A DNA stretch of 64,000 nucleotides from Thermoplasmata archaeon (GTDB taxonomy: Archaea > Thermoplasmatota > Thermoplasmata > Thermoplasmatales > Thermoplasmataceae): assembly GCA_021797555.1 (NCBI GenBank), contig JAJZZM010000013.1, positions 1 to 64,000 on the forward strand, given 5' to 3'. Position numbers and translations under genes: made by a program. The notes beneath the pieces were generated by a model. It made no database searches, had not been told where the DNA came from, and saw nothing but the letters and a program-made list of their open reading frames with translations. Every line of letters begins with the position of its first letter. Positions within the stretch are counted from its first letter, which is position 1. Positions 1-64,000 of this stretch are shown here, piece after piece.

Positions 1-112
1 ACCAATCGGCACATCAGGGAAGGCAGATATTCCCAGAAGGTATATTGGTCAGAGAGTTTACGTTATAATCACGAAGAATCCCGGGGCCGTTAATGAAAAG
101 GATAAAAAATAA
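1..112 (+). CDS. 3' end of a small protein, possibly AbrB/DUF2080-like
   Basis: An open frame enters from the left edge and ends with TAA at 110-112, giving about 36 residues. The visible part contains GTSGKADIPRRYIGQRVYVI, which resembles the short beta-hairpin proteins of the archaeal DUF2080 / AbrB-like type, where a GxSGxxxxPxxxIGxxVxVI pattern is usual. The tail is Lys-rich. Only the frame, its stop and this pattern are seen; the family is an inference and the gene start lies outside the window. Confidence 0.35.
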   Translation, partial: PIGTSGKADIPRRYIGQRVYVIITKNPGAVNEKDKK

Positions 113-172
113 TTGTGTCCCACACTCATTATAATAAAAACCTTTAAATTATAGTTTTAGATTAATCTATGT

Positions 173-340
173 ATGGCAAAGGATAACAATAATGAAAACT
201 TCCAGTCCGGAGCAGGTTTAATAAGATACTTCAACGAGGAGGAAATAACAGGGCCTGCACTTGATCCAAAATTGATAGTTTACATAGGCATAGCAATGGC
301 AGTAATAGTTGAGCTTGCAAAAGTTTTCTGGCCGGTTTAA
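173..340 (+). CDS. secG: Preprotein translocase subunit Sec61-beta
   Basis: A 55-residue protein that is the small beta subunit of the SecYEG/Sec61 protein-conducting channel in the cytoplasmic membrane. Residues 12-20 read SGAGLIRYF, the hallmark of archaeal/eukaryal Sec61-beta, followed by an acidic stretch (NEEE) and one membrane helix from about residue 32 to 54. Length is normal for the family. An AT-rich TATA-like stretch lies at about 138-155. The gene is followed 47 bases later by threonine synthase on the same strand, which has its own promoter-like sequence. Confidence 0.9.
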   Translation: MAKDNNNENFQSGAGLIRYFNEEEITGPALDPKLIVYIGIAMAVIVELAKVFWPV

Positions 341-387
341 TTTTCAAAAAGAGCAAAAAATTTATATGATTTATTATTAAGTATTTA

Positions 388-1554
388 ATGGTTTATTCAA
401 TATTAAAATGCCCTGTATGCAATAGTGAATATGATATAAACAGGAATAATTATCTATGCGATAAATGTGGGAATATTTTGGATGTTATTCAAAAGGGCCT
501 GGATAATTTTGAGCTATCAGATTATGCCGGTGTATGGAAATATAAAAATTTAGTACATCCAGGAATAGAGGATAAATATATAATAACAAGGCGAGAAGGC
601 AATACAAATCTATATAAAAATTTTAAAATATCAGATTATTCAGGAATAAAAAATATATTTTTAAAGCATGAAGGCGAAAACCCCACCGGTTCTTTCAAGG
701 ACCGTGGAATGACCGTTGCAGTTTCAGAGGCAATGAGGCTTGGCTTTAAAAAGACATTATGCGCCTCAACCGGAAATACCTCGGCTGCGGCTGCAAGTTA
801 CAGTTCATTTGCAGGAATTGATAGCTATGTATTAATACCTGAAGGCAAAATATCAAAAAATAAATTATTTCAGGCAGTATCATACGGTGCCAATATCGTT
901 AATATAAACGGCGACTTTGATACGGCAATGGCAGATTTAAGGGAAACACTGAAAAAAAGAAATGATTTTTATGTTTTAAATTCATTGAATCCATGGAGAA
1001 TTGAGGGGCAAAAAACAATAATATTTGAAATAATGGAAAAATTAGAACCTGATTTTATATCATTCCCTGCGGGCAATTTAGGCAATACATCGGCTTTTGG
1101 TAAAGCCTTAATGGAATTAAAGGCCATGGGCAAAATAAAAAAAATTCCTGAACTGATCGCAATACAGGCAGAGGGTGCATCACCGTTCTATGATTATATA
1201 AACAATAGAAGGGACAATATAATACCTGTTAAGGCCAGAACAGTAGCATCGGCAATACAGATCGGTAATCCTGTTAATTTTAAGAAAGCAAAAAGGTCCA
1301 TAGATTTTACACACGGAATTGTAGAAAAAGTATCCGATGATGAAATAATTGATGCAAAGAAAATAATAGACCGGTCCGGGATAGGCTGTGAACCTGCATC
1401 AGCAGCATCATTGGCCGGAGTAAAAAAATTAAGGGAAAATAATATAATTGATAAAAACGATGCTGTTGTATCAATACTGACAGGAAATATATTAAAAGAC
1501 CTGGATATGAATTTAAGCTATAATGCCATGAATATAAATGATATTTTATTTTAA
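388..1554 (+). CDS. thrC: Threonine synthase
   Basis: A 388-residue PLP enzyme of fold type II that converts O-phosphohomoserine to threonine. The N-terminus has a four-Cys zinc ribbon (C8, C11, C24, C27), typical of many archaeal threonine synthases. The PLP-binding lysine is in NPTGSFKDRG (K104), and the later GNLGNTSA loop is the phosphate cradle. A TATA-like AAATTTATATG lies just upstream (about 358-368), so the transcript may be leaderless. The 3' end overlaps by 9 bases with the convergent AIR-synthase-like gene. Homoserine dehydrogenase of the same pathway is at 42.7 kb. Confidence 0.95.
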   Translation: MVYSILKCPVCNSEYDINRNNYLCDKCGNILDVIQKGLDNFELSDYAGVWKYKNLVHPGIEDKYIITRREGNTNLYKNFKISDYSGIKNIFLKHEGENPTGSFKDRGMTVAVSEAMRLGFKKTLCASTGNTSAAAASYSSFAGIDSYVLIPEGKISKNKLFQAVSYGANIVNINGDFDTAMADLRETLKKRNDFYVLNSLNPWRIEGQKTIIFEIMEKLEPDFISFPAGNLGNTSAFGKALMELKAMGKIKKIPELIAIQAEGASPFYDYINNRRDNIIPVKARTVASAIQIGNPVNFKKAKRSIDFTHGIVEKVSDDEIIDAKKIIDRSGIGCEPASAASLAGVKKLRENNIIDKNDAVVSILTGNILKDLDMNLSYNAMNINDILF

Positions 1555-2574
1555 ATTATTTTTATTCCCATTTATTATCGCAGACCAGAACTGATCATCT
1601 TCGGGCCTTATATCGTAATAATTACTGTTTTCCTTTATTTTTATTCCGTATGATTTCTCCCTTATCTCCCCTATTATTTCTGATTCTATTCCATTTTTTC
1701 TGAGTATATTCAAAAAATCACTGGCATATTCATTTTTTACCGTTATTAATAATGTTCCTTCACTTATTGACCTCAATGGGTTTATATTAAATAAATTGCA
1801 TATTTTTTTTACATTTTCATCTATTATTATCTTATCATTATATACCAATAAACCATTATCAGATGCTACTGCTATCTCATAAATTGAATTTAATAGTCCA
1901 CCCTCCGTTGCATCGTGCATTGATGTTATTTTATCTATGCCATAATCTATTGCCAATTCCTCCTCCTTTATGCATGACATATTATAAAACATATTATGCA
2001 GTTGCTTCAATGCATTATAACCCAAATTATTTTTTACATACTCAGGAAAAGTATACGATAATACAACCGATGCTTCTAAAGCACAGGTCTTTGTTATTAT
2101 TATTTTATCATTGACCTTTGCATTTTCGGTTGTTATATAATTATCGCCGATGCCCATTAATGTAACACCACCCAACATAGGGTAATCTGTGTTTGCATAT
2201 CTTGCTGTATGCCCTGTTACAATTTCTATATGGTATTTTAATGACTCCTCATTTATAGCATCCCAGATTTCATTAAATTCTTCATCCGTCATGCCCAATG
2301 GCAGATTTAAATCTATGCTCATATAATTCGCTTTAATTCCGGATGTATACAGATCAGATAATAATATATGGAACGCAAACCATGCAGCCTTTTTTAATCC
2401 AAACGTTTTATCAATATACAATGGATCAGTTGTTACTGCCATATATTTGTCCCCGGTTTTTATTATGCCCACATCAACACCGTTTTTAGGTGGAACAATA
2501 ACTTCTTTCCTTATCTCTCCTATCCTGTTTATAATATTTTTCTCAAAAAAATCCCTTGATATTTTTCCTATCAT
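1546..2574 (-). CDS. AIR synthase-related protein (HypE/ThiL/PurM superfamily)
   Basis: A 342-residue protein with the two-domain layout of the PurM superfamily of ATP-dependent enzymes (PurM, PurL, SelD, ThiL, HypE). The DVGIIKTGDKY and TTDPLYID stretch near residues 34-55 corresponds to the N-terminal nucleotide/metal region, and MHDATEGGLLNSIYEIA fits the HypE-like C-terminal domain. It overlaps thiD by 4 bases (ATGA) and has its own GGTGAT ribosome site 3 bases before its ATG, so the two are co-transcribed. No hydrogenase gene is visible. Pairing with thiD makes a role linked to thiamine (for example a ThiL-like kinase step) possible but unproven. Confidence 0.7.
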   Translation of the reverse strand: MIGKISRDFFEKNIINRIGEIRKEVIVPPKNGVDVGIIKTGDKYMAVTTDPLYIDKTFGLKKAAWFAFHILLSDLYTSGIKANYMSIDLNLPLGMTDEEFNEIWDAINEESLKYHIEIVTGHTARYANTDYPMLGGVTLMGIGDNYITTENAKVNDKIIITKTCALEASVVLSYTFPEYVKNNLGYNALKQLHNMFYNMSCIKEEELAIDYGIDKITSMHDATEGGLLNSIYEIAVASDNGLLVYNDKIIIDENVKKICNLFNINPLRSISEGTLLITVKNEYASDFLNILRKNGIESEIIGEIREKSYGIKIKENSNYYDIRPEDDQFWSAIINGNKNNLK

Positions 2575-3359
2575 TTTATCACCCAGAAATGGTTTAAAGG
2601 GCCATAGCCTTTTCCCATTGGAAAAGAATTTTTTATTGCACCCTCTATATATCCCCTTGATAACTTAATTGCCTCGCACAATTTTTTCCCATTTGCCAAA
2701 TACGATGTAATTGCAGAGGACAGTGTATCTCCTGTACCATGCGTATTTTTGGTATCCACCCTCTTCATTTTAAATTCATAAAATTCATCGCCATCATATA
2801 AAATATCGCTGGAAAAATAGGAATTATAATGGCCACCTTTGATTAAAACATTTGTACTTATATTATTATAAATTATTTTAGCAGCATTTTTCATATCATT
2901 GTAATTCTTTATTTTTGTTTTTGAAATAACTTCTGCTTCAGGCATATTAGGTGTTATTAAATATGATATTTTCATAAGTTTATTTACCATAGCATCTATT
3001 GCATCTTCTTTCAATAACCTTACATTTGTTTTTGATATCATTACAGGGTCTATAACAATGTTTTTTACATCATACTGGATAAATTTATTAGCAACTTCAT
3101 TTATTATATCAGATGAGTATAGCATTCCAGTTTTAGCGGCATCTGTACCAATATCATCAAGGATTTCATCAAACTGGTCATCTATAAACTTTAATGGTAG
3201 TTCATATATTGATTTTACCGAAACACTATTCTGTGCTGTTAATGTTACTATAACGGCTGTGCCAAAAACCTTCAGGGCTGTAAATGTCTTTAAATCCGCC
3301 ATAATTCCTGCACCACCACCTGAATCAGTTGAGGCAACAGACATAACTCTTGGTATCAT
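2571..3359 (-). CDS. thiD: Hydroxymethylpyrimidine/phosphomethylpyrimidine kinase
   Basis: A 262-residue ribokinase-fold kinase that phosphorylates HMP and HMP-P in thiamine synthesis. The N-terminal TDSGGGAGIMADLKTF (residues 11-26) is the ThiD substrate/glycine-rich signature; the GTGDTLSSAI motif near residue 210 carries the catalytic Asp and anion hole. Many archaeal ThiD proteins carry a C-terminal ThiN domain; this one ends after the kinase domain, in keeping with a separate ThiE at 61.1 kb. It is the first gene of a two-gene minus-strand unit with the AIR-synthase-like gene. Confidence 0.93.
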   Translation of the reverse strand: MIPRVMSVASTDSGGGAGIMADLKTFTALKVFGTAVIVTLTAQNSVSVKSIYELPLKFIDDQFDEILDDIGTDAAKTGMLYSSDIINEVANKFIQYDVKNIVIDPVMISKTNVRLLKEDAIDAMVNKLMKISYLITPNMPEAEVISKTKIKNYNDMKNAAKIIYNNISTNVLIKGGHYNSYFSSDILYDGDEFYEFKMKRVDTKNTHGTGDTLSSAITSYLANGKKLCEAIKLSRGYIEGAIKNSFPMGKGYGPLNHFWVIK

Positions 3360-3523
3360 ATGTGTATATGATATAACAAAATATTAAACTATTTATTAAT
3401 GTGCAATTTAAAAGTTATAAATTATTCCATGCATTTATATATGTTATAGTATATCACAATAATAATATTAAAAAGATTAATATAATCGCGTTTAATTAAA
3501 ACTCCAAATTATATGTGATATAA

Positions 3524-5377
3524 ATGGATGGCAGGGAATACCGGATAATATTAAATGAAATTTCGATTGTATCCATGCTTATATCATTTAGTTTATGGGG
3601 ATTTTATGGATATTTTAATATCTATGCAATATTATTGGAATCATTTTTTATAATATTTTCATTTATATTTCTGTTTCTATCAAATATTAACGGTGAAATA
3701 AAATATAATGAAAATTATAGTTATCTTTTAAGGTATCTGATTTTTTTATTGCCATCTCTACTGATAATAAACATCTTAAAAAATATATACCTTAAAATAA
3801 CTCTTATTGCATTGATTATTATAGTATTATTTGCCATAAGGCATTATTATGATAAAAATAATTATAAATTAATGGATAAAAGTCGATTCATCAAAACAAA
3901 TGCGGGCAAATTAGCATTATTTTTTATTTTAATACTGGCAATAGGAATAGTAATATCAACTTTACTCATGAAATTTTCAGTGGATGATGAATATTTAATA
4001 GATATTTACTCAGCAAAACAATTTTTAAACGGTTTAAATCCATATATACATTCATCAACAGCAAACGTTTTTTACGTTTTTAAGGATTTTAACCTTGACT
4101 ATACAACGCCAACAATGCATGGTACCGTAATAACATTTATGGGATATCCTGCACTGGCTTTTCTTGCATATGTCCCATATTTTTTTATAGGGAAACTGAA
4201 TAATACTATAATAGGATTGCTTTCAATTATACCGTTAATACTTGTATATAAAAAATTCCAGGATAAAAAAATAGCATTGTTAGGCGTAATGGCAATTTTC
4301 TTGAATTTTGTATACATATATTCTGCGGCCGATGCCGTCATAGGAATATTGTGGGTTTCACTTCTGATGGTTTCATATTATTTTATTTATAAAAATCCTA
4401 TTTTATCCGGAATATTTTTCGGTTTATCCATATCCGCAAAGCAATTTCCTATTTTTATTTTTCCATTTATGGTATATATGATTTACCGTGAGAATGGATT
4501 AAAAAAAGCTATACAATGGTTTTTAATGGCATCGGTAATTTTTTTAATAATAAATGGTTATTTTATTATTTTAAATCCCGTTATATATATTAATGATATA
4601 CTATCTCCGGAATTAGACCGCCTTATAGGCATAGGTTATGGCATATCACAATTAGCATTTATGGGTTATTTTTATATTTCATATAAATATTTTACCATTA
4701 TATTTATTATTATATTTATAATTTCAATAATTGTTTATATAAAATATTATGATTTATTAAAGTATGAATTATTTACATTCCCTGTATTAATATTCTTTTT
4801 TAATTACCGTGTATTGCCAGGATATTTTATATACTGGCCGGTACTATCATTACTGGTTATAGAGGACATAAAATACAGTAAAAAAATTGTGAATATTAAA
4901 AACATTAAAATCAATAGCAAAAAAATGAAAAAAATTGCATACACATCATTAATTTTTATAATCATAATTATAGTTTTGTTTTCAGGAGTTAATTATTACC
5001 ATACAGATAAAGTAAATATAAATTCAATACACCCGGAACTTAAAAATAATAATATAAAATATATAGAAGTTAATTTAACATATAATGGTAAATCAAATAT
5101 AAATCTGTATTTCCGTGCAATAGTTAATGAAACAAATTATAATGGTTATTTATTTAATATAAGTAATAACTCCATATCTCCCGGGCAAACAAAGACCTTT
5201 TATTTATATCCTGTAAGGGGAGAATGTATACCCGCAAATGTTACAATAAAAGTAATAGTCTACAATAATACGAATCTTGGCTATGCAACATATAAAATTC
5301 ATAATGGTAAGGTAACAAGAATTAATAATATACTTTTAATACCACCAAAATATAAAATATCATTAAGCAGGATTTAA
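3524..5377 (+). CDS. Polytopic membrane glycosyltransferase-like protein (GT-C type)
   Basis: A 617-residue protein with about twelve hydrophobic helices in the first 490 residues and a hydrophilic C-terminal domain of about 120 residues rich in Asn and beta-like segments, likely outside the membrane. After the fourth or fifth helix comes SVDDEYLIDIYSAKQFLNG, followed by LNPY; an acidic pair in the first large outer loop is typical of GT-C enzymes that use lipid-linked sugars (GT39/GT87-like). A GTGAT ribosome site sits four bases before the ATG. It opens a block of surface-sugar and lipid genes. Exact substrate cannot be read from sequence. Confidence 0.65.
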   Translation: MDGREYRIILNEISIVSMLISFSLWGFYGYFNIYAILLESFFIIFSFIFLFLSNINGEIKYNENYSYLLRYLIFLLPSLLIINILKNIYLKITLIALIIIVLFAIRHYYDKNNYKLMDKSRFIKTNAGKLALFFILILAIGIVISTLLMKFSVDDEYLIDIYSAKQFLNGLNPYIHSSTANVFYVFKDFNLDYTTPTMHGTVITFMGYPALAFLAYVPYFFIGKLNNTIIGLLSIIPLILVYKKFQDKKIALLGVMAIFLNFVYIYSAADAVIGILWVSLLMVSYYFIYKNPILSGIFFGLSISAKQFPIFIFPFMVYMIYRENGLKKAIQWFLMASVIFLIINGYFIILNPVIYINDILSPELDRLIGIGYGISQLAFMGYFYISYKYFTIIFIIIFIISIIVYIKYYDLLKYELFTFPVLIFFFNYRVLPGYFIYWPVLSLLVIEDIKYSKKIVNIKNIKINSKKMKKIAYTSLIFIIIIIVLFSGVNYYHTDKVNINSIHPELKNNNIKYIEVNLTYNGKSNINLYFRAIVNETNYNGYLFNISNNSISPGQTKTFYLYPVRGECIPANVTIKVIVYNNTNLGYATYKIHNGKVTRINNILLIPPKYKISLSRI

Positions 5378-5451
5378 ATTTCAACATAACTGAAAAAATT
5401 TGTGTTGTCCCATTATTATTTTCTTTATATACCTAATAAATTTATATATTT

Positions 5452-5700
5452 TCATTTTAATAATATTTTAGATTTATATGCCCTCGCAGGTGTAACAACA
5501 TAATTACCAAATGATAATAATTCATGCATTCTCTCATAGTTGTAATGTTATATTACCTCTTCCCATATTGAGAAGTATGGTCTTAAAGATTTTATTGTAT
5601 AATTCAATCTTTCTAATTTTCATTTCCTTAGCCATTTCTGTTGATGTTCCTCTTTTATTTTTTTCTCTTATCATTTAACTTCATTCCTGGTTTATATTAT
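5452..5700 (-). pseudogene. Decayed integrase-type (rve, IS3/IS481-like) transposase, C-terminal part
   Basis: Reading the minus strand from about 5590 to 5452 gives PYFSIWEEVI, a stop, then HYNYERMHELLSFGNYVVTP and ARAYKSK before TGA. The YNYERxH...TPAxxY arrangement is the C-terminus of rve-domain transposases. An in-frame stop and shifted upstream frames show that it is dead. A related tail is at 52420-52519. The rest of the 570-base gap between the flanking genes (5378-5451 and 5701-5948) shows no gene I can support, only very AT-rich DNA. Confidence 0.6.
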
Positions 5701-5948
5701 TTTATTATATTTTTATCTGATATATACAGGAAATATTTACGGGACAATATGATAACTGAAAAAATTAAATAAGGTATTATAATACACGTTTTAATGATTG
5801 AAATATAATAATATTATATTTATATCAATAAGAAGATATGTAATAAAATATTTAAGGTAATTATAAGATATAATAAACAGTGTTAACATGGAAATTAGAA
5901 AATTGGTAAAAACAATATCTACTATATACGTTAAAGGGTTGAAATATA

Positions 5949-7325
5949 ATGATTAATCCATATTATATTATAATACCGGTAATAATTTTTGTACCACCAA
6001 TTATCATATTATTTTTTCAATTGTTTTATTATTACCTGGGTATAAAATTTAAGTATAACAAAATAGAAATTAAGGATTTTCCATATTTGTCAATTCTTGT
6101 TCCGGCAAAGGGTGAAAATGTTGATACAATAAATGGTTTAATCAAAAATGTACTTGAAACTACCTGGGACAAATCAAAAATTGAAATAATAATAATTTCA
6201 GATGACAGTGAAAATTATTTTAATGAAATTAAACATAAACTTATCACACCGGAAAACATTAATGTTGAATTATTTAATAGGGGAAAAAACAGAATAGGAT
6301 ATAAAAGCGGGGCCTTACTTTACGGATATAAAAAGGCAAAAGGTGAATTAATATTAACATTGGATGTTGATGCAAGGCTTGATAATGATTCACTATTAAA
6401 AGCATACATGCAGTTACTGAGCAGGAAAGCCGATGCAGTTACAATGAACTGGGAAGGATATACAGAAAATAAAACATCGCTTACCAGAGGAGTTATCATA
6501 TCAACATATTTTACAAACAAATCAATAGTTCAGGGACGTGATAAAGGCAATATGGAAGTATTCCCAATAGGATGCGGCACCATATTTAAAAAGGATGCCC
6601 TGGAATCAGTTGGTGCCTGGGACCCAACAATGATACAGGATGACCTTGAAATAGGTGCAAAACTTTTAAATGCAGGCAAAAAGATCGTAAGTTCCGATGC
6701 AACAGTGCATATAGATGTACCGGACACATTCGGTGCATTTTATGTACAGCAAACAAGATGGGCTATGGGTTCCATAGAAGTCCTTACAAGAAGATTTAAA
6801 GTAATTTTACTATCAAAATTGTCGATAGTAAAAAAAATAGATGCAATTGCATTTCTCTTGCAGTATATACCGATAATATTAACATTTATAATGGCATTAT
6901 TGTTAATAGCTTTTATACCTTTCATACACTTTGATATACTCAATAACATATTGTTTTTAATATGGATCATTTTCCTTGCATTATATGCATATGCATTTTT
7001 ACTGACAGGCAGAAAATTAAAGTTTACCTCCAAGGAGGCCTTAACCGGCCTTGGAAGAATATCGTCATATACTGTTGCTTTATCACCATTTATGCTTTTA
7101 TGGGCTTTCAGGGCATTTAAATCAAGGAGAATATATAAGGTGACGCCTAAAGGCAAAAAACATAATATAAATTCTATTATATATATAATACTGTTATTTG
7201 GCATTATATTTCTATCAGGTTCTATCATATACTTTTTACAGAATTTTATTGTTACTGGCATATGGTTATTGTATTATTCCAGCGGTTATTTCTCAACATT
7301 TTATTTATTAATTAAGGAAAAATAA
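5949..7325 (+). CDS. Membrane family 2 glycosyltransferase, cellulose-synthase-like
   Basis: A 458-residue processive-type GT2. One N-terminal membrane helix (about 5-30) is followed by the GT-A domain: SILVPAKGE start, DVD metal motif (D139, D141), the acceptor-site QDDLE (230-234) and QQTRW (267-271, the QxxRW motif). Four or so helices follow between 295 and 450. This layout fits cellulose/hyaluronan synthase-like enzymes that make and export a polysaccharide or glycolipid. No strong ribosome site precedes the ATG. It stands 38 bases before the CDP-alcohol phosphatidyltransferase gene, suggesting one unit. Confidence 0.85.
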   Translation: MINPYYIIIPVIIFVPPIIILFFQLFYYYLGIKFKYNKIEIKDFPYLSILVPAKGENVDTINGLIKNVLETTWDKSKIEIIIISDDSENYFNEIKHKLITPENINVELFNRGKNRIGYKSGALLYGYKKAKGELILTLDVDARLDNDSLLKAYMQLLSRKADAVTMNWEGYTENKTSLTRGVIISTYFTNKSIVQGRDKGNMEVFPIGCGTIFKKDALESVGAWDPTMIQDDLEIGAKLLNAGKKIVSSDATVHIDVPDTFGAFYVQQTRWAMGSIEVLTRRFKVILLSKLSIVKKIDAIAFLLQYIPIILTFIMALLLIAFIPFIHFDILNNILFLIWIIFLALYAYAFLLTGRKLKFTSKEALTGLGRISSYTVALSPFMLLWAFRAFKSRRIYKVTPKGKKHNINSIIYIILLFGIIFLSGSIIYFLQNFIVTGIWLLYYSSGYFSTFYLLIKEK

Positions 7326-7363
7326 ATAAAATAAACTTAATAATATAGATACAATAAACCATT

Positions 7364-7969
7364 ATGGTACTTGATTCATATAGAAGCCAGGGAGATAAAA
7401 TACTTGTCCCATTATCAAAGGCATTCGTAAAATTAAATCCAAATACAGTTTCAATATTATCATTAATTTTTGCCGGCCTTGGCGGTTTATTTTATTATTT
7501 AAGCCATTATTATTTAATATTATCATTTATCTTTATAATATTATCAGCATTATTTGATGCACTGGATGGAAAAATTGCAAGGCTGAAAAATATTTCATCA
7601 AAAAAGGGCGATTTGCTTGACCACGCTTTTGATCGATATTCTGATATATTTATTATAATGGGAATGACATTTTCCATATATGGAAATGTTTACATAGGCT
7701 TATTTGCAATTATAGGAATATTAATGACAAGCTATATGGGAACACAGTCGCAGGCACTGGGTTTGAAAAGAAACTATTCCGGCATAGCAGGAAGGGCAGA
7801 CAGGCTGGTTTTAATAATAATATTCATTTTAATACAGTTATTTATTGTAAAATATTTTGATTTATACTCAATAAAAATATATGCAACAGATATATTATTA
7901 TTATGGTTTGGCTTTGCCGGCAATATTAATGCAATAACAAGATTTTTCTCAATGTATAAAAATTTATAA
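7364..7969 (+). CDS. CDP-alcohol phosphatidyltransferase, likely archaetidylinositol phosphate synthase
   Basis: A 201-residue integral membrane enzyme that transfers a phospho-archaeol group from CDP-archaeol to a polar alcohol. The full family motif is present: D65xxDG69xxAR73, then G82xxxD86xxxD90, with the four metal-binding Asp residues. About six membrane helices are visible. In archaea this size class usually makes archaetidylinositol phosphate (or archaetidylglycerol phosphate); which alcohol is used here is an inference. The 3' end overlaps the convergent phosphohexomutase gene by 6 bases. Confidence 0.87.
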   Translation: MVLDSYRSQGDKILVPLSKAFVKLNPNTVSILSLIFAGLGGLFYYLSHYYLILSFIFIILSALFDALDGKIARLKNISSKKGDLLDHAFDRYSDIFIIMGMTFSIYGNVYIGLFAIIGILMTSYMGTQSQALGLKRNYSGIAGRADRLVLIIIFILIQLFIVKYFDLYSIKIYATDILLLWFGFAGNINAITRFFSMYKNL

Positions 7970-9304
7970 ACTTTTTAAGTAGTTTAAATATTCATTATTA
8001 TACCTTACTGCATCATCCATGTTTTTTGATTCGGAGAATATCCTTATTATTTTTTCAGTTCCTGAAGGTCTTATAAGAGTCCAGCCACTATCATCATATA
8101 TTTTTACCCCGTCCGTAAAATCCATCTTTTTATTTTTATATTTATTTTTTATGTCATTAAGTATTTCATTCCATTCTTTTTTACGCTCTGCAGATGATTT
8201 TACCATTTTATAATCTGGTATTTCCCTTAATAATTCGGATAGTTTTTTATTCTGGTTTGCCATTAAATTCAGCATTAATGATAATGTCATGGCGCCATCC
8301 CTGCAATACTGGTGTTTACCATATATTATTCCACCATTTTCTTCGCCTCCTATTACTGCATTATTATTTATCATTGTTCTTGCAACTATGGGTGCACCCA
8401 CTCTTGTTAATATCAAATTTGCATTTTTTTCACTGCATATATCCTTTAATCCATCTGAACTACTTACAGGCGTAACAACATTATCATTTTTATTTATTGA
8501 ATATTTAACTATTAACGACAAACTCTTATCACCGTCTATAAAATTGCCATTTTCATCTATAAAAACACAGCGATCCGCATCACCATCATGGGCTATGCCT
8601 ATATCAAATTTTTTTGTTTTCATTACGTTAATTAAATCAGTTAAATTCTCAGGTTTTGGTTCTGAATTTCTTGAACTGAACTTTCCATCCGGATTTGCAT
8701 TCAATGAAACTATATGGCAATCAAATTTTGACAACAATAACGGGCTTGTAAAATATGATGCACCATTTCCGGTATCTATTGCAACACTGAATTTCCTTTT
8801 TTTTATTTTATCTGTAGCTACCATATCCATTATTCCATTTACATACTCATTTATAACCGTATTGTCCGATGAATACTGGCCTATTTCATTCCATGGAACA
8901 ATTTTAAATTTTTTTGAAAATATTAAATCCTCTATTTCAACTTCTTTTTCCTCATCTATTTCTGTACCATCGGAATCTATTGCCTTAATGCCGTTATACT
9001 GCGGGGGATTGTGCGATGCTGTTATCATTATTCCAGGCATTTTATGGTTTTTGCAGTAATATTGCAGTGCCGGTGTTGGCAATATATCCAAATATACAAC
9101 ATCTGTTCCGGTTGATAAAACAGCAGATGCAACTGATAACAATATCATATTGCCACTTATCCTTGTATCCCTTGCAATAGCAATTCTCTTTGCATTAAAA
9201 AATGTTCCAATTGCCTTCCCGATTTCCATTGAAAATTCCGTTGTTAAATAATCGTTTGGAATTCCCCTTATACCATTTGTTCCAAATAGTTGTGGTGTTT
9301 TCAT
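7964..9304 (-). CDS. Phosphoglucosamine/phosphomannomutase
   Basis: A 446-residue alpha-D-phosphohexomutase that moves phosphate between C6 and C1 of a hexose (or hexosamine). Residues 8-14 read GTNGIRG, the catalytic phosphoserine is S97 in TASHNPP, the metal loop is DGDADR (240-245), a sugar-binding GEENGG lies near 317 and the phosphate-binding RPSGTE near the C-terminus. The archaeal enzyme with this layout is usually phosphoglucosamine mutase, but phosphomannomutase activity is equally possible. It supplies sugar-1-phosphates and fits the neighbouring glycosyltransferases. A TATA-like stretch lies directly upstream. Confidence 0.92.
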   Translation of the reverse strand: MKTPQLFGTNGIRGIPNDYLTTEFSMEIGKAIGTFFNAKRIAIARDTRISGNMILLSVASAVLSTGTDVVYLDILPTPALQYYCKNHKMPGIMITASHNPPQYNGIKAIDSDGTEIDEEKEVEIEDLIFSKKFKIVPWNEIGQYSSDNTVINEYVNGIMDMVATDKIKKRKFSVAIDTGNGASYFTSPLLLSKFDCHIVSLNANPDGKFSSRNSEPKPENLTDLINVMKTKKFDIGIAHDGDADRCVFIDENGNFIDGDKSLSLIVKYSINKNDNVVTPVSSSDGLKDICSEKNANLILTRVGAPIVARTMINNNAVIGGEENGGIIYGKHQYCRDGAMTLSLMLNLMANQNKKLSELLREIPDYKMVKSSAERKKEWNEILNDIKNKYKNKKMDFTDGVKIYDDSGWTLIRPSGTEKIIRIFSESKNMDDAVRYNNEYLNYLKSL

Positions 9305-9338
9305 AGTATAGTATATTAAAGAGTTATAATAATTTTTA

Positions 9339-10418
9339 TTACAATAGTTTTTTATCTGTTATATTATATTTCCTTCCACGCCATTTTATACATTTCATTC
9401 TATTTGCTATCAATAAATTTATAAGGTATATCTCAGGCAAAATTATTGCGGCTATTACATTCACAAATTTTATTTTAATTAATCTTTTTAATATATTTGT
9501 AATATATAATATAGCTGGGATTAAAAATAAAAAGAATAAATAATTATAGAATATGCCCATTAAGATTGCCGAAAGGAACAGAAATATATATGATCCATGG
9601 AATAATAAGCCATAATAATAAATTCTTCTATCTGCAGATATTGATAATGCCGTCTGCCTGTTTGACCATTCAAAGAAATCCTTAAAATCCTCTGGAGAGT
9701 TTACATAAGGCATTGAACTTTTTGTATAATATATTTTTAAATTTTTATTTTTTGCTATTTTTGTTAACGCTATATCATCAGATATATGTTCACTGAAAAA
9801 ATTCAGGCGATCTTCAATTAATTCTTTTTTAAATGCTAAAGAACCTCCCCAGCCAAATCTTGTGAGTTTTGATTCCATTAATCCCATACCCACAAAGCCC
9901 CATACCTCCTTAATCTTGGACCAGAACCCGTTTTTTGGGATAAAATATGGAAATGTTGTTGATAAACCTGCATCCTTATTTTTTAATGGCATTAATAAAT
10001 TTATAAGCCAGTTCTTTTTAACATATATATCAGAATCCGCAATTACATAAGCATCATAACCATTAAATTTATTTATCGCAGTGCTTATGGCCTTTACTTT
10101 GCCACTGCAATTTTTGCATGGATAATCACTTATAATATATTCTATGCCAAGTTTTTTTATAATTTTCAATGCCTCATCATTTTCATCATCTACAGCACAT
10201 ATTAGTTTAAAATTATTATAATTTTGATTTTTTATTGAATTTAAATTATCATACAATGAATAATCTATTCCCCTGCATGGCAATATTACTAAAGTTTTGG
10301 GGTAATAATCATTTTTTATATCATCATCCGTAGATTTGTGCAGCCCTATAAAAATAAAACCTGCAGAAATAAGGGTTAAAAGTATTATATATAATATTAA
10401 TAAAATAAGAAATAACAT
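9339..10418 (-). CDS. Family 2 glycosyltransferase, membrane anchored
   Basis: A 359-residue GT2 with one N-terminal helix (about 1-25), a GT-A domain and two to three C-terminal helices. VILPCRG opens the catalytic domain, DSD (D128, D130) is the metal motif, HISDDIAL carries the probable base, and WSNRQ near residue 240 replaces the usual QxxRW. It resembles ceramide-glucosyltransferase/HpnI-like enzymes acting on lipid acceptors. The stop is 2 bases from the end of the aEF1-beta gene, which lies upstream on the same strand, so it may ride on that transcript. Confidence 0.8.
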   Translation of the reverse strand: MLFLILLILYIILLTLISAGFIFIGLHKSTDDDIKNDYYPKTLVILPCRGIDYSLYDNLNSIKNQNYNNFKLICAVDDENDEALKIIKKLGIEYIISDYPCKNCSGKVKAISTAINKFNGYDAYVIADSDIYVKKNWLINLLMPLKNKDAGLSTTFPYFIPKNGFWSKIKEVWGFVGMGLMESKLTRFGWGGSLAFKKELIEDRLNFFSEHISDDIALTKIAKNKNLKIYYTKSSMPYVNSPEDFKDFFEWSNRQTALSISADRRIYYYGLLFHGSYIFLFLSAILMGIFYNYLFFLFLIPAILYITNILKRLIKIKFVNVIAAIILPEIYLINLLIANRMKCIKWRGRKYNITDKKLL

Positions 10419-10419
10419 T

Positions 10420-10686
10420 TTAAATTAACGTTACATCTCTAGTATCTACCTGGCTTACATGCTCAACAGATGATATTGCATTTTCAACTTTGTCTATTTT
10501 GCCCTCCTCATCCGGCACTATGACTGAAAACATCAGTGCATTTAACCCGAAACCTATTTCCTCCTCTTTTATATCATTAATTTCACAGAGGTTCTCCAAT
10601 TTCTTCGATATATTATTCCTTAAATCATCCAGATTAATATCTACTGATTCTGGCAATACCCTTAATAAAACCATTACGTCTCCCAT
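10420..10686 (-). CDS. ef1b: Translation elongation factor aEF1-beta
   Basis: An 88-residue guanine-nucleotide exchange factor for aEF1A. The protein has the alpha-beta fold signature VLLRVLPES at the start and the conserved ending with GFGLNALMFSVIVPDEEGK. A longer frame reaches 10722, but MGDVMVLLRV at 10686 is chosen because it matches the family start and is preceded by a GTGAT ribosome site. It overlaps the stop region of the upstream zinc-ribbon gene, a pairing common in archaea. Confidence 0.92.
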   Translation of the reverse strand: MGDVMVLLRVLPESVDINLDDLRNNISKKLENLCEINDIKEEEIGFGLNALMFSVIVPDEEGKIDKVENAISSVEHVSQVDTRDVTLI

Positions 10687-10691
10687 AAAAA

Positions 10692-10868
10692 TCACGGCCC
10701 TATATATCCACATCCTGGACATTTATATGGTGTAGAATGTTCCCTGCATTGCTTACATCTGCCTATCATCTCTTCGCCACAGTTCGGGCAAAGGAATATT
10801 GAATATCCAACCTCAACGAGGCCTATGCCACATGAAGTACAAGTTTCTTTGGTGTTTATTTTAATCAC
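10692..10868 (-). CDS. Small zinc-ribbon protein (HVO_2753-like)
   Basis: A 58-residue protein built from CxxC pairs: CTSCG, CPNCG, CKQC and CPGCG, giving two zinc-binding knuckles, and it ends in CGYIGP. This is the small archaeal zinc-finger family usually found beside the aEF1-beta gene, as here. A GTG at 10868 is chosen as start because a TATA-like ATTATATATATT is centred about 25 bases upstream, which suits a leaderless transcript; TTG at 10880 is the alternative. Its role is unknown, probably nucleic acid or ribosome linked. Confidence 0.82.
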
Positions 10869-10923
10869 TTCCTTAAACAATATTAAAGTAATATATATAA
10901 TCTTTATTTAATTCTAAATAAAA

Positions 10924-11565
10924 TCATAAATGTATTCCAAGAAATAATGGTATCAACCCATCGACAAAATTTAGAACTATTACAAGTATAAATATGGCTG
11001 CATATAATTTGCTGTTCCAGTAAAATATTTTGCTTCCATCAAGTGGTGGTATAGGCAGTAAATTAAAGAGTGCAAACCACAGATTTAGCAGTGCGACATA
11101 AAATAAAACAAATTCAAGTATAAACATTGAGGGGAATGATAAAAATAAATATAAAATGTAAAATATAAGACCGAGTACAATATTTGTTGCCGGGCCTGCA
11201 AGTGCTATTTTTCCCTCACTTTCCTGATCATACAGGCCTGCAAATTCAACAGCCCCGGGTGCACCAAATAAAAAACCGAACATTGATGTTACCAATGCTA
11301 TTAAAACACCGGCAGGCCATAATTTAAAAAAGGCTACGGCACCAAGCCTTCTTGCAACGGCCCTATGTGCCATTTCGTGCATTAAAAAGGCCGTTACAGT
11401 TACAGCGAATCCTGTTAGCCCTGCAAGTTCTATAGATGCAGTGTTATATCTTACTATTCTTGATATACCACCGGTTATCATCAGTGTAAATGCTATGGTA
11501 AGAATTAGAACTGCTACAAGTATGTCATTTGTTTCATTGTTTCTATTATAATACATTTTCATCAT
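10924..11565 (-). CDS. Site-2 protease family (M50) membrane metalloprotease
   Basis: A 213-residue intramembrane zinc protease with about six helices. HEMAH (H63, E64, H67) is the HExxH zinc motif in a helix and NLLPIPPLDG (168-177) supplies the third ligand D176. No PDZ or CBS domain is present, so it is the minimal archaeal form. The start region overlaps the end of the giant repeat protein by 20 bases; starts at 11562 or 11556 are also possible. Overlap implies co-expression with that protein. Substrate unknown. Confidence 0.88.
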   Translation of the reverse strand: MMKMYYNRNNETNDILVAVLILTIAFTLMITGGISRIVRYNTASIELAGLTGFAVTVTAFLMHEMAHRAVARRLGAVAFFKLWPAGVLIALVTSMFGFLFGAPGAVEFAGLYDQESEGKIALAGPATNIVLGLIFYILYLFLSFPSMFILEFVLFYVALLNLWFALFNLLPIPPLDGSKIFYWNSKLYAAIFILVIVLNFVDGLIPLFLGIHL

Positions 11566-14500
11566 CCTTATTTAAAATATCAATTATATTTAAAGCATCG
11601 ATAAGTCCTATATCAAAGCTATAAACAAGTTCCATCGGGTTTTTATTGTCTATATTTACATTTTTTAATATATAATTATATTTACTATTGAATTTTATAT
11701 TATATGTATTGTCCAGTGACCTGCATATAAATATATAAAAGTTTTTTGCCGTTATGACATCCTTAACAACATTGTATATCTGGTTTATTTTTATTTCAAG
11801 TATATTTTTATAGCCATTTTCATAAAGCTTCTTAATTATATCCCTTGACATGTCATTATATACGTACTTATTTATAAATGTGTATGGCTCCATGTTTTGA
11901 ATAAATCCATGCAGATTCCTGGAGACATAATCCGGTATAATTATATAATAATCATTAAAACTTAGTATTTTATGTTCATTATATTCATATTCAAAAAGTT
12001 TTTTTGCCCATGACAACAAATCTTTGAATTTATATGATGCTATCAATTTATTGTTTACTTCATTAAATACATTTTTATTAAGCATATTATGGTATTTATT
12101 CTCAAGTTTTATGTAATTTTCATACATAAATAATTTTATTGATGAGAAAATAAAATATTTAATATTATAATTATTTATATAATCATCATCATATATTTTT
12201 ATTATGGAATTATAATCCCTGACATTGTAATATTTAGATACGAGTTTATTGAACAGAAATAAATTTTTTGTTTCATTGAATTTATTATATAATATTGACA
12301 ATGCATCCTCAATTTCATTATTCTCTGTTAATGCATGTATTAACCTGTTAAGTATCATTAAATCATTGTTATATAAACCATATAATTTTTTTAGAATAGT
12401 AATCTCACTACAGTAATCCTCCTCCTCATCAAATTTTGCACTTATTAATTCCCCTGTTATTCTATCATTTTTTTCGTTAAAAATTTTTATTATGTTATTT
12501 TTTATGGTGCTTCTGTTCCATGCATTATTTATAATGAATTCCATAATTTTTTTATTGTCATAAATTTTATCCATAATGCTTTCTATTTTATTATACTCCT
12601 TTTTTATAAAATACAGTATTATAACATTAAAATAATCATCATTATTAATGAATTTATTTATATTACTGCTATATATTTTATTATCATTCCTAATTTTAAT
12701 GAAATTTACATTATTTATAATATCATTATTATGCATAAATGCATTATTATAATATTTAAATGAATTATAATAGTCATCCTTTGAATAATAGTAATCTGCT
12801 ATCAATTCATAGGTTTTATAGGTTTTAAATTTAAAGGACCTTAAAAATTCTATTCCCATTTTTATAGAAATATTCTTTAATATATTGTAATGTTCTATTA
12901 TGTCATCTTCATTATAATCCATGGCAAGCGTTAACGCAGAATATTTTATTTTTGATTTATATTCATTGAATAAATTCCTTTTTATTCTATACAGGTTTAT
13001 GTCTTTTATGTTTATATTAATAAATTTCTCTGTTATAGAATCATCAATTTTATTATATAATATAAACTGGTAAGCATCGCTAAATATGCAGTAAAAATTC
13101 ATCTTAAAAGCTTCATCAAGCAGATTATCTATGCTATCACCACGTTTCATCAATAGCATTAATTTTAACGAAAAGAAATCGGAGTTTTTTAGTATTTCTA
13201 TTGCTTCATTTACATATTTCTCCGAATCGCTATAATTATTTTTATGGTATTCTATTAAAGCTCGGTAATAATAATAAAATGGATCAGGGTTTTTTGAAAT
13301 TAAGCTTTCAATCATTTTTTTTGCTTCACTGTATTTATTATTTTTTATTAAAGCATCTGTCACCGGGTATAAAAAATATTTTAAATCCTTTGTGTCGTCA
13401 TTTATCTTATTATTATAAACATCAAAGATCGTTTTTACTATGTAATTAATATTATTGAATTTACCCATTGATAATATATTGTTTACATAATTTTTTCTTC
13501 TATTGTTTTTAAAATCAATGCCGTTTATTACTATTATATATGCACATATTATGGACCCGTTTTTGTTTACAGCATCAATATATTTCAGGTAATCTATATT
13601 TTTATCTCCCCTTATATAACTAATAACCAGTTCCAGCAAAGTATCCTTATGGTTCACAGAATCAAAGGCTTTTATATTTCTATCTGATTTTATAGCATTA
13701 AATAATGAATCAATGATCTCGCCATTATTCAATAATTGACCATTGTTCCTTATTTCATTTATTACCAAATCCATTTTATTATTGTGTATTAATGATGATA
13801 TATATTTACCAATAAAATCATTTTTTATATTGTATTTCTCAATAAATTCTTCAAGTTCAATATAATTTTCATTACTGTAATGATAATTAATTACTGTATT
13901 AAATGCATTATAGCTTTTTTCACCGGTTTTTAATAGTTCATTTGCTACATAATATTCCATGAAATCATTTTCTGTGTTTTTATAGTATTCAAGTTCAAGG
14001 TATAGTATATCCTTACCATTGCCATATTCATTTATGTACGATTTTATATCGTCACCTGCCTCAATATACATATTAAGTTTTATTTCGGCCTCTATTTTAT
14101 ATAAATAGAATTTTTCATCCAGCCTATCAAGTTTTTCCATGGATCTTAAATATAATATTAACTGTCCGTAATTATGTATTTTATATTCTATCTCTATTAT
14201 CTTAGATATAACGCTTTTATCAATATTGTAATATATGTTTTTATAAACATTAAGGGCTTTGCCATATTTTCCGCTGTAATAATATGAATCCGCCAGTATT
14301 TTATTTTCCATGTCCGATGTATCGGCGTATTCTATTGCCATATCATATTTTCCATCAAAATATAGATATTTAGACAGTTTCTCATTTGGTTTTTTATTGT
14401 CATTTATTAAAAGGTAATCCACAATATCGTTTAAGCCATTCCCGTTATCTGTTTTAATATATAAATCCCCGAGTAGATAATAACAATTTATGTCATTTTT

Positions 14501-15046
14501 CAATTCTATGCATCTTTTTAAAATATTTTCCGCATTTTTATAATCGTTGTTATTAATAAAATTATAAACAATATTTTTAAAATAATTATAATTATAATCA
14601 TTTCTTATATAATTTTCAATACATGCATTATCATATATATCCAGTTCCGATAAATGAACTATTCTATCATACATGTCCAGGGAATCAAGGAAATTATAAA
14701 GTTTTTCCTTTATATCTTTAACCGATAGCAAATCCATATTATTTTTTATTAAACCCAGAAAATTATCCATGTCATTATTACTGTAATATAATCTAATTTT
14801 ATACAATAATACAATTTTATTTTTATTATCTATTTCATTTATGATTTCATACAAACTTTCTGGTATTTCCTTATCTTTAAGGTAATTAAACAATATATCA
14901 TTAATTTCATTATCATATAATTTTATTATGATGTCTTTTTCCTTTAACATATATTCTATAAGTTTTGTATAGGAATTGTTTTTAGTAGCATCTTCCAAGT
15001 AGTTACCAAGTTTTTTATTTATTTTTCTATACGTTAATGAAATCAT
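11546..15046 (-). CDS. Giant Asn/Tyr-rich TPR-like repeat protein, unknown function
   Basis: A 1,166-residue protein without signal peptide or membrane helix. It is almost wholly alpha-helical, with repeated helix pairs that look like divergent TPR/solenoid units, for example YLYFDGKYDMAIEYAD, YYSGKYGKALNVYKNIYY and YSEAKKMIESLISKNPDP. Asn, Ile, Lys, Asp and Tyr are over-represented, in part because of the AT-rich genome. TPR proteins are usually scaffolds. The stop lies inside the start of the site-2 protease gene, so the two are translated together. A TATA-like box precedes the ATG. I do not recognise a named family. Confidence 0.75.
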   Translation of the reverse strand: MISLTYRKINKKLGNYLEDATKNNSYTKLIEYMLKEKDIIIKLYDNEINDILFNYLKDKEIPESLYEIINEIDNKNKIVLLYKIRLYYSNNDMDNFLGLIKNNMDLLSVKDIKEKLYNFLDSLDMYDRIVHLSELDIYDNACIENYIRNDYNYNYFKNIVYNFINNNDYKNAENILKRCIELKNDINCYYLLGDLYIKTDNGNGLNDIVDYLLINDNKKPNEKLSKYLYFDGKYDMAIEYADTSDMENKILADSYYYSGKYGKALNVYKNIYYNIDKSVISKIIEIEYKIHNYGQLILYLRSMEKLDRLDEKFYLYKIEAEIKLNMYIEAGDDIKSYINEYGNGKDILYLELEYYKNTENDFMEYYVANELLKTGEKSYNAFNTVINYHYSNENYIELEEFIEKYNIKNDFIGKYISSLIHNNKMDLVINEIRNNGQLLNNGEIIDSLFNAIKSDRNIKAFDSVNHKDTLLELVISYIRGDKNIDYLKYIDAVNKNGSIICAYIIVINGIDFKNNRRKNYVNNILSMGKFNNINYIVKTIFDVYNNKINDDTKDLKYFLYPVTDALIKNNKYSEAKKMIESLISKNPDPFYYYYRALIEYHKNNYSDSEKYVNEAIEILKNSDFFSLKLMLLMKRGDSIDNLLDEAFKMNFYCIFSDAYQFILYNKIDDSITEKFININIKDINLYRIKRNLFNEYKSKIKYSALTLAMDYNEDDIIEHYNILKNISIKMGIEFLRSFKFKTYKTYELIADYYYSKDDYYNSFKYYNNAFMHNNDIINNVNFIKIRNDNKIYSSNINKFINNDDYFNVIILYFIKKEYNKIESIMDKIYDNKKIMEFIINNAWNRSTIKNNIIKIFNEKNDRITGELISAKFDEEEDYCSEITILKKLYGLYNNDLMILNRLIHALTENNEIEDALSILYNKFNETKNLFLFNKLVSKYYNVRDYNSIIKIYDDDYINNYNIKYFIFSSIKLFMYENYIKLENKYHNMLNKNVFNEVNNKLIASYKFKDLLSWAKKLFEYEYNEHKILSFNDYYIIIPDYVSRNLHGFIQNMEPYTFINKYVYNDMSRDIIKKLYENGYKNILEIKINQIYNVVKDVITAKNFYIFICRSLDNTYNIKFNSKYNYILKNVNIDNKNPMELVYSFDIGLIDALNIIDILNKDDENVL

Positions 15047-15091
15047 TTGATAGTATAGTTTAATTATAGTATATTATTTTTGCCATTAATT

Positions 15092-15427
15092 CTAATGCAG
15101 TATTAACAATACATTGAAAACACTGGCAAGGCTTGAATATATATTTATTCCTGCGAATTCAAACAATGCTATGCTTATTCCTGTGCCAAGGAACATTGAT
15201 GACAGAAGGTATGCTAATGACCTTATTCCAAGGAATAATATTACACCTGTTATTATAGCTATCAATGGTGCGTATGTTCCAGACGATATCGTAATACCTG
15301 ATGATGCATATTTAATGAAATATGGAGCTATAACAGTTATAAATTTTTCTCCAAAAATAACTCCTACTATTATGCCAATAATGGTTTCTATATCATTTTT
15401 TATTCTTATATATTTTCTAATATCCAT
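15092..15427 (-). CDS. Small membrane protein, unknown function
   Basis: A 111-residue protein with three or four hydrophobic segments rich in Ile and Gly, after a short charged N-terminus (MDIRKYIRIKND). It sits upstream of the giant repeat protein on the same strand with a 45-base gap, and a TATA-like stretch precedes its ATG. The opposite strand also has a 111-codon frame, but the minus-strand translation has clear membrane helices and a promoter. No family recognised. Confidence 0.6.
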   Translation of the reverse strand: MDIRKYIRIKNDIETIIGIIVGVIFGEKFITVIAPYFIKYASSGITISSGTYAPLIAIITGVILFLGIRSLAYLLSSMFLGTGISIALFEFAGINIYSSLASVFNVLLILH

Positions 15428-15462
15428 TTTAAAATATAATAAAATTTAATATTAATACATTT

Positions 15463-16098
15463 CTAATATTTTTTTAAAACATTTATTATATCCGATGTTT
15501 TCATAACCATTGAAACCGCTGACATGGATTTTAATGCAGCCTCGTGGTTTTCCCTGTTTGATGATGAGCACGAATCCGATGCAACAACGGTATAATATCC
15601 ATAATTAATTGAATCACGCACACTTGATTCCACGCCGATTTCAGTTGCTATCCCGGTGAATATCAATGTTTTAATTCCTGCAGCCTTTAACATATTTTCA
15701 ACATTTGTTCCTATAAATATGCTTGCAGTGTTTTTATTAAATATGTAATCATCCTTTTCAGGTTTAAATTCACTGTAAATTTCGGCATCTTCAGATCCGG
15801 GTGCCATAAAAACCGGCAATTTGGATGGGTCATCTATATGGAATCTCTGCATATAGCTTGAAATCATGGCAGGAGACATATATAAAAAAGGCAATGGCGT
15901 AATTTTTGTGTATGCTACCGGCATTTTAATTTTTCTTGCATTTTCGTTTAAGGACTTTACATTTTTTACAAATTCATCTTTATTAAAAACATTTTTTACC
16001 AGGCCGTTTTGCAAATCCCAGTTTAACAATAATGTATGTTTTGGATCCATTATCTCTTCTGGATTTTCATATATTTCTTTATTACCTATTGTTTTCAT
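15463..16098 (-). CDS. Isochorismatase-like hydrolase family protein lacking the nucleophilic Cys
   Basis: A 211-residue alpha/beta protein of the cysteine-hydrolase/isochorismatase superfamily. D28 (LNWDLQNG) and K122 (FNKNTASIF) match two residues of the catalytic triad, but the nucleophile position in GIATEIGVESS is G155 instead of Cys. True isochorismatases also have Gly here, so the protein may act on an ether or other substrate, or not be a nicotinamidase-type enzyme at all. The N-terminus overlaps the end of the tetrapyrrole gene by 17 bases, pointing to one operon. Function is uncertain. Confidence 0.78.
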   Translation of the reverse strand: MKTIGNKEIYENPEEIMDPKHTLLLNWDLQNGLVKNVFNKDEFVKNVKSLNENARKIKMPVAYTKITPLPFLYMSPAMISSYMQRFHIDDPSKLPVFMAPGSEDAEIYSEFKPEKDDYIFNKNTASIFIGTNVENMLKAAGIKTLIFTGIATEIGVESSVRDSINYGYYTVVASDSCSSSNRENHEAALKSMSAVSMVMKTSDIINVLKKY

Positions 16099-16603
16099 AG
16101 CCTTTAATTTTGTTATAATATATTTCTTTTATCCTTTTTTCAAAATTACAATTATCATTAATCATATCATTTAATAATAAACTCTTTAATTCCTTTGTCA
16201 ATTCGGGATTTTTGCCATCTGTGCTTATAGATATATTGATACTATCTATTTTCATGTTTGCCGGGGTTATAATATCTGAATAATTATGATCGCTAACATT
16301 ATCACATAAAATATTTTTATTATTACACAATATTGATATTTTCTTATTTAGTTCCTTATTATCCGTTGATGCAAATACAATAAAATAATTATTATTTATA
16401 TCATTATCATTGAACTCTTTTTGATAATAGATTATCTTATTATTTTTATTTAAATTTATAATATAATCTGTGGCTTCTATGCCTATAACATATATTAAAG
16501 GTTCATAATTTATAATATTTTTTATTTTCCTCTCTGCTATTTTTCCTGAACCTATAAACAATATTTTTTTATTTTTTATATTAATTGAAAATGGAATAAA
16601 CAT
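16082..16603 (-). CDS. Precorrin-2 dehydrogenase/sirohydrochlorin ferrochelatase-like protein
   Basis: A 173-residue protein matching the N-terminal (Met8/CysG-N) part of siroheme synthase, which oxidises precorrin-2 with NAD. The start PFSINIKNKKILFIGSGKIA has the GxGxxA nucleotide-binding turn (G18, G20), FASTDNKELNKKI is the family's second landmark, and ITPANMK plus ISTDGKNPELTKELK mark the dimer/substrate region. Archaeal versions are this short. It supplies siroheme, heme d1-type heme or cobalamin routes; a CbiA-like gene at the right edge of the window agrees with tetrapyrrole synthesis. Confidence 0.85.
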   Translation of the reverse strand: MFIPFSINIKNKKILFIGSGKIAERKIKNIINYEPLIYVIGIEATDYIINLNKNNKIIYYQKEFNDNDINNNYFIVFASTDNKELNKKISILCNNKNILCDNVSDHNYSDIITPANMKIDSINISISTDGKNPELTKELKSLLLNDMINDNCNFEKRIKEIYYNKIKGYENNR

Positions 16604-16645
16604 TTTTATATATTTATTAAAAAGAAATAAACTTAACTGATAAAA

Positions 16646-17119
16646 TTATTTACCATAATATTTTTCCATTATATAATCCTCATTATCTTCTTTTATGATT
16701 TTAAAGCCATTTTTTTTATAAAATTTTATTGCATTAAAATTTAATTGATTTACACATAATATCAAACTTTCAATTTTTTCATTTATAATAATTTCTTCTA
16801 TACTTTTTAGTAAATGTGTGCCGTAGCCTTTTCCTATATATTCCGGTGCAAGATAAAATCTTAATAATGTTTTATTAATTTTATCTATTTCTATAAAACC
16901 TGCCATTATATTATTATCAAATAACCCGTAAAATAAAGGATTTTTATTGTTGATAGATTTTTCTATGTCATTTTTTATAGTGCTTAAATTATAATATTTA
17001 TCGATCCAGTATTCAATAAATTCATTCTTATAAATATTTTTATATGTATATTTCCATGATTTTTCTGCTGTTTTCCTTACATATAATTCATCGCCAATTT
17101 TTAATGGTAATATTTCCAT
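16646..17119 (-). CDS. GNAT family N-acetyltransferase
   Basis: A 157-residue acetyl-CoA-dependent acetyltransferase. The fold is visible from FYLAPEYIGKGYGTHLLKSI (motif A with the acetyl-CoA pyrophosphate loop) and NFNAIKFYKKNGFKI (motif B). The N-terminal third has the expected two helices (residues 15-50). Substrate cannot be told; small-molecule or protein N-terminal targets are both possible. It lies 42 bases upstream of the precorrin-2 dehydrogenase-like gene on the same strand and may lead that unit. Confidence 0.85.
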   Translation of the reverse strand: MEILPLKIGDELYVRKTAEKSWKYTYKNIYKNEFIEYWIDKYYNLSTIKNDIEKSINNKNPLFYGLFDNNIMAGFIEIDKINKTLLRFYLAPEYIGKGYGTHLLKSIEEIIINEKIESLILCVNQLNFNAIKFYKKNGFKIIKEDNEDYIMEKYYGK

Positions 17120-17276
17120 TAATCAAAATTATTAATTAATATTATAATTTTATTATAAATATATGAAAGAAGCCAAAATGGCCATATAAGGAAAAACTGG
17201 ATAATAAAAATTTTAAACAGAATTAAAACTATTATTCCAATAATAAAAATATTATTATAATAAATAATATACATAT

Positions 17277-18410
17277 ATGATTAACGAAACAGAAAGTGAT
17301 ATTTTAAAATATGTAAAAGAATTTGCGGAAACAAAGATAAAACCCAGGGCTAAAGAAATAGATGAAAAAATGTATGTGCCTGAAGATATAATAAATGGTA
17401 TGCGTGATATGGGATTATTTTCTTCATACATACCGGAAAAATATGGCGGCAATGGCCTTAGCTTTTCATTTCTTATAAATACAATAGAAATAATATCTGA
17501 AGCATGCCCGAGCACAGCCCTAGTTTTGGATGGTGCATTGACATTATTTGCAGAGCCACTGATTATGTTTGGCAGTGAAAAATTAAACCAGAAGTATTTA
17601 ACGGAAATAGCTAAAGGGTCTGTTGGTGGTTTAGCCATTACAGAGCCAAATGCTGGAAGTGATGCAGCTTCAATAAGCACACATGCAGAGAAATATAACA
17701 ATGGTTATAAAATCAACGGAACAAAGACATTCATTTCAAATGGCAGGCTAGCAAAATTCTTTGTTTTAGATGCTTCCACGGATAAATCATTAAAACATAA
17801 AGGAATAACCACATTTGTTGTGGATGCTGATTCCAAAGGATTGGAAATAAGCAAGGACATACATAAAATGGGAATAAGGGGTTCAAGCACGGTTGAATTA
17901 AATTTCAATGATGTATTTGTTCCTGAAGAAAATATAGTAGGAAAATACAATGAAGGCTTTAAGGTAATAATGGACACCCTGGATGCCGGAAGAATAGGCA
18001 TTGCAGCACAGGCACTGGGCATAGCAAAATCGGCATTTAACGAAGCATTAAATTATATAAATACAAGAAAGCAATTTAACCAAAAAATTATAAATTTTGA
18101 GGGGGTACAATTTATGATTGCTGAAATGGAATCAAAAATAAAAGCATCGGAATTATTAATAAATGATGCAGCAGAAAAATGGGAAAATAAAGAAAATACA
18201 ATAGAAATATCATCAATTGCAAAAATGTTTGCTTCCGATACGGCTGTATATGTAACCGAAAGATCATTGCAATTATTCGGTGGTTATGGTTACACAACAG
18301 ATTTCAATGCCGAGCGCCATATGCGTGATGCCAAAATAACACAGATTTATGAGGGAACAAATGAAATACAGAAAATAATTATTGCAAAGGAAATTATGAA
18401 AAATTTATAA
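17277..18410 (+). CDS. Acyl-CoA dehydrogenase
   Basis: A 377-residue flavoprotein that oxidises acyl-CoA to enoyl-CoA. ITEPNAGSDAAS (residues 120-132) is the first family signature with FAD contacts, NGTKTFISNG the second, and QLFGGYGYTTDFNAERHMRD the C-terminal one. The catalytic base is E359 in IYEGTNEIQ. Length is standard for short/medium-chain enzymes. Beta-oxidation or branched-chain amino-acid breakdown is likely, though no partner gene is near. It is transcribed alone from a very AT-rich upstream stretch, 31 bases before gatD. Confidence 0.93.
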   Translation: MINETESDILKYVKEFAETKIKPRAKEIDEKMYVPEDIINGMRDMGLFSSYIPEKYGGNGLSFSFLINTIEIISEACPSTALVLDGALTLFAEPLIMFGSEKLNQKYLTEIAKGSVGGLAITEPNAGSDAASISTHAEKYNNGYKINGTKTFISNGRLAKFFVLDASTDKSLKHKGITTFVVDADSKGLEISKDIHKMGIRGSSTVELNFNDVFVPEENIVGKYNEGFKVIMDTLDAGRIGIAAQALGIAKSAFNEALNYINTRKQFNQKIINFEGVQFMIAEMESKIKASELLINDAAEKWENKENTIEISSIAKMFASDTAVYVTERSLQLFGGYGYTTDFNAERHMRDAKITQIYEGTNEIQKIIIAKEIMKNL

Positions 18411-18441
18411 AGTTTTTATACATTTTAATAATTAATCTATA

Positions 18442-19653
18442 ATGTTAACAGGGCAAAAAATAGAATTTAGTTATAAAGACAATGATTATAATGGTATTTT
18501 TATAAGTTCAGACAACGAAAAAACAACGATAAAACTTGATAATGGTTATAACATAACAGTAAAAAATGAAGATATAAAAATAAAGAATGTTTATGGAAAT
18601 ATCCAAAAGAATAAAGACATACAAATGAAAAATGTTGAAAAACATGGTAAAAATAATGTTTATATTTTAACTACGGGCGGCACAATAGGCAGCTCAATAG
18701 ATTATGAAACCGGTGCAGTGAAGCCGGTAAAAGATATTTCATATTTATATAATTATGTTAATAATATAGATGATTACAATCTATTTCATGAAAATATGGA
18801 TAATATTCTGAGTGAAAATGTCGATTCAAAAAAATGGATCAATTTTGCGAGGAAAGCCAAAGAAAAAATGGATAATAACAGTAGCATAATTATATTTCAT
18901 GGAACCGATACGATGCAATATTCTGCGGCTGCATTATCATTTATGTTTGAGGATCAGACAAATCCAATAATATTTACTGGCAGCCAGAGAAGTTCTGATA
19001 GGCCTAGCAGTGATGCATTTTTAAATATAGAGGGGTCTATACATTTTTCATCAATGGATGTCGGAGAGGTATGCATTGCAATGCACTCTGATACATCGGA
19101 TAATAATATATCACTTCATAGAGGCGTCAGGGCAAGAAAAATGCATACAAGCAAAAGGGATGCATTTAGGACAATAGACAATTCAGAAATAGCCATTTAT
19201 AATAATGGTAAAATCAAAATTAATGCCGGATATAAGAAAACGGGCAAAAATAACATTTTAAACGATAAATTAAATGATAATATTTCAATTGTATATTTTT
19301 ATCCCGGAATGAGGGAGGAAGATTTTTACAATATGGTTTATAATAAGTATGCAGTAATAATAATGGGCACAGGCTTAGGCCATGTTTCAGAGAATATTAT
19401 AAAAGTAATAAAGAAGTTATCCAGGGATGTCTATTTCTTTATGGCATCACAGTGCATCTACGGTGGCGTTAATTTAAATGTTTACTCTACCGGCAGGGAA
19501 TTATTAAAAGCAAATGTTATACCGCTGTATGATATGCTGGCTGAAACTGCAATGGTAAAAGCCATGTATTTATCTGCAAATTATAGTGATAATTTTGTAA
19601 ATTTGATGAAAACAAATTTGAGGGGAGAAATAAATAATAGAATATTATGGTGA
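18442..19653 (+). CDS. gatD: Glutamyl-tRNA(Gln) amidotransferase subunit D
   Basis: A 403-residue asparaginase-like glutaminase that feeds ammonia to GatE for turning Glu-tRNA(Gln) into Gln-tRNA(Gln). After an N-terminal SH3-like domain (1-60), TTGGTIGSS (77-85) holds the first catalytic Thr, and FHGTDTMQYSAAAL holds the second Thr-Asp pair. The long form with the N-terminal extension separates GatD from plain L-asparaginase. It overlaps the region just before gatE, forming the archaeal GatDE pair. A TATA-like stretch precedes the start, so it may be leaderless. Confidence 0.95.
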   Translation: MLTGQKIEFSYKDNDYNGIFISSDNEKTTIKLDNGYNITVKNEDIKIKNVYGNIQKNKDIQMKNVEKHGKNNVYILTTGGTIGSSIDYETGAVKPVKDISYLYNYVNNIDDYNLFHENMDNILSENVDSKKWINFARKAKEKMDNNSSIIIFHGTDTMQYSAAALSFMFEDQTNPIIFTGSQRSSDRPSSDAFLNIEGSIHFSSMDVGEVCIAMHSDTSDNNISLHRGVRARKMHTSKRDAFRTIDNSEIAIYNNGKIKINAGYKKTGKNNILNDKLNDNISIVYFYPGMREEDFYNMVYNKYAVIIMGTGLGHVSENIIKVIKKLSRDVYFFMASQCIYGGVNLNVYSTGRELLKANVIPLYDMLAETAMVKAMYLSANYSDNFVNLMKTNLRGEINNRILW

Positions 19654-19658
19654 TAAAA

Positions 19659-21446
19659 ATGAAAATAGGTTTAGAAATTCATTTTCAATTAAAAGGTAGC
19701 AAATTATTCTGTTCATGCGATACTGAAGGAGAAAAGACTGATTTTGTAATTGAAAGAAAGATGACCCCTGTAATGAGTGAAATGGGTGAAATGGACAGTG
19801 CTGTAAAATACGAATATATAAGGAATAGAAAATTTATTTATCATACAAGTACAAATTCGTGCCTGGTTGAGAAAGACGATGAACCTCCACATAATGTTGA
19901 TTATAATGCATTGAAAACAGCTATTGCGCTTTCAATGGGGCTTCACTGTAAAATTGTTGATTATGTATCATTTATGAGAAAACTTGTTATAGACGGTTCT
20001 AACACCTCAGGTTTTCAGAGAACAGGCATAATAGGAATGAATGGCTATATTAAAACCTCTAAAGGCAATGTAAATATTTCTACAATTACATTAGAGGAGG
20101 ATGCTGCAAGAAAAATTATGGAAAATGAAGAAAAAGCTGAATATTCGCTTGATAGGCTTGGAATACCACTGATAGAAATATCCACAGAACCGGATATAAT
20201 AAATCAGGAACATGCACTTGAAACAGCAAAGGCAATAGGCTATTTAGTAATGTCAATGGATAATTTTAGGGGAGAGGTTGATTCAATAAGGCAGGATGTT
20301 AATTTTTCAATGGGGTATGGCAGGGTTGAAATAAAAGGCGTTTCAAAACTGTCATTCATAAGAGATACAGTAAATTATGAAATTAACAGGCAAGAATCGT
20401 TAAATGAAATATCCCGCATATTAAAAATTAAGGGATGTGAAATATCGAATTTTAGTGATATAACAGATATATTTAAAAATACGGAATCATCCATGATAAA
20501 AAAGGCTATAAAATCTGGGAAATCTGTTTTTGCAGCAAGAATAACCAATGTAAACCATTTAATGAAATATAATAATTACCATTTAGGAAAAGAACTTGCG
20601 GATGTTGCAAAGAATATGGGCATAGGCGGAATGATGCATTCCGATGAATTCCCGGGATATGGCATATCTGATAAGGAATTAAACAATGTATATAACTTAT
20701 TAATAAAAGGAGAAAATGATGGCATTATTATAGTTTTAACATATAAAAATAATATTGACCAATTATTGAGCCTTCTAAGGTCAAGGCTAAATAAAATTAT
20801 AAATATGGACCTGGCAGAAACCAGGGCTGCCACAGGAAATGGTGAAACAAGATATTTAAGGCCATTGCCCGGGAAAGAAAGGATGTACCCTGAAACAGAT
20901 GTGCCACTGTTTGAAATAAATGGAAACCTTTTAAATGAAGCAAGGGAAATAATTCCTGAAACAATGGAAGAAGTAAATTCAAAACTTAATAATGAATATA
21001 AATTATCAAACATTGAATCTGATGGCATAATAAACAATAACTTATACAATACATTTGTTAAATTAATAAAAATTTACAATGAGCCCAGAACAATATCAAG
21101 ATTATTATTGCAGACAATTCCGGAATTAAATAAAAAATATAATTCAAAAATAGGCAATGAAGACATAATAAAAATATTAAACATTGCCAAAAATGCTGGC
21201 TGGGATAGAAGCAATATAGAAAAGGCTTTAGAAATTTTTACCGTTAAAAAAATTAATATAAATGAACTTATAAAAATGGACGAACTAAAATCATTAAATG
21301 ATGATGAAATAAAAAAAATTATTGCTAAATTAATTAATAATAATTCTATAACAGAAAAAAATATTATACCCTCATTTAAAAAAGAAACAAATTCAACATT
21401 TAATGCCAAAAAAGTTATTGAAATATATAAAAAATTAAAAAATTAA
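19659..21446 (+). CDS. gatE: Glutamyl-tRNA(Gln) amidotransferase subunit E
   Basis: A 595-residue kinase-like subunit that activates the glutamyl group on tRNA-Gln. The N-terminus MKIGLEIHFQL is the GatB/GatE signature, CSCDTEG follows, and the GatE-only insert lies between the cradle and the YqeY-like tail. The start at 19659 is preferred to 19647 because GGTGAT, which overlaps the gatD stop, sits 4 bases ahead. The C-terminal helical domain (about 480-595) should bind the tRNA elbow. GatDE implies that GlnRS is absent. Confidence 0.95.
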   Translation: MKIGLEIHFQLKGSKLFCSCDTEGEKTDFVIERKMTPVMSEMGEMDSAVKYEYIRNRKFIYHTSTNSCLVEKDDEPPHNVDYNALKTAIALSMGLHCKIVDYVSFMRKLVIDGSNTSGFQRTGIIGMNGYIKTSKGNVNISTITLEEDAARKIMENEEKAEYSLDRLGIPLIEISTEPDIINQEHALETAKAIGYLVMSMDNFRGEVDSIRQDVNFSMGYGRVEIKGVSKLSFIRDTVNYEINRQESLNEISRILKIKGCEISNFSDITDIFKNTESSMIKKAIKSGKSVFAARITNVNHLMKYNNYHLGKELADVAKNMGIGGMMHSDEFPGYGISDKELNNVYNLLIKGENDGIIIVLTYKNNIDQLLSLLRSRLNKIINMDLAETRAATGNGETRYLRPLPGKERMYPETDVPLFEINGNLLNEAREIIPETMEEVNSKLNNEYKLSNIESDGIINNNLYNTFVKLIKIYNEPRTISRLLLQTIPELNKKYNSKIGNEDIIKILNIAKNAGWDRSNIEKALEIFTVKKININELIKMDELKSLNDDEIKKIIAKLINNNSITEKNIIPSFKKETNSTFNAKKVIEIYKKLKN

Positions 21447-21564
21447 TAATCAATGCTGCATTATATTTTTAATTATTCAATTTTATTTATACTTTATATC
21501 ATTGTATTCGTTACAAAACTATTAATTAATCTATTGCAATTTACTGCAAATCTTTGACTTTATT

Positions 21565-21606
21565 ACTCAACGATATAATTATATATGGATTAAAAATATA
21601 AGAATA
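21565..21606 (+). promoter_or_regulatory. Probable promoter of the nuo operon
   Basis: The 160-base gap after gatE holds no gene. ATATAATTATATATGG at about 21573-21588 is TATA-like and lies roughly 25 bases before the nuoA ATG, the distance expected for archaeal TBP/TFB promoters; no Shine-Dalgarno is seen before nuoA, so the first gene may be leaderless. Confidence 0.5.
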
Positions 21607-22041
21607 ATGTTAATAGGTTACATTGCTATAGCGATAACGGTAATAATTTTGAGCCTTGCATTGTATTTGCTTTTCAAAGTTTTACCATCAATTTCTCCAA
21701 ATAGGTACAGAAAAAATAAGATAAGCCTAAAACGCAAAGATATAGTAGAAAATTTGGCAATAGAAAGTAATCCACCGGCAAAGGATGATTCATATCTGCA
21801 TCCATTTGAAAGCGGCGAGGTTGCACATGAGTACGAAGAAGGAAACATAACCGTGCAGTACTATGCCATAATCTTCTTATTTATATTATTCGATATAGAT
21901 ATGCTATTATTATTACCATGGGCCTTTGATTTCTATAGATTAGGGCTGTTCCCATTTATAGAAACAGTGGTATTTATTGCAATGCCATTATTTGCAGTTT
22001 ATTATGCATTTAAAATGGGATATATGAGGTGGATGAAATGA
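21607..22041 (+). CDS. nuoA: NADH-quinone oxidoreductase subunit A
   Basis: A 144-residue membrane subunit of respiratory complex I. Three helices are visible (about 3-25, 75-97 and 105-130); [19 protein letters not shown] followed by [16 protein letters not shown] is the conserved loop and second helix with the acidic residues near the quinone site. It opens the operon nuoABCDHIJJ'KLMN. The stop overlaps the nuoB ATG by four bases. Confidence 0.93.
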
Positions 22042-22502
22042 AAAATGGAGATTTAGGAATAAGGACAACAACTATTGAAAAGGCGCTTGAATGGGGGAGC
22101 TCCAACTCATTATGGCCATTGACTATGGGTTTAGCATGCTGTGCAATTGAAATGATGGCAACACAGGCAGCAGATCTGGATATAGCAAGATTTGGCAGTG
22201 AAATATTCCGTAATTCGCCAAGGCAATCAGATTTAATGATAGTTGCAGGAACCACAACAAAAAGAATGGCTCCGAGGGTGAGGAGGATTTATGAGGAAAT
22301 GCCGTACCCGAAATATGTAATTGCGATGGGCGTCTGTGTAATTCAGGGAGGCCCATATGTTGATGGATATTCTGTAGTAATGGGAGTTGATAGGGTTGTT
22401 CCTGTGGATGTTTACGTTCCGGGATGCCCACCATCACCGCAGGCATTAACATATGGAATAATAACATTACAGAAAAAAATAAGGCATGAAACAGACAGGT
22501 GA
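22038..22502 (+). CDS. nuoB: NADH-quinone oxidoreductase subunit B
   Basis: A 154-residue peripheral subunit that binds the N2 iron-sulfur cluster next to the quinone pocket. The four ligands are present: tandem C34-C35 in [11 protein letters not shown]100 in MGVCVIQGG and C130 in VPGCPPSP. The frame is open from a GTG at 22029, but the ATG at 22038 is chosen because a GAGGTG site lies 6 bases ahead and it gives the ATGA overlap with nuoA. Passes electrons to quinone with NuoC and NuoD. Confidence 0.95.
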
Positions 22503-22506
22503 TATT

Positions 22507-22962
22507 ATGTATAAAATTATTTCAGAAAGTGAGGATAAGAATAAGATAAAGATAATACAGATAGATAAAAATGATTTAATAGAATTCATGGAGGACTATA
22601 AAAGCAAGGGATATTATCTATCTTCAATAACTGGCGTGGATATGCTGGATCATTTAGAAGTAATATACCATATACATAATTATGACACGCATGAGTATAT
22701 AGAGGTAAAGGTTTCAACCCAGGACGGTAAAGTGCCATCATTAACAAAATTATGGAGGGCTGCAGACTGGGATGAACGTGAGCAATATGATTTAATGGGG
22801 ATTATATTCGAAGGTCATGATAATTTAAGAAGAATATTTTTGCCCGATGAATGGGTAGGCCATCCTTTAAGAAAAAGCTATGATTTAAAGAAGGTCCAGT
22901 ACATAAGAATGGATTCAGAAGGAAATGAACACGTAAGCTTTAACGAAAATGAGGGATGGTAA
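22507..22962 (+). CDS. nuoC: NADH-quinone oxidoreductase subunit C
   Basis: A 151-residue 30-kDa-type subunit of complex I. The family landmark is WRAADWDEREQYDLMGIIFEG followed by HDNLRRIFLPDEWVGHPLRK. The ATG at 22507 is preferred over 22486 since an AGGTGAT site made by the nuoB stop region precedes it by three bases. C is a separate protein here, not fused to D as in enterobacteria. Its stop overlaps the nuoD start. Confidence 0.94.
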   Translation: MYKIISESEDKNKIKIIQIDKNDLIEFMEDYKSKGYYLSSITGVDMLDHLEVIYHIHNYDTHEYIEVKVSTQDGKVPSLTKLWRAADWDEREQYDLMGIIFEGHDNLRRIFLPDEWVGHPLRKSYDLKKVQYIRMDSEGNEHVSFNENEGW

Positions 22963-24065
22963 TGGCACATTATACAGAATTAAATATTGGCCCTGTGCAT
23001 CCATCAATTCACGGTATACTAAAATTTAAGGTTAAACTGCATGAAGAGATAATAGAAGATGTTGAAATAACTTTAGGATTTCTACACAGGAATGCTGAAA
23101 AAATATGTGAACTAAATTATTACGCCGATAATATGATTTACTTTGACAGGATGGATTATTTAGATGCAATGAACATGGAATTGGGCTATTTAACCGCAGT
23201 TGAAAAATTAATGGACATGGAAGTACCTGAACGTGCACAGTGGATAAGAATGATTGTGGCAGAGCTTAATAGATTGGCGGCAAGGCTTGTCGGCATAGGT
23301 GCTTTCGGCCTTGATATGGGAATGCTAACACCATTCTTCCACTGCTTTATTGAGAGGGAGAAAATTCAGAAAATATTTGTTGAGGCATCCGGTGGCAGGC
23401 AGGAAGTCAACTATATGAGCATAGGTGGCGTGTATCAGGATTTCAATGATAAAATAATAAACGATATAAAGGAATTCTTAAAGGAATTCAAGCCATACCT
23501 TGAAGATATATATAATATGTTTATGCACAGTGAAATATTCTGGCAGAGAAATGATGGCATAGGCATTTTAGAACCTGATGTTGCATTGGACTATGGTGTT
23601 ACCGGTCCTTTACTAAGGGGTTCAGGAATAGCATACGATGTTAGAAAGGATGCACCGTATTTATTCTACGATAAGGTAAATTTTGATGTCCCCATATCCC
23701 ATAAAAAGGACAATATGGGCAGGTTTATATTAAAGGTTGAGGAAATGCGCCAGTCAATAAGAATAATAGAACAGTGTTTAGATAAAATACCTGATGGCCC
23801 ATATTTTAATAACAAGGCAAAGAAGTCAATGATGCTCCGTTTAAAGGGCGATGGCGAGGCGTTTTCAAGAATAGAATCGGATAACGGCGAATTTGGAGTG
23901 TATGTGCGTGGGAACGGCACATTCAAGCCATGGAGGGTTCACGTTAGAAGTCCTGCATTTAAAAATATATCGGTTGTACCTGTACTTGCAAAGGGCATGA
24001 TGATAGCTGATTTGATTGTTATAATAGGTTCCATAGATACTGTAATAGGTGAGATTGACAGATGA
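22962..24065 (+). CDS. nuoD: NADH-quinone oxidoreductase subunit D
   Basis: A 367-residue 49-kDa-type subunit, related to the large subunit of NiFe hydrogenases but without the nickel Cys ligands. LNIGPVHPSIHG at the N-terminus carries the quinone-site His, and GLDMGMLTPFFHCFIERE and DVALDYGVTGPLLRGSG are further landmarks. The start at 22962 is chosen for its spacing from GAGGG at 22951-22955. It forms the quinone pocket with NuoB. Confidence 0.95.
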   Translation: MAHYTELNIGPVHPSIHGILKFKVKLHEEIIEDVEITLGFLHRNAEKICELNYYADNMIYFDRMDYLDAMNMELGYLTAVEKLMDMEVPERAQWIRMIVAELNRLAARLVGIGAFGLDMGMLTPFFHCFIEREKIQKIFVEASGGRQEVNYMSIGGVYQDFNDKIINDIKEFLKEFKPYLEDIYNMFMHSEIFWQRNDGIGILEPDVALDYGVTGPLLRGSGIAYDVRKDAPYLFYDKVNFDVPISHKKDNMGRFILKVEEMRQSIRIIEQCLDKIPDGPYFNNKAKKSMMLRLKGDGEAFSRIESDNGEFGVYVRGNGTFKPWRVHVRSPAFKNISVVPVLAKGMMIADLIVIIGSIDTVIGEIDR

Positions 24066-25117
24066 ATTTATTAACAAGAATACATGAATGGTTTTCTTTC
24101 CTTGGTAATCCTGTTTCATATGGCATAGGGTATATTCTTGAAACTATTTTCATAATTATATTTGTAGGCATATCCTTCATGGCATTGATATACATTTTCA
24201 GGAAATACATGGCAAGAATCCAGAGAAGAATAGGACCGAATAGGGTAGGAAAATTTGGTTTACTGCAACTGATTGCAGACGCATTTAAACTTGTGGGGAA
24301 AGAGTCCATACTTCCAAAAGGCAGGGATGATATGGCATATAAAATAGCACCTTTGATAATTATAATGGCTACCATAATTTCCTTTATAGTACTTCCATTC
24401 GGTGATCTGGCATATTTCGGGTCATTAACAATAACACATTCAAAAATTACCTTAATATTATTATTTGGTATCTTATCAATACTGCCAATAGGTGAAATTT
24501 TAGGTGGAATAAGCACAAGAAGCAATTATGCATTAATAGGTACAATGCGTGCTGTTGCAAAGGACGTTTCATTTGAGGTCCCAATGTTAATAAGCGCTTT
24601 GGCAATAGTAATGGTTTCATCAAGGTCATTTGTAACAGGAAATGCCATATCCGGGGGATTTAACCTATCAACAATAGTTACCGACCAGATAATACCCTAT
24701 GGAATAATAGAGCCCTTGGGTTTGGTTGTATTCTTTATATCCATGATAGCAAGGGCATCATATACTCCATATGATTTAGCAGAGAGTGACAGTGAATTAA
24801 TTACAGGGTATACAACGGAATATTCCGGAATGAGATTCGGTTTCTTCTATATTGGATTATTTGGTATGGTATATCTGGGTTCATTCTTTATATCAATTAT
24901 GTATTTAGGGGGTTCAAACGGGCCATTAACATCGGATTTGGGATTTATATACCTGTTTATAAAAACTGATATACTGGTTTTAATTGCGTTCCTTGTATGG
25001 GTTTCACTGCCCAGGATTAGAATAGATAAGTTTGTGAATCTTGGATGGAAATATTTACTGCCATTATCGGTAATAAATTTAGTCTATGCAGGATTATTCA
25101 TATTATATATAAGGTGA
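24062..25117 (+). CDS. nuoH: NADH-quinone oxidoreductase subunit H
   Basis: A 351-residue membrane subunit with eight helices that links the peripheral arm to the proton-pumping arm. QRRIGPNRVGKFGLLQLIADAFKL is the first-loop signature and ARASYTPYDLAESDSELITGY the acidic E-channel loop; the usual cytoplasmic RxxxPRxR end appears as VSLPRIRIDKF. It overlaps nuoD by 4 bases (ATGA). Confidence 0.95.
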   Translation: MNLLTRIHEWFSFLGNPVSYGIGYILETIFIIIFVGISFMALIYIFRKYMARIQRRIGPNRVGKFGLLQLIADAFKLVGKESILPKGRDDMAYKIAPLIIIMATIISFIVLPFGDLAYFGSLTITHSKITLILLFGILSILPIGEILGGISTRSNYALIGTMRAVAKDVSFEVPMLISALAIVMVSSRSFVTGNAISGGFNLSTIVTDQIIPYGIIEPLGLVVFFISMIARASYTPYDLAESDSELITGYTTEYSGMRFGFFYIGLFGMVYLGSFFISIMYLGGSNGPLTSDLGFIYLFIKTDILVLIAFLVWVSLPRIRIDKFVNLGWKYLLPLSVINLVYAGLFILYIR

Positions 25118-25123
25118 TAAAAA

Positions 25124-25621
25124 ATGGTTGCAACAGTGAAAGAAATAAAAATACCGAAAAAGCCGATACCTATTCTCGGTTCATTGAGAACGATGGGAAT
25201 TGTGGGCAAATATATGTTTAAAAAGCCTATTACAACCCAGTATCCTGAGGAAAAGGGTGAAATACCTGAAAGATTCAGGTACAGAATATTCTTAGCACCT
25301 GAAGCATGTATCGGCTGTACATTATGTGAGCAGATATGCCCTAACCATAGCATAAAGATGGAAAAATGGGATTTTAAAAGAGAGGATACTGAAAAGTTAA
25401 CAATAGAAACTGCACATGGTGAAAGAACAAATTTACAGAATAAGCGGCATCTATATCCTGATGTTAATTTTGGTACATGCACAGTATGCAGGCAGTGTGA
25501 GGAAATATGCCCTACCGATGCAATATATCTAACCCACGAATTTGAAAATTCAAGAACAAGGAATAGTTTTACATACTCTCCTGAAGAATTAACAAAACAG
25601 GAACAGGATGTGATCAAATGA
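25124..25621 (+). CDS. nuoI: NADH-quinone oxidoreductase subunit I
   Basis: A 165-residue ferredoxin-like subunit with two [4Fe-4S] sites: CIGCTLCEQICP (C62, C65, C68, C72) and CTVCRQCEEICP (C119, C122, C125, C129). These are clusters N6a and N6b that bring electrons to NuoB. A GGTGAT site at the nuoH stop precedes the ATG. Since NuoE, F and G are missing, this subunit is the likely docking point for an electron donor other than NADH. Confidence 0.95.
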   Translation: MVATVKEIKIPKKPIPILGSLRTMGIVGKYMFKKPITTQYPEEKGEIPERFRYRIFLAPEACIGCTLCEQICPNHSIKMEKWDFKREDTEKLTIETAHGERTNLQNKRHLYPDVNFGTCTVCRQCEEICPTDAIYLTHEFENSRTRNSFTYSPEELTKQEQDVIK

Positions 25622-25869
25622 TATATACAGTGGTTTTTATGATATTTGCTGCCTTAGCTATCATAATGGCAATGGCCACAATAAGCACCAAAAAATTAAT
25701 TCATTCAACAGTATATCTATTTGTATTGCTTCTTGTATTCTCATCCATATTCATATTTTTAGGTTCAAGTTTTATTGGCAGTGTTGAAATACTGGTATAT
25801 GCCGGTGCCATAATTGTGCTAATAGTATTCGTTTTAATGTTGACCGGAGGTAATGAAGATGAAGAATAA
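25618..25869 (+). CDS. nuoJ: NADH-quinone oxidoreductase subunit J, N-terminal half
   Basis: An 83-residue membrane protein with three helices. SSFIGSVEILVYAGAIIVLIVFVLML is split here only in citation: the key stretch EILVYAGAIIVLIVF is the third helix of NuoJ with its pi-bulge Tyr-Ala-Gly. NuoJ is normally about 160-200 residues; here it ends after helix three with GGNEDEE, and the rest is the next gene. Overlaps nuoI by 4 bases (ATGA). Confidence 0.9.
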   Translation: MIYTVVFMIFAALAIIMAMATISTKKLIHSTVYLFVLLLVFSSIFIFLGSSFIGSVEILVYAGAIIVLIVFVLMLTGGNEDEE

Positions 25870-26080
25870 ACTTCAGAAAATAGCAGTTATACTATTTTTA
25901 ATAGTTTTCGGCGCAAATATGTTCTATATAAAAGGTTCATTTACTCCGGTATCGCAGAATATATCAAAAATAGGCATGGTATTATTTTCCTCATATTTAA
26001 TACCGTTTGAATTATTGTCTGTTATTCTGGTAGCATCGATAATAGGGGTAATGTTTATAGTAAGAGATGATGAAAAATGA
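25859..26080 (+). CDS. NADH-quinone oxidoreductase subunit J, C-terminal half
   Basis: A 73-residue membrane protein with two helices corresponding to the last two of NuoJ (IGMVLFSSYLIPFELLSVIL matches the usual GxxLFxxYxxPFExxSxLL segment). It has its own GGAGG at 25846-25850 and an ATG 8 bases further, inside the end of the first half, so the split looks natural and not like a sequencing frameshift. Split NuoJ genes are also known from other archaea. It overlaps nuoK by 4 bases. Confidence 0.88.
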   Translation: MKNKLQKIAVILFLIVFGANMFYIKGSFTPVSQNISKIGMVLFSSYLIPFELLSVILVASIIGVMFIVRDDEK

Positions 26081-26376
26081 ATATAGTGTATGTAATGCTT
26101 TTATCAATTATACTGTTTACAATAGGTCTGTATGGAATAATAACTTCAAAGGTGGGAATGAGAATGATCATATCACTCGAAATACTCATAAATGCAGCAT
26201 TATTAAATGTTATAGGTATATCATCATTATATTATTCAACAGACTTAATTGTATTTGCATTATTTATAATAGCCATAGGTGTAATAGAAACTGCTGTAGG
26301 CATAGCAATATTTACGGTTGTTTACAAGAAATACGGTAAAATAAATATATCTCTGTTAGGTGAAATAAAATGGTAA
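26077..26376 (+). CDS. nuoK: NADH-quinone oxidoreductase subunit K
   Basis: A 99-residue, three-helix membrane subunit in the proton-pumping arm, related to MrpC. ILFTIGLYGIITSK and SLEILINAALLN carry the first landmark with a membrane Glu (E in SLEIL), and VIETAVGIAIFTVVYKK the second membrane Glu. Both acids are needed for proton transfer in the family. Overlaps its neighbours by a few bases. Confidence 0.93.
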   Translation: MNIVYVMLLSIILFTIGLYGIITSKVGMRMIISLEILINAALLNVIGISSLYYSTDLIVFALFIIAIGVIETAVGIAIFTVVYKKYGKINISLLGEIKW

Positions 26377-28256
26377 GTATATATTATCTTATTTTTATAT
26401 TTCCGTTGATAGCTTTTCCCGTGGAATATTTAATAGGGCATTATAAAAGAAAGTATTCCGGTATATTCAGTTCAATAATGATATTATTATCATTGGTATT
26501 AGTTATAAAGGGCTATTTTTATTTATTAAATCATGCATATATTTATTCACATTATGTATGGTTTTATAACATAGATTTTGGCATATACATAGACCATTTA
26601 ACCATAATAATGGCAATGATGGTTTCATTTATATCATTAATGATAAACCTGTTTGCAATGTTTTATATGAAAAATGACCCGAGAAGAAACATATACTTTG
26701 CAGAAACATCATTATTTATAACTGCAATGCTCGGGCTTGTTATATCATCAAATTTGGTGTTATTCTTTTTATTCTGGGAAATTGTCGGGCTATGTTCATA
26801 TTTATTAATAGGATTCTGGTTTTTCAAACCAAATGCGGCTGCTGCAGCGAAGAAGGCATTTCTGGTAACAAGGGTAGGCGATTTATTATTTATAATAGGT
26901 ATGGGCGTCCTGTATGCAAAGTTGGTTAATATAGTTCCATTAAGCACAAGCCCTTTAAGCATACCATATTTAATAAATAATGCACATGCAATAGCCACGG
27001 CAATAGGGCCATCAACACTTGCACTGGCAACACTATTAATATTCGCAGGTGCAGTTGCAAAATCAGCCCAATTTCCACTGCATGTATGGATACCTGATGC
27101 AATGGAAGGTCCAACAACAGTATCTGCATTAATCCATGCAGCCACAATGGTAACGGCTGGAGTTTATTTGGTAGCAAGGTTGTTTCCATTGTTTGAATAT
27201 GCATCGGCATATTCATTATACGTTGTAACATTTATAGGTGCTTTCACGGCGGTATATGCAGGCATTTTAGGCATAGTAATGAATGATATCAAAAGGGTTT
27301 TGGCATATTCAACAATAAGCCAGCTGGGCTATATGATGGCCTCTATCGGTATAGCCGGAATAATAGGATATTCCGGTGTTTCATTTGCCATGTATCACCT
27401 GGTTGTACATGCTGTTTTTAAGGCATTATTATTCATGGCTGCAGCTGTGATACTATTATCATTGCTGGAATTAAGGAATATAAAGGATATGGGTGGTTTA
27501 TTTAAAAAAATGCCGGTTACCGCTATTTTAATGCTAATAGGGGCAATAACATTGGCTGCAATACCACCAACAGCAGGGTATTTCTCAAAGGGCCAGATAA
27601 TATCCGGTGCCTATGAATATTATACAATGTCAGGCGATATAATACCATGGCTACTGCTGATTTTTGGTGAAATATTAACGGCAACATATATATTTAGAAT
27701 GTATTTCCTTGTATTCTTAGGCAAGCCCAGATCCGAACTTGCCGAAAAAGCTAAGGACCCGAAATTAATTTATTTAACACCTCTAATGGTACTGGCATTT
27801 CTATCATTGACTTTGGGCATAATTCAGAAGCCGTTCTATAAATTTCTAGATCCGTCAGTTTATATATATACCCCGCCCTTACTTATAGAAATAATACCGG
27901 TTATATTTTCATTTATCGGAATAGGTGTAGCATATGCAATATATTATTATACAGTAAACAATAAAATAGATATACATAAAAATGTTGTTTACAGGATAGT
28001 TAAAAACAAATTTTACCTTGATACATTATATACTGATTATATAGCTGACAGAATTATACTGCCATTATCGTATATAATAGGTTATAATGATAGAAAATAT
28101 GATAATGCCATAGATGAGGGCGGTATGGAATTTTCTAAATTCGGTACATTCCTAAGAAAAATAGAAACCGGATCAATTGCATATTACGCTGCCTTCCTTA
28201 TAATAGGCATAACTGTAATATTTTTAATAATAGAATTGCTGGGGGTTATAAAATGA
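26370..28256 (+). CDS. nuoL: NADH-quinone oxidoreductase subunit L
   Basis: A 628-residue antiporter-like proton pump with about 16 helices, including the long lateral helix at the C-terminus. [20 protein letters not shown] holds the key membrane Glu, [20 protein letters not shown] the broken-helix signature ([21 protein letters not shown] in relatives), and [18 protein letters not shown] the second broken helix. Overlaps nuoM by 4 bases. Confidence 0.95.
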   Translation: [628 protein letters not shown]

Positions 28257-29749
28257 TATTACTTGAATTTCTTATAGCGTTTTTGATAGTTACGATAATA
28301 AGCTTTTTTACAGGAAAATATGCAAAGTATTTTTCATTAATTTCTGTGTTTGTCCTTACAGTAGTATTTTTAATATATTCATTCTCCGTATTTGGGTCCT
28401 ATACAGGCGGGATTATATCAGAATCCAATATTGTATTATCAAGCTTTACGGCAAACAACATATCTGTAAGGATAAACTTTTCACTGGGCTTAACTGGATT
28501 TACCGATGCACTGGTATTAATGGCATTGATAGTGACAATATTTGCATTATTGATCGGTGAAAAATCAAATGATGATACCTTCTTCGGATTATTAACATCG
28601 GTTGGCTTCGGCCTTGTAGGATTATTTATGGTAAGAAATTTCCTGTTCTTTTATATATTCTGGGAGGTTGTTTTGGTCCCAATGTTCTTTGTAATAGGCA
28701 AATATGGTTCATACAATAAGGATAAAATATCAATAAAATTCTTTATATATACCCATGTGGGTTCATTATTCCTATTATTATCAATATTTACATTATCCAC
28801 ATATTACTTCCTGAAAACAGGTCTATTCACCTTCCAGATTTCAGATTTAATGAATCTGGCATTTCAGGAAAGCCTGCCCAAGTTTGCCCTATATTTCTCA
28901 TTTTTTGGATTTTTACTGGCATTTTTGATAAAATTGCCCACATTTCCACTGCATGAATGGTTGCCAAATGCACATTATACTGCGCCATATTCAGGAAGCA
29001 TATTATTATCCGGCGGGCTATTGTCCATGGGTGGTTATGGCCTTTTAGGCATATTATATCCGGTAGCCGGTTTATTCCCACTTGCATTGGTATACTTTTT
29101 GATAGCCCTGGGATTGATAAGCGTTGTTTATTTTGCATTTACATCAATGTTCCAGAAGAATCTTAAAAGAATGATAGCATATTCAAGTGCAGGTGAAATG
29201 GCATTTGTTACAATAGCATTCGGGACATCACTTTTATCAACAGGTTATGTAAGGACATTTGATCTTGCCGGTGGCATGTACCAGACAATAGCGCATGCTT
29301 TTGTAACATCCCTGGCATTCTCCTCTCTATATTTCATATATAAAAGAACACATACAATACAGGTTTATGGCCTTGGAGGTTTATACAGGGAAACCCCGGT
29401 CGCATCATCATTCTTTCTGGCAGCATTACTGGCATCGCTGGGGTTGCCAACACTGGCAGGATTCATCGGTGAGTTTTCGGTTACAATTGCATCATATCAG
29501 AGCTTGGGCCTCCTGACACTTCTAATAATCTTTGGATTAATAGTAACAGCTGCATATTTTATATGGGCAGCACAGCGGTCACTATTTGGATTTTATAACG
29601 AGGCCTTGGGAAAATTAAAAGACCTGAATAAAGCGGAATTTTTAATTCTGTTTCTAATGCTTGTATCATCAATATTTATAGGCATATATCCCACATTGAT
29701 TTTTAGGATACTGACACTTTATGCTTCACATCTGGGTGGTTTAATATGA
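28253..29749 (+). CDS. nuoM: NADH-quinone oxidoreductase subunit M
   Basis: A 498-residue antiporter-like proton pump with about 14 helices. FYIFWEVVLVPMFFVIGKYG carries the conserved Glu, FPLHEWLPNAHYTAPYSGSI the first broken-helix motif, and NLKRMIAYSSAGEMAFVTIA the second. It ends at an ATGA overlap with nuoN. Confidence 0.95.
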   Translation: MILLEFLIAFLIVTIISFFTGKYAKYFSLISVFVLTVVFLIYSFSVFGSYTGGIISESNIVLSSFTANNISVRINFSLGLTGFTDALVLMALIVTIFALLIGEKSNDDTFFGLLTSVGFGLVGLFMVRNFLFFYIFWEVVLVPMFFVIGKYGSYNKDKISIKFFIYTHVGSLFLLLSIFTLSTYYFLKTGLFTFQISDLMNLAFQESLPKFALYFSFFGFLLAFLIKLPTFPLHEWLPNAHYTAPYSGSILLSGGLLSMGGYGLLGILYPVAGLFPLALVYFLIALGLISVVYFAFTSMFQKNLKRMIAYSSAGEMAFVTIAFGTSLLSTGYVRTFDLAGGMYQTIAHAFVTSLAFSSLYFIYKRTHTIQVYGLGGLYRETPVASSFFLAALLASLGLPTLAGFIGEFSVTIASYQSLGLLTLLIIFGLIVTAAYFIWAAQRSLFGFYNEALGKLKDLNKAEFLILFLMLVSSIFIGIYPTLIFRILTLYASHLGGLI

Positions 29750-31152
29750 ATTTCGAGTACTTTTATTCATTAATATTGTTAGGTTTGGCAGGATTTATAG
29801 CGCTTGCAATGGGAATAAAGAAGGATAATAAAAAAATAGAAGCATTATTTACATTTATTATACTTATAATAGCTTTTATATTGATTCTATTCAAAAGCTC
29901 AGGCTATAATATTTATTTTCTGGATTTTACGGATTTTAATACATACTGGGCGTTAATATTTATAGTATCTGCCATGGTTATCATACTTCCATCAATGCAT
30001 GATATCAAAGACAAACATGATGTATTCTATGCCCTGCTTTTATTTACGGTGTTAAGTATGGTAATAGCAGCATATACATTTAATTTAATAGTACTATTTG
30101 TCTCATTTGAGGGTGTAAGCATTATAACATATATCCTGTCAGCATACAACAGAACAAAAAGGAACCTCGAGGGTTCATTAAAATATTTTGTTATAAGTAC
30201 AATAGGCACATCCTTTAACATTTTAGGTATATCCCTTTTCTATTTCTCGACAAGGACATTTAACCTGCTGGCAGTTACTAAACTATATTCAAGCCATGGG
30301 TTATTATTAGCCTTAGTATTTATAATAATAGGATTTGGATTCAAGATTGCAATATTCCCTATGCACCAGTGGGCAATAGATACATATGATGGGTCGCCCA
30401 ATTCAGTTTCAGGATTCCTGTCAACCGGAAGCAAGCTTGTAGCATATATGATATTGCTGAAATTCTTATATCTGGGTTTTGTTCCGGATTATAATTACGT
30501 TTTTTATTTCTTTGCAATATTATCGATATTAACAATGACATATGGCAATATAGCAGCATTATCACAGGACAATGTAAAAAGGATTTTGGCATATTCCAGT
30601 ATTTCACAGGCAGGTTATATGATACTTGTATTTGCAATGATAGGTTATTCCTATTATAATGTTGCACTGGTTTCAAGGACAACATTTTTAAGATTCAGTA
30701 TAGCAATAGCAATGTTCTATTCACTTACATATATATTCATGAAGGCCGGTCCATTTATAGCCATGAGCCTGGTAAGGAAAGATAAAATTATGATAGATGA
30801 TTTTACAGGCCTGAGCAGAAAATCCAAGTGGACTGCTTTTTCACTTGCTGTTATGTTGCTGTCACTTGCCGGTATACCTATTACCGGTGGATTCCTTGCA
30901 AAATATTTCCTGTTCTTTACATTAATAATAGGAAATCTATGGTGGTTAGCCGTAATAGCAATATTAAATAGTGTTATATCGGTATTTTATTATTTCAGAA
31001 TAATCCTATATTCATTCTGGAAACCCGGGGATAATGATTTCGATCTAAGCCCTGAGATAAAATATAGCGTTATTATAATGGCTCTAATAACAATAGCATT
31101 AGGTTTTGCTTTTACGTTATATACATATTTAATAGGTATAGCAATTATATGA
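29746..31152 (+). CDS. nuoN: NADH-quinone oxidoreductase subunit N
   Basis: A 468-residue antiporter-like proton pump with 14 helices. LFVSFEGVSIITYILSAYNR holds the membrane acid, FPMHQWAIDTYDGSPNSVSG the broken-helix motif and NVKRILAYSSISQAGYMILV the second. It is the last recognised complex I gene; two small unknown genes follow with ribosome sites of the same kind. Confidence 0.95.
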   Translation: MNFEYFYSLILLGLAGFIALAMGIKKDNKKIEALFTFIILIIAFILILFKSSGYNIYFLDFTDFNTYWALIFIVSAMVIILPSMHDIKDKHDVFYALLLFTVLSMVIAAYTFNLIVLFVSFEGVSIITYILSAYNRTKRNLEGSLKYFVISTIGTSFNILGISLFYFSTRTFNLLAVTKLYSSHGLLLALVFIIIGFGFKIAIFPMHQWAIDTYDGSPNSVSGFLSTGSKLVAYMILLKFLYLGFVPDYNYVFYFFAILSILTMTYGNIAALSQDNVKRILAYSSISQAGYMILVFAMIGYSYYNVALVSRTTFLRFSIAIAMFYSLTYIFMKAGPFIAMSLVRKDKIMIDDFTGLSRKSKWTAFSLAVMLLSLAGIPITGGFLAKYFLFFTLIIGNLWWLAVIAILNSVISVFYYFRIILYSFWKPGDNDFDLSPEIKYSVIIMALITIALGFAFTLYTYLIGIAII

Positions 31153-31161
31153 GGTGATTAT

Positions 31162-31500
31162 GTGAATATTGAGGATGTACTTGAGGTATTTAAGGCGTCG
31201 ATGGTTGCAGGCGAAATAGATAATGCATATAATATTATCAATAGGAATATGAAAATATACCATAAAAAAAATCAGGTTAGCAATGAGAATTTCATGAATT
31301 TACTGATAAAAAGCATGAAAGATCAGATTACAGTGGATGATCTGTATAACACATTAAAGGACCCGAAGTATAATGTATTCAGATTTATAGAAAATTATGA
31401 TGAATATATAAAATCATTAACGGAGGTAATAAGATACTCATTGAATAGATATGATATAGATTATCCTGATTACGATTCAAAGAGGTGCAATGATTTATGA
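31162..31500 (+). CDS. Unknown soluble protein at the end of the nuo operon
   Basis: A 112-residue, mostly helical acidic protein starting at a GTG (31162) that follows a GAGGTGATT ribosome site. No membrane helix, Cys cluster or known motif is seen. It lies 9 bases after nuoN and overlaps the next small gene by 4 bases, so it is almost surely made with complex I. An accessory or assembly factor is possible, but no family is recognised. Confidence 0.7.
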   Translation: MNIEDVLEVFKASMVAGEIDNAYNIINRNMKIYHKKNQVSNENFMNLLIKSMKDQITVDDLYNTLKDPKYNVFRFIENYDEYIKSLTEVIRYSLNRYDIDYPDYDSKRCNDL

Positions 31501-31742
31501 GCTACCTTGATTGTTTCAATGATTTAGAGGATGCATTATCTGCCGCAGAAGCCATACACTGCATACAGAAATATGGTGAAACCGTATTATATGATGATAC
31601 TAAGAAAAGGTTAATATTATGGCGTGAGCAATATGACAGAGCACCTGAAAAATATATGATTAAAATAAGTGAATTATTAAATATAAATTCAAGGGAAAGT
31701 TATGAAAAAGCAGATAAGGAATATAATTTAACAATGTATTAA
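31497..31742 (+). CDS. Unknown small protein at the end of the nuo operon
   Basis: An 81-residue charged helical protein (start MSYLDCFNDLEDALS). Its ATG overlaps the stop of the preceding gene, with GAGGTG in front as ribosome site. One Cys near the start and one in IHCIQKYG do not make a known cluster motif. The stop overlaps by four bases the end of the convergent gene. Translational coupling is the only clue to function. Confidence 0.68.
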   Translation: MSYLDCFNDLEDALSAAEAIHCIQKYGETVLYDDTKKRLILWREQYDRAPEKYMIKISELLNINSRESYEKADKEYNLTMY

Positions 31743-32080
31743 TCAGGGTATTCCATTTCCGTTTTATAGCCCAATTCCTTATATTTGCCAATAACGTTAT
31801 TTATTTCATCCTTTTTTATTCCGGATAAATCTGAAAATGTCAATGAAATAACCTTTTTATCCTTATTTATTATAACAAAGCCCACTGTTCTGTCATCAGG
31901 CATTATCTCATCTGTCCTTGCATACTGTTCTATATATTCCGCTAAACTCTCATCCGGCAACGGTGATGTAACCACATCTACCATATCATTCAATGAATCC
32001 ATAAAATTGTCTAATAATACACATATTGTTGAAGGATGCGTTTCACTCATTTTCAAATTATACATTATACAGGTTACCAT
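31739..32080 (-). CDS. Unknown protein, 113 residues
   Basis: An alpha/beta-like soluble protein; the central part DRTVGFVIINKDKKVISLTFSDL reads as two beta strands, followed by a helix and YKELGYKTEMEYPD. A TATA-like AAATATAAAA lies about 23 bases before the ATG at 32080, supporting a leaderless start there; an internal Met at 32050 is the other choice. It is convergent with the nuo operon tail. No family recognised. Confidence 0.62.
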   Translation of the reverse strand: MVTCIMYNLKMSETHPSTICVLLDNFMDSLNDMVDVVTSPLPDESLAEYIEQYARTDEIMPDDRTVGFVIINKDKKVISLTFSDLSGIKKDEINNVIGKYKELGYKTEMEYPD

Positions 32081-32167
32081 ATTTACATTATGTTATTATT
32101 TTATATTTTTATTGCGGTAATAAGTTAATATCAGTATGTTTATATATGGCTATTTTCTTATAGTTTT

Positions 32168-32410
32168 ATGAGATGCTCTACACCAGATTGCAATGGAGAA
32201 ATGGAGCCAGCAGGCAATATGAATTTCAGGGTTGGTGGCTACACAGGAATAGGTGGCATGTTTCTTGGCGGATGGAATGAACTTTCAGAGACAACACAGA
32301 CATTTACATTATATAAATGCAATTCATGTGGCAAAATAGAATTATATGAGCCAAAGCCTGAAATTGATGATGATACTGAAAATAAAAAGAAAAAGCACCA
32401 TTTACTTTAA
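32168..32410 (+). CDS. Small zinc-ribbon-like protein
   Basis: An 80-residue protein with CSTPDC near the N-terminus and CNSCGK near residue 57, a spacing that suits one zinc site. Between them is a Gly-rich stretch (VGGYTGIGGMFLGG). The tail is Lys-rich. The ATG follows a TATA-like stretch by about 25 bases. This is a small nucleic-acid-binding-type zinc ribbon as often seen in archaea; the role is unknown. Confidence 0.7.
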   Translation: MRCSTPDCNGEMEPAGNMNFRVGGYTGIGGMFLGGWNELSETTQTFTLYKCNSCGKIELYEPKPEIDDDTENKKKKHHLL

Positions 32411-32428
32411 TTTTAAAATAATTTTATA

Positions 32429-32632
32429 TCATTTTTTCCTTTTTATTACATTTTTATTATTTATTCCGAATACATTTATATCCCTTTTGGTTACCTCTGT
32501 TATAGTATTCTCTTTAGCACCCTTAATTTTGGTTTTGCCCTGTACCAGATTTAATGATTTTGAATTGTCCATTTTAACCTTCTTTGCCACAGGTTTTATT
32601 GAATTTCTATTTCCGTTATTATCTTCACTCAT
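32429..32632 (-). CDS. Possible small basic protein
   Basis: A 67-residue Lys/Asn-rich frame without hydrophobic core, reading MSEDNNGNRNSIKPVAKKVK at the start and ending NKNVIKRKK. It fills the gap between the zinc-ribbon gene and the methyltransferase on the minus strand. Composition is like that of small archaeal nucleic-acid-binding proteins, but no family is recognised and there is no clear ribosome site, so it could be chance. The overlapping plus-strand frame looks less like a protein. Confidence 0.4.
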   Translation of the reverse strand: MSEDNNGNRNSIKPVAKKVKMDNSKSLNLVQGKTKIKGAKENTITEVTKRDINVFGINNKNVIKRKK

Positions 32633-32662
32633 AATATGATATTTTTTTATTATATTTATAGA

Positions 32663-33196
32663 TTATTTTAAAATATATATATCTGCATAATTATATTCAA
32701 AATCTCTGTGGTCTTTTAATGTAAAGCCATAGCTTTCAAAAATATTTCTTAATTCACTGTGTTCTATACGTATATTGGCTGGTGGTCCCATTATGCCGTT
32801 TTTCTTGAATTCTATTAAAATTGCTGTCAGTGGTTTTTTCGAATTATTTTTCATGAAATCCATAACATATTTCCTGCAATCAATATCATGAAAAACTGTG
32901 GAAAAAAATATTTTATTGAATCCTTTTATGTTTAATCTGCACATATCTTCATTTATAACCTTAATGTTTTTTACTGTACCAATTTTGTTGTTTATAAGTT
33001 CAATTGCATCAGGATTTTTTTCTACAGAATATATAATTCCATTTTTAATATAATTTGAAAACAATAATGAATAAAAGCCATCGCCGGCACCCATGTCAAT
33101 TATTATATCATTGTCATTTAAATCAGCCATTTTTATTATATCATTGTATGGTAAATATTTCTCCCTGAATTCACCTATTTTATCATAATGTGACAT
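32663..33196 (-). CDS. Class I SAM-dependent methyltransferase
   Basis: A 177-residue Rossmann-fold methyltransferase. IIDMGAGDGFYSLLF (motif I) binds S-adenosylmethionine, SVEKNPDAIELIN carries the acidic ribose-binding residue, and FFSTVFHDIDC and the GxT-type ending follow the family order. Size is short, with no substrate domain, as in small-molecule or RNA enzymes. The start is followed on the same strand by no close partner. Substrate unknown. Confidence 0.82.
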   Translation of the reverse strand: MSHYDKIGEFREKYLPYNDIIKMADLNDNDIIIDMGAGDGFYSLLFSNYIKNGIIYSVEKNPDAIELINNKIGTVKNIKVINEDMCRLNIKGFNKIFFSTVFHDIDCRKYVMDFMKNNSKKPLTAILIEFKKNGIMGPPANIRIEHSELRNIFESYGFTLKDHRDFEYNYADIYILK

Positions 33197-33238
33197 GTAT
33201 AATAATGTTAAATTTATATTTTAAATTAATTGTTTATA

Positions 33239-33865
33239 TTATTCCATTATCTTTGACGAAATTATTTTAAATGCGTCTGTTAAATCTTTGCTTTCTAAAA
33301 TGATTGTCGTATCATTATAAAATGATATTAAATGAATTATGTTTATATTTGCCCTAAACAGTATTGTGGTAACATAATTTAAATAGCCCTTTGCACGCTC
33401 AATGGTTTCAGGGCTTAATATTATTAAGCCACCAAGATTCCTCTGAATTTTTAATATCTGGTCCTCTGGAAAAAATGTTGATATTTTTTCTATCAGTATA
33501 TTGTCTGTTATTATTGAAAATCCCTCCGCAGTATCTATAAATCTTATTGAATTTATTTTCTTGGTATTATTTATTATATTTGTTATTATTTTAATATTAT
33601 TATAGCTTCTTTTTAGTATTATTATGGCTATATCAGAAATCATTTCCAAGTTAGATCTATCTAAAATATCAGATCCATATGAAACTGTCCTATTTTTTCT
33701 ACATCTTTTTATTGCAGCTAAAACCGCATCGAAATTTTCCAGTGATTCCTGATCCATTATATGTCTTGCAAGTGCCGATGAATTTATTAACCCTGCATCA
33801 ATATTTTCTTTAATATCAGGATTTTTTCTTATATATTCCCTTACAATCTCTGCGATATTAACCAT
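33239..33865 (-). CDS. Probable ACT-domain-like regulator with N-terminal helical domain
   Basis: A 208-residue protein. Residues 1-75 (from MVNIAEIVREYI) are helical with a motif like a winged helix (INSSALARHIMDQ). The rest has two beta-alpha-beta-like units, SIRFIDTAEGFSIITDN and HLISFYNDTTIILESKD, which resemble paired ACT domains of small archaeal regulators. The frame reaches 33907, but 33865 is chosen because a TATA-like stretch lies 20-30 bases ahead. Ligand and targets are unknown. Confidence 0.6.
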   Translation of the reverse strand: MVNIAEIVREYIRKNPDIKENIDAGLINSSALARHIMDQESLENFDAVLAAIKRCRKNRTVSYGSDILDRSNLEMISDIAIIILKRSYNNIKIITNIINNTKKINSIRFIDTAEGFSIITDNILIEKISTFFPEDQILKIQRNLGGLIILSPETIERAKGYLNYVTTILFRANINIIHLISFYNDTTIILESKDLTDAFKIISSKIME

Positions 33866-33951
33866 TTTATGGTATATTAATAATATATTAAATAATTTAT
33901 GCATCATAATTTAAAGTGAAAAGAATATTAACCACATTGAAATGAAGAGTT

Positions 33952-34935
33952 ATGTTTGATTATATACCAACAGTTTTAAGATCACAGGAAATAATAGACA
34001 AATCATTCCATAAAGCTTCGAATATTGTTGAACCATATTTTCCGAAAAAGGAGGATAAAATAAGAAAGGAAATTACTGATAGAATATCAACAATAGAAAG
34101 CATATCCACCGGTCATTTAGACAAATTAATAAGAAAATTTCCAACAATAGAAACATTGAACCCATTTTATTACGATTTAATAGATTTAATGTTTGACGTA
34201 AATAAATATAAACTGAGTCTTGGAAATATACAGTGGACAACCAATAAAATAAAGGATTTCAGTACTGTATACATTAAAAAGTTGAAGTCATTAAAGACTA
34301 TAGATGATATGAATAATGTTATGAAAACATATTATGGAAGATTTTCATCATTAATTAACAATATAAATAAGGATTTATTATATTTGGGCGAATGCAAAAA
34401 TTATTTAAAAAGATTGCCCGGAATAATTATGAATATACCTACATTTATAATTGCAGGAATACCCAATTCCGGAAAAAGCTCATTAATAACAAAATTAACA
34501 GGGACAGATACAGAAATAGCAAGCTATCCATTTACAACAAAGGAAATATTACTGGGCTATAAAAACATAAATTCAAGAAAGGTTCAATTTATAGACACAC
34601 CGGGAATTTTAGACCGCGATATGAGCAAAAGAAACAATATAGAAAAAAGGGCAATAATTGCATTATCAAAAATAGATGGAATCATATTATTCTTATTTGA
34701 TTATTCTGGCACATCAAAATATACAGTAGAAGAACAGAATAATCTATATAATGAAATATCAAATACATTTAATAATAAAATAATAAGGATACAGACAAAA
34801 ATCGATATAAGTGAGAAAAAGGAGGATATTTGCATATCAACGGTTGCAGAAAATGGTTTAAATGAATTGAATAATATCATAGAAAAGGAGGTACATGATT
34901 ATTATGGACTCAGAAATCAGGAAGCAGGCTATTAA
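33952..34935 (+). CDS. Nog1-like ribosome biogenesis GTPase
   Basis: A 327-residue GTPase of the Obg/Nog1 family, involved in 50S/60S assembly. The N-terminal helical domain (1-160) has the family start with [25 protein letters not shown] is the P-loop (about 168-177), then a G2 TT in YPFTTKE, G3 DTPG in IDTPGILD and a shifted G4 QTKID. This is the compact archaeal form without a long C-terminal tail. Its end overlaps the gltX start region. Confidence 0.88.
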
Positions 34936-36547
34936 AAATGCATATTTACATGATGGCAAAGCTGATATTTCTTCAGTTGTAAGTAAATTAATTGCGGAAA
35001 ATCCGGATTTAAGAAAAAATATAAAATCAATAATTGAAGACGTAAAATTAGAAGTAAATAATGTCAATTCCCTGGGGCGGGAAAGAATAATAGAAATAGT
35101 CAATACAGAATACCCTGAATTTTTAATAAAGGAGAAAAGGGAGGAGAAACATGAACTGCCGGATTTAGAAAATGTTCATGGAAAGGTGGTAATGCGTATG
35201 GCGCCATCGCCCTCAGGACCACTGCATATAGGCCATTCAAGAATGGCAATTTTAAATGATGAATATGTAAAAAGATACGGTGGTGATTTAATACTAAGGC
35301 TTGAAGATACAAACCCATCAAATATAGATATAAATGCATACGACATGATTCCGGAGGATTTGGAATGGCTGAACGTCAATGTAACAAAAAAGGTAATACA
35401 GTCATCAAGAATGGATTTATATTATAAAGAAGCCAAAAATATGATTTCCAGAGGATTTATGTATGTAATAGAGGAAGACCAGAAAACATTCCATGATTTA
35501 AAATTAAAGAAAATAGCGGTAAAATGCAGGGATCTGGATCCGGAAATACATTTAGAAAGGTTTGAGAAATTATTAGAGGGCAAATATGAAGAGGGCAAGG
35601 CTGCCGCTGTGATGAAAACTGATTTAAACCATCCAAATCCATCGGTAAGGGACTGGATTGCTTTTAGATTAAATTATAAAAAACACCCATTGACCGGAGA
35701 TAAATATATATTATACCCGACAATGAATTTTTCAGTATCCGTTGATGACCATTATTTAGGATTAACACATGTTATAAGGGGAATAGACCATTTAGTAAAT
35801 ACAGAAAAGCAGAAATACGTATTTAAATATAATAACTGGAAAATACCGGAATATTTCCATTATGGCTTTATCAACATCCCAGGAACGGTATTAAAAACAA
35901 CAGTAATGAATAATGGAATAAAATCCGGTGAATATTCTGGATGGGACGATGTAAGGCTGGGCACAATAAGGGCACTTAAAAAGCGTGGTTATAAACCCGA
36001 AACATTTAGAAAATACTGGATATATTCAGGAATGAATAAAAGCAATGCAACATTTTCATGGGAAATATTCAATTCAATAAACCGTGAATTAATAGATTAC
36101 AATACAATGAGATACTTTTTTGTCCCTGAACCTGAAAAATTTAACATTAAAAACAATAAGGAATTAAAAAGCCATGCATTGTTGCATCCACAGAGGCCAG
36201 AATTAGGTTACAGGGAGTATAATTTAAACAAAAATGCATGTATATATTTTCCCGGTAAGGAATTTGAAAAACTACAGGACAATGAAATTATAAGGCTAAA
36301 GGATTTATGCGTTGTAACAAAAAATAACAGCTCATTAAATTATTTATCTGAAGACACTGATAAAAAAATAAAAATAATACAGTGGGTCCCTGAAAATTCT
36401 AATGATATAAAAATATATTATCCGGATGGGTCAATTGATACGGGAAAGCTGGAGCCACTGGCATATAATAAAAACGATGTTGTGCAGTTGGAAAGGTACG
36501 GTTATGTAAATTTAAATAAAAACGAGGCATACTTCCTGCATAAATAA
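34904..36547 (+). CDS. gltX: Glutamyl-tRNA synthetase
   Basis: A 547-residue class I synthetase of the archaeal type. The HIGH motif is HIGH at 108-111 after [17 protein letters not shown] follows, and GIDHLVN marks the catalytic core. The second signature is changed: [14 protein letters not shown] stands where KMSKS-like KxSTSK residues are usual. The ATG at 34904 is chosen since GGAGGT at 34887-34892 is 11 bases ahead, versus 2 for 34895. With GatDE it should be non-discriminating, charging tRNA-Gln with Glu. Overlaps the end of nog1. Confidence 0.94.
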
Positions 36548-36642
36548 ATCCTATGAAAATATAATAAATATTTTACAAAAATTTAATGATTTTTAATGGA
36601 ATTAATAATAAACTGTAAATCCATAGAAGCAATAATGTTAAT

Positions 36643-36882
36643 ATGAGAACTGAGGACCAGAGGGAAGTAATATGCGGTGGAGACCCTGAAAATTATTTAA
36701 AGGCATATTTCAAAGGTTTATATTTTGATTTGGATGATGGAGAGGAAATAAAAATTATTGCATATAAAGAAAAATTTCCATTTAAAAGGGAAAAATTTGA
36801 GGACCTTGCAAAAGGTGCAAAACTTCAGCTATTTAATTTCAATGATAACGGCAAGGAAATTAACCTATTTTTAAGAAAATAA
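36643..36882 (+). CDS. Unknown small protein
   Basis: A 79-residue acidic/basic mixed protein with beta-rich middle (ICGGDPENYLKAYFKGLYFD) and the ending NGKEINLFLRK. It stands alone between gltX and a convergent gene, whose stop is directly adjacent to its own stop. No ribosome site is clear. The regular coding look and balanced composition favour a real gene, but no family is recognised. Confidence 0.58.
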   Translation: MRTEDQREVICGGDPENYLKAYFKGLYFDLDDGEEIKIIAYKEKFPFKREKFEDLAKGAKLQLFNFNDNGKEINLFLRK

Positions 36883-37566
36883 TTATATTTTCATAACATT
36901 ATAATTTATTTTTTTTCCCATCTCATAAAGAAATTCATGGTCATAACCTCCCTGGATAATTCCATAGCATTCCTTTTTATTAAAATATATATTTTTTATT
37001 TTCAATTTATTATATAACATATCATCATTTATAATTTCTTTTCCAAATGAGATATTTTCATTGAATTTCTTATACTCCCTTAATATTTCTGCATCTATTA
37101 TAAATTTCGCATCGTATGGTATAATGCCATCAATAAAGCTATTATTATTATCATAATTTAAAATAAAACTATTTTTGTCCCTAAAGGAAAAGGATGCTGC
37201 GAATATATGCTTTAATGAAAATGTATTGAATATTCTTATTTTTATATTGCCTTTTTTATTATTAAAATATTTTTTATCCGCAATATAAATATAATAACTA
37301 TTATTTCTTTTTTCTATTCTATTAAAACTTAAATGCTTATAATCATCATAAACAAATCCTAAAGCCAAATAATAAACATTATTTAAATCATCATACAACA
37401 AAGGCAAATATTTTTTATCAAAACTATGCTTAAAATTATTTTTTTTAATTTTATAATTGTTATTTTTATAATCCATATCCTCTAATGTTTTTATGCAACT
37501 ATCACTATTCATGTTTTCAAATAAATTTATGTATATTTTCCAGCCATTAGAATTTATGATCTGCAT
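36883..37566 (-). CDS. Unknown protein, 227 residues
   Basis: A beta-rich soluble protein with many Asn, Lys and Tyr residues. Regularly spaced aromatic beta strands such as NVYYLALGFVYDD, NSYYIYIADKKYF and FDGI-like IDGIIPYDAKFIID suggest an immunoglobulin-like or carbohydrate-binding fold, but this is inference. No signal peptide or helix is visible. It is transcribed toward the previous small gene, with the transposon relic upstream. Confidence 0.6.
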   Translation of the reverse strand: MQIINSNGWKIYINLFENMNSDSCIKTLEDMDYKNNNYKIKKNNFKHSFDKKYLPLLYDDLNNVYYLALGFVYDDYKHLSFNRIEKRNNSYYIYIADKKYFNNKKGNIKIRIFNTFSLKHIFAASFSFRDKNSFILNYDNNNSFIDGIIPYDAKFIIDAEILREYKKFNENISFGKEIINDDMLYNKLKIKNIYFNKKECYGIIQGGYDHEFLYEMGKKINYNVMKI

Positions 37567-37635
37567 TATAATATATTATTTGCCTATAATTAAATGTTGA
37601 TATTATACCGTGTCTAGCATTTTATAAAACATTGT

Positions 37636-38122
37636 GCATATGCCGAAATTCAATAAATGTAATAAAAATAACCGGATAATTACCAAAGGTAATATACATG
37701 ATCCCATGGCATCACATGTATTGATAGGTTCATCAGGGAATTTTAAATATATACTTGCAGACTCCGCATGTGTTCTTTAAAAATATATGATTGAATATAT
37801 GAAAACACACATTTAATAGCTGTAATTGGCGCAATAAAGTAAGGAGAATAATTTATGATGTGCCGGCAAAGTGAAAATAGTAATTGTATTGGGAAATAAT
37901 ATTTGGCAATGCATAAATTAAGGTTGGAAATAAATGATACTTTTTTTGCTTCCCGATGGAATAGCCGGTTCAGAATATATATGGCATATAAAGAATAGAA
38001 ATTATGATGCTGCTATTGGCTTAAATGCATTAGCTCTAATGATAATACATACTATTGAAATGTGGGCTAATCACGGTGATAATGAAAATAGTTATTTGTC
38101 AAAATATGAGATACCATATTGA
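37636..38122 (+). pseudogene. Decayed DDE transposase (IS4/IS5-like)
   Basis: Pieces in shifted frames read like one IS4/IS5-type transposase: NNRIITKGNIHD and FKYILADSACVL with stop (37670-37782), then FASRWNSRF (about 37945-37972) and GSEYIWHIKNRNYDAAIG (about 37973-38030) in another frame, running to TGA at 38122. ILADSA corresponds to the second catalytic Asp region. Stops and frameshifts show it is dead. It explains most of the 715-base gap between the unknown gene and gyrB. The remaining part up to gyrB is AT-rich and probably holds its promoter. Confidence 0.6.
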
Positions 38123-38281
38123 TATCAAAAAATTATATTATTAGATAAATATATAATAAAAAAATTCTTAATAAAAAATCAATAATTTAAAGCCTGTTTA
38201 TTATTATTTATAAAATAAAATTAATATGCCATTGTCATGCATAAAGGTTATAATCCTTAATACCATTATTATAAGATATTT

Positions 38282-40225
38282 ATGGATAAGGAAATGGATA
38301 ATTATGATTCATCACAGATTCAAATTCTGGAAGGCTTAAAGGCTGTAAGAAAGGTTCCAGGAATGTATATAGGTTCTACAGGCCCTGATGGTTTACACCA
38401 CATGGTTTATGAAGTTGTGGATAACTGTATCGATGAATCAATGGCAGGCTATGGCTCAAATATAAATGTAATTATCTATAAGGACGGTTCAATATCTGTA
38501 GAGGATGATGGCAGGGGCATACCTGTGGATATACATCCTAAATATAACCGCCCAGGACTGGAAATAGTAATGACGGAGTTGCATAGCGGCGCAAAATTCG
38601 ACAAAACAGTGTATAAGGTAACCGGTGGCCTGCACGGTGTTGGTGTGCATGTTGTAAATGCACTTTCTGAATACTTAATAGCTCTTGTAAAAAAGAACGG
38701 TAAGATATATTACGAGAAGTTTGAGAGGGGAATCCCAGTATCCGGATTAAAAGAATTAAACTATGACGAAGTAAAGAACGATGAAAATATAAACAATATA
38801 AAAATAAAATATAAAAATACCGGAACAATTATAAAATTTTATCCGGATAAGCAAATATTTGATACTATTGATTTTTCATACCAGGTTTTAACACAGAGAT
38901 TTATGGACCTTGCATTTTTAAATCCTAACACAACCATAGAATTTACAGATGAAAGGTCAAAAAACTACGAAAAATTCCACTTTGAGGGTGGTTTAATAGA
39001 ATATGTAAAATTCTTAAATGAGGGAAAAGAAATCATAAATAAGGACCCTGTATACTGTAAAGAAGAATACAAGGATTACGTGGTTGAATTTGCAATGCAG
39101 TATAATAATGATATAAGTGAAACAGATGAAAGTTTTGTAAATAATATTAAAACACCGGAGGGCGGTACACATTTAACCGGTTTCCATTCAGGAATATCAA
39201 GGGCTATAATAGATTATGCAAAAAATAAAAATCTTATCAAGGGTGTTACCGCAATAACCGGTGATGATACAAGGGAAGGATTGACATCTGTATTGCATGT
39301 AAAAATGTTCAATCCACAGTTTGAGGGTCAGACAAAGGAAAAGTTGGGCAATTCCGGAGCCAAAAGCGTAGTTTCATCAATCACTGAAAAGTTTTTAAAG
39401 GATTATTTTGAATCATATCCGCCAGTAGCAGAAGCAATTATAAAAAGGGTTCTGGCAGCAGCTGCAGCCAGAGAGGCTTCAAGAAAAGCCAAGGATCTGG
39501 TAAGGAGAAAAACTGCACTTGAAAGCGGTACATTACCCGGAAAGCTTGCAGACTGTTCATCAAATGATAATGAGAGAACAGAGGTATACATAGTCGAGGG
39601 CGACTCTGCAGGCGGTTCAGCAAAACAGGCAAGGAATAGGGAATTCCAGGCAATACTGCCATTAAGGGGCAAAATATTAAACGTTGAAAAATCAAATGAC
39701 AATAAAGTATTAGAAAATGAAGAAATTAAAAATTTAATAACTGCAATAGGAACAAGTGTTAAGGATAAATTTGATATTAAAAATTTGAGGTATAACAAAA
39801 TAATAATAATGACAGATGCAGATGTAGATGGAGCCCACATAAGAACATTATTATTAACATTCTTTTATAGGTATATGAATGAATTAATAGATGGCGGCCA
39901 TGTGTATTTTGCACAGCCTCCATTATACAGAATTCAGAAAGGAACGGATATACATTACGTATTTCTTGAGGATGAAAAGGATGATCTGGTAAAAAAATTA
40001 GGGAATAATGTAATAATACAGAGATTTAAAGGTTTGGGCGAAATGAACCCGGAACAGCTATGGGAAACCACAATGAATCCAGAATCAAGGAAATTAGTCC
40101 AGGTAAGCATAGAGGATGCATTATATGCGGATCAGTTATTTAACCTATTGATGGGGGACAAAGTAGAACCCAGAAGGAAATTTATTGAGGACAATGCAAA
40201 ATTCGTTCAGAATTTAGATATATAA
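38282..40225 (+). CDS. gyrB: DNA gyrase subunit B
   Basis: A 647-residue ATPase subunit of DNA gyrase. GHKL motifs: EVVDNCIDE, DDGRGIPVD and GGLHGVGVHVVNALS bind ATP; the TOPRIM domain shows VEGDSAGGSAKQ and TDADVDGAHI with the metal acids; FKGLGEMNPEQLWETTM is the C-terminal signature. The short form without the E. coli insert is usual. Gyrase in archaea was acquired from bacteria and introduces negative supercoils. The gene is 11 bases before gyrA, in one operon. Confidence 0.96.
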   Translation: MDKEMDNYDSSQIQILEGLKAVRKVPGMYIGSTGPDGLHHMVYEVVDNCIDESMAGYGSNINVIIYKDGSISVEDDGRGIPVDIHPKYNRPGLEIVMTELHSGAKFDKTVYKVTGGLHGVGVHVVNALSEYLIALVKKNGKIYYEKFERGIPVSGLKELNYDEVKNDENINNIKIKYKNTGTIIKFYPDKQIFDTIDFSYQVLTQRFMDLAFLNPNTTIEFTDERSKNYEKFHFEGGLIEYVKFLNEGKEIINKDPVYCKEEYKDYVVEFAMQYNNDISETDESFVNNIKTPEGGTHLTGFHSGISRAIIDYAKNKNLIKGVTAITGDDTREGLTSVLHVKMFNPQFEGQTKEKLGNSGAKSVVSSITEKFLKDYFESYPPVAEAIIKRVLAAAAAREASRKAKDLVRRKTALESGTLPGKLADCSSNDNERTEVYIVEGDSAGGSAKQARNREFQAILPLRGKILNVEKSNDNKVLENEEIKNLITAIGTSVKDKFDIKNLRYNKIIIMTDADVDGAHIRTLLLTFFYRYMNELIDGGHVYFAQPPLYRIQKGTDIHYVFLEDEKDDLVKKLGNNVIIQRFKGLGEMNPEQLWETTMNPESRKLVQVSIEDALYADQLFNLLMGDKVEPRRKFIEDNAKFVQNLDI

Positions 40226-40236
40226 GGTGAATAAAA

Positions 40237-42612
40237 ATGTTAATGAGACCTATAGAGGAAGAAATTAAAACTTCATATTTAGACTATGCAATGAGTGTAA
40301 TTGTAAGCAGGGCAATACCTGATTTCCGTGATGGCTTAAAGCCTGTTCAGAGAAGGATTATATATTCAATGTATGAGCTTGGCGTTACACATGATAAGCC
40401 ATATAAAAAATCGGCGCGTATTATTGGAGAAACCATGGGTAAATACCACCCACACGGTGATTCATCAATATATGATGCACTGGCAAGGATGGCCCAGGAT
40501 TTTTCACTGAGATATACATTAATTGATGGACAGGGAAATTTCGGATCTATTGATGGTGATTCACCTGCAGCAATGAGGTATACAGAGGCAAGGCTGGATA
40601 GAATATCCGAGGATATGATTAAGGATATAGAAAAAAATACTGTGGATTTTATACCTAATTTTGATGGTTCATTAAATGAACCTGTTTACCTGCCATCAAA
40701 AATACCACAGCTATTAATTAATGGTACCTCTGGCATAGCAGTGGGCATGGCAACAAACATGGTGCCACATAACTTATCTGAGGTATCGGATGCAATGCTA
40801 TTCGCACTTGAAAACCCGGATTGCGATATAAATAGCCTATTAAAATTTATAAAAGGCCCAGATTTTCCAGGTGGTGGAATTATTTACAAAACTTCGGATT
40901 TAATGGATATTTACAGAACAGGCCATGGCAAGGTATTGTGCCAGGGAGAAATTATTGAGGATAAAAAGAGAATAATAATAAAAACACTGCCATATGGTGT
41001 TAATAAGGCATTATACATTCAGAATGTTGCGGAACAGGTAAAAAATGGCATAATAAACAATATATCCGATATACGTGATGAAAGTGATAGAAACGGAATT
41101 CGAATAGTAATTAAGGTAAAGAATGAGGACAGCATAGAATTAACAGTAAATCAGTTATATGAGCATACTGCACTGGAAACATCAATTAGTGTCAATAATT
41201 TGGTGCTTTTAAATAACGAGCCCAAGGTTATGAACCTATCTGAAATGGTAAATGGATTTTTAAATTTCAGAATGGACATAATCAAAAAAAGGTCTATATA
41301 TGAGGTAAATAAACTTTTAGACCGTGAACATATATTATTAGGCTTAAGCACAGCATTAAAAAATATAGATGTTGTAATAAAAATAATAAGGTCATCGGAA
41401 ACAACAGATATTGCAAGAAATTCCTTAATAAATAAATTAAGTTTATCAGAAAAGCAGGCAAATGCCATATTAGATATGAGATTACAGAGATTAACCGGTT
41501 TAGAAATTAAAAAAATAGAGGATGAATTAATAACCATTAAAGAGAATATAGAAAAATTAAATGAAATAATAAATAATGACAATGCAAGAAAAGAGGTATT
41601 AAAAAATGAAATAATAGAAATCAAAAAATTATATGGTGATGAAAGAAGAACTAAAGTTTTAAATAAGTCCATAGGTGAAAGGAATGATGAGGACTTAATA
41701 CCGAATGAAGAATCAATATTAATATTAAGTGAAAATGGTTTAATAAAACGGGTTTCATCAGAGGAGTACAATGTTCAGAAACGTGGCGGCAAAGGCATAA
41801 TAACAAATACACGGAAGGAGGATAATGTAAAAAGCATATTATCATGCATGTCACATGATGTGATATATTTCTTTACAAATACAGGGAGGGTACTAAAGGC
41901 AAAGGCATATACAATAGAAAAGAAATCAAGGACCTCCTTAGGAAGCATAGCAAGTACATTTTTAAAATTAAATGAAAATGAAAAAATAAAACAGATAATG
42001 AAGGCACTTGATAATACTGATAAAAATTATTTAATAATAACCACAAAGAACGGCTTTATTAAAAAAACACCTGCCAATGAATTATTATCAATGAGGGAGT
42101 CAGGATTAAAAATAATAAAACTGGATGAATATGATGAAGTTATTTCAGTAATGTCATCAAACAAGTCATCAAAAATATTCATTGCAGCATCAAATAAAAA
42201 GGCTGCAGTATTTTTAACCGATGAAGTTTCTTTGACTGGCAGGTCCTCCAGGGGGGTTAAATCGATGAGATTGAACAATGCAGAGGTTATAGCATCATTT
42301 TTGGTAGATGATAATGATACAATAATGAGCATTTCTGAAAATGGAATAGGCAAAAGGACATATATATCAGAATTTTCAATACACCACAGGGGTTCCTCGG
42401 GCAATCTAATTTTCAAAGAAAGTGATCGCACGGGGTCATTGGTTACAGCATTGCCCGTTAAGGACGGAGACGAAATACTAATTATAACAAAGAACAATAA
42501 AACAATAAGGCTAAATGCAGATGAAATTAGAATACTGTCAAGAGTTTCATCGGGTGTAAAGCTTATAAATCTTGATGATGATGACAGGGTTGTTGCAGCC
42601 TCAGTTTTATGA
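40237..42612 (+). CDS. gyrA: DNA gyrase subunit A
   Basis: A 791-residue breakage-reunion subunit. The active-site Tyr is Y115 in [15 protein letters not shown] is near residue 38-42, and the quinolone-site pair S76/D80 lies in [14 protein letters not shown] GyrA-box-like QKRGGKG at about residue 512 (usual form QRRGGKG) and a beta-pinwheel C-terminal domain mark true gyrase, not topoisomerase IV. An AGGTGA ribosome site precedes the start. Confidence 0.96.
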
Positions 42613-42695
42613 ATATTTTATATAAGAACATTTATTATATTTTTAATATTTAAATCAAAAACAAAATTTTATAAAATGATTATACATTAACAGCT

Positions 42696-43676
42696 ATGAA
42701 AATTTCTGTTATAGGTCTTGGTCATATTGGGAAAGCATTTCTTGGAATAATAAATGATAACCATGAATATTTTAGGAACAGGTATAATATTAATTTAAAT
42801 GTTATAAGTGTATCCGATTCAAAGCATACAGTATATAATAAGAATGGACTTGACTTAAATAAAGTTTTAATGTACAAGGAAAGAAATGAATTAAATGAAC
42901 TGGAAACAAAAATAAAGTTCGATGAAATATTTTCACTTGATTCAGATGCAATAATTGATATGTCACCGGCAACAAAGGATGGCCTATATGGAAAAAATAT
43001 TTATTTGAGGGCATTTGAGAACAATAAGAATGTCGTAACCTCAAATAAGGCCCCATTAGCATTGCACTGGAAAGAAATAATGGAATCTGCATCAAAAAAC
43101 AGGAAAAAAATATTATATGAATCCTGTGTTGGTGGCGGTGTGCCTTTATTTAATTTAAATAATTACTCATTAAGGTCATCAAAACTGCTCGAATTCAAGG
43201 GACAGGTAAGTTCAACAATAAATTTTGTTTTAAACCAGTTATTAAGCAATATTGATTTTAAAGAGGCGGTAAAAACCGCACAGAATATGGGAATAGCAGA
43301 AACGGATTATACTGATGATATCAATGGCCTTGATGGTGCGAGAAAAACTGTAATTATTGCCAATTCATTGTTAAATAAGGATTTTACATTGAAGGATATA
43401 TATTATGAGGGCATAGACAAAATTGACAATATTGAATATATGAGGGAATATGGCAGGATGTACAGAATATTATCATACATAAATAATAATTCAAAATTAA
43501 CTGTGGAATCAAAGTTATTTGAAATCAATAAAAGTGAACCGTTATCATGCATGGATGCTTTATCTATGGGATATCTGGAAAAGACAGACAATAACGATGA
43601 TGTTACCGTATTTGAAAAGCATGATGGCCCACTTGAAACCGCAGCACAGGTTGTTAACGATGTATTGCTGCTTTAA
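42696..43676 (+). CDS. hom: Homoserine dehydrogenase
   Basis: A 326-residue NAD(P)-dependent enzyme that reduces aspartate semialdehyde to homoserine in the threonine/methionine route. VIGLGHIGKAFL is the dinucleotide-binding turn, TSNKAPLALHW the catalytic-domain entry, and YESCVGGGVPLF followed by LEFKGQVSSTINFVLNQL the substrate region. DINGLDGARKTVIIA matches the family's DxxGxDAAxKxxIL. No ACT domain is present, so feedback control by threonine may be absent. Threonine synthase is at 0.4 kb. Confidence 0.93.
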   Translation: MKISVIGLGHIGKAFLGIINDNHEYFRNRYNINLNVISVSDSKHTVYNKNGLDLNKVLMYKERNELNELETKIKFDEIFSLDSDAIIDMSPATKDGLYGKNIYLRAFENNKNVVTSNKAPLALHWKEIMESASKNRKKILYESCVGGGVPLFNLNNYSLRSSKLLEFKGQVSSTINFVLNQLLSNIDFKEAVKTAQNMGIAETDYTDDINGLDGARKTVIIANSLLNKDFTLKDIYYEGIDKIDNIEYMREYGRMYRILSYINNNSKLTVESKLFEINKSEPLSCMDALSMGYLEKTDNNDDVTVFEKHDGPLETAAQVVNDVLLL

Positions 43677-43748
43677 ATTATAAATAAAATTATTTATTAT
43701 ATATGTTTTTTACTGTAATTGTTTTTCATAACATATAAAAATTAAATT

Positions 43749-44120
43749 TCATATTACTGCCTTAAAAATAAATAAATCTCCGGTAATTATAAAAAATATA
43801 TACCATATTATTAATTCCATTACTGCCAGGGCAAAGCTTCTTAATGTTCCTATATGGTATATCCCACTATATGTGTACAGCAATATAAGAAATGTTATTA
43901 AAAACGCCAACAGATTGCCGAAATTTGCAAGCGGTGCAAATATAAACAATATAAATAATGAAACAAAAGCTAAAATAAATATAGTTAAAACTGTAGATAA
44001 TACTGCATTGCCAAATGTTGAATTATTGTTATGGACAACAATTTTTGATGCAACATACATCGGTATCGATATAAGTATTACCATTATTATCACTGAAATT
44101 AAAGTCAGTATAAATCCCAT
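43749..44120 (-). CDS. Membrane protein, four helices, unknown function
   Basis: A 123-residue protein with four hydrophobic segments, first GFILTLISVIIMVILISIP, and only one polar loop (VVHNNNSTFGN). It lies alone between homoserine dehydrogenase (convergent) and the MFS transporter. No motif is recognised. The mirrored plus-strand frame is a shadow. The 210 bases upstream (44121-44330) show no gene. Confidence 0.6.
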   Translation of the reverse strand: MGFILTLISVIIMVILISIPMYVASKIVVHNNNSTFGNAVLSTVLTIFILAFVSLFILFIFAPLANFGNLLAFLITFLILLYTYSGIYHIGTLRSFALAVMELIIWYIFFIITGDLFIFKAVI

Positions 44121-44330
44121 AAAGCATCATATAAATTTTTATTATTAAATATTTCTATTATATTATTTATTGAATATTTAATAATAATTATTCACAGAAA
44201 CTGAGACACTGGGTTTACAATATAAAATCAAATAATATTCCTTAAATTGGTATAAACCATTTAAAATAAAAAGATATTGTAATCGCTATAAATTAAATAC
44301 AATGTTATGTTATTAATTTTTAAAAATAAT

Positions 44331-45518
44331 TTACGTGCTTTTATTTGCACTTATGTTTTTATTTGATGGGAAAAATATTCTATTTCCACCATAGATTTTG
44401 AACAGATATATAGCTGATATAATTACAGGTATTACCAGTACAAAGAATGAATCCTCATAGCCAATAAATCCTACTATATAACCGAACATTAAAGGTACAA
44501 TCATGAATAATATATTATTATATGCCATAAAATATGAATTTGCCGCACTTCTCTGTTCAAGTGTTGTACCCCTGGATATCATTATCGTTGATATTGGGAA
44601 TATTGATCCATGTGGTATACCTAAAAGCATCATCAATAATATAAATACAGTAAAGGTAGGTATGAATGGAAATAGCAATAATACAAGCCCTGTAATGCTA
44701 ATTGAAAAAATTAATGGTAATTTTATACTTTTAAATGGCCTCGCCGTCATTATTAGCCTTGTTACGAATGAAACTGAAAAGAAATATATATATGGTGAAT
44801 ACGCAACAGACCCGGATACATGGAATCTGCTTATTGCAAAGAGTGTTAAAAATATACTTAAAGCAGCGAATGGAATGTTATATGTTGTTATTGTCAATAT
44901 TGATGCCTTTAATCCATCGTTTTTTAATACACTTTTCCTTGTTTCATTTTTTGTTTCAGGGAATTTTATAAATAATGATGCAATAAAACCGGCAAAAACT
45001 ATAGGTATAAAGAATAAAAATACGTATCTATAGCCAACAATTGTAAGCAGGTAATCCTCTATAGATGGGCCTAATATAAGACTAAGGCTCAATCCCACAG
45101 AGTATATAGATATTAAGCGTTCTCTCTGTTTCTGATCTTTCAGCAATGATGATGATGTTATAAGGTTGGGCAGCATTACACCGTATGCAAGTCCAGCAAC
45201 AGCTGAAGATATCCATATTATTATGGCATCGGCAAGGAAATATGATAAAAGCACAAAAATTAGTGCAATATTAGCACCTATAAACAATTTTCTTCTTAAT
45301 TTATGGTTTAACCGTGGATTTATATAGAAAGTAACTATAAATGTAAATAGATATATTACTGTAGAAATTATACCTACAAAGAATTCAGAAAAATGCAGGT
45401 TAATTTTCGCCAGTAATGGCACTGTTGTAATTATCATATTATTCGTAGCCCTCATAGAGAAGGTCATTACAAGTATGGTTATTACCATGTAAATGTAATT
45501 AATACTATTATTTTTCAT
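44331..45518 (-). CDS. Major facilitator superfamily transporter
   Basis: A 395-residue permease with about twelve helices in two halves. The inter-helix 2-3 loop reads NPRLNHKLRRKLF, corresponding to the MFS GxxxDxxGRR/K loop in degenerate form, and AVAGLAYGVMLPN is a helix-4/5 motif. The start is at a Met after a ribosome-like GTGATC. Substrate is not evident; drug or metabolite export is typical for such single genes. Upstream is a divergent SDR-like gene. Confidence 0.85.
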   Translation of the reverse strand: MKNNSINYIYMVITILVMTFSMRATNNMIITTVPLLAKINLHFSEFFVGIISTVIYLFTFIVTFYINPRLNHKLRRKLFIGANIALIFVLLSYFLADAIIIWISSAVAGLAYGVMLPNLITSSSLLKDQKQRERLISIYSVGLSLSLILGPSIEDYLLTIVGYRYVFLFFIPIVFAGFIASLFIKFPETKNETRKSVLKNDGLKASILTITTYNIPFAALSIFLTLFAISRFHVSGSVAYSPYIYFFSVSFVTRLIMTARPFKSIKLPLIFSISITGLVLLLFPFIPTFTVFILLMMLLGIPHGSIFPISTIMISRGTTLEQRSAANSYFMAYNNILFMIVPLMFGYIVGFIGYEDSFFVLVIPVIISAIYLFKIYGGNRIFFPSNKNISANKST

Positions 45519-45643
45519 TTGATCACTTACAGATAAGTTAATTACTATATTTTATTTAAACCCTTACACAATAACTATTTATAAATAAATTATTAATTTA
45601 TAAATTATATTTATACTTATATCTGTGTAATGCATTTACTTAC

Positions 45644-46432
45644 GTGGAAAAAATATTAATTCTTGACGGTGATGAAAGTTTCGGCTTTAGATTTGCAAAG
45701 GATTATATGAATAAATATAATGTAAAAATATTATATCCGAGATTAAATTTTGTTAATTTTATTGATGAAATATTGTCATTGAATGATGAATATGATTTTA
45801 TTATAAATAATTTTGAAATAGGTTTTTATAACAAGAATTCTGAATTGTTGCCATTAAACTCAAAGGTTCAGGAAGTAATAAATGATAAATTTAAAAATGG
45901 GAAAAAAATATTTATGTCAAGTCAGTTCGTTTATAAATCAGGTGAAGGCAAAAAGGATGAATTATATAAAATTGAACCGGAAACAGTTTATGGAAAAACA
46001 AAGTATGATGCTGAAAAAACATTAATAAAAAATAATAATTACCTAATAATTCGTAGAGGATTAACATATGGAAAATGCACATATAACATTTATACAGATA
46101 TATTAACAGCTATAAGGTCTGGAATACCATTAAAATTGAATAATAATGTAATAATAAATCCACTGTTAAATGAAGACCTATCATTTTTAACGGAAAAAAT
46201 AATGAATACTTTCAATAACGAAATATTTAATATATGTTCCGATGAATACATGACATTATATAACTTTGGAGATAAAATATATGGATTTATAAAAAACGAA
46301 AATTCAAATTTTATAAAAACTTTTTATGAAAATAATCTTAATTATAATATGGACAACTCAAAAATAAAAAAAATTTTAAATTTTAAATTTTCAGGTTTAT
46401 CTGATATTAATTTTCTTACATTTTATAGATAA
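45644..46432 (+). CDS. SDR/NAD-dependent epimerase-reductase-like protein (RmlD-like)
   Basis: A 262-residue extended short-chain dehydrogenase relative. The catalytic YxxxK is Y116 GKT K120 in TVYGKTKYDAEK, and SSQFVYKSG carries the Ser upstream as in RmlD-like reductases. The N-terminal nucleotide loop is weak: ILILDGDESFGFRF has no GxxGxxG, so cofactor binding is uncertain. The start is a GTG at 45644 preceded by an AT-rich TATA-like run. A role in sugar nucleotide change is possible. Confidence 0.68.
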   Translation: MEKILILDGDESFGFRFAKDYMNKYNVKILYPRLNFVNFIDEILSLNDEYDFIINNFEIGFYNKNSELLPLNSKVQEVINDKFKNGKKIFMSSQFVYKSGEGKKDELYKIEPETVYGKTKYDAEKTLIKNNNYLIIRRGLTYGKCTYNIYTDILTAIRSGIPLKLNNNVIINPLLNEDLSFLTEKIMNTFNNEIFNICSDEYMTLYNFGDKIYGFIKNENSNFIKTFYENNLNYNMDNSKIKKILNFKFSGLSDINFLTFYR

Positions 46433-46519
46433 ACCACCAATAATTACATACAAATTTAATATTATTAAATAAAAAAATTATTTAGATAAATATTTTAAAT
46501 TATTAGTTATACATGTAAT

Positions 46520-47062
46520 ATGAATATAATATCTACAATAGGAAAAATGCATGAGGATATAATAGGATATGACTATAAAATTTTTGCAGAATATGTAAAA
46601 AGTTTTGGTATAAATAATATTTTTATAACATATGTATCAGAAAATGAATATAAAAAAAACATGGGCAATTATAAAGAAATTATAACACTGGAAAAAGACT
46701 TCAATATTAATTTTAATGGCATAGATTGTAATTATTATAATGAAATAAAAGCTAAATATGAAATAAAACCCTTAAATGCGGAAAACATTACCAAAAAAAA
46801 TATATTAGATATTATAGATACAGTAATAGATTCATATCTAAAAGGTTACTGGAAAGACCCGGAAACAGTTAATTCAGATGTTACAGATAGTGTTTTTAAG
46901 GCCAAGCATAAGTTTTTATTATCATTAAATCCTGATTATGAGGAAAAATACTGGATACCCTTGCACAATGAAATATATAAAAATATTCTAAGTATAAAAT
47001 ACAATACAATAATAATATCGGATATAGGAAGCTCTTTTTTTTATAAGGATAAAATAAAGTAA
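46520..47062 (+). CDS. Unknown protein, 180 residues
   Basis: A soluble protein with alternating beta strand and helix (FGINNIFITYVSENEYKKN; YNTIIISDIGSSFFY), rich in Asn, Ile and Lys. No catalytic motif is recognised. It follows the SDR gene by 87 bases and may be co-transcribed. Its stop directly abuts the convergent RHH-like gene. An ATG at 46520 has no clear ribosome site. Confidence 0.58.
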   Translation: MNIISTIGKMHEDIIGYDYKIFAEYVKSFGINNIFITYVSENEYKKNMGNYKEIITLEKDFNINFNGIDCNYYNEIKAKYEIKPLNAENITKKNILDIIDTVIDSYLKGYWKDPETVNSDVTDSVFKAKHKFLLSLNPDYEEKYWIPLHNEIYKNILSIKYNTIIISDIGSSFFYKDKIK

Positions 47063-47554
47063 TTATTCTATTGTTATTCTATCAACAAAATTGCTTTTTA
47101 AAATGACTTTTGCCTTGCTTAATGTTTTCGGTATTATTATATTCTTTACCATCACAATTGAATTCACATATTTATCAAATGTATCATTATCTATATCTTT
47201 TAATGTAAGCACATCAATGTTTTTGAAAATGATTTTTCTATTAATTTCCTTTAAATCAGCACCTGTTATTTCAAGTTCTTTTATGTTTTCTATAAATCTT
47301 GATGAACCCTCTTTTATTCCATTTAAAAAACCCTGTGATATATTTCTAGCATTATTTACAGATCCTACAAATGATTTGTAAGCTTCATCTGTTACCTGAC
47401 CTATTGTTTTGCCTGTTTCATTTGAAATTTTCTGTATCCTGTTATATAAATCGGCACTTACACCTTTTATGGATATCGTCTTTCTAACTATCTTTTCATT
47501 ATTTTCGTTATCATTCTCATTGTTATTCTCATTTTCATTATTTTCGTTTGCCAT
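47063..47554 (-). CDS. RHH-like protein with Asn/Glu-rich N-terminus
   Basis: A 163-residue protein. Residues 1-20 are almost only Asn and Glu (low complexity). Residues 22-70 look like a ribbon-helix-helix DNA-binding domain: strand KTISIKGVS, then LYNRIQKISNETGKTIGQVT. The C-terminal two-thirds has repeated beta and helix segments (ITGADLKEINRK, LTLKDIDNDTFDKYV) like pentapeptide or polymorphic-repeat proteins, and is not recognised. Probable transcription factor or DNA-associated scaffold. Confidence 0.6.
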   Translation of the reverse strand: MANENNENENNNENDNENNEKIVRKTISIKGVSADLYNRIQKISNETGKTIGQVTDEAYKSFVGSVNNARNISQGFLNGIKEGSSRFIENIKELEITGADLKEINRKIIFKNIDVLTLKDIDNDTFDKYVNSIVMVKNIIIPKTLSKAKVILKSNFVDRITIE

Positions 47555-47623
47555 AATATCTATATAGATTATAGGTATATAAGATTATTGGTTTACTATA
47601 TTACTAGATTACCATATTTTTAA

Positions 47624-47911
47624 TTATAATCTGTCTATAATATCCATTATATTATCTCCCGGTTTTATTCCAAGATTTTTTGCATTGTCTGTACAGACAT
47701 TTACCTTTGAATTTAATACATCATCTATATCATTGACACCGCTAACCCTGACAGCAACATCGCCTAAAGAATTAGCAGCATCTATGTTTAAATAACCACA
47801 CATTATATATCCATTATCCCCCTTTAAAATAACCAACGGTGCCTTTTTTCCAAGCTTTTCATTTATATATATAAATTTTTTACCTTTTATATTTACTTCC
47901 TGATTTATCAT
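47624..47911 (-). CDS. DUF1805 family protein
   Basis: A 95-residue small alpha/beta protein. GYIMCGYLNIDAANSLGDVA then VRVSGVNDIDDVLNSKV match the DUF1805 (YunC-like) pattern GYxMCGYLNxxxAxxxGDxAxxVxGV. These are found in archaea and firmicutes; the biochemical role is not settled. TATA-like AT stretches lie upstream. It shares direction with the RHH-like gene (69 bases downstream of its stop). Confidence 0.85.
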   Translation of the reverse strand: MINQEVNIKGKKFIYINEKLGKKAPLVILKGDNGYIMCGYLNIDAANSLGDVAVRVSGVNDIDDVLNSKVNVCTDNAKNLGIKPGDNIMDIIDRL

Positions 47912-48032
47912 ACGTATATATATAAATATTATATAATAACTTTTTATCTGTACTATTCCGTAAATATTTTCTATATATACCCGGTAAAAATATAATCAAA
48001 GAATATAAACCCAGAATGAAGTTAAGTCAATA

Positions 48033-48480
48033 ATGGGTGAAATGACTATAGCAAATGAAATATTAAAAAAAATTATATGAGGAGAAAAAGTGAATTAAGT
48101 GTATGAGATGTATAATAATGTAATAAAAATAAATAATGCATGTTATTATTCTAAAATTAATGGAATAACATATTATTACATGGATAATGAGGGATAATAA
48201 TTTAATATCCATTGATAATCATAAAAATAAAATGGAATTGAAATTATTAAGAGCGGATAAACCAGAGATGTTAATAGAAACAAATACAACTTATATACCT
48301 GCTAATAATGAAATGACACATTTAATGTGCATAAAGGATGTATTTTTTAAATAATTGTATGGCTATTCACATATTTATCAAATTAATCATAATGCTTTAT
48401 GCACTGCTAGTGATGCGTAAATAAATGGTACAGATCATGTGCCATTCTCAAATTTTTCCTGCACCACCAGCATAATTAAT
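48033..48480 (+). pseudogene. Decayed rve-type transposase, N-terminal and core part
   Basis: MGEMTIANEILKKII with stop (48033-48080) looks like the transposase N-terminal helix region. In another frame, EMLIETNTTYIPANNEMTHL and MCIKDVFFK, stop, LYGYSHIYQINHNALCTASD (about 48265-48417) match the start of an rve integrase core: usual form TDxTYIP..GMxYLxxIxDxFS. The first catalytic Asp is replaced by Asn (ETNTTYI). Several stops and shifts show decay. It lies in a 775-base stretch between DUF1805 and the GC-richer pseudogene. Confidence 0.55.
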
Positions 48481-48686
48481 ACCCTCAGTTATTGAGCCCG
48501 CACTCAAGGATAGGTATAAGAAGGAACCAGAAAAGAATTATCATCTTTGGAACTGGATTTACTGCCCATCACATTCTATGAGTCCAAGGCATGAGAAATG
48601 TGAAATGGGGAAGGATTGGTTATAAAAAGAATTCTCATGGGGATGTATAGGGAACGCCTTTAATAAGGCGATATCATAAATGAAGC

Positions 48687-49441
48687 ATGAAGGATGCTGA
48701 GAAGATTTTCAACGGGCCCTCTTTATTTTATTCCAGATACAGGCCTACATATCTTCATAACATAATTGAGACCTTATCCAAAGTGACCGGCTTCAACGGT
48801 GACTGGATGGTTACAGATGTGGGGTCAGGAACAGGAATTCTCTCCAGCCTTTTTCTTGAGAATGGTAACCACGTGAAGTGCATTGAACCCAACAGAGAAA
48901 TGAGGGAAATGTCAATTCGAAATGTTTCAGTAACAGGTGATGTGGATTTTATTGATGGAACCGGTGAATCCACAGGGCTTCATGATGCTTCTGTGGACCT
49001 TGTTGTTTGCAGCCAGTTGTTCCACTGGATGGATGCTAAACCTGCAATGCAGGAGTTTTCACGAATCCTCAGGGGCATAAAGTGAGTTGCATTGGTCTGG
49101 AATGACAGGGTTATGGAGCCCGGAACATTCACCTGGGAGTATGAATCTGTTGTCCACAGATATAGCAGTAAATACCATTCCACAGGGAGCACCGTGCTTG
49201 ACTAGGAGGACCTTGGATCTTTATTCAGGGAAAATTTTGAGAGATTCCAGTTCCCTCATGCCAGAAACTTACACTGGATGCAGTTATAGGGTGTTATAGG
49301 TCTGCTTCATATGCTATCACCCAGAATTACCTGGCTTACCGGAAGATTATTGATGATTTCACAGGCATATTCAATCGCTTTGAAACAAACGGAAGCGTGG
49401 AAATTGTGTACAGAACAGTACTTTTTCTCGGAAGCATTTGA
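48687..49441 (+). pseudogene. Class I SAM-dependent methyltransferase, broken by frameshifts
   Basis: The first frame (48687-49085) encodes 132 residues: FYSRYRPTYLHNI, then motif I VTDVGSGTGILSSLF and VCSQLFHWMDA, as in UbiE/TAM-like methyltransferases. Translation stops in RILRGIK; one frame later VALVWNDRVMEPGTFTWEYE continues, a TAG interrupts at about 49202, and a second shift leads to LDAVIGCYRSASYAI and IVYRTVLFLGSI with TGA at 49439. The full-length ancestor was about 250 residues. It is clearly richer in G and C than its neighbours, suggesting transfer from another lineage. Confidence 0.75.
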
Positions 49442-49458
49442 ATATTTTCAAAACGTCT

Positions 49459-49560
49459 GTTAGAACAGACAGTAATTCTGTGCAATTCCTGGAAAATGCC
49501 TGTATTGACATGAAACTGTATAGATACCACAACATAAGAATTATACTGTTTTTGAAATGA
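49459..49560 (+). pseudogene. Orphan C-terminal coding fragment
   Basis: An open frame of 33 codons ends with TGA at 49558-49560 and reads VRTDSNSVQFLENACIDMKL then YRYHNIRIILFLK. It looks like the tail of a protein without its front part and has the same GC-richer composition as the methyltransferase relic. Not matched to a family. The rest of the gap up to 49696 shows nothing. Confidence 0.3.
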
Positions 49561-49696
49561 ATGGATATAACTAAGGATATAATTGTTATCTTATTTTAAT
49601 TTTAGAAGTTAAAATGCAGGAATTCACTTTATATTCTACATAGTTAATTTATAGATATGGAAAATGATATATATAAAATTTAACAAAAATTTATTA

Positions 49697-51064
49697 TTAC
49701 ATTTCTGTCTTTGTTTTAACATATTTATGTGCGTCAAGCATTTCCAGTATTATAAATCCTAATATTATAAATCCCAGAACTAATTCTATCATGTATGTAT
49801 CAGATGTTAAAAGTGAATACATAAAAACAAATCCGGATACTATTATGCCAAGAAGTGCAATGCTAAATTCACCTATTTTTCTCTGTGCTTTTATAAGGTT
49901 AACCTTAAATAATGAAAAGTTTGCTGTTAAATGTACCATTAAATTTCCAAGGCCTGCAATTGATCCAAGAGCCAGGAAGATAATAAACGCATTTACAAAT
50001 ATCAATGATGGTACAAGTATTATTAATGCTGCTATTAATGTTATTAATACTGCAATAACCGGTGTACCGGTTTTTATATTTAATTTGCTTATTTTTTTGC
50101 TTATAAGGCCCATATCTGACATTGCGTATAAATTTCTTGAAGATGCCGTTAGAAATGCTAATGACCCGAGGATCCCGTCGTTAATTGCCGCAAATAATAG
50201 CAATGGCAATGCAACAGGCCCTGTAATTCTATACATTATAGTTATAACCGGAACATCTGACGATATTAGTGCGGAGAATGAATGTGTCATTATACCATAA
50301 TCAACCAGTGAGTAAAGGACCATTGACTCTAAAAATCCACCAATTATTATTACAAGAATTGCGGCCTTACCTACATTCTTTTTTGCATTTTTTACCTCAC
50401 CAGAAACCGGTGTTATTGCGCCGTAACCTGTTGGTATGCCTATTGCGAATAATATTCCAAGGAATATTATTGCAGGTGATGGAATTTTTATAAATGGATT
50501 GTATACAAGGAAATGCGCGCCGTACAGGCCTGCAAATATAACTGCTATTAACACTAACAATTCAATGCTTGCAGAGAAAACCGCATATTTTGATGATGGT
50601 CTTATTCCAAGCAAAAGGAATGCTGCTGTGGGAATAAAAACTATTAAAAATGCCACCAGTGGTGGAATTGTAATATAAGGCGAAACAACGTATGTTAAAA
50701 CAAATATTGAACCTGTTATATAACCGCCTGCATACAATAATGAATAGAAAAGATATAACCATCCTGTTTCAAAACCGAATCTGTGCGATAATGATTTGAA
50801 TGCATAATTAAAGTACCCGCCTTCCTCATCATGTTTTTTGGATAAATAATACACACCGACACCGTTTATTAAAACAACCAAGGTTCCTATAATAAGCACT
50901 ATAGGCGAGAAGAACAATGCAAGAAGCAGTGCTGCTGTTGCATAGGTTAACATTGAAAGGAATGGTGCCTGGCCACCAAATGACATAAAAAATATGTCTG
51001 CAAACCCGACATCTCTTTTTAACTGACTCTTACTTTCTATACTTGTATTTTTGATGTTTTCCAT
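49697..51064 (-). CDS. APC superfamily amino-acid permease
   Basis: A 455-residue transporter with twelve helices. FADIFFMSFGGQAPFLSML at the first helix is the APC unwound helix-1 region, and IPTGYGAITPVSGEVKNAKK (the usual GFxxxxxxxEExxxP-like helix 6 loop) is clear. The cytoplasmic loop has KNAKKNVGKAA. Substrate is probably an amino acid or polyamine. A short RHH gene lies upstream in the same direction, with a 167-base AT-rich gap. Confidence 0.9.
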   Translation of the reverse strand: MENIKNTSIESKSQLKRDVGFADIFFMSFGGQAPFLSMLTYATAALLLALFFSPIVLIIGTLVVLINGVGVYYLSKKHDEEGGYFNYAFKSLSHRFGFETGWLYLFYSLLYAGGYITGSIFVLTYVVSPYITIPPLVAFLIVFIPTAAFLLLGIRPSSKYAVFSASIELLVLIAVIFAGLYGAHFLVYNPFIKIPSPAIIFLGILFAIGIPTGYGAITPVSGEVKNAKKNVGKAAILVIIIGGFLESMVLYSLVDYGIMTHSFSALISSDVPVITIMYRITGPVALPLLLFAAINDGILGSLAFLTASSRNLYAMSDMGLISKKISKLNIKTGTPVIAVLITLIAALIILVPSLIFVNAFIIFLALGSIAGLGNLMVHLTANFSLFKVNLIKAQRKIGEFSIALLGIIVSGFVFMYSLLTSDTYMIELVLGFIILGFIILEMLDAHKYVKTKTEM

Positions 51065-51231
51065 TTTTTTCTCCTAACCATTTAGGCATAATGGGTATAT
51101 AAATTTTATGAGTTATTATACCATATATATTTACATGAAATATATAATTAAAATTTATTAATTTATTGATAAAAATTGCAATATTTAATAAAAATATATA
51201 AAAAAAATTTAAAACTATTTAAAATTTAAAA

Positions 51232-51402
51232 TTATTGCTTTATTGATTTAGATTTTTCAAAATTCAGGTCATTGTGCAATGCAGCCAGTACAAGATATCT
51301 GGATACAGAAACACCTTCCTTAAGGGCCTTCTCTTCTATTACTGCTTTTTCGTCTTTTCTAATATATACACTTATCTTGTTGTACCTGTTAGAACTTATC
51401 AT
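51232..51402 (-). CDS. Small ribbon-helix-helix protein (CopG/Arc-like)
   Basis: A 56-residue protein. KISVYIRKDEKAVIEEKAL (residues 9-27) gives the beta strand and first helix of an RHH fold and EGVSVSRYLVLAAL the second helix, both with the correct spacing. Such small dimers repress promoters, and a role for the downstream amino-acid permease gene is possible. TATA-like AT stretches lie ahead of the ATG. It is easy to miss for its length. Confidence 0.75.
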   Translation of the reverse strand: MISSNRYNKISVYIRKDEKAVIEEKALKEGVSVSRYLVLAALHNDLNFEKSKSIKQ

Positions 51403-51903
51403 ATATAATATTAATACTTAATACATTATAAGCTTTTTTAAGCCGATTAAAAATATATTATTATCAAAAATTCATATAAAATAATACAATTAGAATTATA
51501 GTAGCTGCTTTCATATTTTAAACCTACAGATATTGAAAATATATAAATCCAAGTTAATATAATATAACAATATAATAATAAATATAATATAAAATATATT
51601 TTAATTATTTGCCGCATTTTATATGATCACCACATTTATACTTAATGGCAATTTAGGGTGCATAATAAATTAATTGATGTATCGTTTACTGGTGATAATG
51701 GCATTATTATAAGTGATTCTTATTATGTCAGGCTTGTTATCAGATCGTGTACTATATTATGTATAAATATAAACCCCCTGTTAATAATGAAATGATCATT
51801 AAATAACAGGGATAAATACATCTTTGAGAACTAGAGGTAATAAAATATAGAATATAACAATATAAACATATAGGATATAGAGAATATAATAGAATAGGCA
51901 ATA

Positions 51904-52375
51904 AAAGAGAAGCTTGAAAATATAATGAAGATAGAACAGGACCAGTATTTAGAGGAGAATCCAGGAATAAAGAACGACCATTACAAGAGGAATTTAAGGA
52001 CAAAGTACGGTGAATTGAAAGAATTAAAAGTACCCGGGAATATGAATAACAGCTTCCACAGTGCTATAATAGAATCAAATAAAACCGGTGGTCCTTGAGG
52101 ATTTAATAGTATCATTATACTCCAATGGTGTATCTACAAGGAAGATAACAGGTATATTAAAAGATATATTCAATAATAAATATTCTCCACCATCAATATC
52201 CAAAAAAACAGATATAACACTGAAAGAGGTAAATAAATTTTTAAATAGAAAGTTAGACAAAAGGTATATTGCTGTAATGTTGGATGGTTTATTCTTTTAC
52301 TTAAGGAGTGATACTGTAGACAAGGGATGTAATATTTGCATTAGGCATTAAAGAATCACAGATATTATAAATGCA
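51904..52375 (+). pseudogene. Decayed IS256-family (mutator) transposase, N-terminal part
   Basis: A first frame from about 51904 reads EENPGIKNDHYKRNLRTKYG then ELKELKVPGNMNNSFHSAII, the front of an IS256 transposase. It shifts frame near 52085 and goes on as LEDLIVSLYSNGVSTRKITG, ISKKTDITLKEVNKFLNRKL and YIAVMLDGLFFYLR (the D before GLFF being the first catalytic Asp) until TAA at 52349; a further shift gives VIFALGIKES. It breaks off at about 52375 and joins another relic. No start, tail or later catalytic residues remain. Confidence 0.75.
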
Positions 52376-52419
52376 ATTATGGGATTAATAATTTTTAATA
52401 ATAATTTTAATATTATTAT

Positions 52420-52519
52420 ATACTATTATAATCATGAGAGAATGTATGCTCCATTATCAGGTGGTGATAACATAGTTACACCTGCAATGGCATATAAATA
52501 TAAAATGGTGGTAAAATGA
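52420..52519 (+). pseudogene. C-terminal relic of an rve-type transposase
   Basis: The frame reads IYYYNHERMYAPLSGGDNIV then TPAMAYKYKMVVK and ends at TGA (52517-52519). It is closely related to the tail at 5452-5590 on the minus strand (HYNYERMHELLSFGNYVVTP). It abuts the truncated IS256 relic, so two unrelated elements ended up joined. The stretch 51403-51903 before them is AT-rich and holds no gene I can support. Confidence 0.6.
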
Positions 52520-52605
52520 AAAATATATAAGTTTGTTAAGTATATAAAGGAAATAATAATGGGCCAGAAAATCAAATATAATATATTAATCTTTAATATA
52601 GTTTT

Positions 52606-53541
52606 ATGGCATCAAATGTAAAAATTGTTTTCCTTGGTACAGGTGGCTCAGTACCAAAACCAGGAAAGGGATTGCCATGTGTTGCAATACATATAGATAA
52701 TATTATGAATCTATTTGACTGTGGCGAAGGTACACAGAAACAATTAATGAAAAGCAGTATTTCATTTATGGACGTAAACAATATTTTTATAACCCATTTC
52801 CACGGTGACCATTTTTTTGGGTTGCCCGGGTTATTAAATACGTTATCATTTTCAGGCAGGAAAAATGATTTAAATATTTTTGGGCCAGAAGGTGCAACAA
52901 ATTTTATAAAAAAAGCATATAATCTAGGTTACGGAAATATAAATTATAATATAAATGCATATGAACTAGAGCCAGATAAAACATATGACTTTGATAAGTT
53001 TTATATAAAAACATTAAAAAATGATCACCCGGTACCAACATTATCGTATTCTTTAGAAGAAAAGGATTTAATGAAAATTGATAGAAATATTGTTGACAAA
53101 ATAAAATTTCCTGTAAATAAATTAGAAGAATTAAGAAATAAAGGGTCATTAAAAATAAATAATGTAGAATATAAAATAGAAGACCTTGCATTAGGCATTA
53201 AAAAGGGAAGAAAAATTGTTTATACCGGAGATACCAGGCCAATGGAATCAATGAAAACATTTGCTAAAAATGCCGATGTTTTAATCCACGATACCACAAT
53301 GGATTCTTCTATGGAGCCACTGGTAAATGAATATGGCCATACATCATCCAGGCAGGCGGCAGAAATAGCAAAAGCAGCAAATGTTAAAAGGTTATTTTTA
53401 TATCATTACAGTTCAAGGTACAATGACTTAAATGTTTTATTAAATGATGCAAAATCCGTTTTTAACGAATCATATCTAAGCAAAGAATTAATGGAATATG
53501 ATGTGCCAAAGACTGAAGAAGTAATTAAAATAAATAAATAA
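52606..53541 (+). CDS. rnz: Ribonuclease Z (tRNA 3'-endonuclease)
   Basis: A 311-residue metallo-beta-lactamase nuclease that trims the 3' trailer of tRNA precursors. GTGGSVP opens the fold, THFHGDHFFGLPG (H64, H66, D68, H69) binds zinc, TGDTRP and DTTMDS hold further ligands, and GHTSSRQAAEIAK the late His motif. The short-form length is normal. A TATA-like stretch lies close to the ATG. It is alone on its strand. Confidence 0.95.
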   Translation: MASNVKIVFLGTGGSVPKPGKGLPCVAIHIDNIMNLFDCGEGTQKQLMKSSISFMDVNNIFITHFHGDHFFGLPGLLNTLSFSGRKNDLNIFGPEGATNFIKKAYNLGYGNINYNINAYELEPDKTYDFDKFYIKTLKNDHPVPTLSYSLEEKDLMKIDRNIVDKIKFPVNKLEELRNKGSLKINNVEYKIEDLALGIKKGRKIVYTGDTRPMESMKTFAKNADVLIHDTTMDSSMEPLVNEYGHTSSRQAAEIAKAANVKRLFLYHYSSRYNDLNVLLNDAKSVFNESYLSKELMEYDVPKTEEVIKINK

Positions 53542-53748
53542 AAACTGTTATTATTAATATAATACCAATTTTATATTTTTTAACATGCAATTATGATAAT
53601 GATTTATTAAATAAGGTTAAAAGTTCATTAAATGGTGTTGCATGTGCCATTGAATATATAGTTATGTCATAAAATAGGTGCCGGCAAAAAATAATTGAAA
53701 TACGGAATAAATACAATAAAAAATAGATTATTAAAATATAACTTATAA

Positions 53749-54957
53749 TTATGCGCCATATTTTTCTGATCTATCCGAATATGACAATATTAACGGCATT
53801 ATATCGCTGCTTTTTATTTTATAATAACCATGTGAAACACTTAATTCATCGAATCTTTTAACGTCATCATTTATTATGCCATTTGTACTGAATAATACCG
53901 GAACGGGATCTCCAGTATGGTCACCGTATGAGCACGGTGTACTGTGGTCTCCTGTAATTACTATTAAAGTATCATTTAATATACTTTTTAATTGTTTTAA
54001 TGCCTTATCTGTTTCTTCAATTGCATATTTTTTTATCTCGGGTTTTTTATCATGTCCACCGATATCAGTGCCTTTTATGTTTATTAAAATAAAATTATAT
54101 TCATTTAAAGATTCAACTGCGGTATTTATAATATTATTATAATCTGTATCTATCCTGCCTGTCATACCATTAACATTTATTATATCAAAACCTGCTAATT
54201 TTGCAATCCCTCTTATTAGTGGAGTTCCCGATATGCATGCAGCCCTTAAATTATATTTTTTGTTAAAATCTGGAAGTTCAGGGACTTTTCCAGCCCCTCT
54301 GAGCAAGATTTCATTTGCCGGCAATTTTCCATTCAAAATTAAATCTTTATTCATTTTATGTTCGTTCAGAATTTTTCTGGATCTCTCTAAAAATTTATTT
54401 ATTACATTGGCTGTAAATTTTGCCTCATTATCTAAAGGCATTGCATTTAATAGCTTAGAATCTATATTGTGCGGATCTGTATCACTTATTTTATCAGATA
54501 AGTTGTCTCCCCTTAATACCAGTGCAGCCCTGTGTTCAACTCCTGATTTTATAATAAATTTTACACCATCTATTTCAGTTTCCAGTTCTTTTGATAAATT
54601 ATTTGTATCCTTTATCCTGCCAGCACGCCTATCAACAACAGTGTTATTTATTACGGAGGCATAATTTGCCCTGAATGCAATATCTCCAGGTTTTAAATCT
54701 ATTCCAAGGCCTAAAGCCTCAAATGGTCCACGCCCCGTATAATAATTTTCAGGATTATATCCTAAAATTGATAAATGTGATGTATCCGACCCTGATCTAA
54801 TACCATACGAAACAGGAGACATTAAGCCCGTCACACCATGCTCTGCAAGAAAATCCATATTTGGTTTGTATGAATACTGCAATGCGGTTTTATTATCAAA
54901 AATTTCATTGGGCCTATCCCCGAGTCCATCCATTATCAATAATATTACATTTTTCAT
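53749..54957 (-). CDS. apgM: 2,3-bisphosphoglycerate-independent phosphoglycerate mutase, archaeal type
   Basis: A 402-residue alkaline-phosphatase-superfamily enzyme that interconverts 3- and 2-phosphoglycerate. IMDGLGDRP at the start holds the metal Asp, GSDTSHLSILGYNP the catalytic Ser/Thr and metal residues, NIKGTDIGGHDKKPE and TGDHSTPC the further metal ligands. This is the archaeal (aPGAM) branch rather than the long bacterial iPGM. A gap of 22 bases separates it from the upstream 2H phosphoesterase gene on the same strand. Confidence 0.94.
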   Translation of the reverse strand: MKNVILLIMDGLGDRPNEIFDNKTALQYSYKPNMDFLAEHGVTGLMSPVSYGIRSGSDTSHLSILGYNPENYYTGRGPFEALGLGIDLKPGDIAFRANYASVINNTVVDRRAGRIKDTNNLSKELETEIDGVKFIIKSGVEHRAALVLRGDNLSDKISDTDPHNIDSKLLNAMPLDNEAKFTANVINKFLERSRKILNEHKMNKDLILNGKLPANEILLRGAGKVPELPDFNKKYNLRAACISGTPLIRGIAKLAGFDIINVNGMTGRIDTDYNNIINTAVESLNEYNFILINIKGTDIGGHDKKPEIKKYAIEETDKALKQLKSILNDTLIVITGDHSTPCSYGDHTGDPVPVLFSTNGIINDDVKRFDELSVSHGYYKIKSSDIMPLILSYSDRSEKYGA

Positions 54958-54979
54958 AATATGTAATTATAAATACAAT

Positions 54980-55519
54980 TTAAATTTTATTGAAATATAT
55001 TCTTTTAAAGTTCCACCGTTTATCCATATCAGACCTTTTTCCTATTAATATATGATTAATTATTACATCCTTATCTATATTAAAATCCTTCAAATCATTG
55101 ATTATATCATTTAACCTATTATCATCAACATTCTTTCTGACAAGGCTAAAATGCGGTATAAATTTATCATTTATAAATACATTCTCCTTTAATTCAAGAC
55201 TTAATTTATCATGAAAAATTTTTAATTCCTCTGAAGGTATAACGTTTATATAGACTATATAATATTTTTTATCATTTTTTATTCTCTCAAAGTAATTTAT
55301 ACTATCTATTTTCATAGTTAATTCCTTTGTTTCATTGCATACTTTAATTATCTTATCTACGCATAATTTATTATAATTTTTTAAATATAACAATGTTATA
55401 TGGACACCTTTATTGCTCAAAGTTCCTGTATATCCATATTTCTTTTCCAGTTTATTTTTTATATACGTTATTTTATTCCTTATATTTATATCAGGTTTTA
55501 TTATGACTGTATAATACAT
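54980..55519 (-). CDS. thpR: RNA 2',3'-cyclic phosphodiesterase (2H family)
   Basis: A 179-residue 2H phosphoesterase (LigT/ThpR). The two motifs are HITL (H40, T42) and HFSL (H123, S125), each a HxTx/HxSx active site half. Between them lie beta-strands typical of the duplicated fold. It opens 2',3'-cyclic phosphates of RNA; the true substrate in archaea is not settled. It is followed 22 bases later by apgM on the same strand and may share its transcript. Confidence 0.87.
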   Translation of the reverse strand: MYYTVIIKPDINIRNKITYIKNKLEKKYGYTGTLSNKGVHITLLYLKNYNKLCVDKIIKVCNETKELTMKIDSINYFERIKNDKKYYIVYINVIPSEELKIFHDKLSLELKENVFINDKFIPHFSLVRKNVDDNRLNDIINDLKDFNIDKDVIINHILIGKRSDMDKRWNFKRIYFNKI

Positions 55520-55680
55520 TAGTTATCATCTATATTACGTTTTTATATTAACTTTATTTAAAAATTTTATTATTTACTGTAATTATATATTATAAATTAA
55601 TTAAATCGTTTATTTTAAATATGAATTTAGATGATAAGCTAATATTTATATTACCGTTTATAATAACGTTAAAAAGTGAA

Positions 55681-55686
55681 GGAGGA
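55681..55686 (+). promoter_or_regulatory. Strong Shine-Dalgarno site of the L7Ae gene
   Basis: AGGAGG-type sequence (GAAGGAGGATT, core GGAGG) ends 6 bases before the L7Ae ATG. The long AT-rich leader from about 55560 has a TATA-like run near 55600-55615, so this operon has a leadered mRNA, unlike many single genes here. Confidence 0.6.
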
Positions 55687-55691
55687 TTAAT

Positions 55692-56246
55692 ATGGAAAAC
55701 AGTTATGTAAAATTTGAAGCTCCCGAATCGTTAGAAAAAGAAGTATTAGACTTCGTAGAAAATTCTTACAGATCCGGAAAGATAAAGAAAGGAACAAATG
55801 AAGTAGTAAAATCAATAGAAAGAGGAGAAGCCAAATTAGTTATTATATCCGAAGATGTTTCACCGCCGGATGTTGTGTTTTATTTGCCAACATTATGCGA
55901 GGAAAGAAAAGTTCCGTACGCATATGTAAAGAATAAAAAAGACCTCGGAGTAAAAGTAGGAATAGCATCTGCAGCATCACTTTCAATTACGGATTATGGA
56001 AAGAACGATGATGCATACAAATCTATAATATCTGGAATCAATGAAGCAAAATCAGGCAAGGAAGAAAAGAAGGAAAACAAGAAACTTGAAAACAAGGAAG
56101 AAAAGAAAGTAGAAAAGCCCGAAAAGGAAGAGCCAAAGGAAAAGAAAGCAGAAAAGAAGGAAGAAAAACCCGAAGAAAAGAAACCAAAAAAAGCCAAGAA
56201 AGCAGAAAAGAAGGAAGAAAAACCCGAAGAAACTGATGAGGAATGA
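55692..56246 (+). CDS. rpl7ae: Ribosomal protein L7Ae with a long Lys/Glu-rich tail
   Basis: Residues 1-117 form the L7Ae domain, which binds kink-turns in 23S rRNA, box C/D RNAs and RNase P. KKGTNEVVKSIERGEAKLVI and EDVSPPD, then LPTLCEERKVPYAYV are the family landmarks. Residues 118-184 are a KEEK-type low-complexity tail that the usual 117-125-residue archaeal proteins do not have. The tail DNA includes a 37-base direct repeat. It leads the translation operon L7Ae-S28e-L24e-ndk-aIF5B. Confidence 0.93.
   Translation: MENSYVKFEAPESLEKEVLDFVENSYRSGKIKKGTNEVVKSIERGEAKLVIISEDVSPPDVVFYLPTLCEERKVPYAYVKNKKDLGVKVGIASAASLSITDYGKNDDAYKSIISGINEAKSGKEEKKENKKLENKEEKKVEKPEKEEPKEKKAEKKEEKPEEKKPKKAKKAEKKEEKPEETDEE
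56142..56232 (+). repeat. 37-base direct repeat within the L7Ae tail
   Basis: The sequence beginning AAGAAAGCAGAAAAGAAGG recurs exactly at 56142-56178 and 56196-56232, an offset of 54 bases (18 codons), so the encoded peptide KKAEKKEEKPEE repeats in frame. This suggests growth of the tail by slippage or tandem duplication. Confidence 0.85.
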
Positions 56247-56251
56247 TATAA

Positions 56252-56461
56252 ATGGCAGATGAAGCAACTCCCGCAGAAGTTGTTGAGTTAATGGGAAGGA
56301 CAGGCATGACCGGCGAGGCAACAACTGTAAAGGTAAGGGTGCTGGCCGGAAAAGACCAGGGCAGAATAATTGCAAGGAATGTGCTTGGTCCTGTCGCCGT
56401 TGGCGATATACTCATGCTAAGGGAAACGGCAAGAGAAGCAAGAAGATTATCAATAAGGTGA
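56252..56461 (+). CDS. rps28e: Ribosomal protein S28e
   Basis: A 69-residue small-subunit protein with an OB-like fold. [20 protein letters not shown] then [19 protein letters not shown] is the family core, and it ends at LSIR as usual. GATATAAATG precedes the start with weak GTGAT-like signal at the end of L7Ae. It sits between L7Ae and L24e, the standard archaeal order. Confidence 0.94.
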
Positions 56462-56466
56462 TATAA

Positions 56467-56664
56467 ATGGAAAATAGAAAATGTACCTTTTGTGGGCACG
56501 ATATTGAACCGGCATCAGGTATTATATACGTAAGGAGAGATGGTGCCATTTTAAATTTCTGCTCAAAAAAATGCAAGGTCAATATGATACAGTTAAAGCG
56601 TGCGGCAAGAAATACGAAATGGACAAATGAGTATCATAGAATAAAAGAAATGAGAAAGGCATGA
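56467..56664 (+). CDS. rpl24e: Ribosomal protein L24e
   Basis: A 65-residue zinc-ribbon ribosomal protein. [13 protein letters not shown] and [10 protein letters not shown] hold the four Cys ligands, followed by [10 protein letters not shown] with basic rRNA contacts. A GGTGAT site precedes the ATG. It is standard for archaea in length and order. Confidence 0.94.
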
Positions 56665-56668
56665 TAAA

Positions 56669-57088
56669 ATGGAGAGAACTCTAATACTGATAAAACCCGA
56701 TGGAGTTAAAAGAAAACTCATAGGGAATGTGATCTCAAGATTTGAGAACAAGGGCCTGAAATTAATAGCAATGAAATTTATGAAGGTTACAGAGGATCAA
56801 GCCAAACAGCATTATAGTGTTCATAGCTTAAAACCCTTTTTTAATGGTTTGGTTTCATATCTTATTTCCGGTCCTATTGTTGCAATGATTTTTGAGGGAG
56901 ACAACGCAATATTATCATGCAGAAATATATGCGGGGCCACAGATGGGTCAAAAGCAAATCCCGGAACAATAAGGGGCGATTTTTCATTAAACATTGAAGA
57001 AAATATGGTCCATGCCTCGGATTCTGTAGAATCATTCAAGCATGAATACCCAATATTTTTTAATGATAATGAAATAATAGATAATTGA
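56669..57088 (+). CDS. ndk: Nucleoside diphosphate kinase
   Basis: A 139-residue enzyme that transfers phosphate from ATP to other NDPs through a phospho-His. LILIKPDGVKRKLIG is the N-terminal signature, NICGATDGSKANPGTIRGDF the nucleotide pocket, and NMVHASDS holds active-site H115. The gene is in the usual archaeal block between L24e and aIF5B, overlapping neither but separated by 1-5 bases. Confidence 0.95.
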   Translation: MERTLILIKPDGVKRKLIGNVISRFENKGLKLIAMKFMKVTEDQAKQHYSVHSLKPFFNGLVSYLISGPIVAMIFEGDNAILSCRNICGATDGSKANPGTIRGDFSLNIEENMVHASDSVESFKHEYPIFFNDNEIIDN

Positions 57089-57089
57089 T

Positions 57090-58829
57090 ATGGAAACCAC
57101 AAAAACTGATTTAAGGGAGCCTATTGTAAGCGTTCTTGGCCATGTTGACCATGGAAAAACCACACTGCTAGATGATATTAGAGGCACCACGTATGCCAAA
57201 AAGGAAGTTGGCGGCATAACACAGAAAATAGGTGCAACAGAGATAGATAAATTAACACTGAAAAAAAATATTAATAAATATTTTAATAATATAGAAATAA
57301 AAATTCCCGGATTATTATTTATAGATACCCCGGGCCATGTTGCATTTTCAAACATGCGTGCAATGGGGGGAGCACTGGCTGATATCGCTATTTTAGTTAT
57401 AGATATAAACGAAGGGCTAAAACCACAAACAATAGAATCAATAGACGTTTTAAAAAAATATAAAACACCATTTATAATTGCCGCAAATAAAATGGATTTG
57501 ATACCATATTTTATAAATGGGAAAAATGACTCATTTTTTAACGTGTTTAAAAATCAGAGGCAGGAATATAAGGAAGAATTAGATAATAGAATTTATAAGA
57601 TAATCAATGATTTATATATACACGGCATATCGTCTGATAGATATGATAGGATAAAAGATTTTACAAAATCATTTGCAATAGTTCCTGTAAGTGCCAAATT
57701 GAATATAGGGATACCCGATATTTTAATGGTTTTAACGGGCCTGGCACAGCGTTTTCTTGATAAGAATATACAGTTCGAGGAAAGAAATACACGTGGAACT
57801 GTAATAGAAGTAAAGAAGGAAGATTCACTTGGAACTACATTAGATACAATATTATATCAGGGCACACTGAACAGGGGCAATACAATAGCATTAAATACAA
57901 TAGAAGGGCCAAAAACAACAAGAATAAAGGCAATACTGGCAGCGGGAAAAAAAGGGCTTATAGAAGAGGATACTGCTAAAGCAGCAGCGGGCATAAGGAT
58001 ATTAATTACGGATAAACTGGATGTAATATCTGGCACTTCAATAATAAAGGTGGATAATGATACAGGATATGCATATAATGAACTTATTAAGGAATCAAAG
58101 CCAGATATAAAACTATCGGAAAATGGTGTTACCGTTAAGGCAGAGGCTATCGGTTCATTAGAGGCAATAGCATATGAACTTGAGCAGAATAAAATTAATA
58201 TAAGATCCGCAGAAATAGGAGATATAACAAAAAGGGATATAATTAATGTATCAACGTTAAATAATCCAATGGATCAGGTAATAGTAGGTTTTAATATAAA
58301 TATATCAAGTGATGCAAAGGATGCCATAGATACATATGGTGCAAGGGCAATCACAGGCAATGTAATATACTCCATAATAGAGGATCTTGATAGCTGGTTA
58401 AAGTTTAAAAAGAATGAAATAGAGGAAGCAAAGAAAAATAGTAAACCAGTACCATCAAAGTTTATTATAATGCCGGATTATATATTCAGGGCTGCAAAAC
58501 CTGTAATAGTTGGGATAAAAATATTATCAGGCAGGGTCAAAGTTGGCGATAAGTTAATAAATAATAGCAATAAATATGCGGGCACAGTTCAGAGTTTAAG
58601 GGATGGTGATATAAGCAGGCAATTCGGCGATAAGGGATCAGAATTATCATGTGCCATAGCCGGAGTTATATTAAACAGGCACATATTTCCGGATGATGAA
58701 TTATATGTGGATGTCCCTGAAAATGTTATAAAGGAATTAAAGGATCAGAATTTGGATCCGGACATTAAAGAAACAATGGATGAATTAATAAAAATAAAAA
58801 GAAAGGATAATCAGTTCTGGGGATTTTAA
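57090..58829 (+). CDS. infB: Translation initiation factor aIF5B (IF-2-like)
   Basis: A 579-residue GTPase that promotes ribosomal subunit joining and initiator tRNA binding. G1 is GHVDHGKT (17-24), DTPGH is G3 and NKMD is G4. Domains II, III and IV follow in the archaeal short layout, with no long charged N-terminal extension. Its start lies 2 bases after ndk, so it is the last gene of the operon. The stop abuts the convergent exchanger gene. Confidence 0.95.
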   Translation: METTKTDLREPIVSVLGHVDHGKTTLLDDIRGTTYAKKEVGGITQKIGATEIDKLTLKKNINKYFNNIEIKIPGLLFIDTPGHVAFSNMRAMGGALADIAILVIDINEGLKPQTIESIDVLKKYKTPFIIAANKMDLIPYFINGKNDSFFNVFKNQRQEYKEELDNRIYKIINDLYIHGISSDRYDRIKDFTKSFAIVPVSAKLNIGIPDILMVLTGLAQRFLDKNIQFEERNTRGTVIEVKKEDSLGTTLDTILYQGTLNRGNTIALNTIEGPKTTRIKAILAAGKKGLIEEDTAKAAAGIRILITDKLDVISGTSIIKVDNDTGYAYNELIKESKPDIKLSENGVTVKAEAIGSLEAIAYELEQNKINIRSAEIGDITKRDIINVSTLNNPMDQVIVGFNINISSDAKDAIDTYGARAITGNVIYSIIEDLDSWLKFKKNEIEEAKKNSKPVPSKFIIMPDYIFRAAKPVIVGIKILSGRVKVGDKLINNSNKYAGTVQSLRDGDISRQFGDKGSELSCAIAGVILNRHIFPDDELYVDVPENVIKELKDQNLDPDIKETMDELIKIKRKDNQFWGF

Positions 58830-59753
58830 TTATCTAAATAAAACAGTATAAATTACTAATAAAACTGAAAAGATTATCATAGTTATTATTGAGAAAAAGC
58901 TATTATAAAATGTTAAAGTTCCTATAAATGCTGCCAAAGAAAAAACAACAGTTTCCTTATATAATGTACTTCCTGTTATGAGCCCTATTGAAACATCCTC
59001 CCTGTTCCTTTTTGCAGCTATAACCATCATTACTATTTCAGGCATTGATCCAAAGAAGCCCAATAAAAAGAATGATGATAAAAATGAGTTTATTTTAAAT
59101 ACATCCGCAATTATATATGCAGAATTAACCATGTTATATGATGCAATTATTATTATAATTACTGAAAATAAACCATAATAATATGAATAATCATTATCAG
59201 ATTTTTCTATAATTTTTTCATTTGCCTCCTGTTTATTAATTATCAATATATAAAATATAAAAATGAATAATGTTATGAAACCTATATAAAATGGTATTTT
59301 AATAATAAATAATGATAATATATATATTATAATAGATGTGATCAATATTAAATATGAATCGATTCTAAAATTTTTAATGCCTTTTCTGTAAAATATCGGT
59401 ATTATAATAAAAAATGCAATTAACGTTATTATATTTGAACCCTGTATCGCCCCAAAGCTTATCGAACCAAGATTTTCAAATGCAGCTATGATTGACATGG
59501 ACAATTCATCTATTATTGATGCAAAGCCAACAATAAATAGCCCTACAGATTTTGATGATATGGATATATTATTTCCAAATTTATACGAAACATCCAGAAA
59601 AATATCGCCCGCTATAAATATAGATATAATAGATACAGTGACACCGGGTATAACTAAAATTTTATATTTCTCAGTAATATTATAAAATAATATTAATAAA
59701 TCAAGTATTAATAATAAAAAAAATGCAAAATATAGAAAATATTTTTTTAACAA
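58830..59753 (-). CDS. Sodium/calcium exchanger-like (CaCA) membrane protein
   Basis: A 307-residue protein with about ten helices and two inverted alpha repeats: GFASIIDELSMSIIAAFENLG plus GAIQGSNI, and GFFGSMPEIVMMVIAAKRN plus GLITGST. The usual motif is GTSxPE...GN..GSN; here the first repeat has DE for PE and the second has GST for GSN, so ion choice may differ. Its start is TTG (59753) preceded by GTGAT four bases earlier. It is 4 bases downstream of speD and likely co-transcribed. Confidence 0.78.
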   Translation of the reverse strand: MLKKYFLYFAFFLLLILDLLILFYNITEKYKILVIPGVTVSIISIFIAGDIFLDVSYKFGNNISISSKSVGLFIVGFASIIDELSMSIIAAFENLGSISFGAIQGSNIITLIAFFIIIPIFYRKGIKNFRIDSYLILITSIIIYILSLFIIKIPFYIGFITLFIFIFYILIINKQEANEKIIEKSDNDYSYYYGLFSVIIIIIASYNMVNSAYIIADVFKINSFLSSFFLLGFFGSMPEIVMMVIAAKRNREDVSIGLITGSTLYKETVVFSLAAFIGTLTFYNSFFSIITMIIFSVLLVIYTVLFR

Positions 59754-59757
59754 AATA

Positions 59758-60150
59758 TCACAGCATTAACTGTGGGTTATCAATTTTTACGTTTTCCTCT
59801 ACTTTTGATCCTCTTTCAAATTTTCTATAATCTATTGATGTTGGCCGCAATGTATTTAACAGGTAATCAAATGCCTTGTCCGCGTTGCTCCGGTCACCAC
59901 ATGTATATATATCCAATGTTACAAGCCCATATTCAGGCCATGTATGAAAAGATAAATGTGATTCGGCTAAAAGTGCTATGCCACTTGCACCCATAGGCCT
60001 GAACTGGTAATATTGTGAAGATATCTCAGTTAAATTGCCTTCCTTAATTGCATTTTCCATAATAGGTGAAATAGCATCAGCGCTAGATATTAACCCCGCA
60101 TCTATTCCGTATAAATCCGCTATGATGTGTACCCCTACTGCCACTTTCAT
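59758..60150 (-). CDS. speD: S-adenosylmethionine decarboxylase proenzyme
   Basis: A 130-residue class 1B proenzyme of polyamine synthesis. It cleaves itself between E63 and S64 in LAESHLSFHTWPE; S64 becomes the pyruvoyl group, H69 assists and C84 in YTCGD is the proton donor. It lacks any later domain, as normal for archaea. A strong GGAGG ribosome site precedes the ATG. The related archaeal arginine decarboxylase is the alternative but the sequence looks like SpeD. Confidence 0.92.
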   Translation of the reverse strand: MKVAVGVHIIADLYGIDAGLISSADAISPIMENAIKEGNLTEISSQYYQFRPMGASGIALLAESHLSFHTWPEYGLVTLDIYTCGDRSNADKAFDYLLNTLRPTSIDYRKFERGSKVEENVKIDNPQLML

Positions 60151-60320
60151 CGTCCTCCATAATTTTTTACACCTCTACTCACCATTATAATAATGTTATA
60201 TTTAAATATTTATAAAAATTGCAAATTTTATTTTTATAATCATTATATTATAAAAATATGTAGCCCTTATCCTATTTATGAATATTGATATTAATATATT
60301 AGTTATTTTATATTATTAAA

Positions 60321-61091
60321 CTATGCATGTAAAAAATCTATTTCAATTTCAGGATTTTTTGTCTGCATTTCCTTTATCTCATTTAATGAAAAGTGAAATA
60401 ACCTATCAGACATAACTATTAGTGTTATAAATCCTCTCTTTGAAGCCTCAAAAGCACAACTTATTGCAGAATATTCAAAATCTATTTTTATATTTAAATT
60501 ATCCAATATATTTTTTGATAATTCTCCGGAAATTCCAACAAAATTATAATTTATGCTTTTAATTTTTTCATCCAATTTTATTTTAAATTTATTTAAATTA
60601 TCTATCTTTTCAACATTGTCAATTGTTAATAAAATTATTTTTGAAGGTTTTATATTTATTATCCCCTTAACAGAGGTCACACCCGTGCATTCGTTTTTGC
60701 CTGTATTTTTTACTGAAATTCCGTATGCATCCCCTTTTTCCTTTAATGTCGCATGCAAATAACCGTTTTTCATATATAAATATACCCTGTCATTTACTTT
60801 TATATTATCATCAGATATAACCTCCCATACCAGTGAAGAATCAATATTTATCAGACTCGCATGGACAAAATTTTCTATATAACTTAGGCCATTATATAAA
60901 AAATCAAAACCCTCCTTTGTTATTTTATTATTATCATCTATTAACTTTTTCTCCTTTAAAATTTTTATATGGTAAATAACTCCCTGCAATGTTATATTTA
61001 ATTCCTTTGAAATTTCTGATGGCCTGTTCTTTCCATTTTTAATATCTAATAAAACCATTAACTGTGTGATTAAAGCCTGTTCAATTTTCAT
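60321..61091 (-). CDS. Winged-helix transcription regulator with a large C-terminal domain
   Basis: A 256-residue archaeal regulator. Residues 1-62 form a winged helix-turn-helix (NRPSEISKELNITLQGVIYH is helices 2 and 3). Residues 70-256 form an alpha/beta ligand-like region with strands such as GYLHATLKEKGDAYGISV and GFITLIVMSDRLFHFSL. Archaeal proteins with this layout are common, ligands are unknown. It stands 22 bases downstream of thiE on the same strand, so a link with thiamine is possible, not shown. Confidence 0.75.
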   Translation of the reverse strand: MKIEQALITQLMVLLDIKNGKNRPSEISKELNITLQGVIYHIKILKEKKLIDDNNKITKEGFDFLYNGLSYIENFVHASLINIDSSLVWEVISDDNIKVNDRVYLYMKNGYLHATLKEKGDAYGISVKNTGKNECTGVTSVKGIINIKPSKIILLTIDNVEKIDNLNKFKIKLDEKIKSINYNFVGISGELSKNILDNLNIKIDFEYSAISCAFEASKRGFITLIVMSDRLFHFSLNEIKEMQTKNPEIEIDFLHA

Positions 61092-61113
61092 GGATGTATA
61101 TATATTATCATTA

Positions 61114-61734
61114 TTATATTTTTTTGTATTCCCTTAGTTTTTTTATAAACGATTTAACTGTTTCTCCTGGATTTTCAGATGAATATACAGATGATACTAC
61201 TGCTATACCTGATATTTTATATTTTAATAAAATATCTGCATTGCTTAAATTTATTCCACCTATTACAAATGCCGGTATTTTTAAATTATTAATACTATTT
61301 AAAATATTAATATCACATATTGTTGCATCTTTTTTTGTATCCGTACTGAAAAATGATCCAAAGGCAACATAATCCGCTCCCAATTTTTCATATTCTAAAG
61401 CCTTGCCGGCATCACCGTATGTTGATACACCTATAATTTTATTGTTAAATTTCTCTTTTAAATAATAGAATGGCACATCGCCTTTGCCTATATGTATCCC
61501 ATCTGCATCAACAATATCCATTAAAACAGGGTCATCATCAATAATTAACGGTACATTGTAATCAACCGCTAATTTTTTAAATTTTCTCCCTGCATATATT
61601 TTTATATCGTAATTATTTGTTTTATCCCGGTATTGAAGTATATTAACACCGTTTTTTAATGCCTCTTCAGTTATATCAAATATTTTATCATTATAATAAT
61701 CCGGAGTTACTAAATATAAACCCTTCAATTCCAT
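61114..61734 (-). CDS. thiE: Thiamine-phosphate synthase
   Basis: A 206-residue TIM barrel that joins HMP-PP with thiazole phosphate. LYLVTPDYY begins the barrel, NILQYRDKTNN binds the pyrimidine diphosphate, DADGIHIGKGDVPF is the family's HLGQxD motif, and GVSTYG and VIGGIN complete the phosphate sites. ThiN is the more usual archaeal solution; here ThiE goes with the stand-alone ThiD at 2.6 kb. The start is 2 bases after a small gene, forming an operon. Confidence 0.93.
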   Translation of the reverse strand: MELKGLYLVTPDYYNDKIFDITEEALKNGVNILQYRDKTNNYDIKIYAGRKFKKLAVDYNVPLIIDDDPVLMDIVDADGIHIGKGDVPFYYLKEKFNNKIIGVSTYGDAGKALEYEKLGADYVAFGSFFSTDTKKDATICDINILNSINNLKIPAFVIGGINLSNADILLKYKISGIAVVSSVYSSENPGETVKSFIKKLREYKKI

Positions 61735-61736
61735 AA

Positions 61737-61919
61737 TTACAAATTGCTTAATTTATTATTAATCTTTTTTAATAAGTCCTTTATTTTTATATATATTTTA
61801 TTTCTATGCAAATTTTTATCCATGCTTCTTGCCTCCTCAATGTCATGCATTAATCTGCCGGAATCACCGTTTAACTCATTTTTTATATAATCATCTATAT
61901 TTCCATATTTTTTATACAT
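61737..61919 (-). CDS. Small unknown protein leading the thiE transcript
   Basis: A 60-residue acidic-then-basic helical protein (KYGNIDDYIKNELNGDSGRL; ends KKINNKLSNL). It lies directly before thiE with a 2-base gap and starts close to a TATA-like run shared with the divergent regulator gene. No motif is recognised, and its link to thiamine rests on the operon only. Confidence 0.6.
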   Translation of the reverse strand: MYKKYGNIDDYIKNELNGDSGRLMHDIEEARSMDKNLHRNKIYIKIKDLLKKINNKLSNL

Positions 61920-61963
61920 ATTTTATTATAATAAAGATATATATAAATATAATAATTTATAAA

Positions 61964-61980
61964 GTTTATAAAGTATAAAC
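61964..61980. promoter_or_regulatory. Perfect palindrome in the divergent promoter, candidate operator
   Basis: GTTTATA-AAG-TATAAAC is a 7-base inverted repeat with a 3-base spacer, in the 96-base gap between the small gene before thiE and the SufR-like gene. It is a good size for a winged-helix dimer. TATA-like runs lie on both sides. Binding by the neighbour is an inference. Confidence 0.55.
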
Positions 61981-62015
61981 AATAAATATATTAATAAAAT
62001 GGTATTATACATATT

Positions 62016-62630
62016 ATGTACCCTATGAAAACAGAAATTATATTATTATTAAAAAAGAACTCAATGACACTGGATGAACTGTCCGAAAAACTTTCAATAT
62101 CAAAGATGGCAGTTTTAAACCACATAAATAAGCTTGAAGAAGAAAAGATAATAAAAAGGGATATAATTAAAAGGGATGTTGGCAGGCCTGTTTATAAATT
62201 CAGCCTAACAGAATTGTCAAAGGATAAAATTTCAAATAGCTATGGCAAAATACTGGATGATTTGCTGGAATATATGTATTTAACAAAAAATGGCAATATC
62301 ATTGAGGAGTTTCTAAAAACCAGGTACTCCGATGTTGAAAATAAATATAATAGAAATATGTCAGGCATTGAAAATGAAAAAAGGATAGAGGAATTATTTA
62401 AATTAAGGGAAAATGAGGGATATTATCCGGAAATAAATGAAATAGGGGATGGCAAATATGAACTTTTGGAGTATAACTGCCCCATATTTAAGGTTGCGAA
62501 TAGATTCGGTATAGCCTGTTCTATGGAAACAAAATTATTTTCAAACGTCCTTGGCATGGATGTAAAATCAACGCACAGGCAGGTTAATGGCTATGATGTT
62601 TGCAGGTTTATTATAGGTAAAAAATTATAA
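62016..62630 (+). CDS. SufR-like winged-helix regulator with three Cys ligands
   Basis: A 204-residue transcription factor. The winged helix is residues 1-65 (LDELSEKLSISKMAVLNHIN is the HTH; KRDVGRPVYKFSL the wing). The C-terminal domain holds C155, C168 and C196 in NCPIFKV, IACSMETKL and DVCRFII; the Cx12C spacing is the SufR pattern for an iron-sulfur cluster. SufR relatives repress suf genes when the cluster is bound. It starts 36 bases after the palindrome at 61964. Confidence 0.83.
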   Translation: MYPMKTEIILLLKKNSMTLDELSEKLSISKMAVLNHINKLEEEKIIKRDIIKRDVGRPVYKFSLTELSKDKISNSYGKILDDLLEYMYLTKNGNIIEEFLKTRYSDVENKYNRNMSGIENEKRIEELFKLRENEGYYPEINEIGDGKYELLEYNCPIFKVANRFGIACSMETKLFSNVLGMDVKSTHRQVNGYDVCRFIIGKKL

Positions 62631-63782
62631 TTTTAATATGGGTATTTCCATTTCATCCTTTAATAATCCGCTATGCCCGCCTTTCATTTCATATTTTCTC
62701 TGATTTAATGGATAATGGTATATATCATTATTTTTTGAGATCCCTATTAATTCCGGCAGTTTTTTTATTATTTTTTCATCAATTTTTCCGAATAATTTCT
62801 TATATAATTCATCGTTCTTTTTTATTAATAATAAATTATTATAACTGTTATCTAAATAGTCATACAATTCATCACTGTAATTGAAAAATATTGACCTTGC
62901 ATCTCCATAAGGTGGAATTAATGTTAAATCATCCAATTTATTATCCCTGCTCAGGTCTATTATATTATCTACTTCAATATGCCCGTGATCTGCAGTTATG
63001 ATGAAATCATAATCATCGTGTTTTTTTATTATTTTATACAATTCAGTTAATATATACCTAGCATTTTCCACTGTATATTCATTATATGGACCTAATTTAT
63101 GTGCTGTCTGATCTATATAGGGCAGATAATAGGTTATGAAGTCATAATCCTTTTTTAAATCGTTATCAAGGGCATAAAAACTATGGAACAGGTTTGAGTA
63201 TGCATCAGTGTAATTATTACTACCATATATTAAATTTGAAAATGATGTATTATTTATAAATGCGGGAATTATATTTATAGTTTTTATTCCGGCATTGTTT
63301 AGCTGGTTAATTTTTGAATCAAAATTGAATATTTTATTTACAGGATATGCCTTTTCCATCGAATCACGTATATAGGAAGCCGAAGATGTATAGCCTAAAA
63401 TATTTATAATGGCCCCAAGTTCCTTAACATATACCAGATACCCATTTATTCCATGCTCTCCGGGATATTTATTTAAAAATATTGATGACAGTACATTTGA
63501 TGTTGTTGATGGAAATAATGAAGTTCCTTTTATTTCATTATCAAAATTAATTCCTGTTTTTTTGTATATGTTCCATCCAAGGCCATCTAATAATATAAAA
63601 CATAATTTTTTATGTTTATAGTTTAAATTCATGGTATCTGATGTTACTTTTAAATTAAAATGGCCAAACATATCACTTGACAGATTTATTAATGAATTCT
63701 CATCCGGCATTATAAAATTATTTTCCATTGTTGCATATTGAAGAATACTAAATAATGTTTTTTCTATTATATTTATATTCAT
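62625..63782 (-). CDS. Alkaline-phosphatase-superfamily phosphodiesterase-like protein
   Basis: A 385-residue type I phosphodiesterase/nucleotide pyrophosphatase-like enzyme. ILLDGLGWN holds the first metal Asp, SLFPSTTSNVLSS the nucleophile Thr, PYIDQTAHKLGP and ITADHGHIEVDN the later metal residues. Substrate could be nucleotide sugars, cofactors or lipid head groups. The first Met overlaps the upstream CbiA-like frame by 35 bases; a Met at 63728 is another start. The 3' end overlaps the SufR-like gene by 6 bases. Confidence 0.82.
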   Translation of the reverse strand: MNINIIEKTLFSILQYATMENNFIMPDENSLINLSSDMFGHFNLKVTSDTMNLNYKHKKLCFILLDGLGWNIYKKTGINFDNEIKGTSLFPSTTSNVLSSIFLNKYPGEHGINGYLVYVKELGAIINILGYTSSASYIRDSMEKAYPVNKIFNFDSKINQLNNAGIKTINIIPAFINNTSFSNLIYGSNNYTDAYSNLFHSFYALDNDLKKDYDFITYYLPYIDQTAHKLGPYNEYTVENARYILTELYKIIKKHDDYDFIITADHGHIEVDNIIDLSRDNKLDDLTLIPPYGDARSIFFNYSDELYDYLDNSYNNLLLIKKNDELYKKLFGKIDEKIIKKLPELIGISKNNDIYHYPLNQRKYEMKGGHSGLLKDEMEIPILKL

Positions 63783-64000
63783 AGCATTTTTTTACAAAAT
63801 TTTCAGGTATTTTTTGATTCGATGGAAAATACATGTGAACATATCCCGCAATCATATTTTTATATGCATATCCATCGGTTTTGCCATTTAATTTATACGG
63901 TTTATTGTTCTCTTTAATATATTCCAGTATAGAATAATGGAATTCGTGCCCTTTAATTTTATAGTTATTTTTTAATAAATAATTATTATCATTTGATTCA
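63748..64000 (-). CDS. cbiA: CbiA-like cobyrinate a,c-diamide synthase, 3' end only
   Basis: A partial frame enters from the right edge and ends with TAG at 63748-63750. The visible 83 residues include GHEFHYSILEYI, TDGYAYKNMIAGYVHMYFP and ENFVKKC. GHEFHYS and the later xxYVHxxF His segment are the C-terminal landmarks of CbiA/CobB glutamine amidotransferase domains, which amidate the a and c side chains of cobyrinic acid. It fits with the precorrin-2 dehydrogenase-like gene at 16.1 kb and cobalamin-type synthesis. Confidence 0.75.
   Translation of the reverse strand, partial: ESNDNNYLLKNNYKIKGHEFHYSILEYIKENNKPYKLNGKTDGYAYKNMIAGYVHMYFPSNQKIPENFVKKCYEYKYNRKNII

Follow-up and report, generated by a model that had tools for sequence, protein, structure and literature searches.

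A predicted disordered lysine/glutamate tail on the L7Ae protein of the Ferroplasma–Acidiplasma clade

The L7Ae protein encoded in a Ferroplasma genome ends in a tail of 67 residues consisting mainly of lysine and glutamate, and this tail is a real, selected and clade-specific extension. The gene lies in a stretch of 64,000 nucleotides that was analysed as a whole (hereafter, the window). The distribution of the tail, its single origin, its predicted disorder and the purifying selection acting on it are each supported by computation, with high to very high confidence. For its function, an electrostatic tether on L7Ae-containing RNPs, a tolerated low-complexity growth and a solubility bristle are proposed, and the latter two are serious rivals to the first. 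A first, sequence-only reading of this DNA had placed it in an acidophile, and the organism is indeed a relative of acidophiles (Ferroplasma).

The L7Ae gene and its C-terminal tail

The L7Ae/eL8 gene (55692–56246, + strand) encodes 184 residues plus a stop codon. It belongs to Pfam PF01248, and the NCBIfam model for eL8/L7Ae, TIGR03677, matches residues 5–119 with 150.8 bits against a curated cut-off of 134.6. The folded, k-turn-binding core corresponds to residues 1–117 (55692–56042, + strand), and its C-terminal helix reaches residue 121. In the AlphaFold2 model, ten-residue block means of pLDDT are 90–95 from residue 11 to 120. The sequence NEVVK fits the NEXXK motif, described as the k-turn recognition motif of L7Ae (PMC4919917), and N36, E37 and K40 are invariant among 34 aligned sequences. 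When the modelled core was compared with the PDB, the first 45 matches listed were archaeal L7Ae, its RNP or ribosome entries, or engineered L7Ae derivatives, with TM (target) values of 0.80–0.95, and the matches include chains from archaeal C/D RNP, H/ACA RNP, RNase P, 50S and 30S entries. The archaeal L7Ae chains among the PDB matches listed are 117–155 aa long, and since the three longest align from residue 21, their extra length is mainly N-terminal. The nearest named loci to the window gene are those of TL2-1.bin13 (96% over the core) and TL1-4.bin55 (94%).

The gene is followed on the + strand by those for ribosomal protein S28e (56252–56461; NF003080, 115.8 bits), ribosomal protein L24e (56467–56664; NF034186, 91.4 bits), nucleoside-diphosphate kinase (NDK; 56669–57088; NF001908, 197.2 bits) and translation initiation factor aIF5B, the archaeal IF-2 (57090–58829; NF003078, 677 bits), giving the operon order L7Ae–S28e–L24e–NDK–aIF5B. 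A gene resembling RNA 2',3'-cyclic phosphodiesterase is divergent from this operon (54980–55519, − strand; TIGR02258, 42.6 bits, below the cut-off of 65.7). Scans for promoters and terminators gave numbers close to chance (five found versus 3.8 expected, and one versus 0.6).

The tail comprises residues 118–184 (56043–56243, + strand). The sequence-only reading was right in starting it at residue 118 and slipped by two bases in placing this start at 56045, as the codon begins at 56043. It had also described an unusual Lys/Glu tail of 67 residues, and this is confirmed by the composition of 26 K, 24 E, 5 P, 4 A and 8 other residues, attached to a core of ordinary size (about 120 residues). Equally correct was its observation of an exact duplication of 37 bases at an offset of 18 codons (54 nt); copy 1 lies at 56142–56178 and copy 2 at 56196–56232, both on the + strand. 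A repeat of 37 nt was reached by none of 1000 codon-order shuffles and by 3 of 1000 synonymous-codon shuffles in which the order of the protein was fixed (offsets of at least 30 nt). With a 61-residue cut of the tail and offsets of at least 12 nt, 0 of 500 shuffles of either type reached it.

The tail is predicted to be disordered and is nearly net-neutral, with pLDDT below 50 across residues 124–182 in the AlphaFold2 model. Statistics were calculated for ten readable tails, 37–82 aa long by our cut, the L036 sequence being left out for its Ns. The fraction of charged residues is 0.79 in the window tail and 0.63–0.79 over the ten, and the net charge per residue is 0.000 in the window tail and −0.03 to +0.08 over the ten; an open frame and a near-neutral balance are found in all ten. 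Kappa, which describes charge patterning, is 0.02–0.17; seven of the ten values are inside the band of 0.1–0.4 given for the KKE/D domain of eukaryotic Cbf5 (PMC11528048), and the window tail, at 0.096, is below it. No PDB homologue of the tail was found up to an E value of 10, an absence for which correction for low complexity could also account.

The end of the tail is joined closely to the next gene. At 56232–56254 (+ strand), the last codons ACT GAT GAG GAA TGA run into the start of S28e, and a purine-rich stretch lies where a Shine-Dalgarno sequence would be. The gene ends in GAG-TGA directly before the S28e start in all nine readable tailed relatives and in both loci with a short stub in place of the tail, and in GAG-GAA-TGA in the window. 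This purine-rich end is a putative ribosome-binding element of S28e. If it is one, it would fix the last residues of the tail and confine growth to the interior.

Distribution and origin of the tail

In-frame tails were found in 11 separate assemblies of the Ferroplasma and Acidiplasma clade, in which ten distinct loci were measured. In an order-wide search, L7Ae was detected in 59 of 61 genomes and was missing from G034 and from G003, a genome of the same genus that is 91% complete. Within the genus, the gene is present in the window genome and in eight of nine relatives (the exception being G003), and seven of these eight have intact tails. The eighth, Ferroplasmaceae archaeon UBA567 (G001; loci L127 and L036), has a run of Ns inside the tail, after which the frame is lost, as expected if the repeat is hard to assemble. 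All three L7Ae sequences of the Acidiplasma clade are tailed, with total lengths of 195 (L033, assigned to this clade by the tree only), 183 (L034) and 160 aa (L035). Thus the tail is not new in this genome, as had been supposed, since it is intact in seven Ferroplasma genus-mates and three Acidiplasma-clade sequences. Sharing by relatives, which would mark the tail as an old family trait, holds inside the Ferroplasma–Acidiplasma clade and fails among the L7Ae relatives compared outside it.

Outside the clade, two loci have a stub only. The sister genome G027, which is probably Picrophilus, ends in KSGKSENKE, and the contig L039 ends in KSGKAEQKE. Among 80 named contigs, nine are tailed and 71 untailed, one of the latter being cut by the contig end. 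The 23 most distant L7Ae loci (45–56% identity; 19 titled other than Thermoplasmata) end 117–124 residues past the match start, which bears out the statement that archaeal L7Ae usually ends near residue 120. A phylum survey gave an L7Ae match in 249 of 250 genomes, and the presence of tails was judged from the best 150 of the 249. Of these 150, 28 have an open frame of more than 146 aa, namely two Ferroplasma (G004 and G009) and 26 that were read individually; among the 26, only G185 (Acidiplasma) has a tail. In the others, except G021, the extra length is solely upstream of the L7Ae core. The matches with shorter frames, mostly judged by frame length, have space for at most about 25 extra residues. 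A short C-terminal addition of ten residues, KGLSDQSGGR, unrelated to the K/E tail, was observed in L063 and L199 (G021). Among the other archaeal L7Ae proteins read (those of the 80 contigs and the long-frame sequences within the best 150 of the 249 matches of the phylum survey), no comparable K/E tail was seen outside Ferroplasma and Acidiplasma, and no report of the Ferroplasma tail was found among open-licence publications.

The tailed sequences are of single origin. In a tree of five proteins, for which 53 taxa out of 66 loci had usable data, the ten tailed sequences form one clade with a support of 1.0. In a maximum-likelihood tree with G027 added (54 taxa), the tailed clade and the group of this clade plus G027 are both supported at 100. 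L036, the tail of which is broken by Ns, was scored as tailed in both trees, and the branch supports were verified split by split. Since the tailed clade is single and its sister has a stub, the simplest path leads from no tail through a stub to a long tail, taken once.

The repeats inside the tails are specific to lineages. Next to the 37 nt at offset 54 in the window, there are exact repeats of 50 nt in L053, 34 nt in L037 and 19 nt in L010, all three at offset 66. L031 has 23 nt at offset 42, which was reached by 18 of 500 synonymous shuffles, and the 18-nt repeat of L032 is marginal against shuffles. No repeats beyond those of shuffled sequences were detected in the tails of L033, L034, L035 and L038. 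The tail thus arose once and was then remodelled by different duplications in different sub-lineages. Internal duplication, proposed from the sequence as the way in which the tail grew, did help to shape it, but the 37-base duplication is one late event, and sister lineages have different duplications or none above chance.

Selection and possible functions

Substitutions were compared in seven pairs of tailed genes. Two pairs are uninformative, L031/L032 being too close and the window and L037 being saturated. In the other five, dN/dS is 0.075–0.26 for the tail and 0.019–0.037 for the core, so that the constraint on the tail is 3–7 times weaker than that on the core. These NG86 values take no account of transition bias. 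Because such bias can mimic a low dN/dS, a matched test was applied to K/E codons only, in which first-position A↔G changes (K↔E) were counted against synonymous third-position A↔G changes. Alignments with gaps lean towards the matching of charges; therefore, the gap-free pair L037/L010 is the clean one, and it gave 0:8 (P 0.004). The ratios were 1:10 for L037/L053 and 1:12 for L010/L053, and the three pairs within L037, L010 and L053 are mutually non-independent, the clean pair having eight changes. For the window and L031 the ratio was 3:11 (P 0.03), and for L033/L034 it was 2:7 (P 0.09). The charge pattern, besides the composition, appears to be held by purifying selection, which makes some function for the tail likely without pointing to any particular one. 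The sequence-only reading had suggested that the tail could alter crowding or partner binding.

As the most likely explanation, advanced tentatively and with less than even confidence, the tail may serve as an electrostatic tether on RNPs that contain L7Ae. The tail itself originated on the stem of Ferroplasma and Acidiplasma, between the L7Ae core and the gene end, and its starting point was probably a short C-terminal stub such as the sister lineage has. In-frame duplication and deletion lengthened and shortened it, with the K:E balance and the local charge pattern maintained. As a tether it would be a mobile charged arm, and its contacts with neighbouring rRNA, pre-rRNA and other RNPs would be weak and multivalent, with no sequence-specific binding. 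Such a tether would raise the local dwell of L7Ae particles near RNA targets (50S and its assembly intermediates, C/D and H/ACA sRNPs and RNase P), an action comparable to that suggested for the KKE/D tails of yeast Nop56, Nop58 and Cbf5. Since the core matches several RNPs and the window genome has genes for both Nop5 and Cbf5, the tail is probably carried on several RNPs. It counts against a tether that the tail is near-neutral, unlike KKE/D domains, so that its attraction to RNA may be weak near neutral pH. The absence of such a tail from Nop5 in the three genomes read, the basic and older extension of Cbf5, and kappa values under the KKE/D band in three of the ten tails also count against it.

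Tolerated low-complexity growth is a serious rival, if a rather unlikely one, in which an exposed C-terminus accepts slippage and duplication of a purine-rich repeat that is harmless and otherwise functionless. The repeats that differ by lineage, the variation in length from 37 to 82 aa and the constraint 3–7 times weaker than that on the core all agree with such growth, and low-complexity segments are common in prokaryotic ribosomal proteins (PMC6821194). A functionless tail is nevertheless hard to reconcile with dN/dS well below 1 in every informative pair, with the absence of K↔E changes against eight synonymous ones in the gap-free pair, or with the open frame and near-neutral balance of all ten readable tails.

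The other serious rival, which we consider unlikely, is a bristle for solubility or stability, by which a neutral hydrophilic tail would counter the aggregation of ribosomes and RNPs in a cytoplasm that is acidic and crowded, through hydration and steric effects and not through contact with RNA. High charge with almost zero net charge would suit this role, as would the internal pH of 4.9±0.5 reported for F. acidarmanus; however, the value reported for Picrophilus oshimae is 4.6 (PMC3372908), and the stub-bearing sister, probably Picrophilus, has no long tail at a similar or lower internal pH. K/E segments also occur on other proteins of the lineage, namely the stalk protein aP1 and an FKBP/SlyD-like isomerase, but scans of the window genome caught no K/E tail on any ribosomal protein other than L7Ae and the stalk proteins. 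These scans used a K/E codon pattern (10 codons with at most one base mismatched, or 15 codons with at most three) and matched five places in the whole genome: aP1, the L7Ae tail, the isomerase, a short ORF at C10:216878 and C20:19481. The pattern is the same when read backwards; thus, the built-in control of the scans is uninformative.

Two of these places were observed further. The FKBP/SlyD-like peptidyl-prolyl isomerase has a C-terminal K/E-rich tail (G000:C23:23572-23643, L214, in the window genome; relatives L204, L205, L206, L207 and L158), which is longest in G017 and is different and less charged in G032; a search with Pfam PF00254 missed the copy of the window genome. The short ORF (G000:C10:216878-216907, L122) has 66 residues with a K/E run, and its C-terminal part contains cysteines and histidines.

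A more specific form of the tether is doubtful. In this form the tail would be a pH-gated, independently evolved archaeal counterpart of the KKE/D tail, with near-zero net charge at pH 5.6 and above and a strongly positive charge towards pH 4–4.6 as its glutamates are protonated, so that acid stress would cause L7Ae particles to bind RNA and condense. Using textbook side-chain pKa values, the charge of the window tail was computed as about 0 at pH 5.6, +2.6 at 5.0, +6.4 at 4.6 and +14.4 at 4.0. Other internal pH values for Ferroplasma are near 5.6. Because the reported cytoplasm of Ferroplasma is near the pKa of glutamate, the tail is predicted to be close to its charge switch at physiological pH. 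Against gating stands the stub-bearing sister, probably at an equally low internal pH and lacking a long tail; moreover, neighbouring charges shift pKa values. If gating were true, it would give a clear example of how a disordered tail can be adjusted to an unusual cytoplasm.

A tail that recruits translation factors as an imitation or copy of the aP1 K/E hinge is very improbable. The composition of the aP1 hinge in these genomes nearly matches that of the tail, and long DNA words shared between the tail and the aP1 hinge of the same genome were found in three of nine genomes (20 nt in G005, 21 nt in G006 and 18 nt in G008, reached by 2, 1 and 6 of 300 shuffles, respectively). In the other six the shared word is unremarkable (the pairing of G222 with L033 being assumed), and in the window genome, where a copy of the hinge is unsupported, it is 16 nt long and reached by 66 of 300 shuffles. 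The conserved GLGSLFG with which aP1 ends is missing from the tail, the hinges from other genomes match it about as well as the own hinge does, and the stub of the sister suggests stepwise growth rather than a copy. A K/E scan of 18 genomes gave a match in 17 (not in G024), and the aP1 hinge was read in 15, indicating that the hinge is general and the L7Ae tail is not.

An artefact of assembly or gene calling, thinkable for a genome of 24 contigs (1.94 Mb) in which repeats can collapse or expand and in view of the N-run and lost frame of G001, is rejected, since in-frame tails of this kind, set in the same ribosomal operon, recur in 11 separate assemblies, one of which is the complete chromosome of F. 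acidarmanus Fer1.

Comparison with known systems

Judged by the sequence and fold of its core, its NEXXK motif and its operon neighbours S28e and L24e, the protein is a common archaeal L7Ae/eL8 (TIGR03677). The difference lies in the K/E tail of 37–82 aa added in Ferroplasma and Acidiplasma, as the untailed archaeal L7Ae proteins examined have about 117–131 aa (one of them cut by the contig end). The aP1 (L12) hinge of the same genomes has a nearly identical amino-acid composition, but it is internal, ends in the conserved peptide GLGSLFG or similar, and is distributed far more widely. Low-complexity segments have been reported to be frequent in prokaryotic ribosomal proteins, with L12, L10, S24e and S3 named for archaea (PMC6821194). 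The L7Ae tail is likewise a charged low-complexity segment on an abundant ribosomal protein, although L7Ae is not among the archaeal proteins named in the part of that source available to us.

The closest functional comparison is with eukaryotic snoRNPs. The KKE/D domains of Nop56, Nop58 and Cbf5 were described in 2024 as disordered, highly charged and net positive; in vitro, peptides of the yeast domains form condensates with RNA, and the domain, to which targeting to nascent rRNA is also attributed, promotes rRNA modification (PMC11528048). Lysine-rich disordered domains of this kind are called a major, nucleolus-linked feature of eukaryotic snoRNPs and are stated to be absent from archaea (PMC11528048). 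In archaea, the C/D particle consists of L7Ae, Nop5 and fibrillarin, and the H/ACA particle of L7Ae, Nop10, Gar1 and Cbf5 (PMC3608112). A co-evolving set of K/E tails on Nop5 and Cbf5 was considered and rejected: Nop5 has no tail in the three genomes read, and the extension of Cbf5 is basic and older.

This Cbf5 extension is an observation of its own. The protein ends in a basic, probably disordered region rich in R, K, G and N, roughly 60–70 residues long by our cut, in 12 of 13 genomes (G000, G009, G026, G017, G027, G025, G005, G020, G032, G024, G185 and G002; loci L145 in G000, and L143, L144, L232, L233, L234, L235, L236, L237, L238, L239 and L240). Every one of the 12 genomes read from the family thus has the extension, whether its L7Ae is tailed or not, while it is absent in G040 (L231), which belongs to another family. 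As it also occurs in genomes without the L7Ae tail, it is older and wider than that tail. It too fits poorly with the claimed absence of lysine-rich extensions from archaeal snoRNPs.

With related genera having no tail, a stub or a full tail on the same protein, there is a natural minimal test of the function of the tail, and some of these genera presumably have cultured members. Like the KKE/D domains, the L7Ae tail is terminal, predicted to be disordered and a strong polyampholyte rich in K and E, in which glutamate separates lysine doublets, and its carrier is likewise a core component of C/D and H/ACA particles. It differs in being net neutral, and in its position on L7Ae, which is also part of the ribosome itself, instead of on Nop5 (the counterpart of Nop56/Nop58) or Cbf5. 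Common descent is not indicated, the tail having a single origin inside one archaeal family and on a different protein; since it is confined to one archaeal clade, the likeness is convergent. The tail is thus not a member of the KKE/D group, and by analogy it may work alike. It resembles tails that have been described as restricted to eukaryotes and their rRNA-modifying machinery (PMC11528048), and in this clade a Lys/Glu tail was acquired independently, by a core component of archaeal C/D and H/ACA particles and in cells without a nucleolus.
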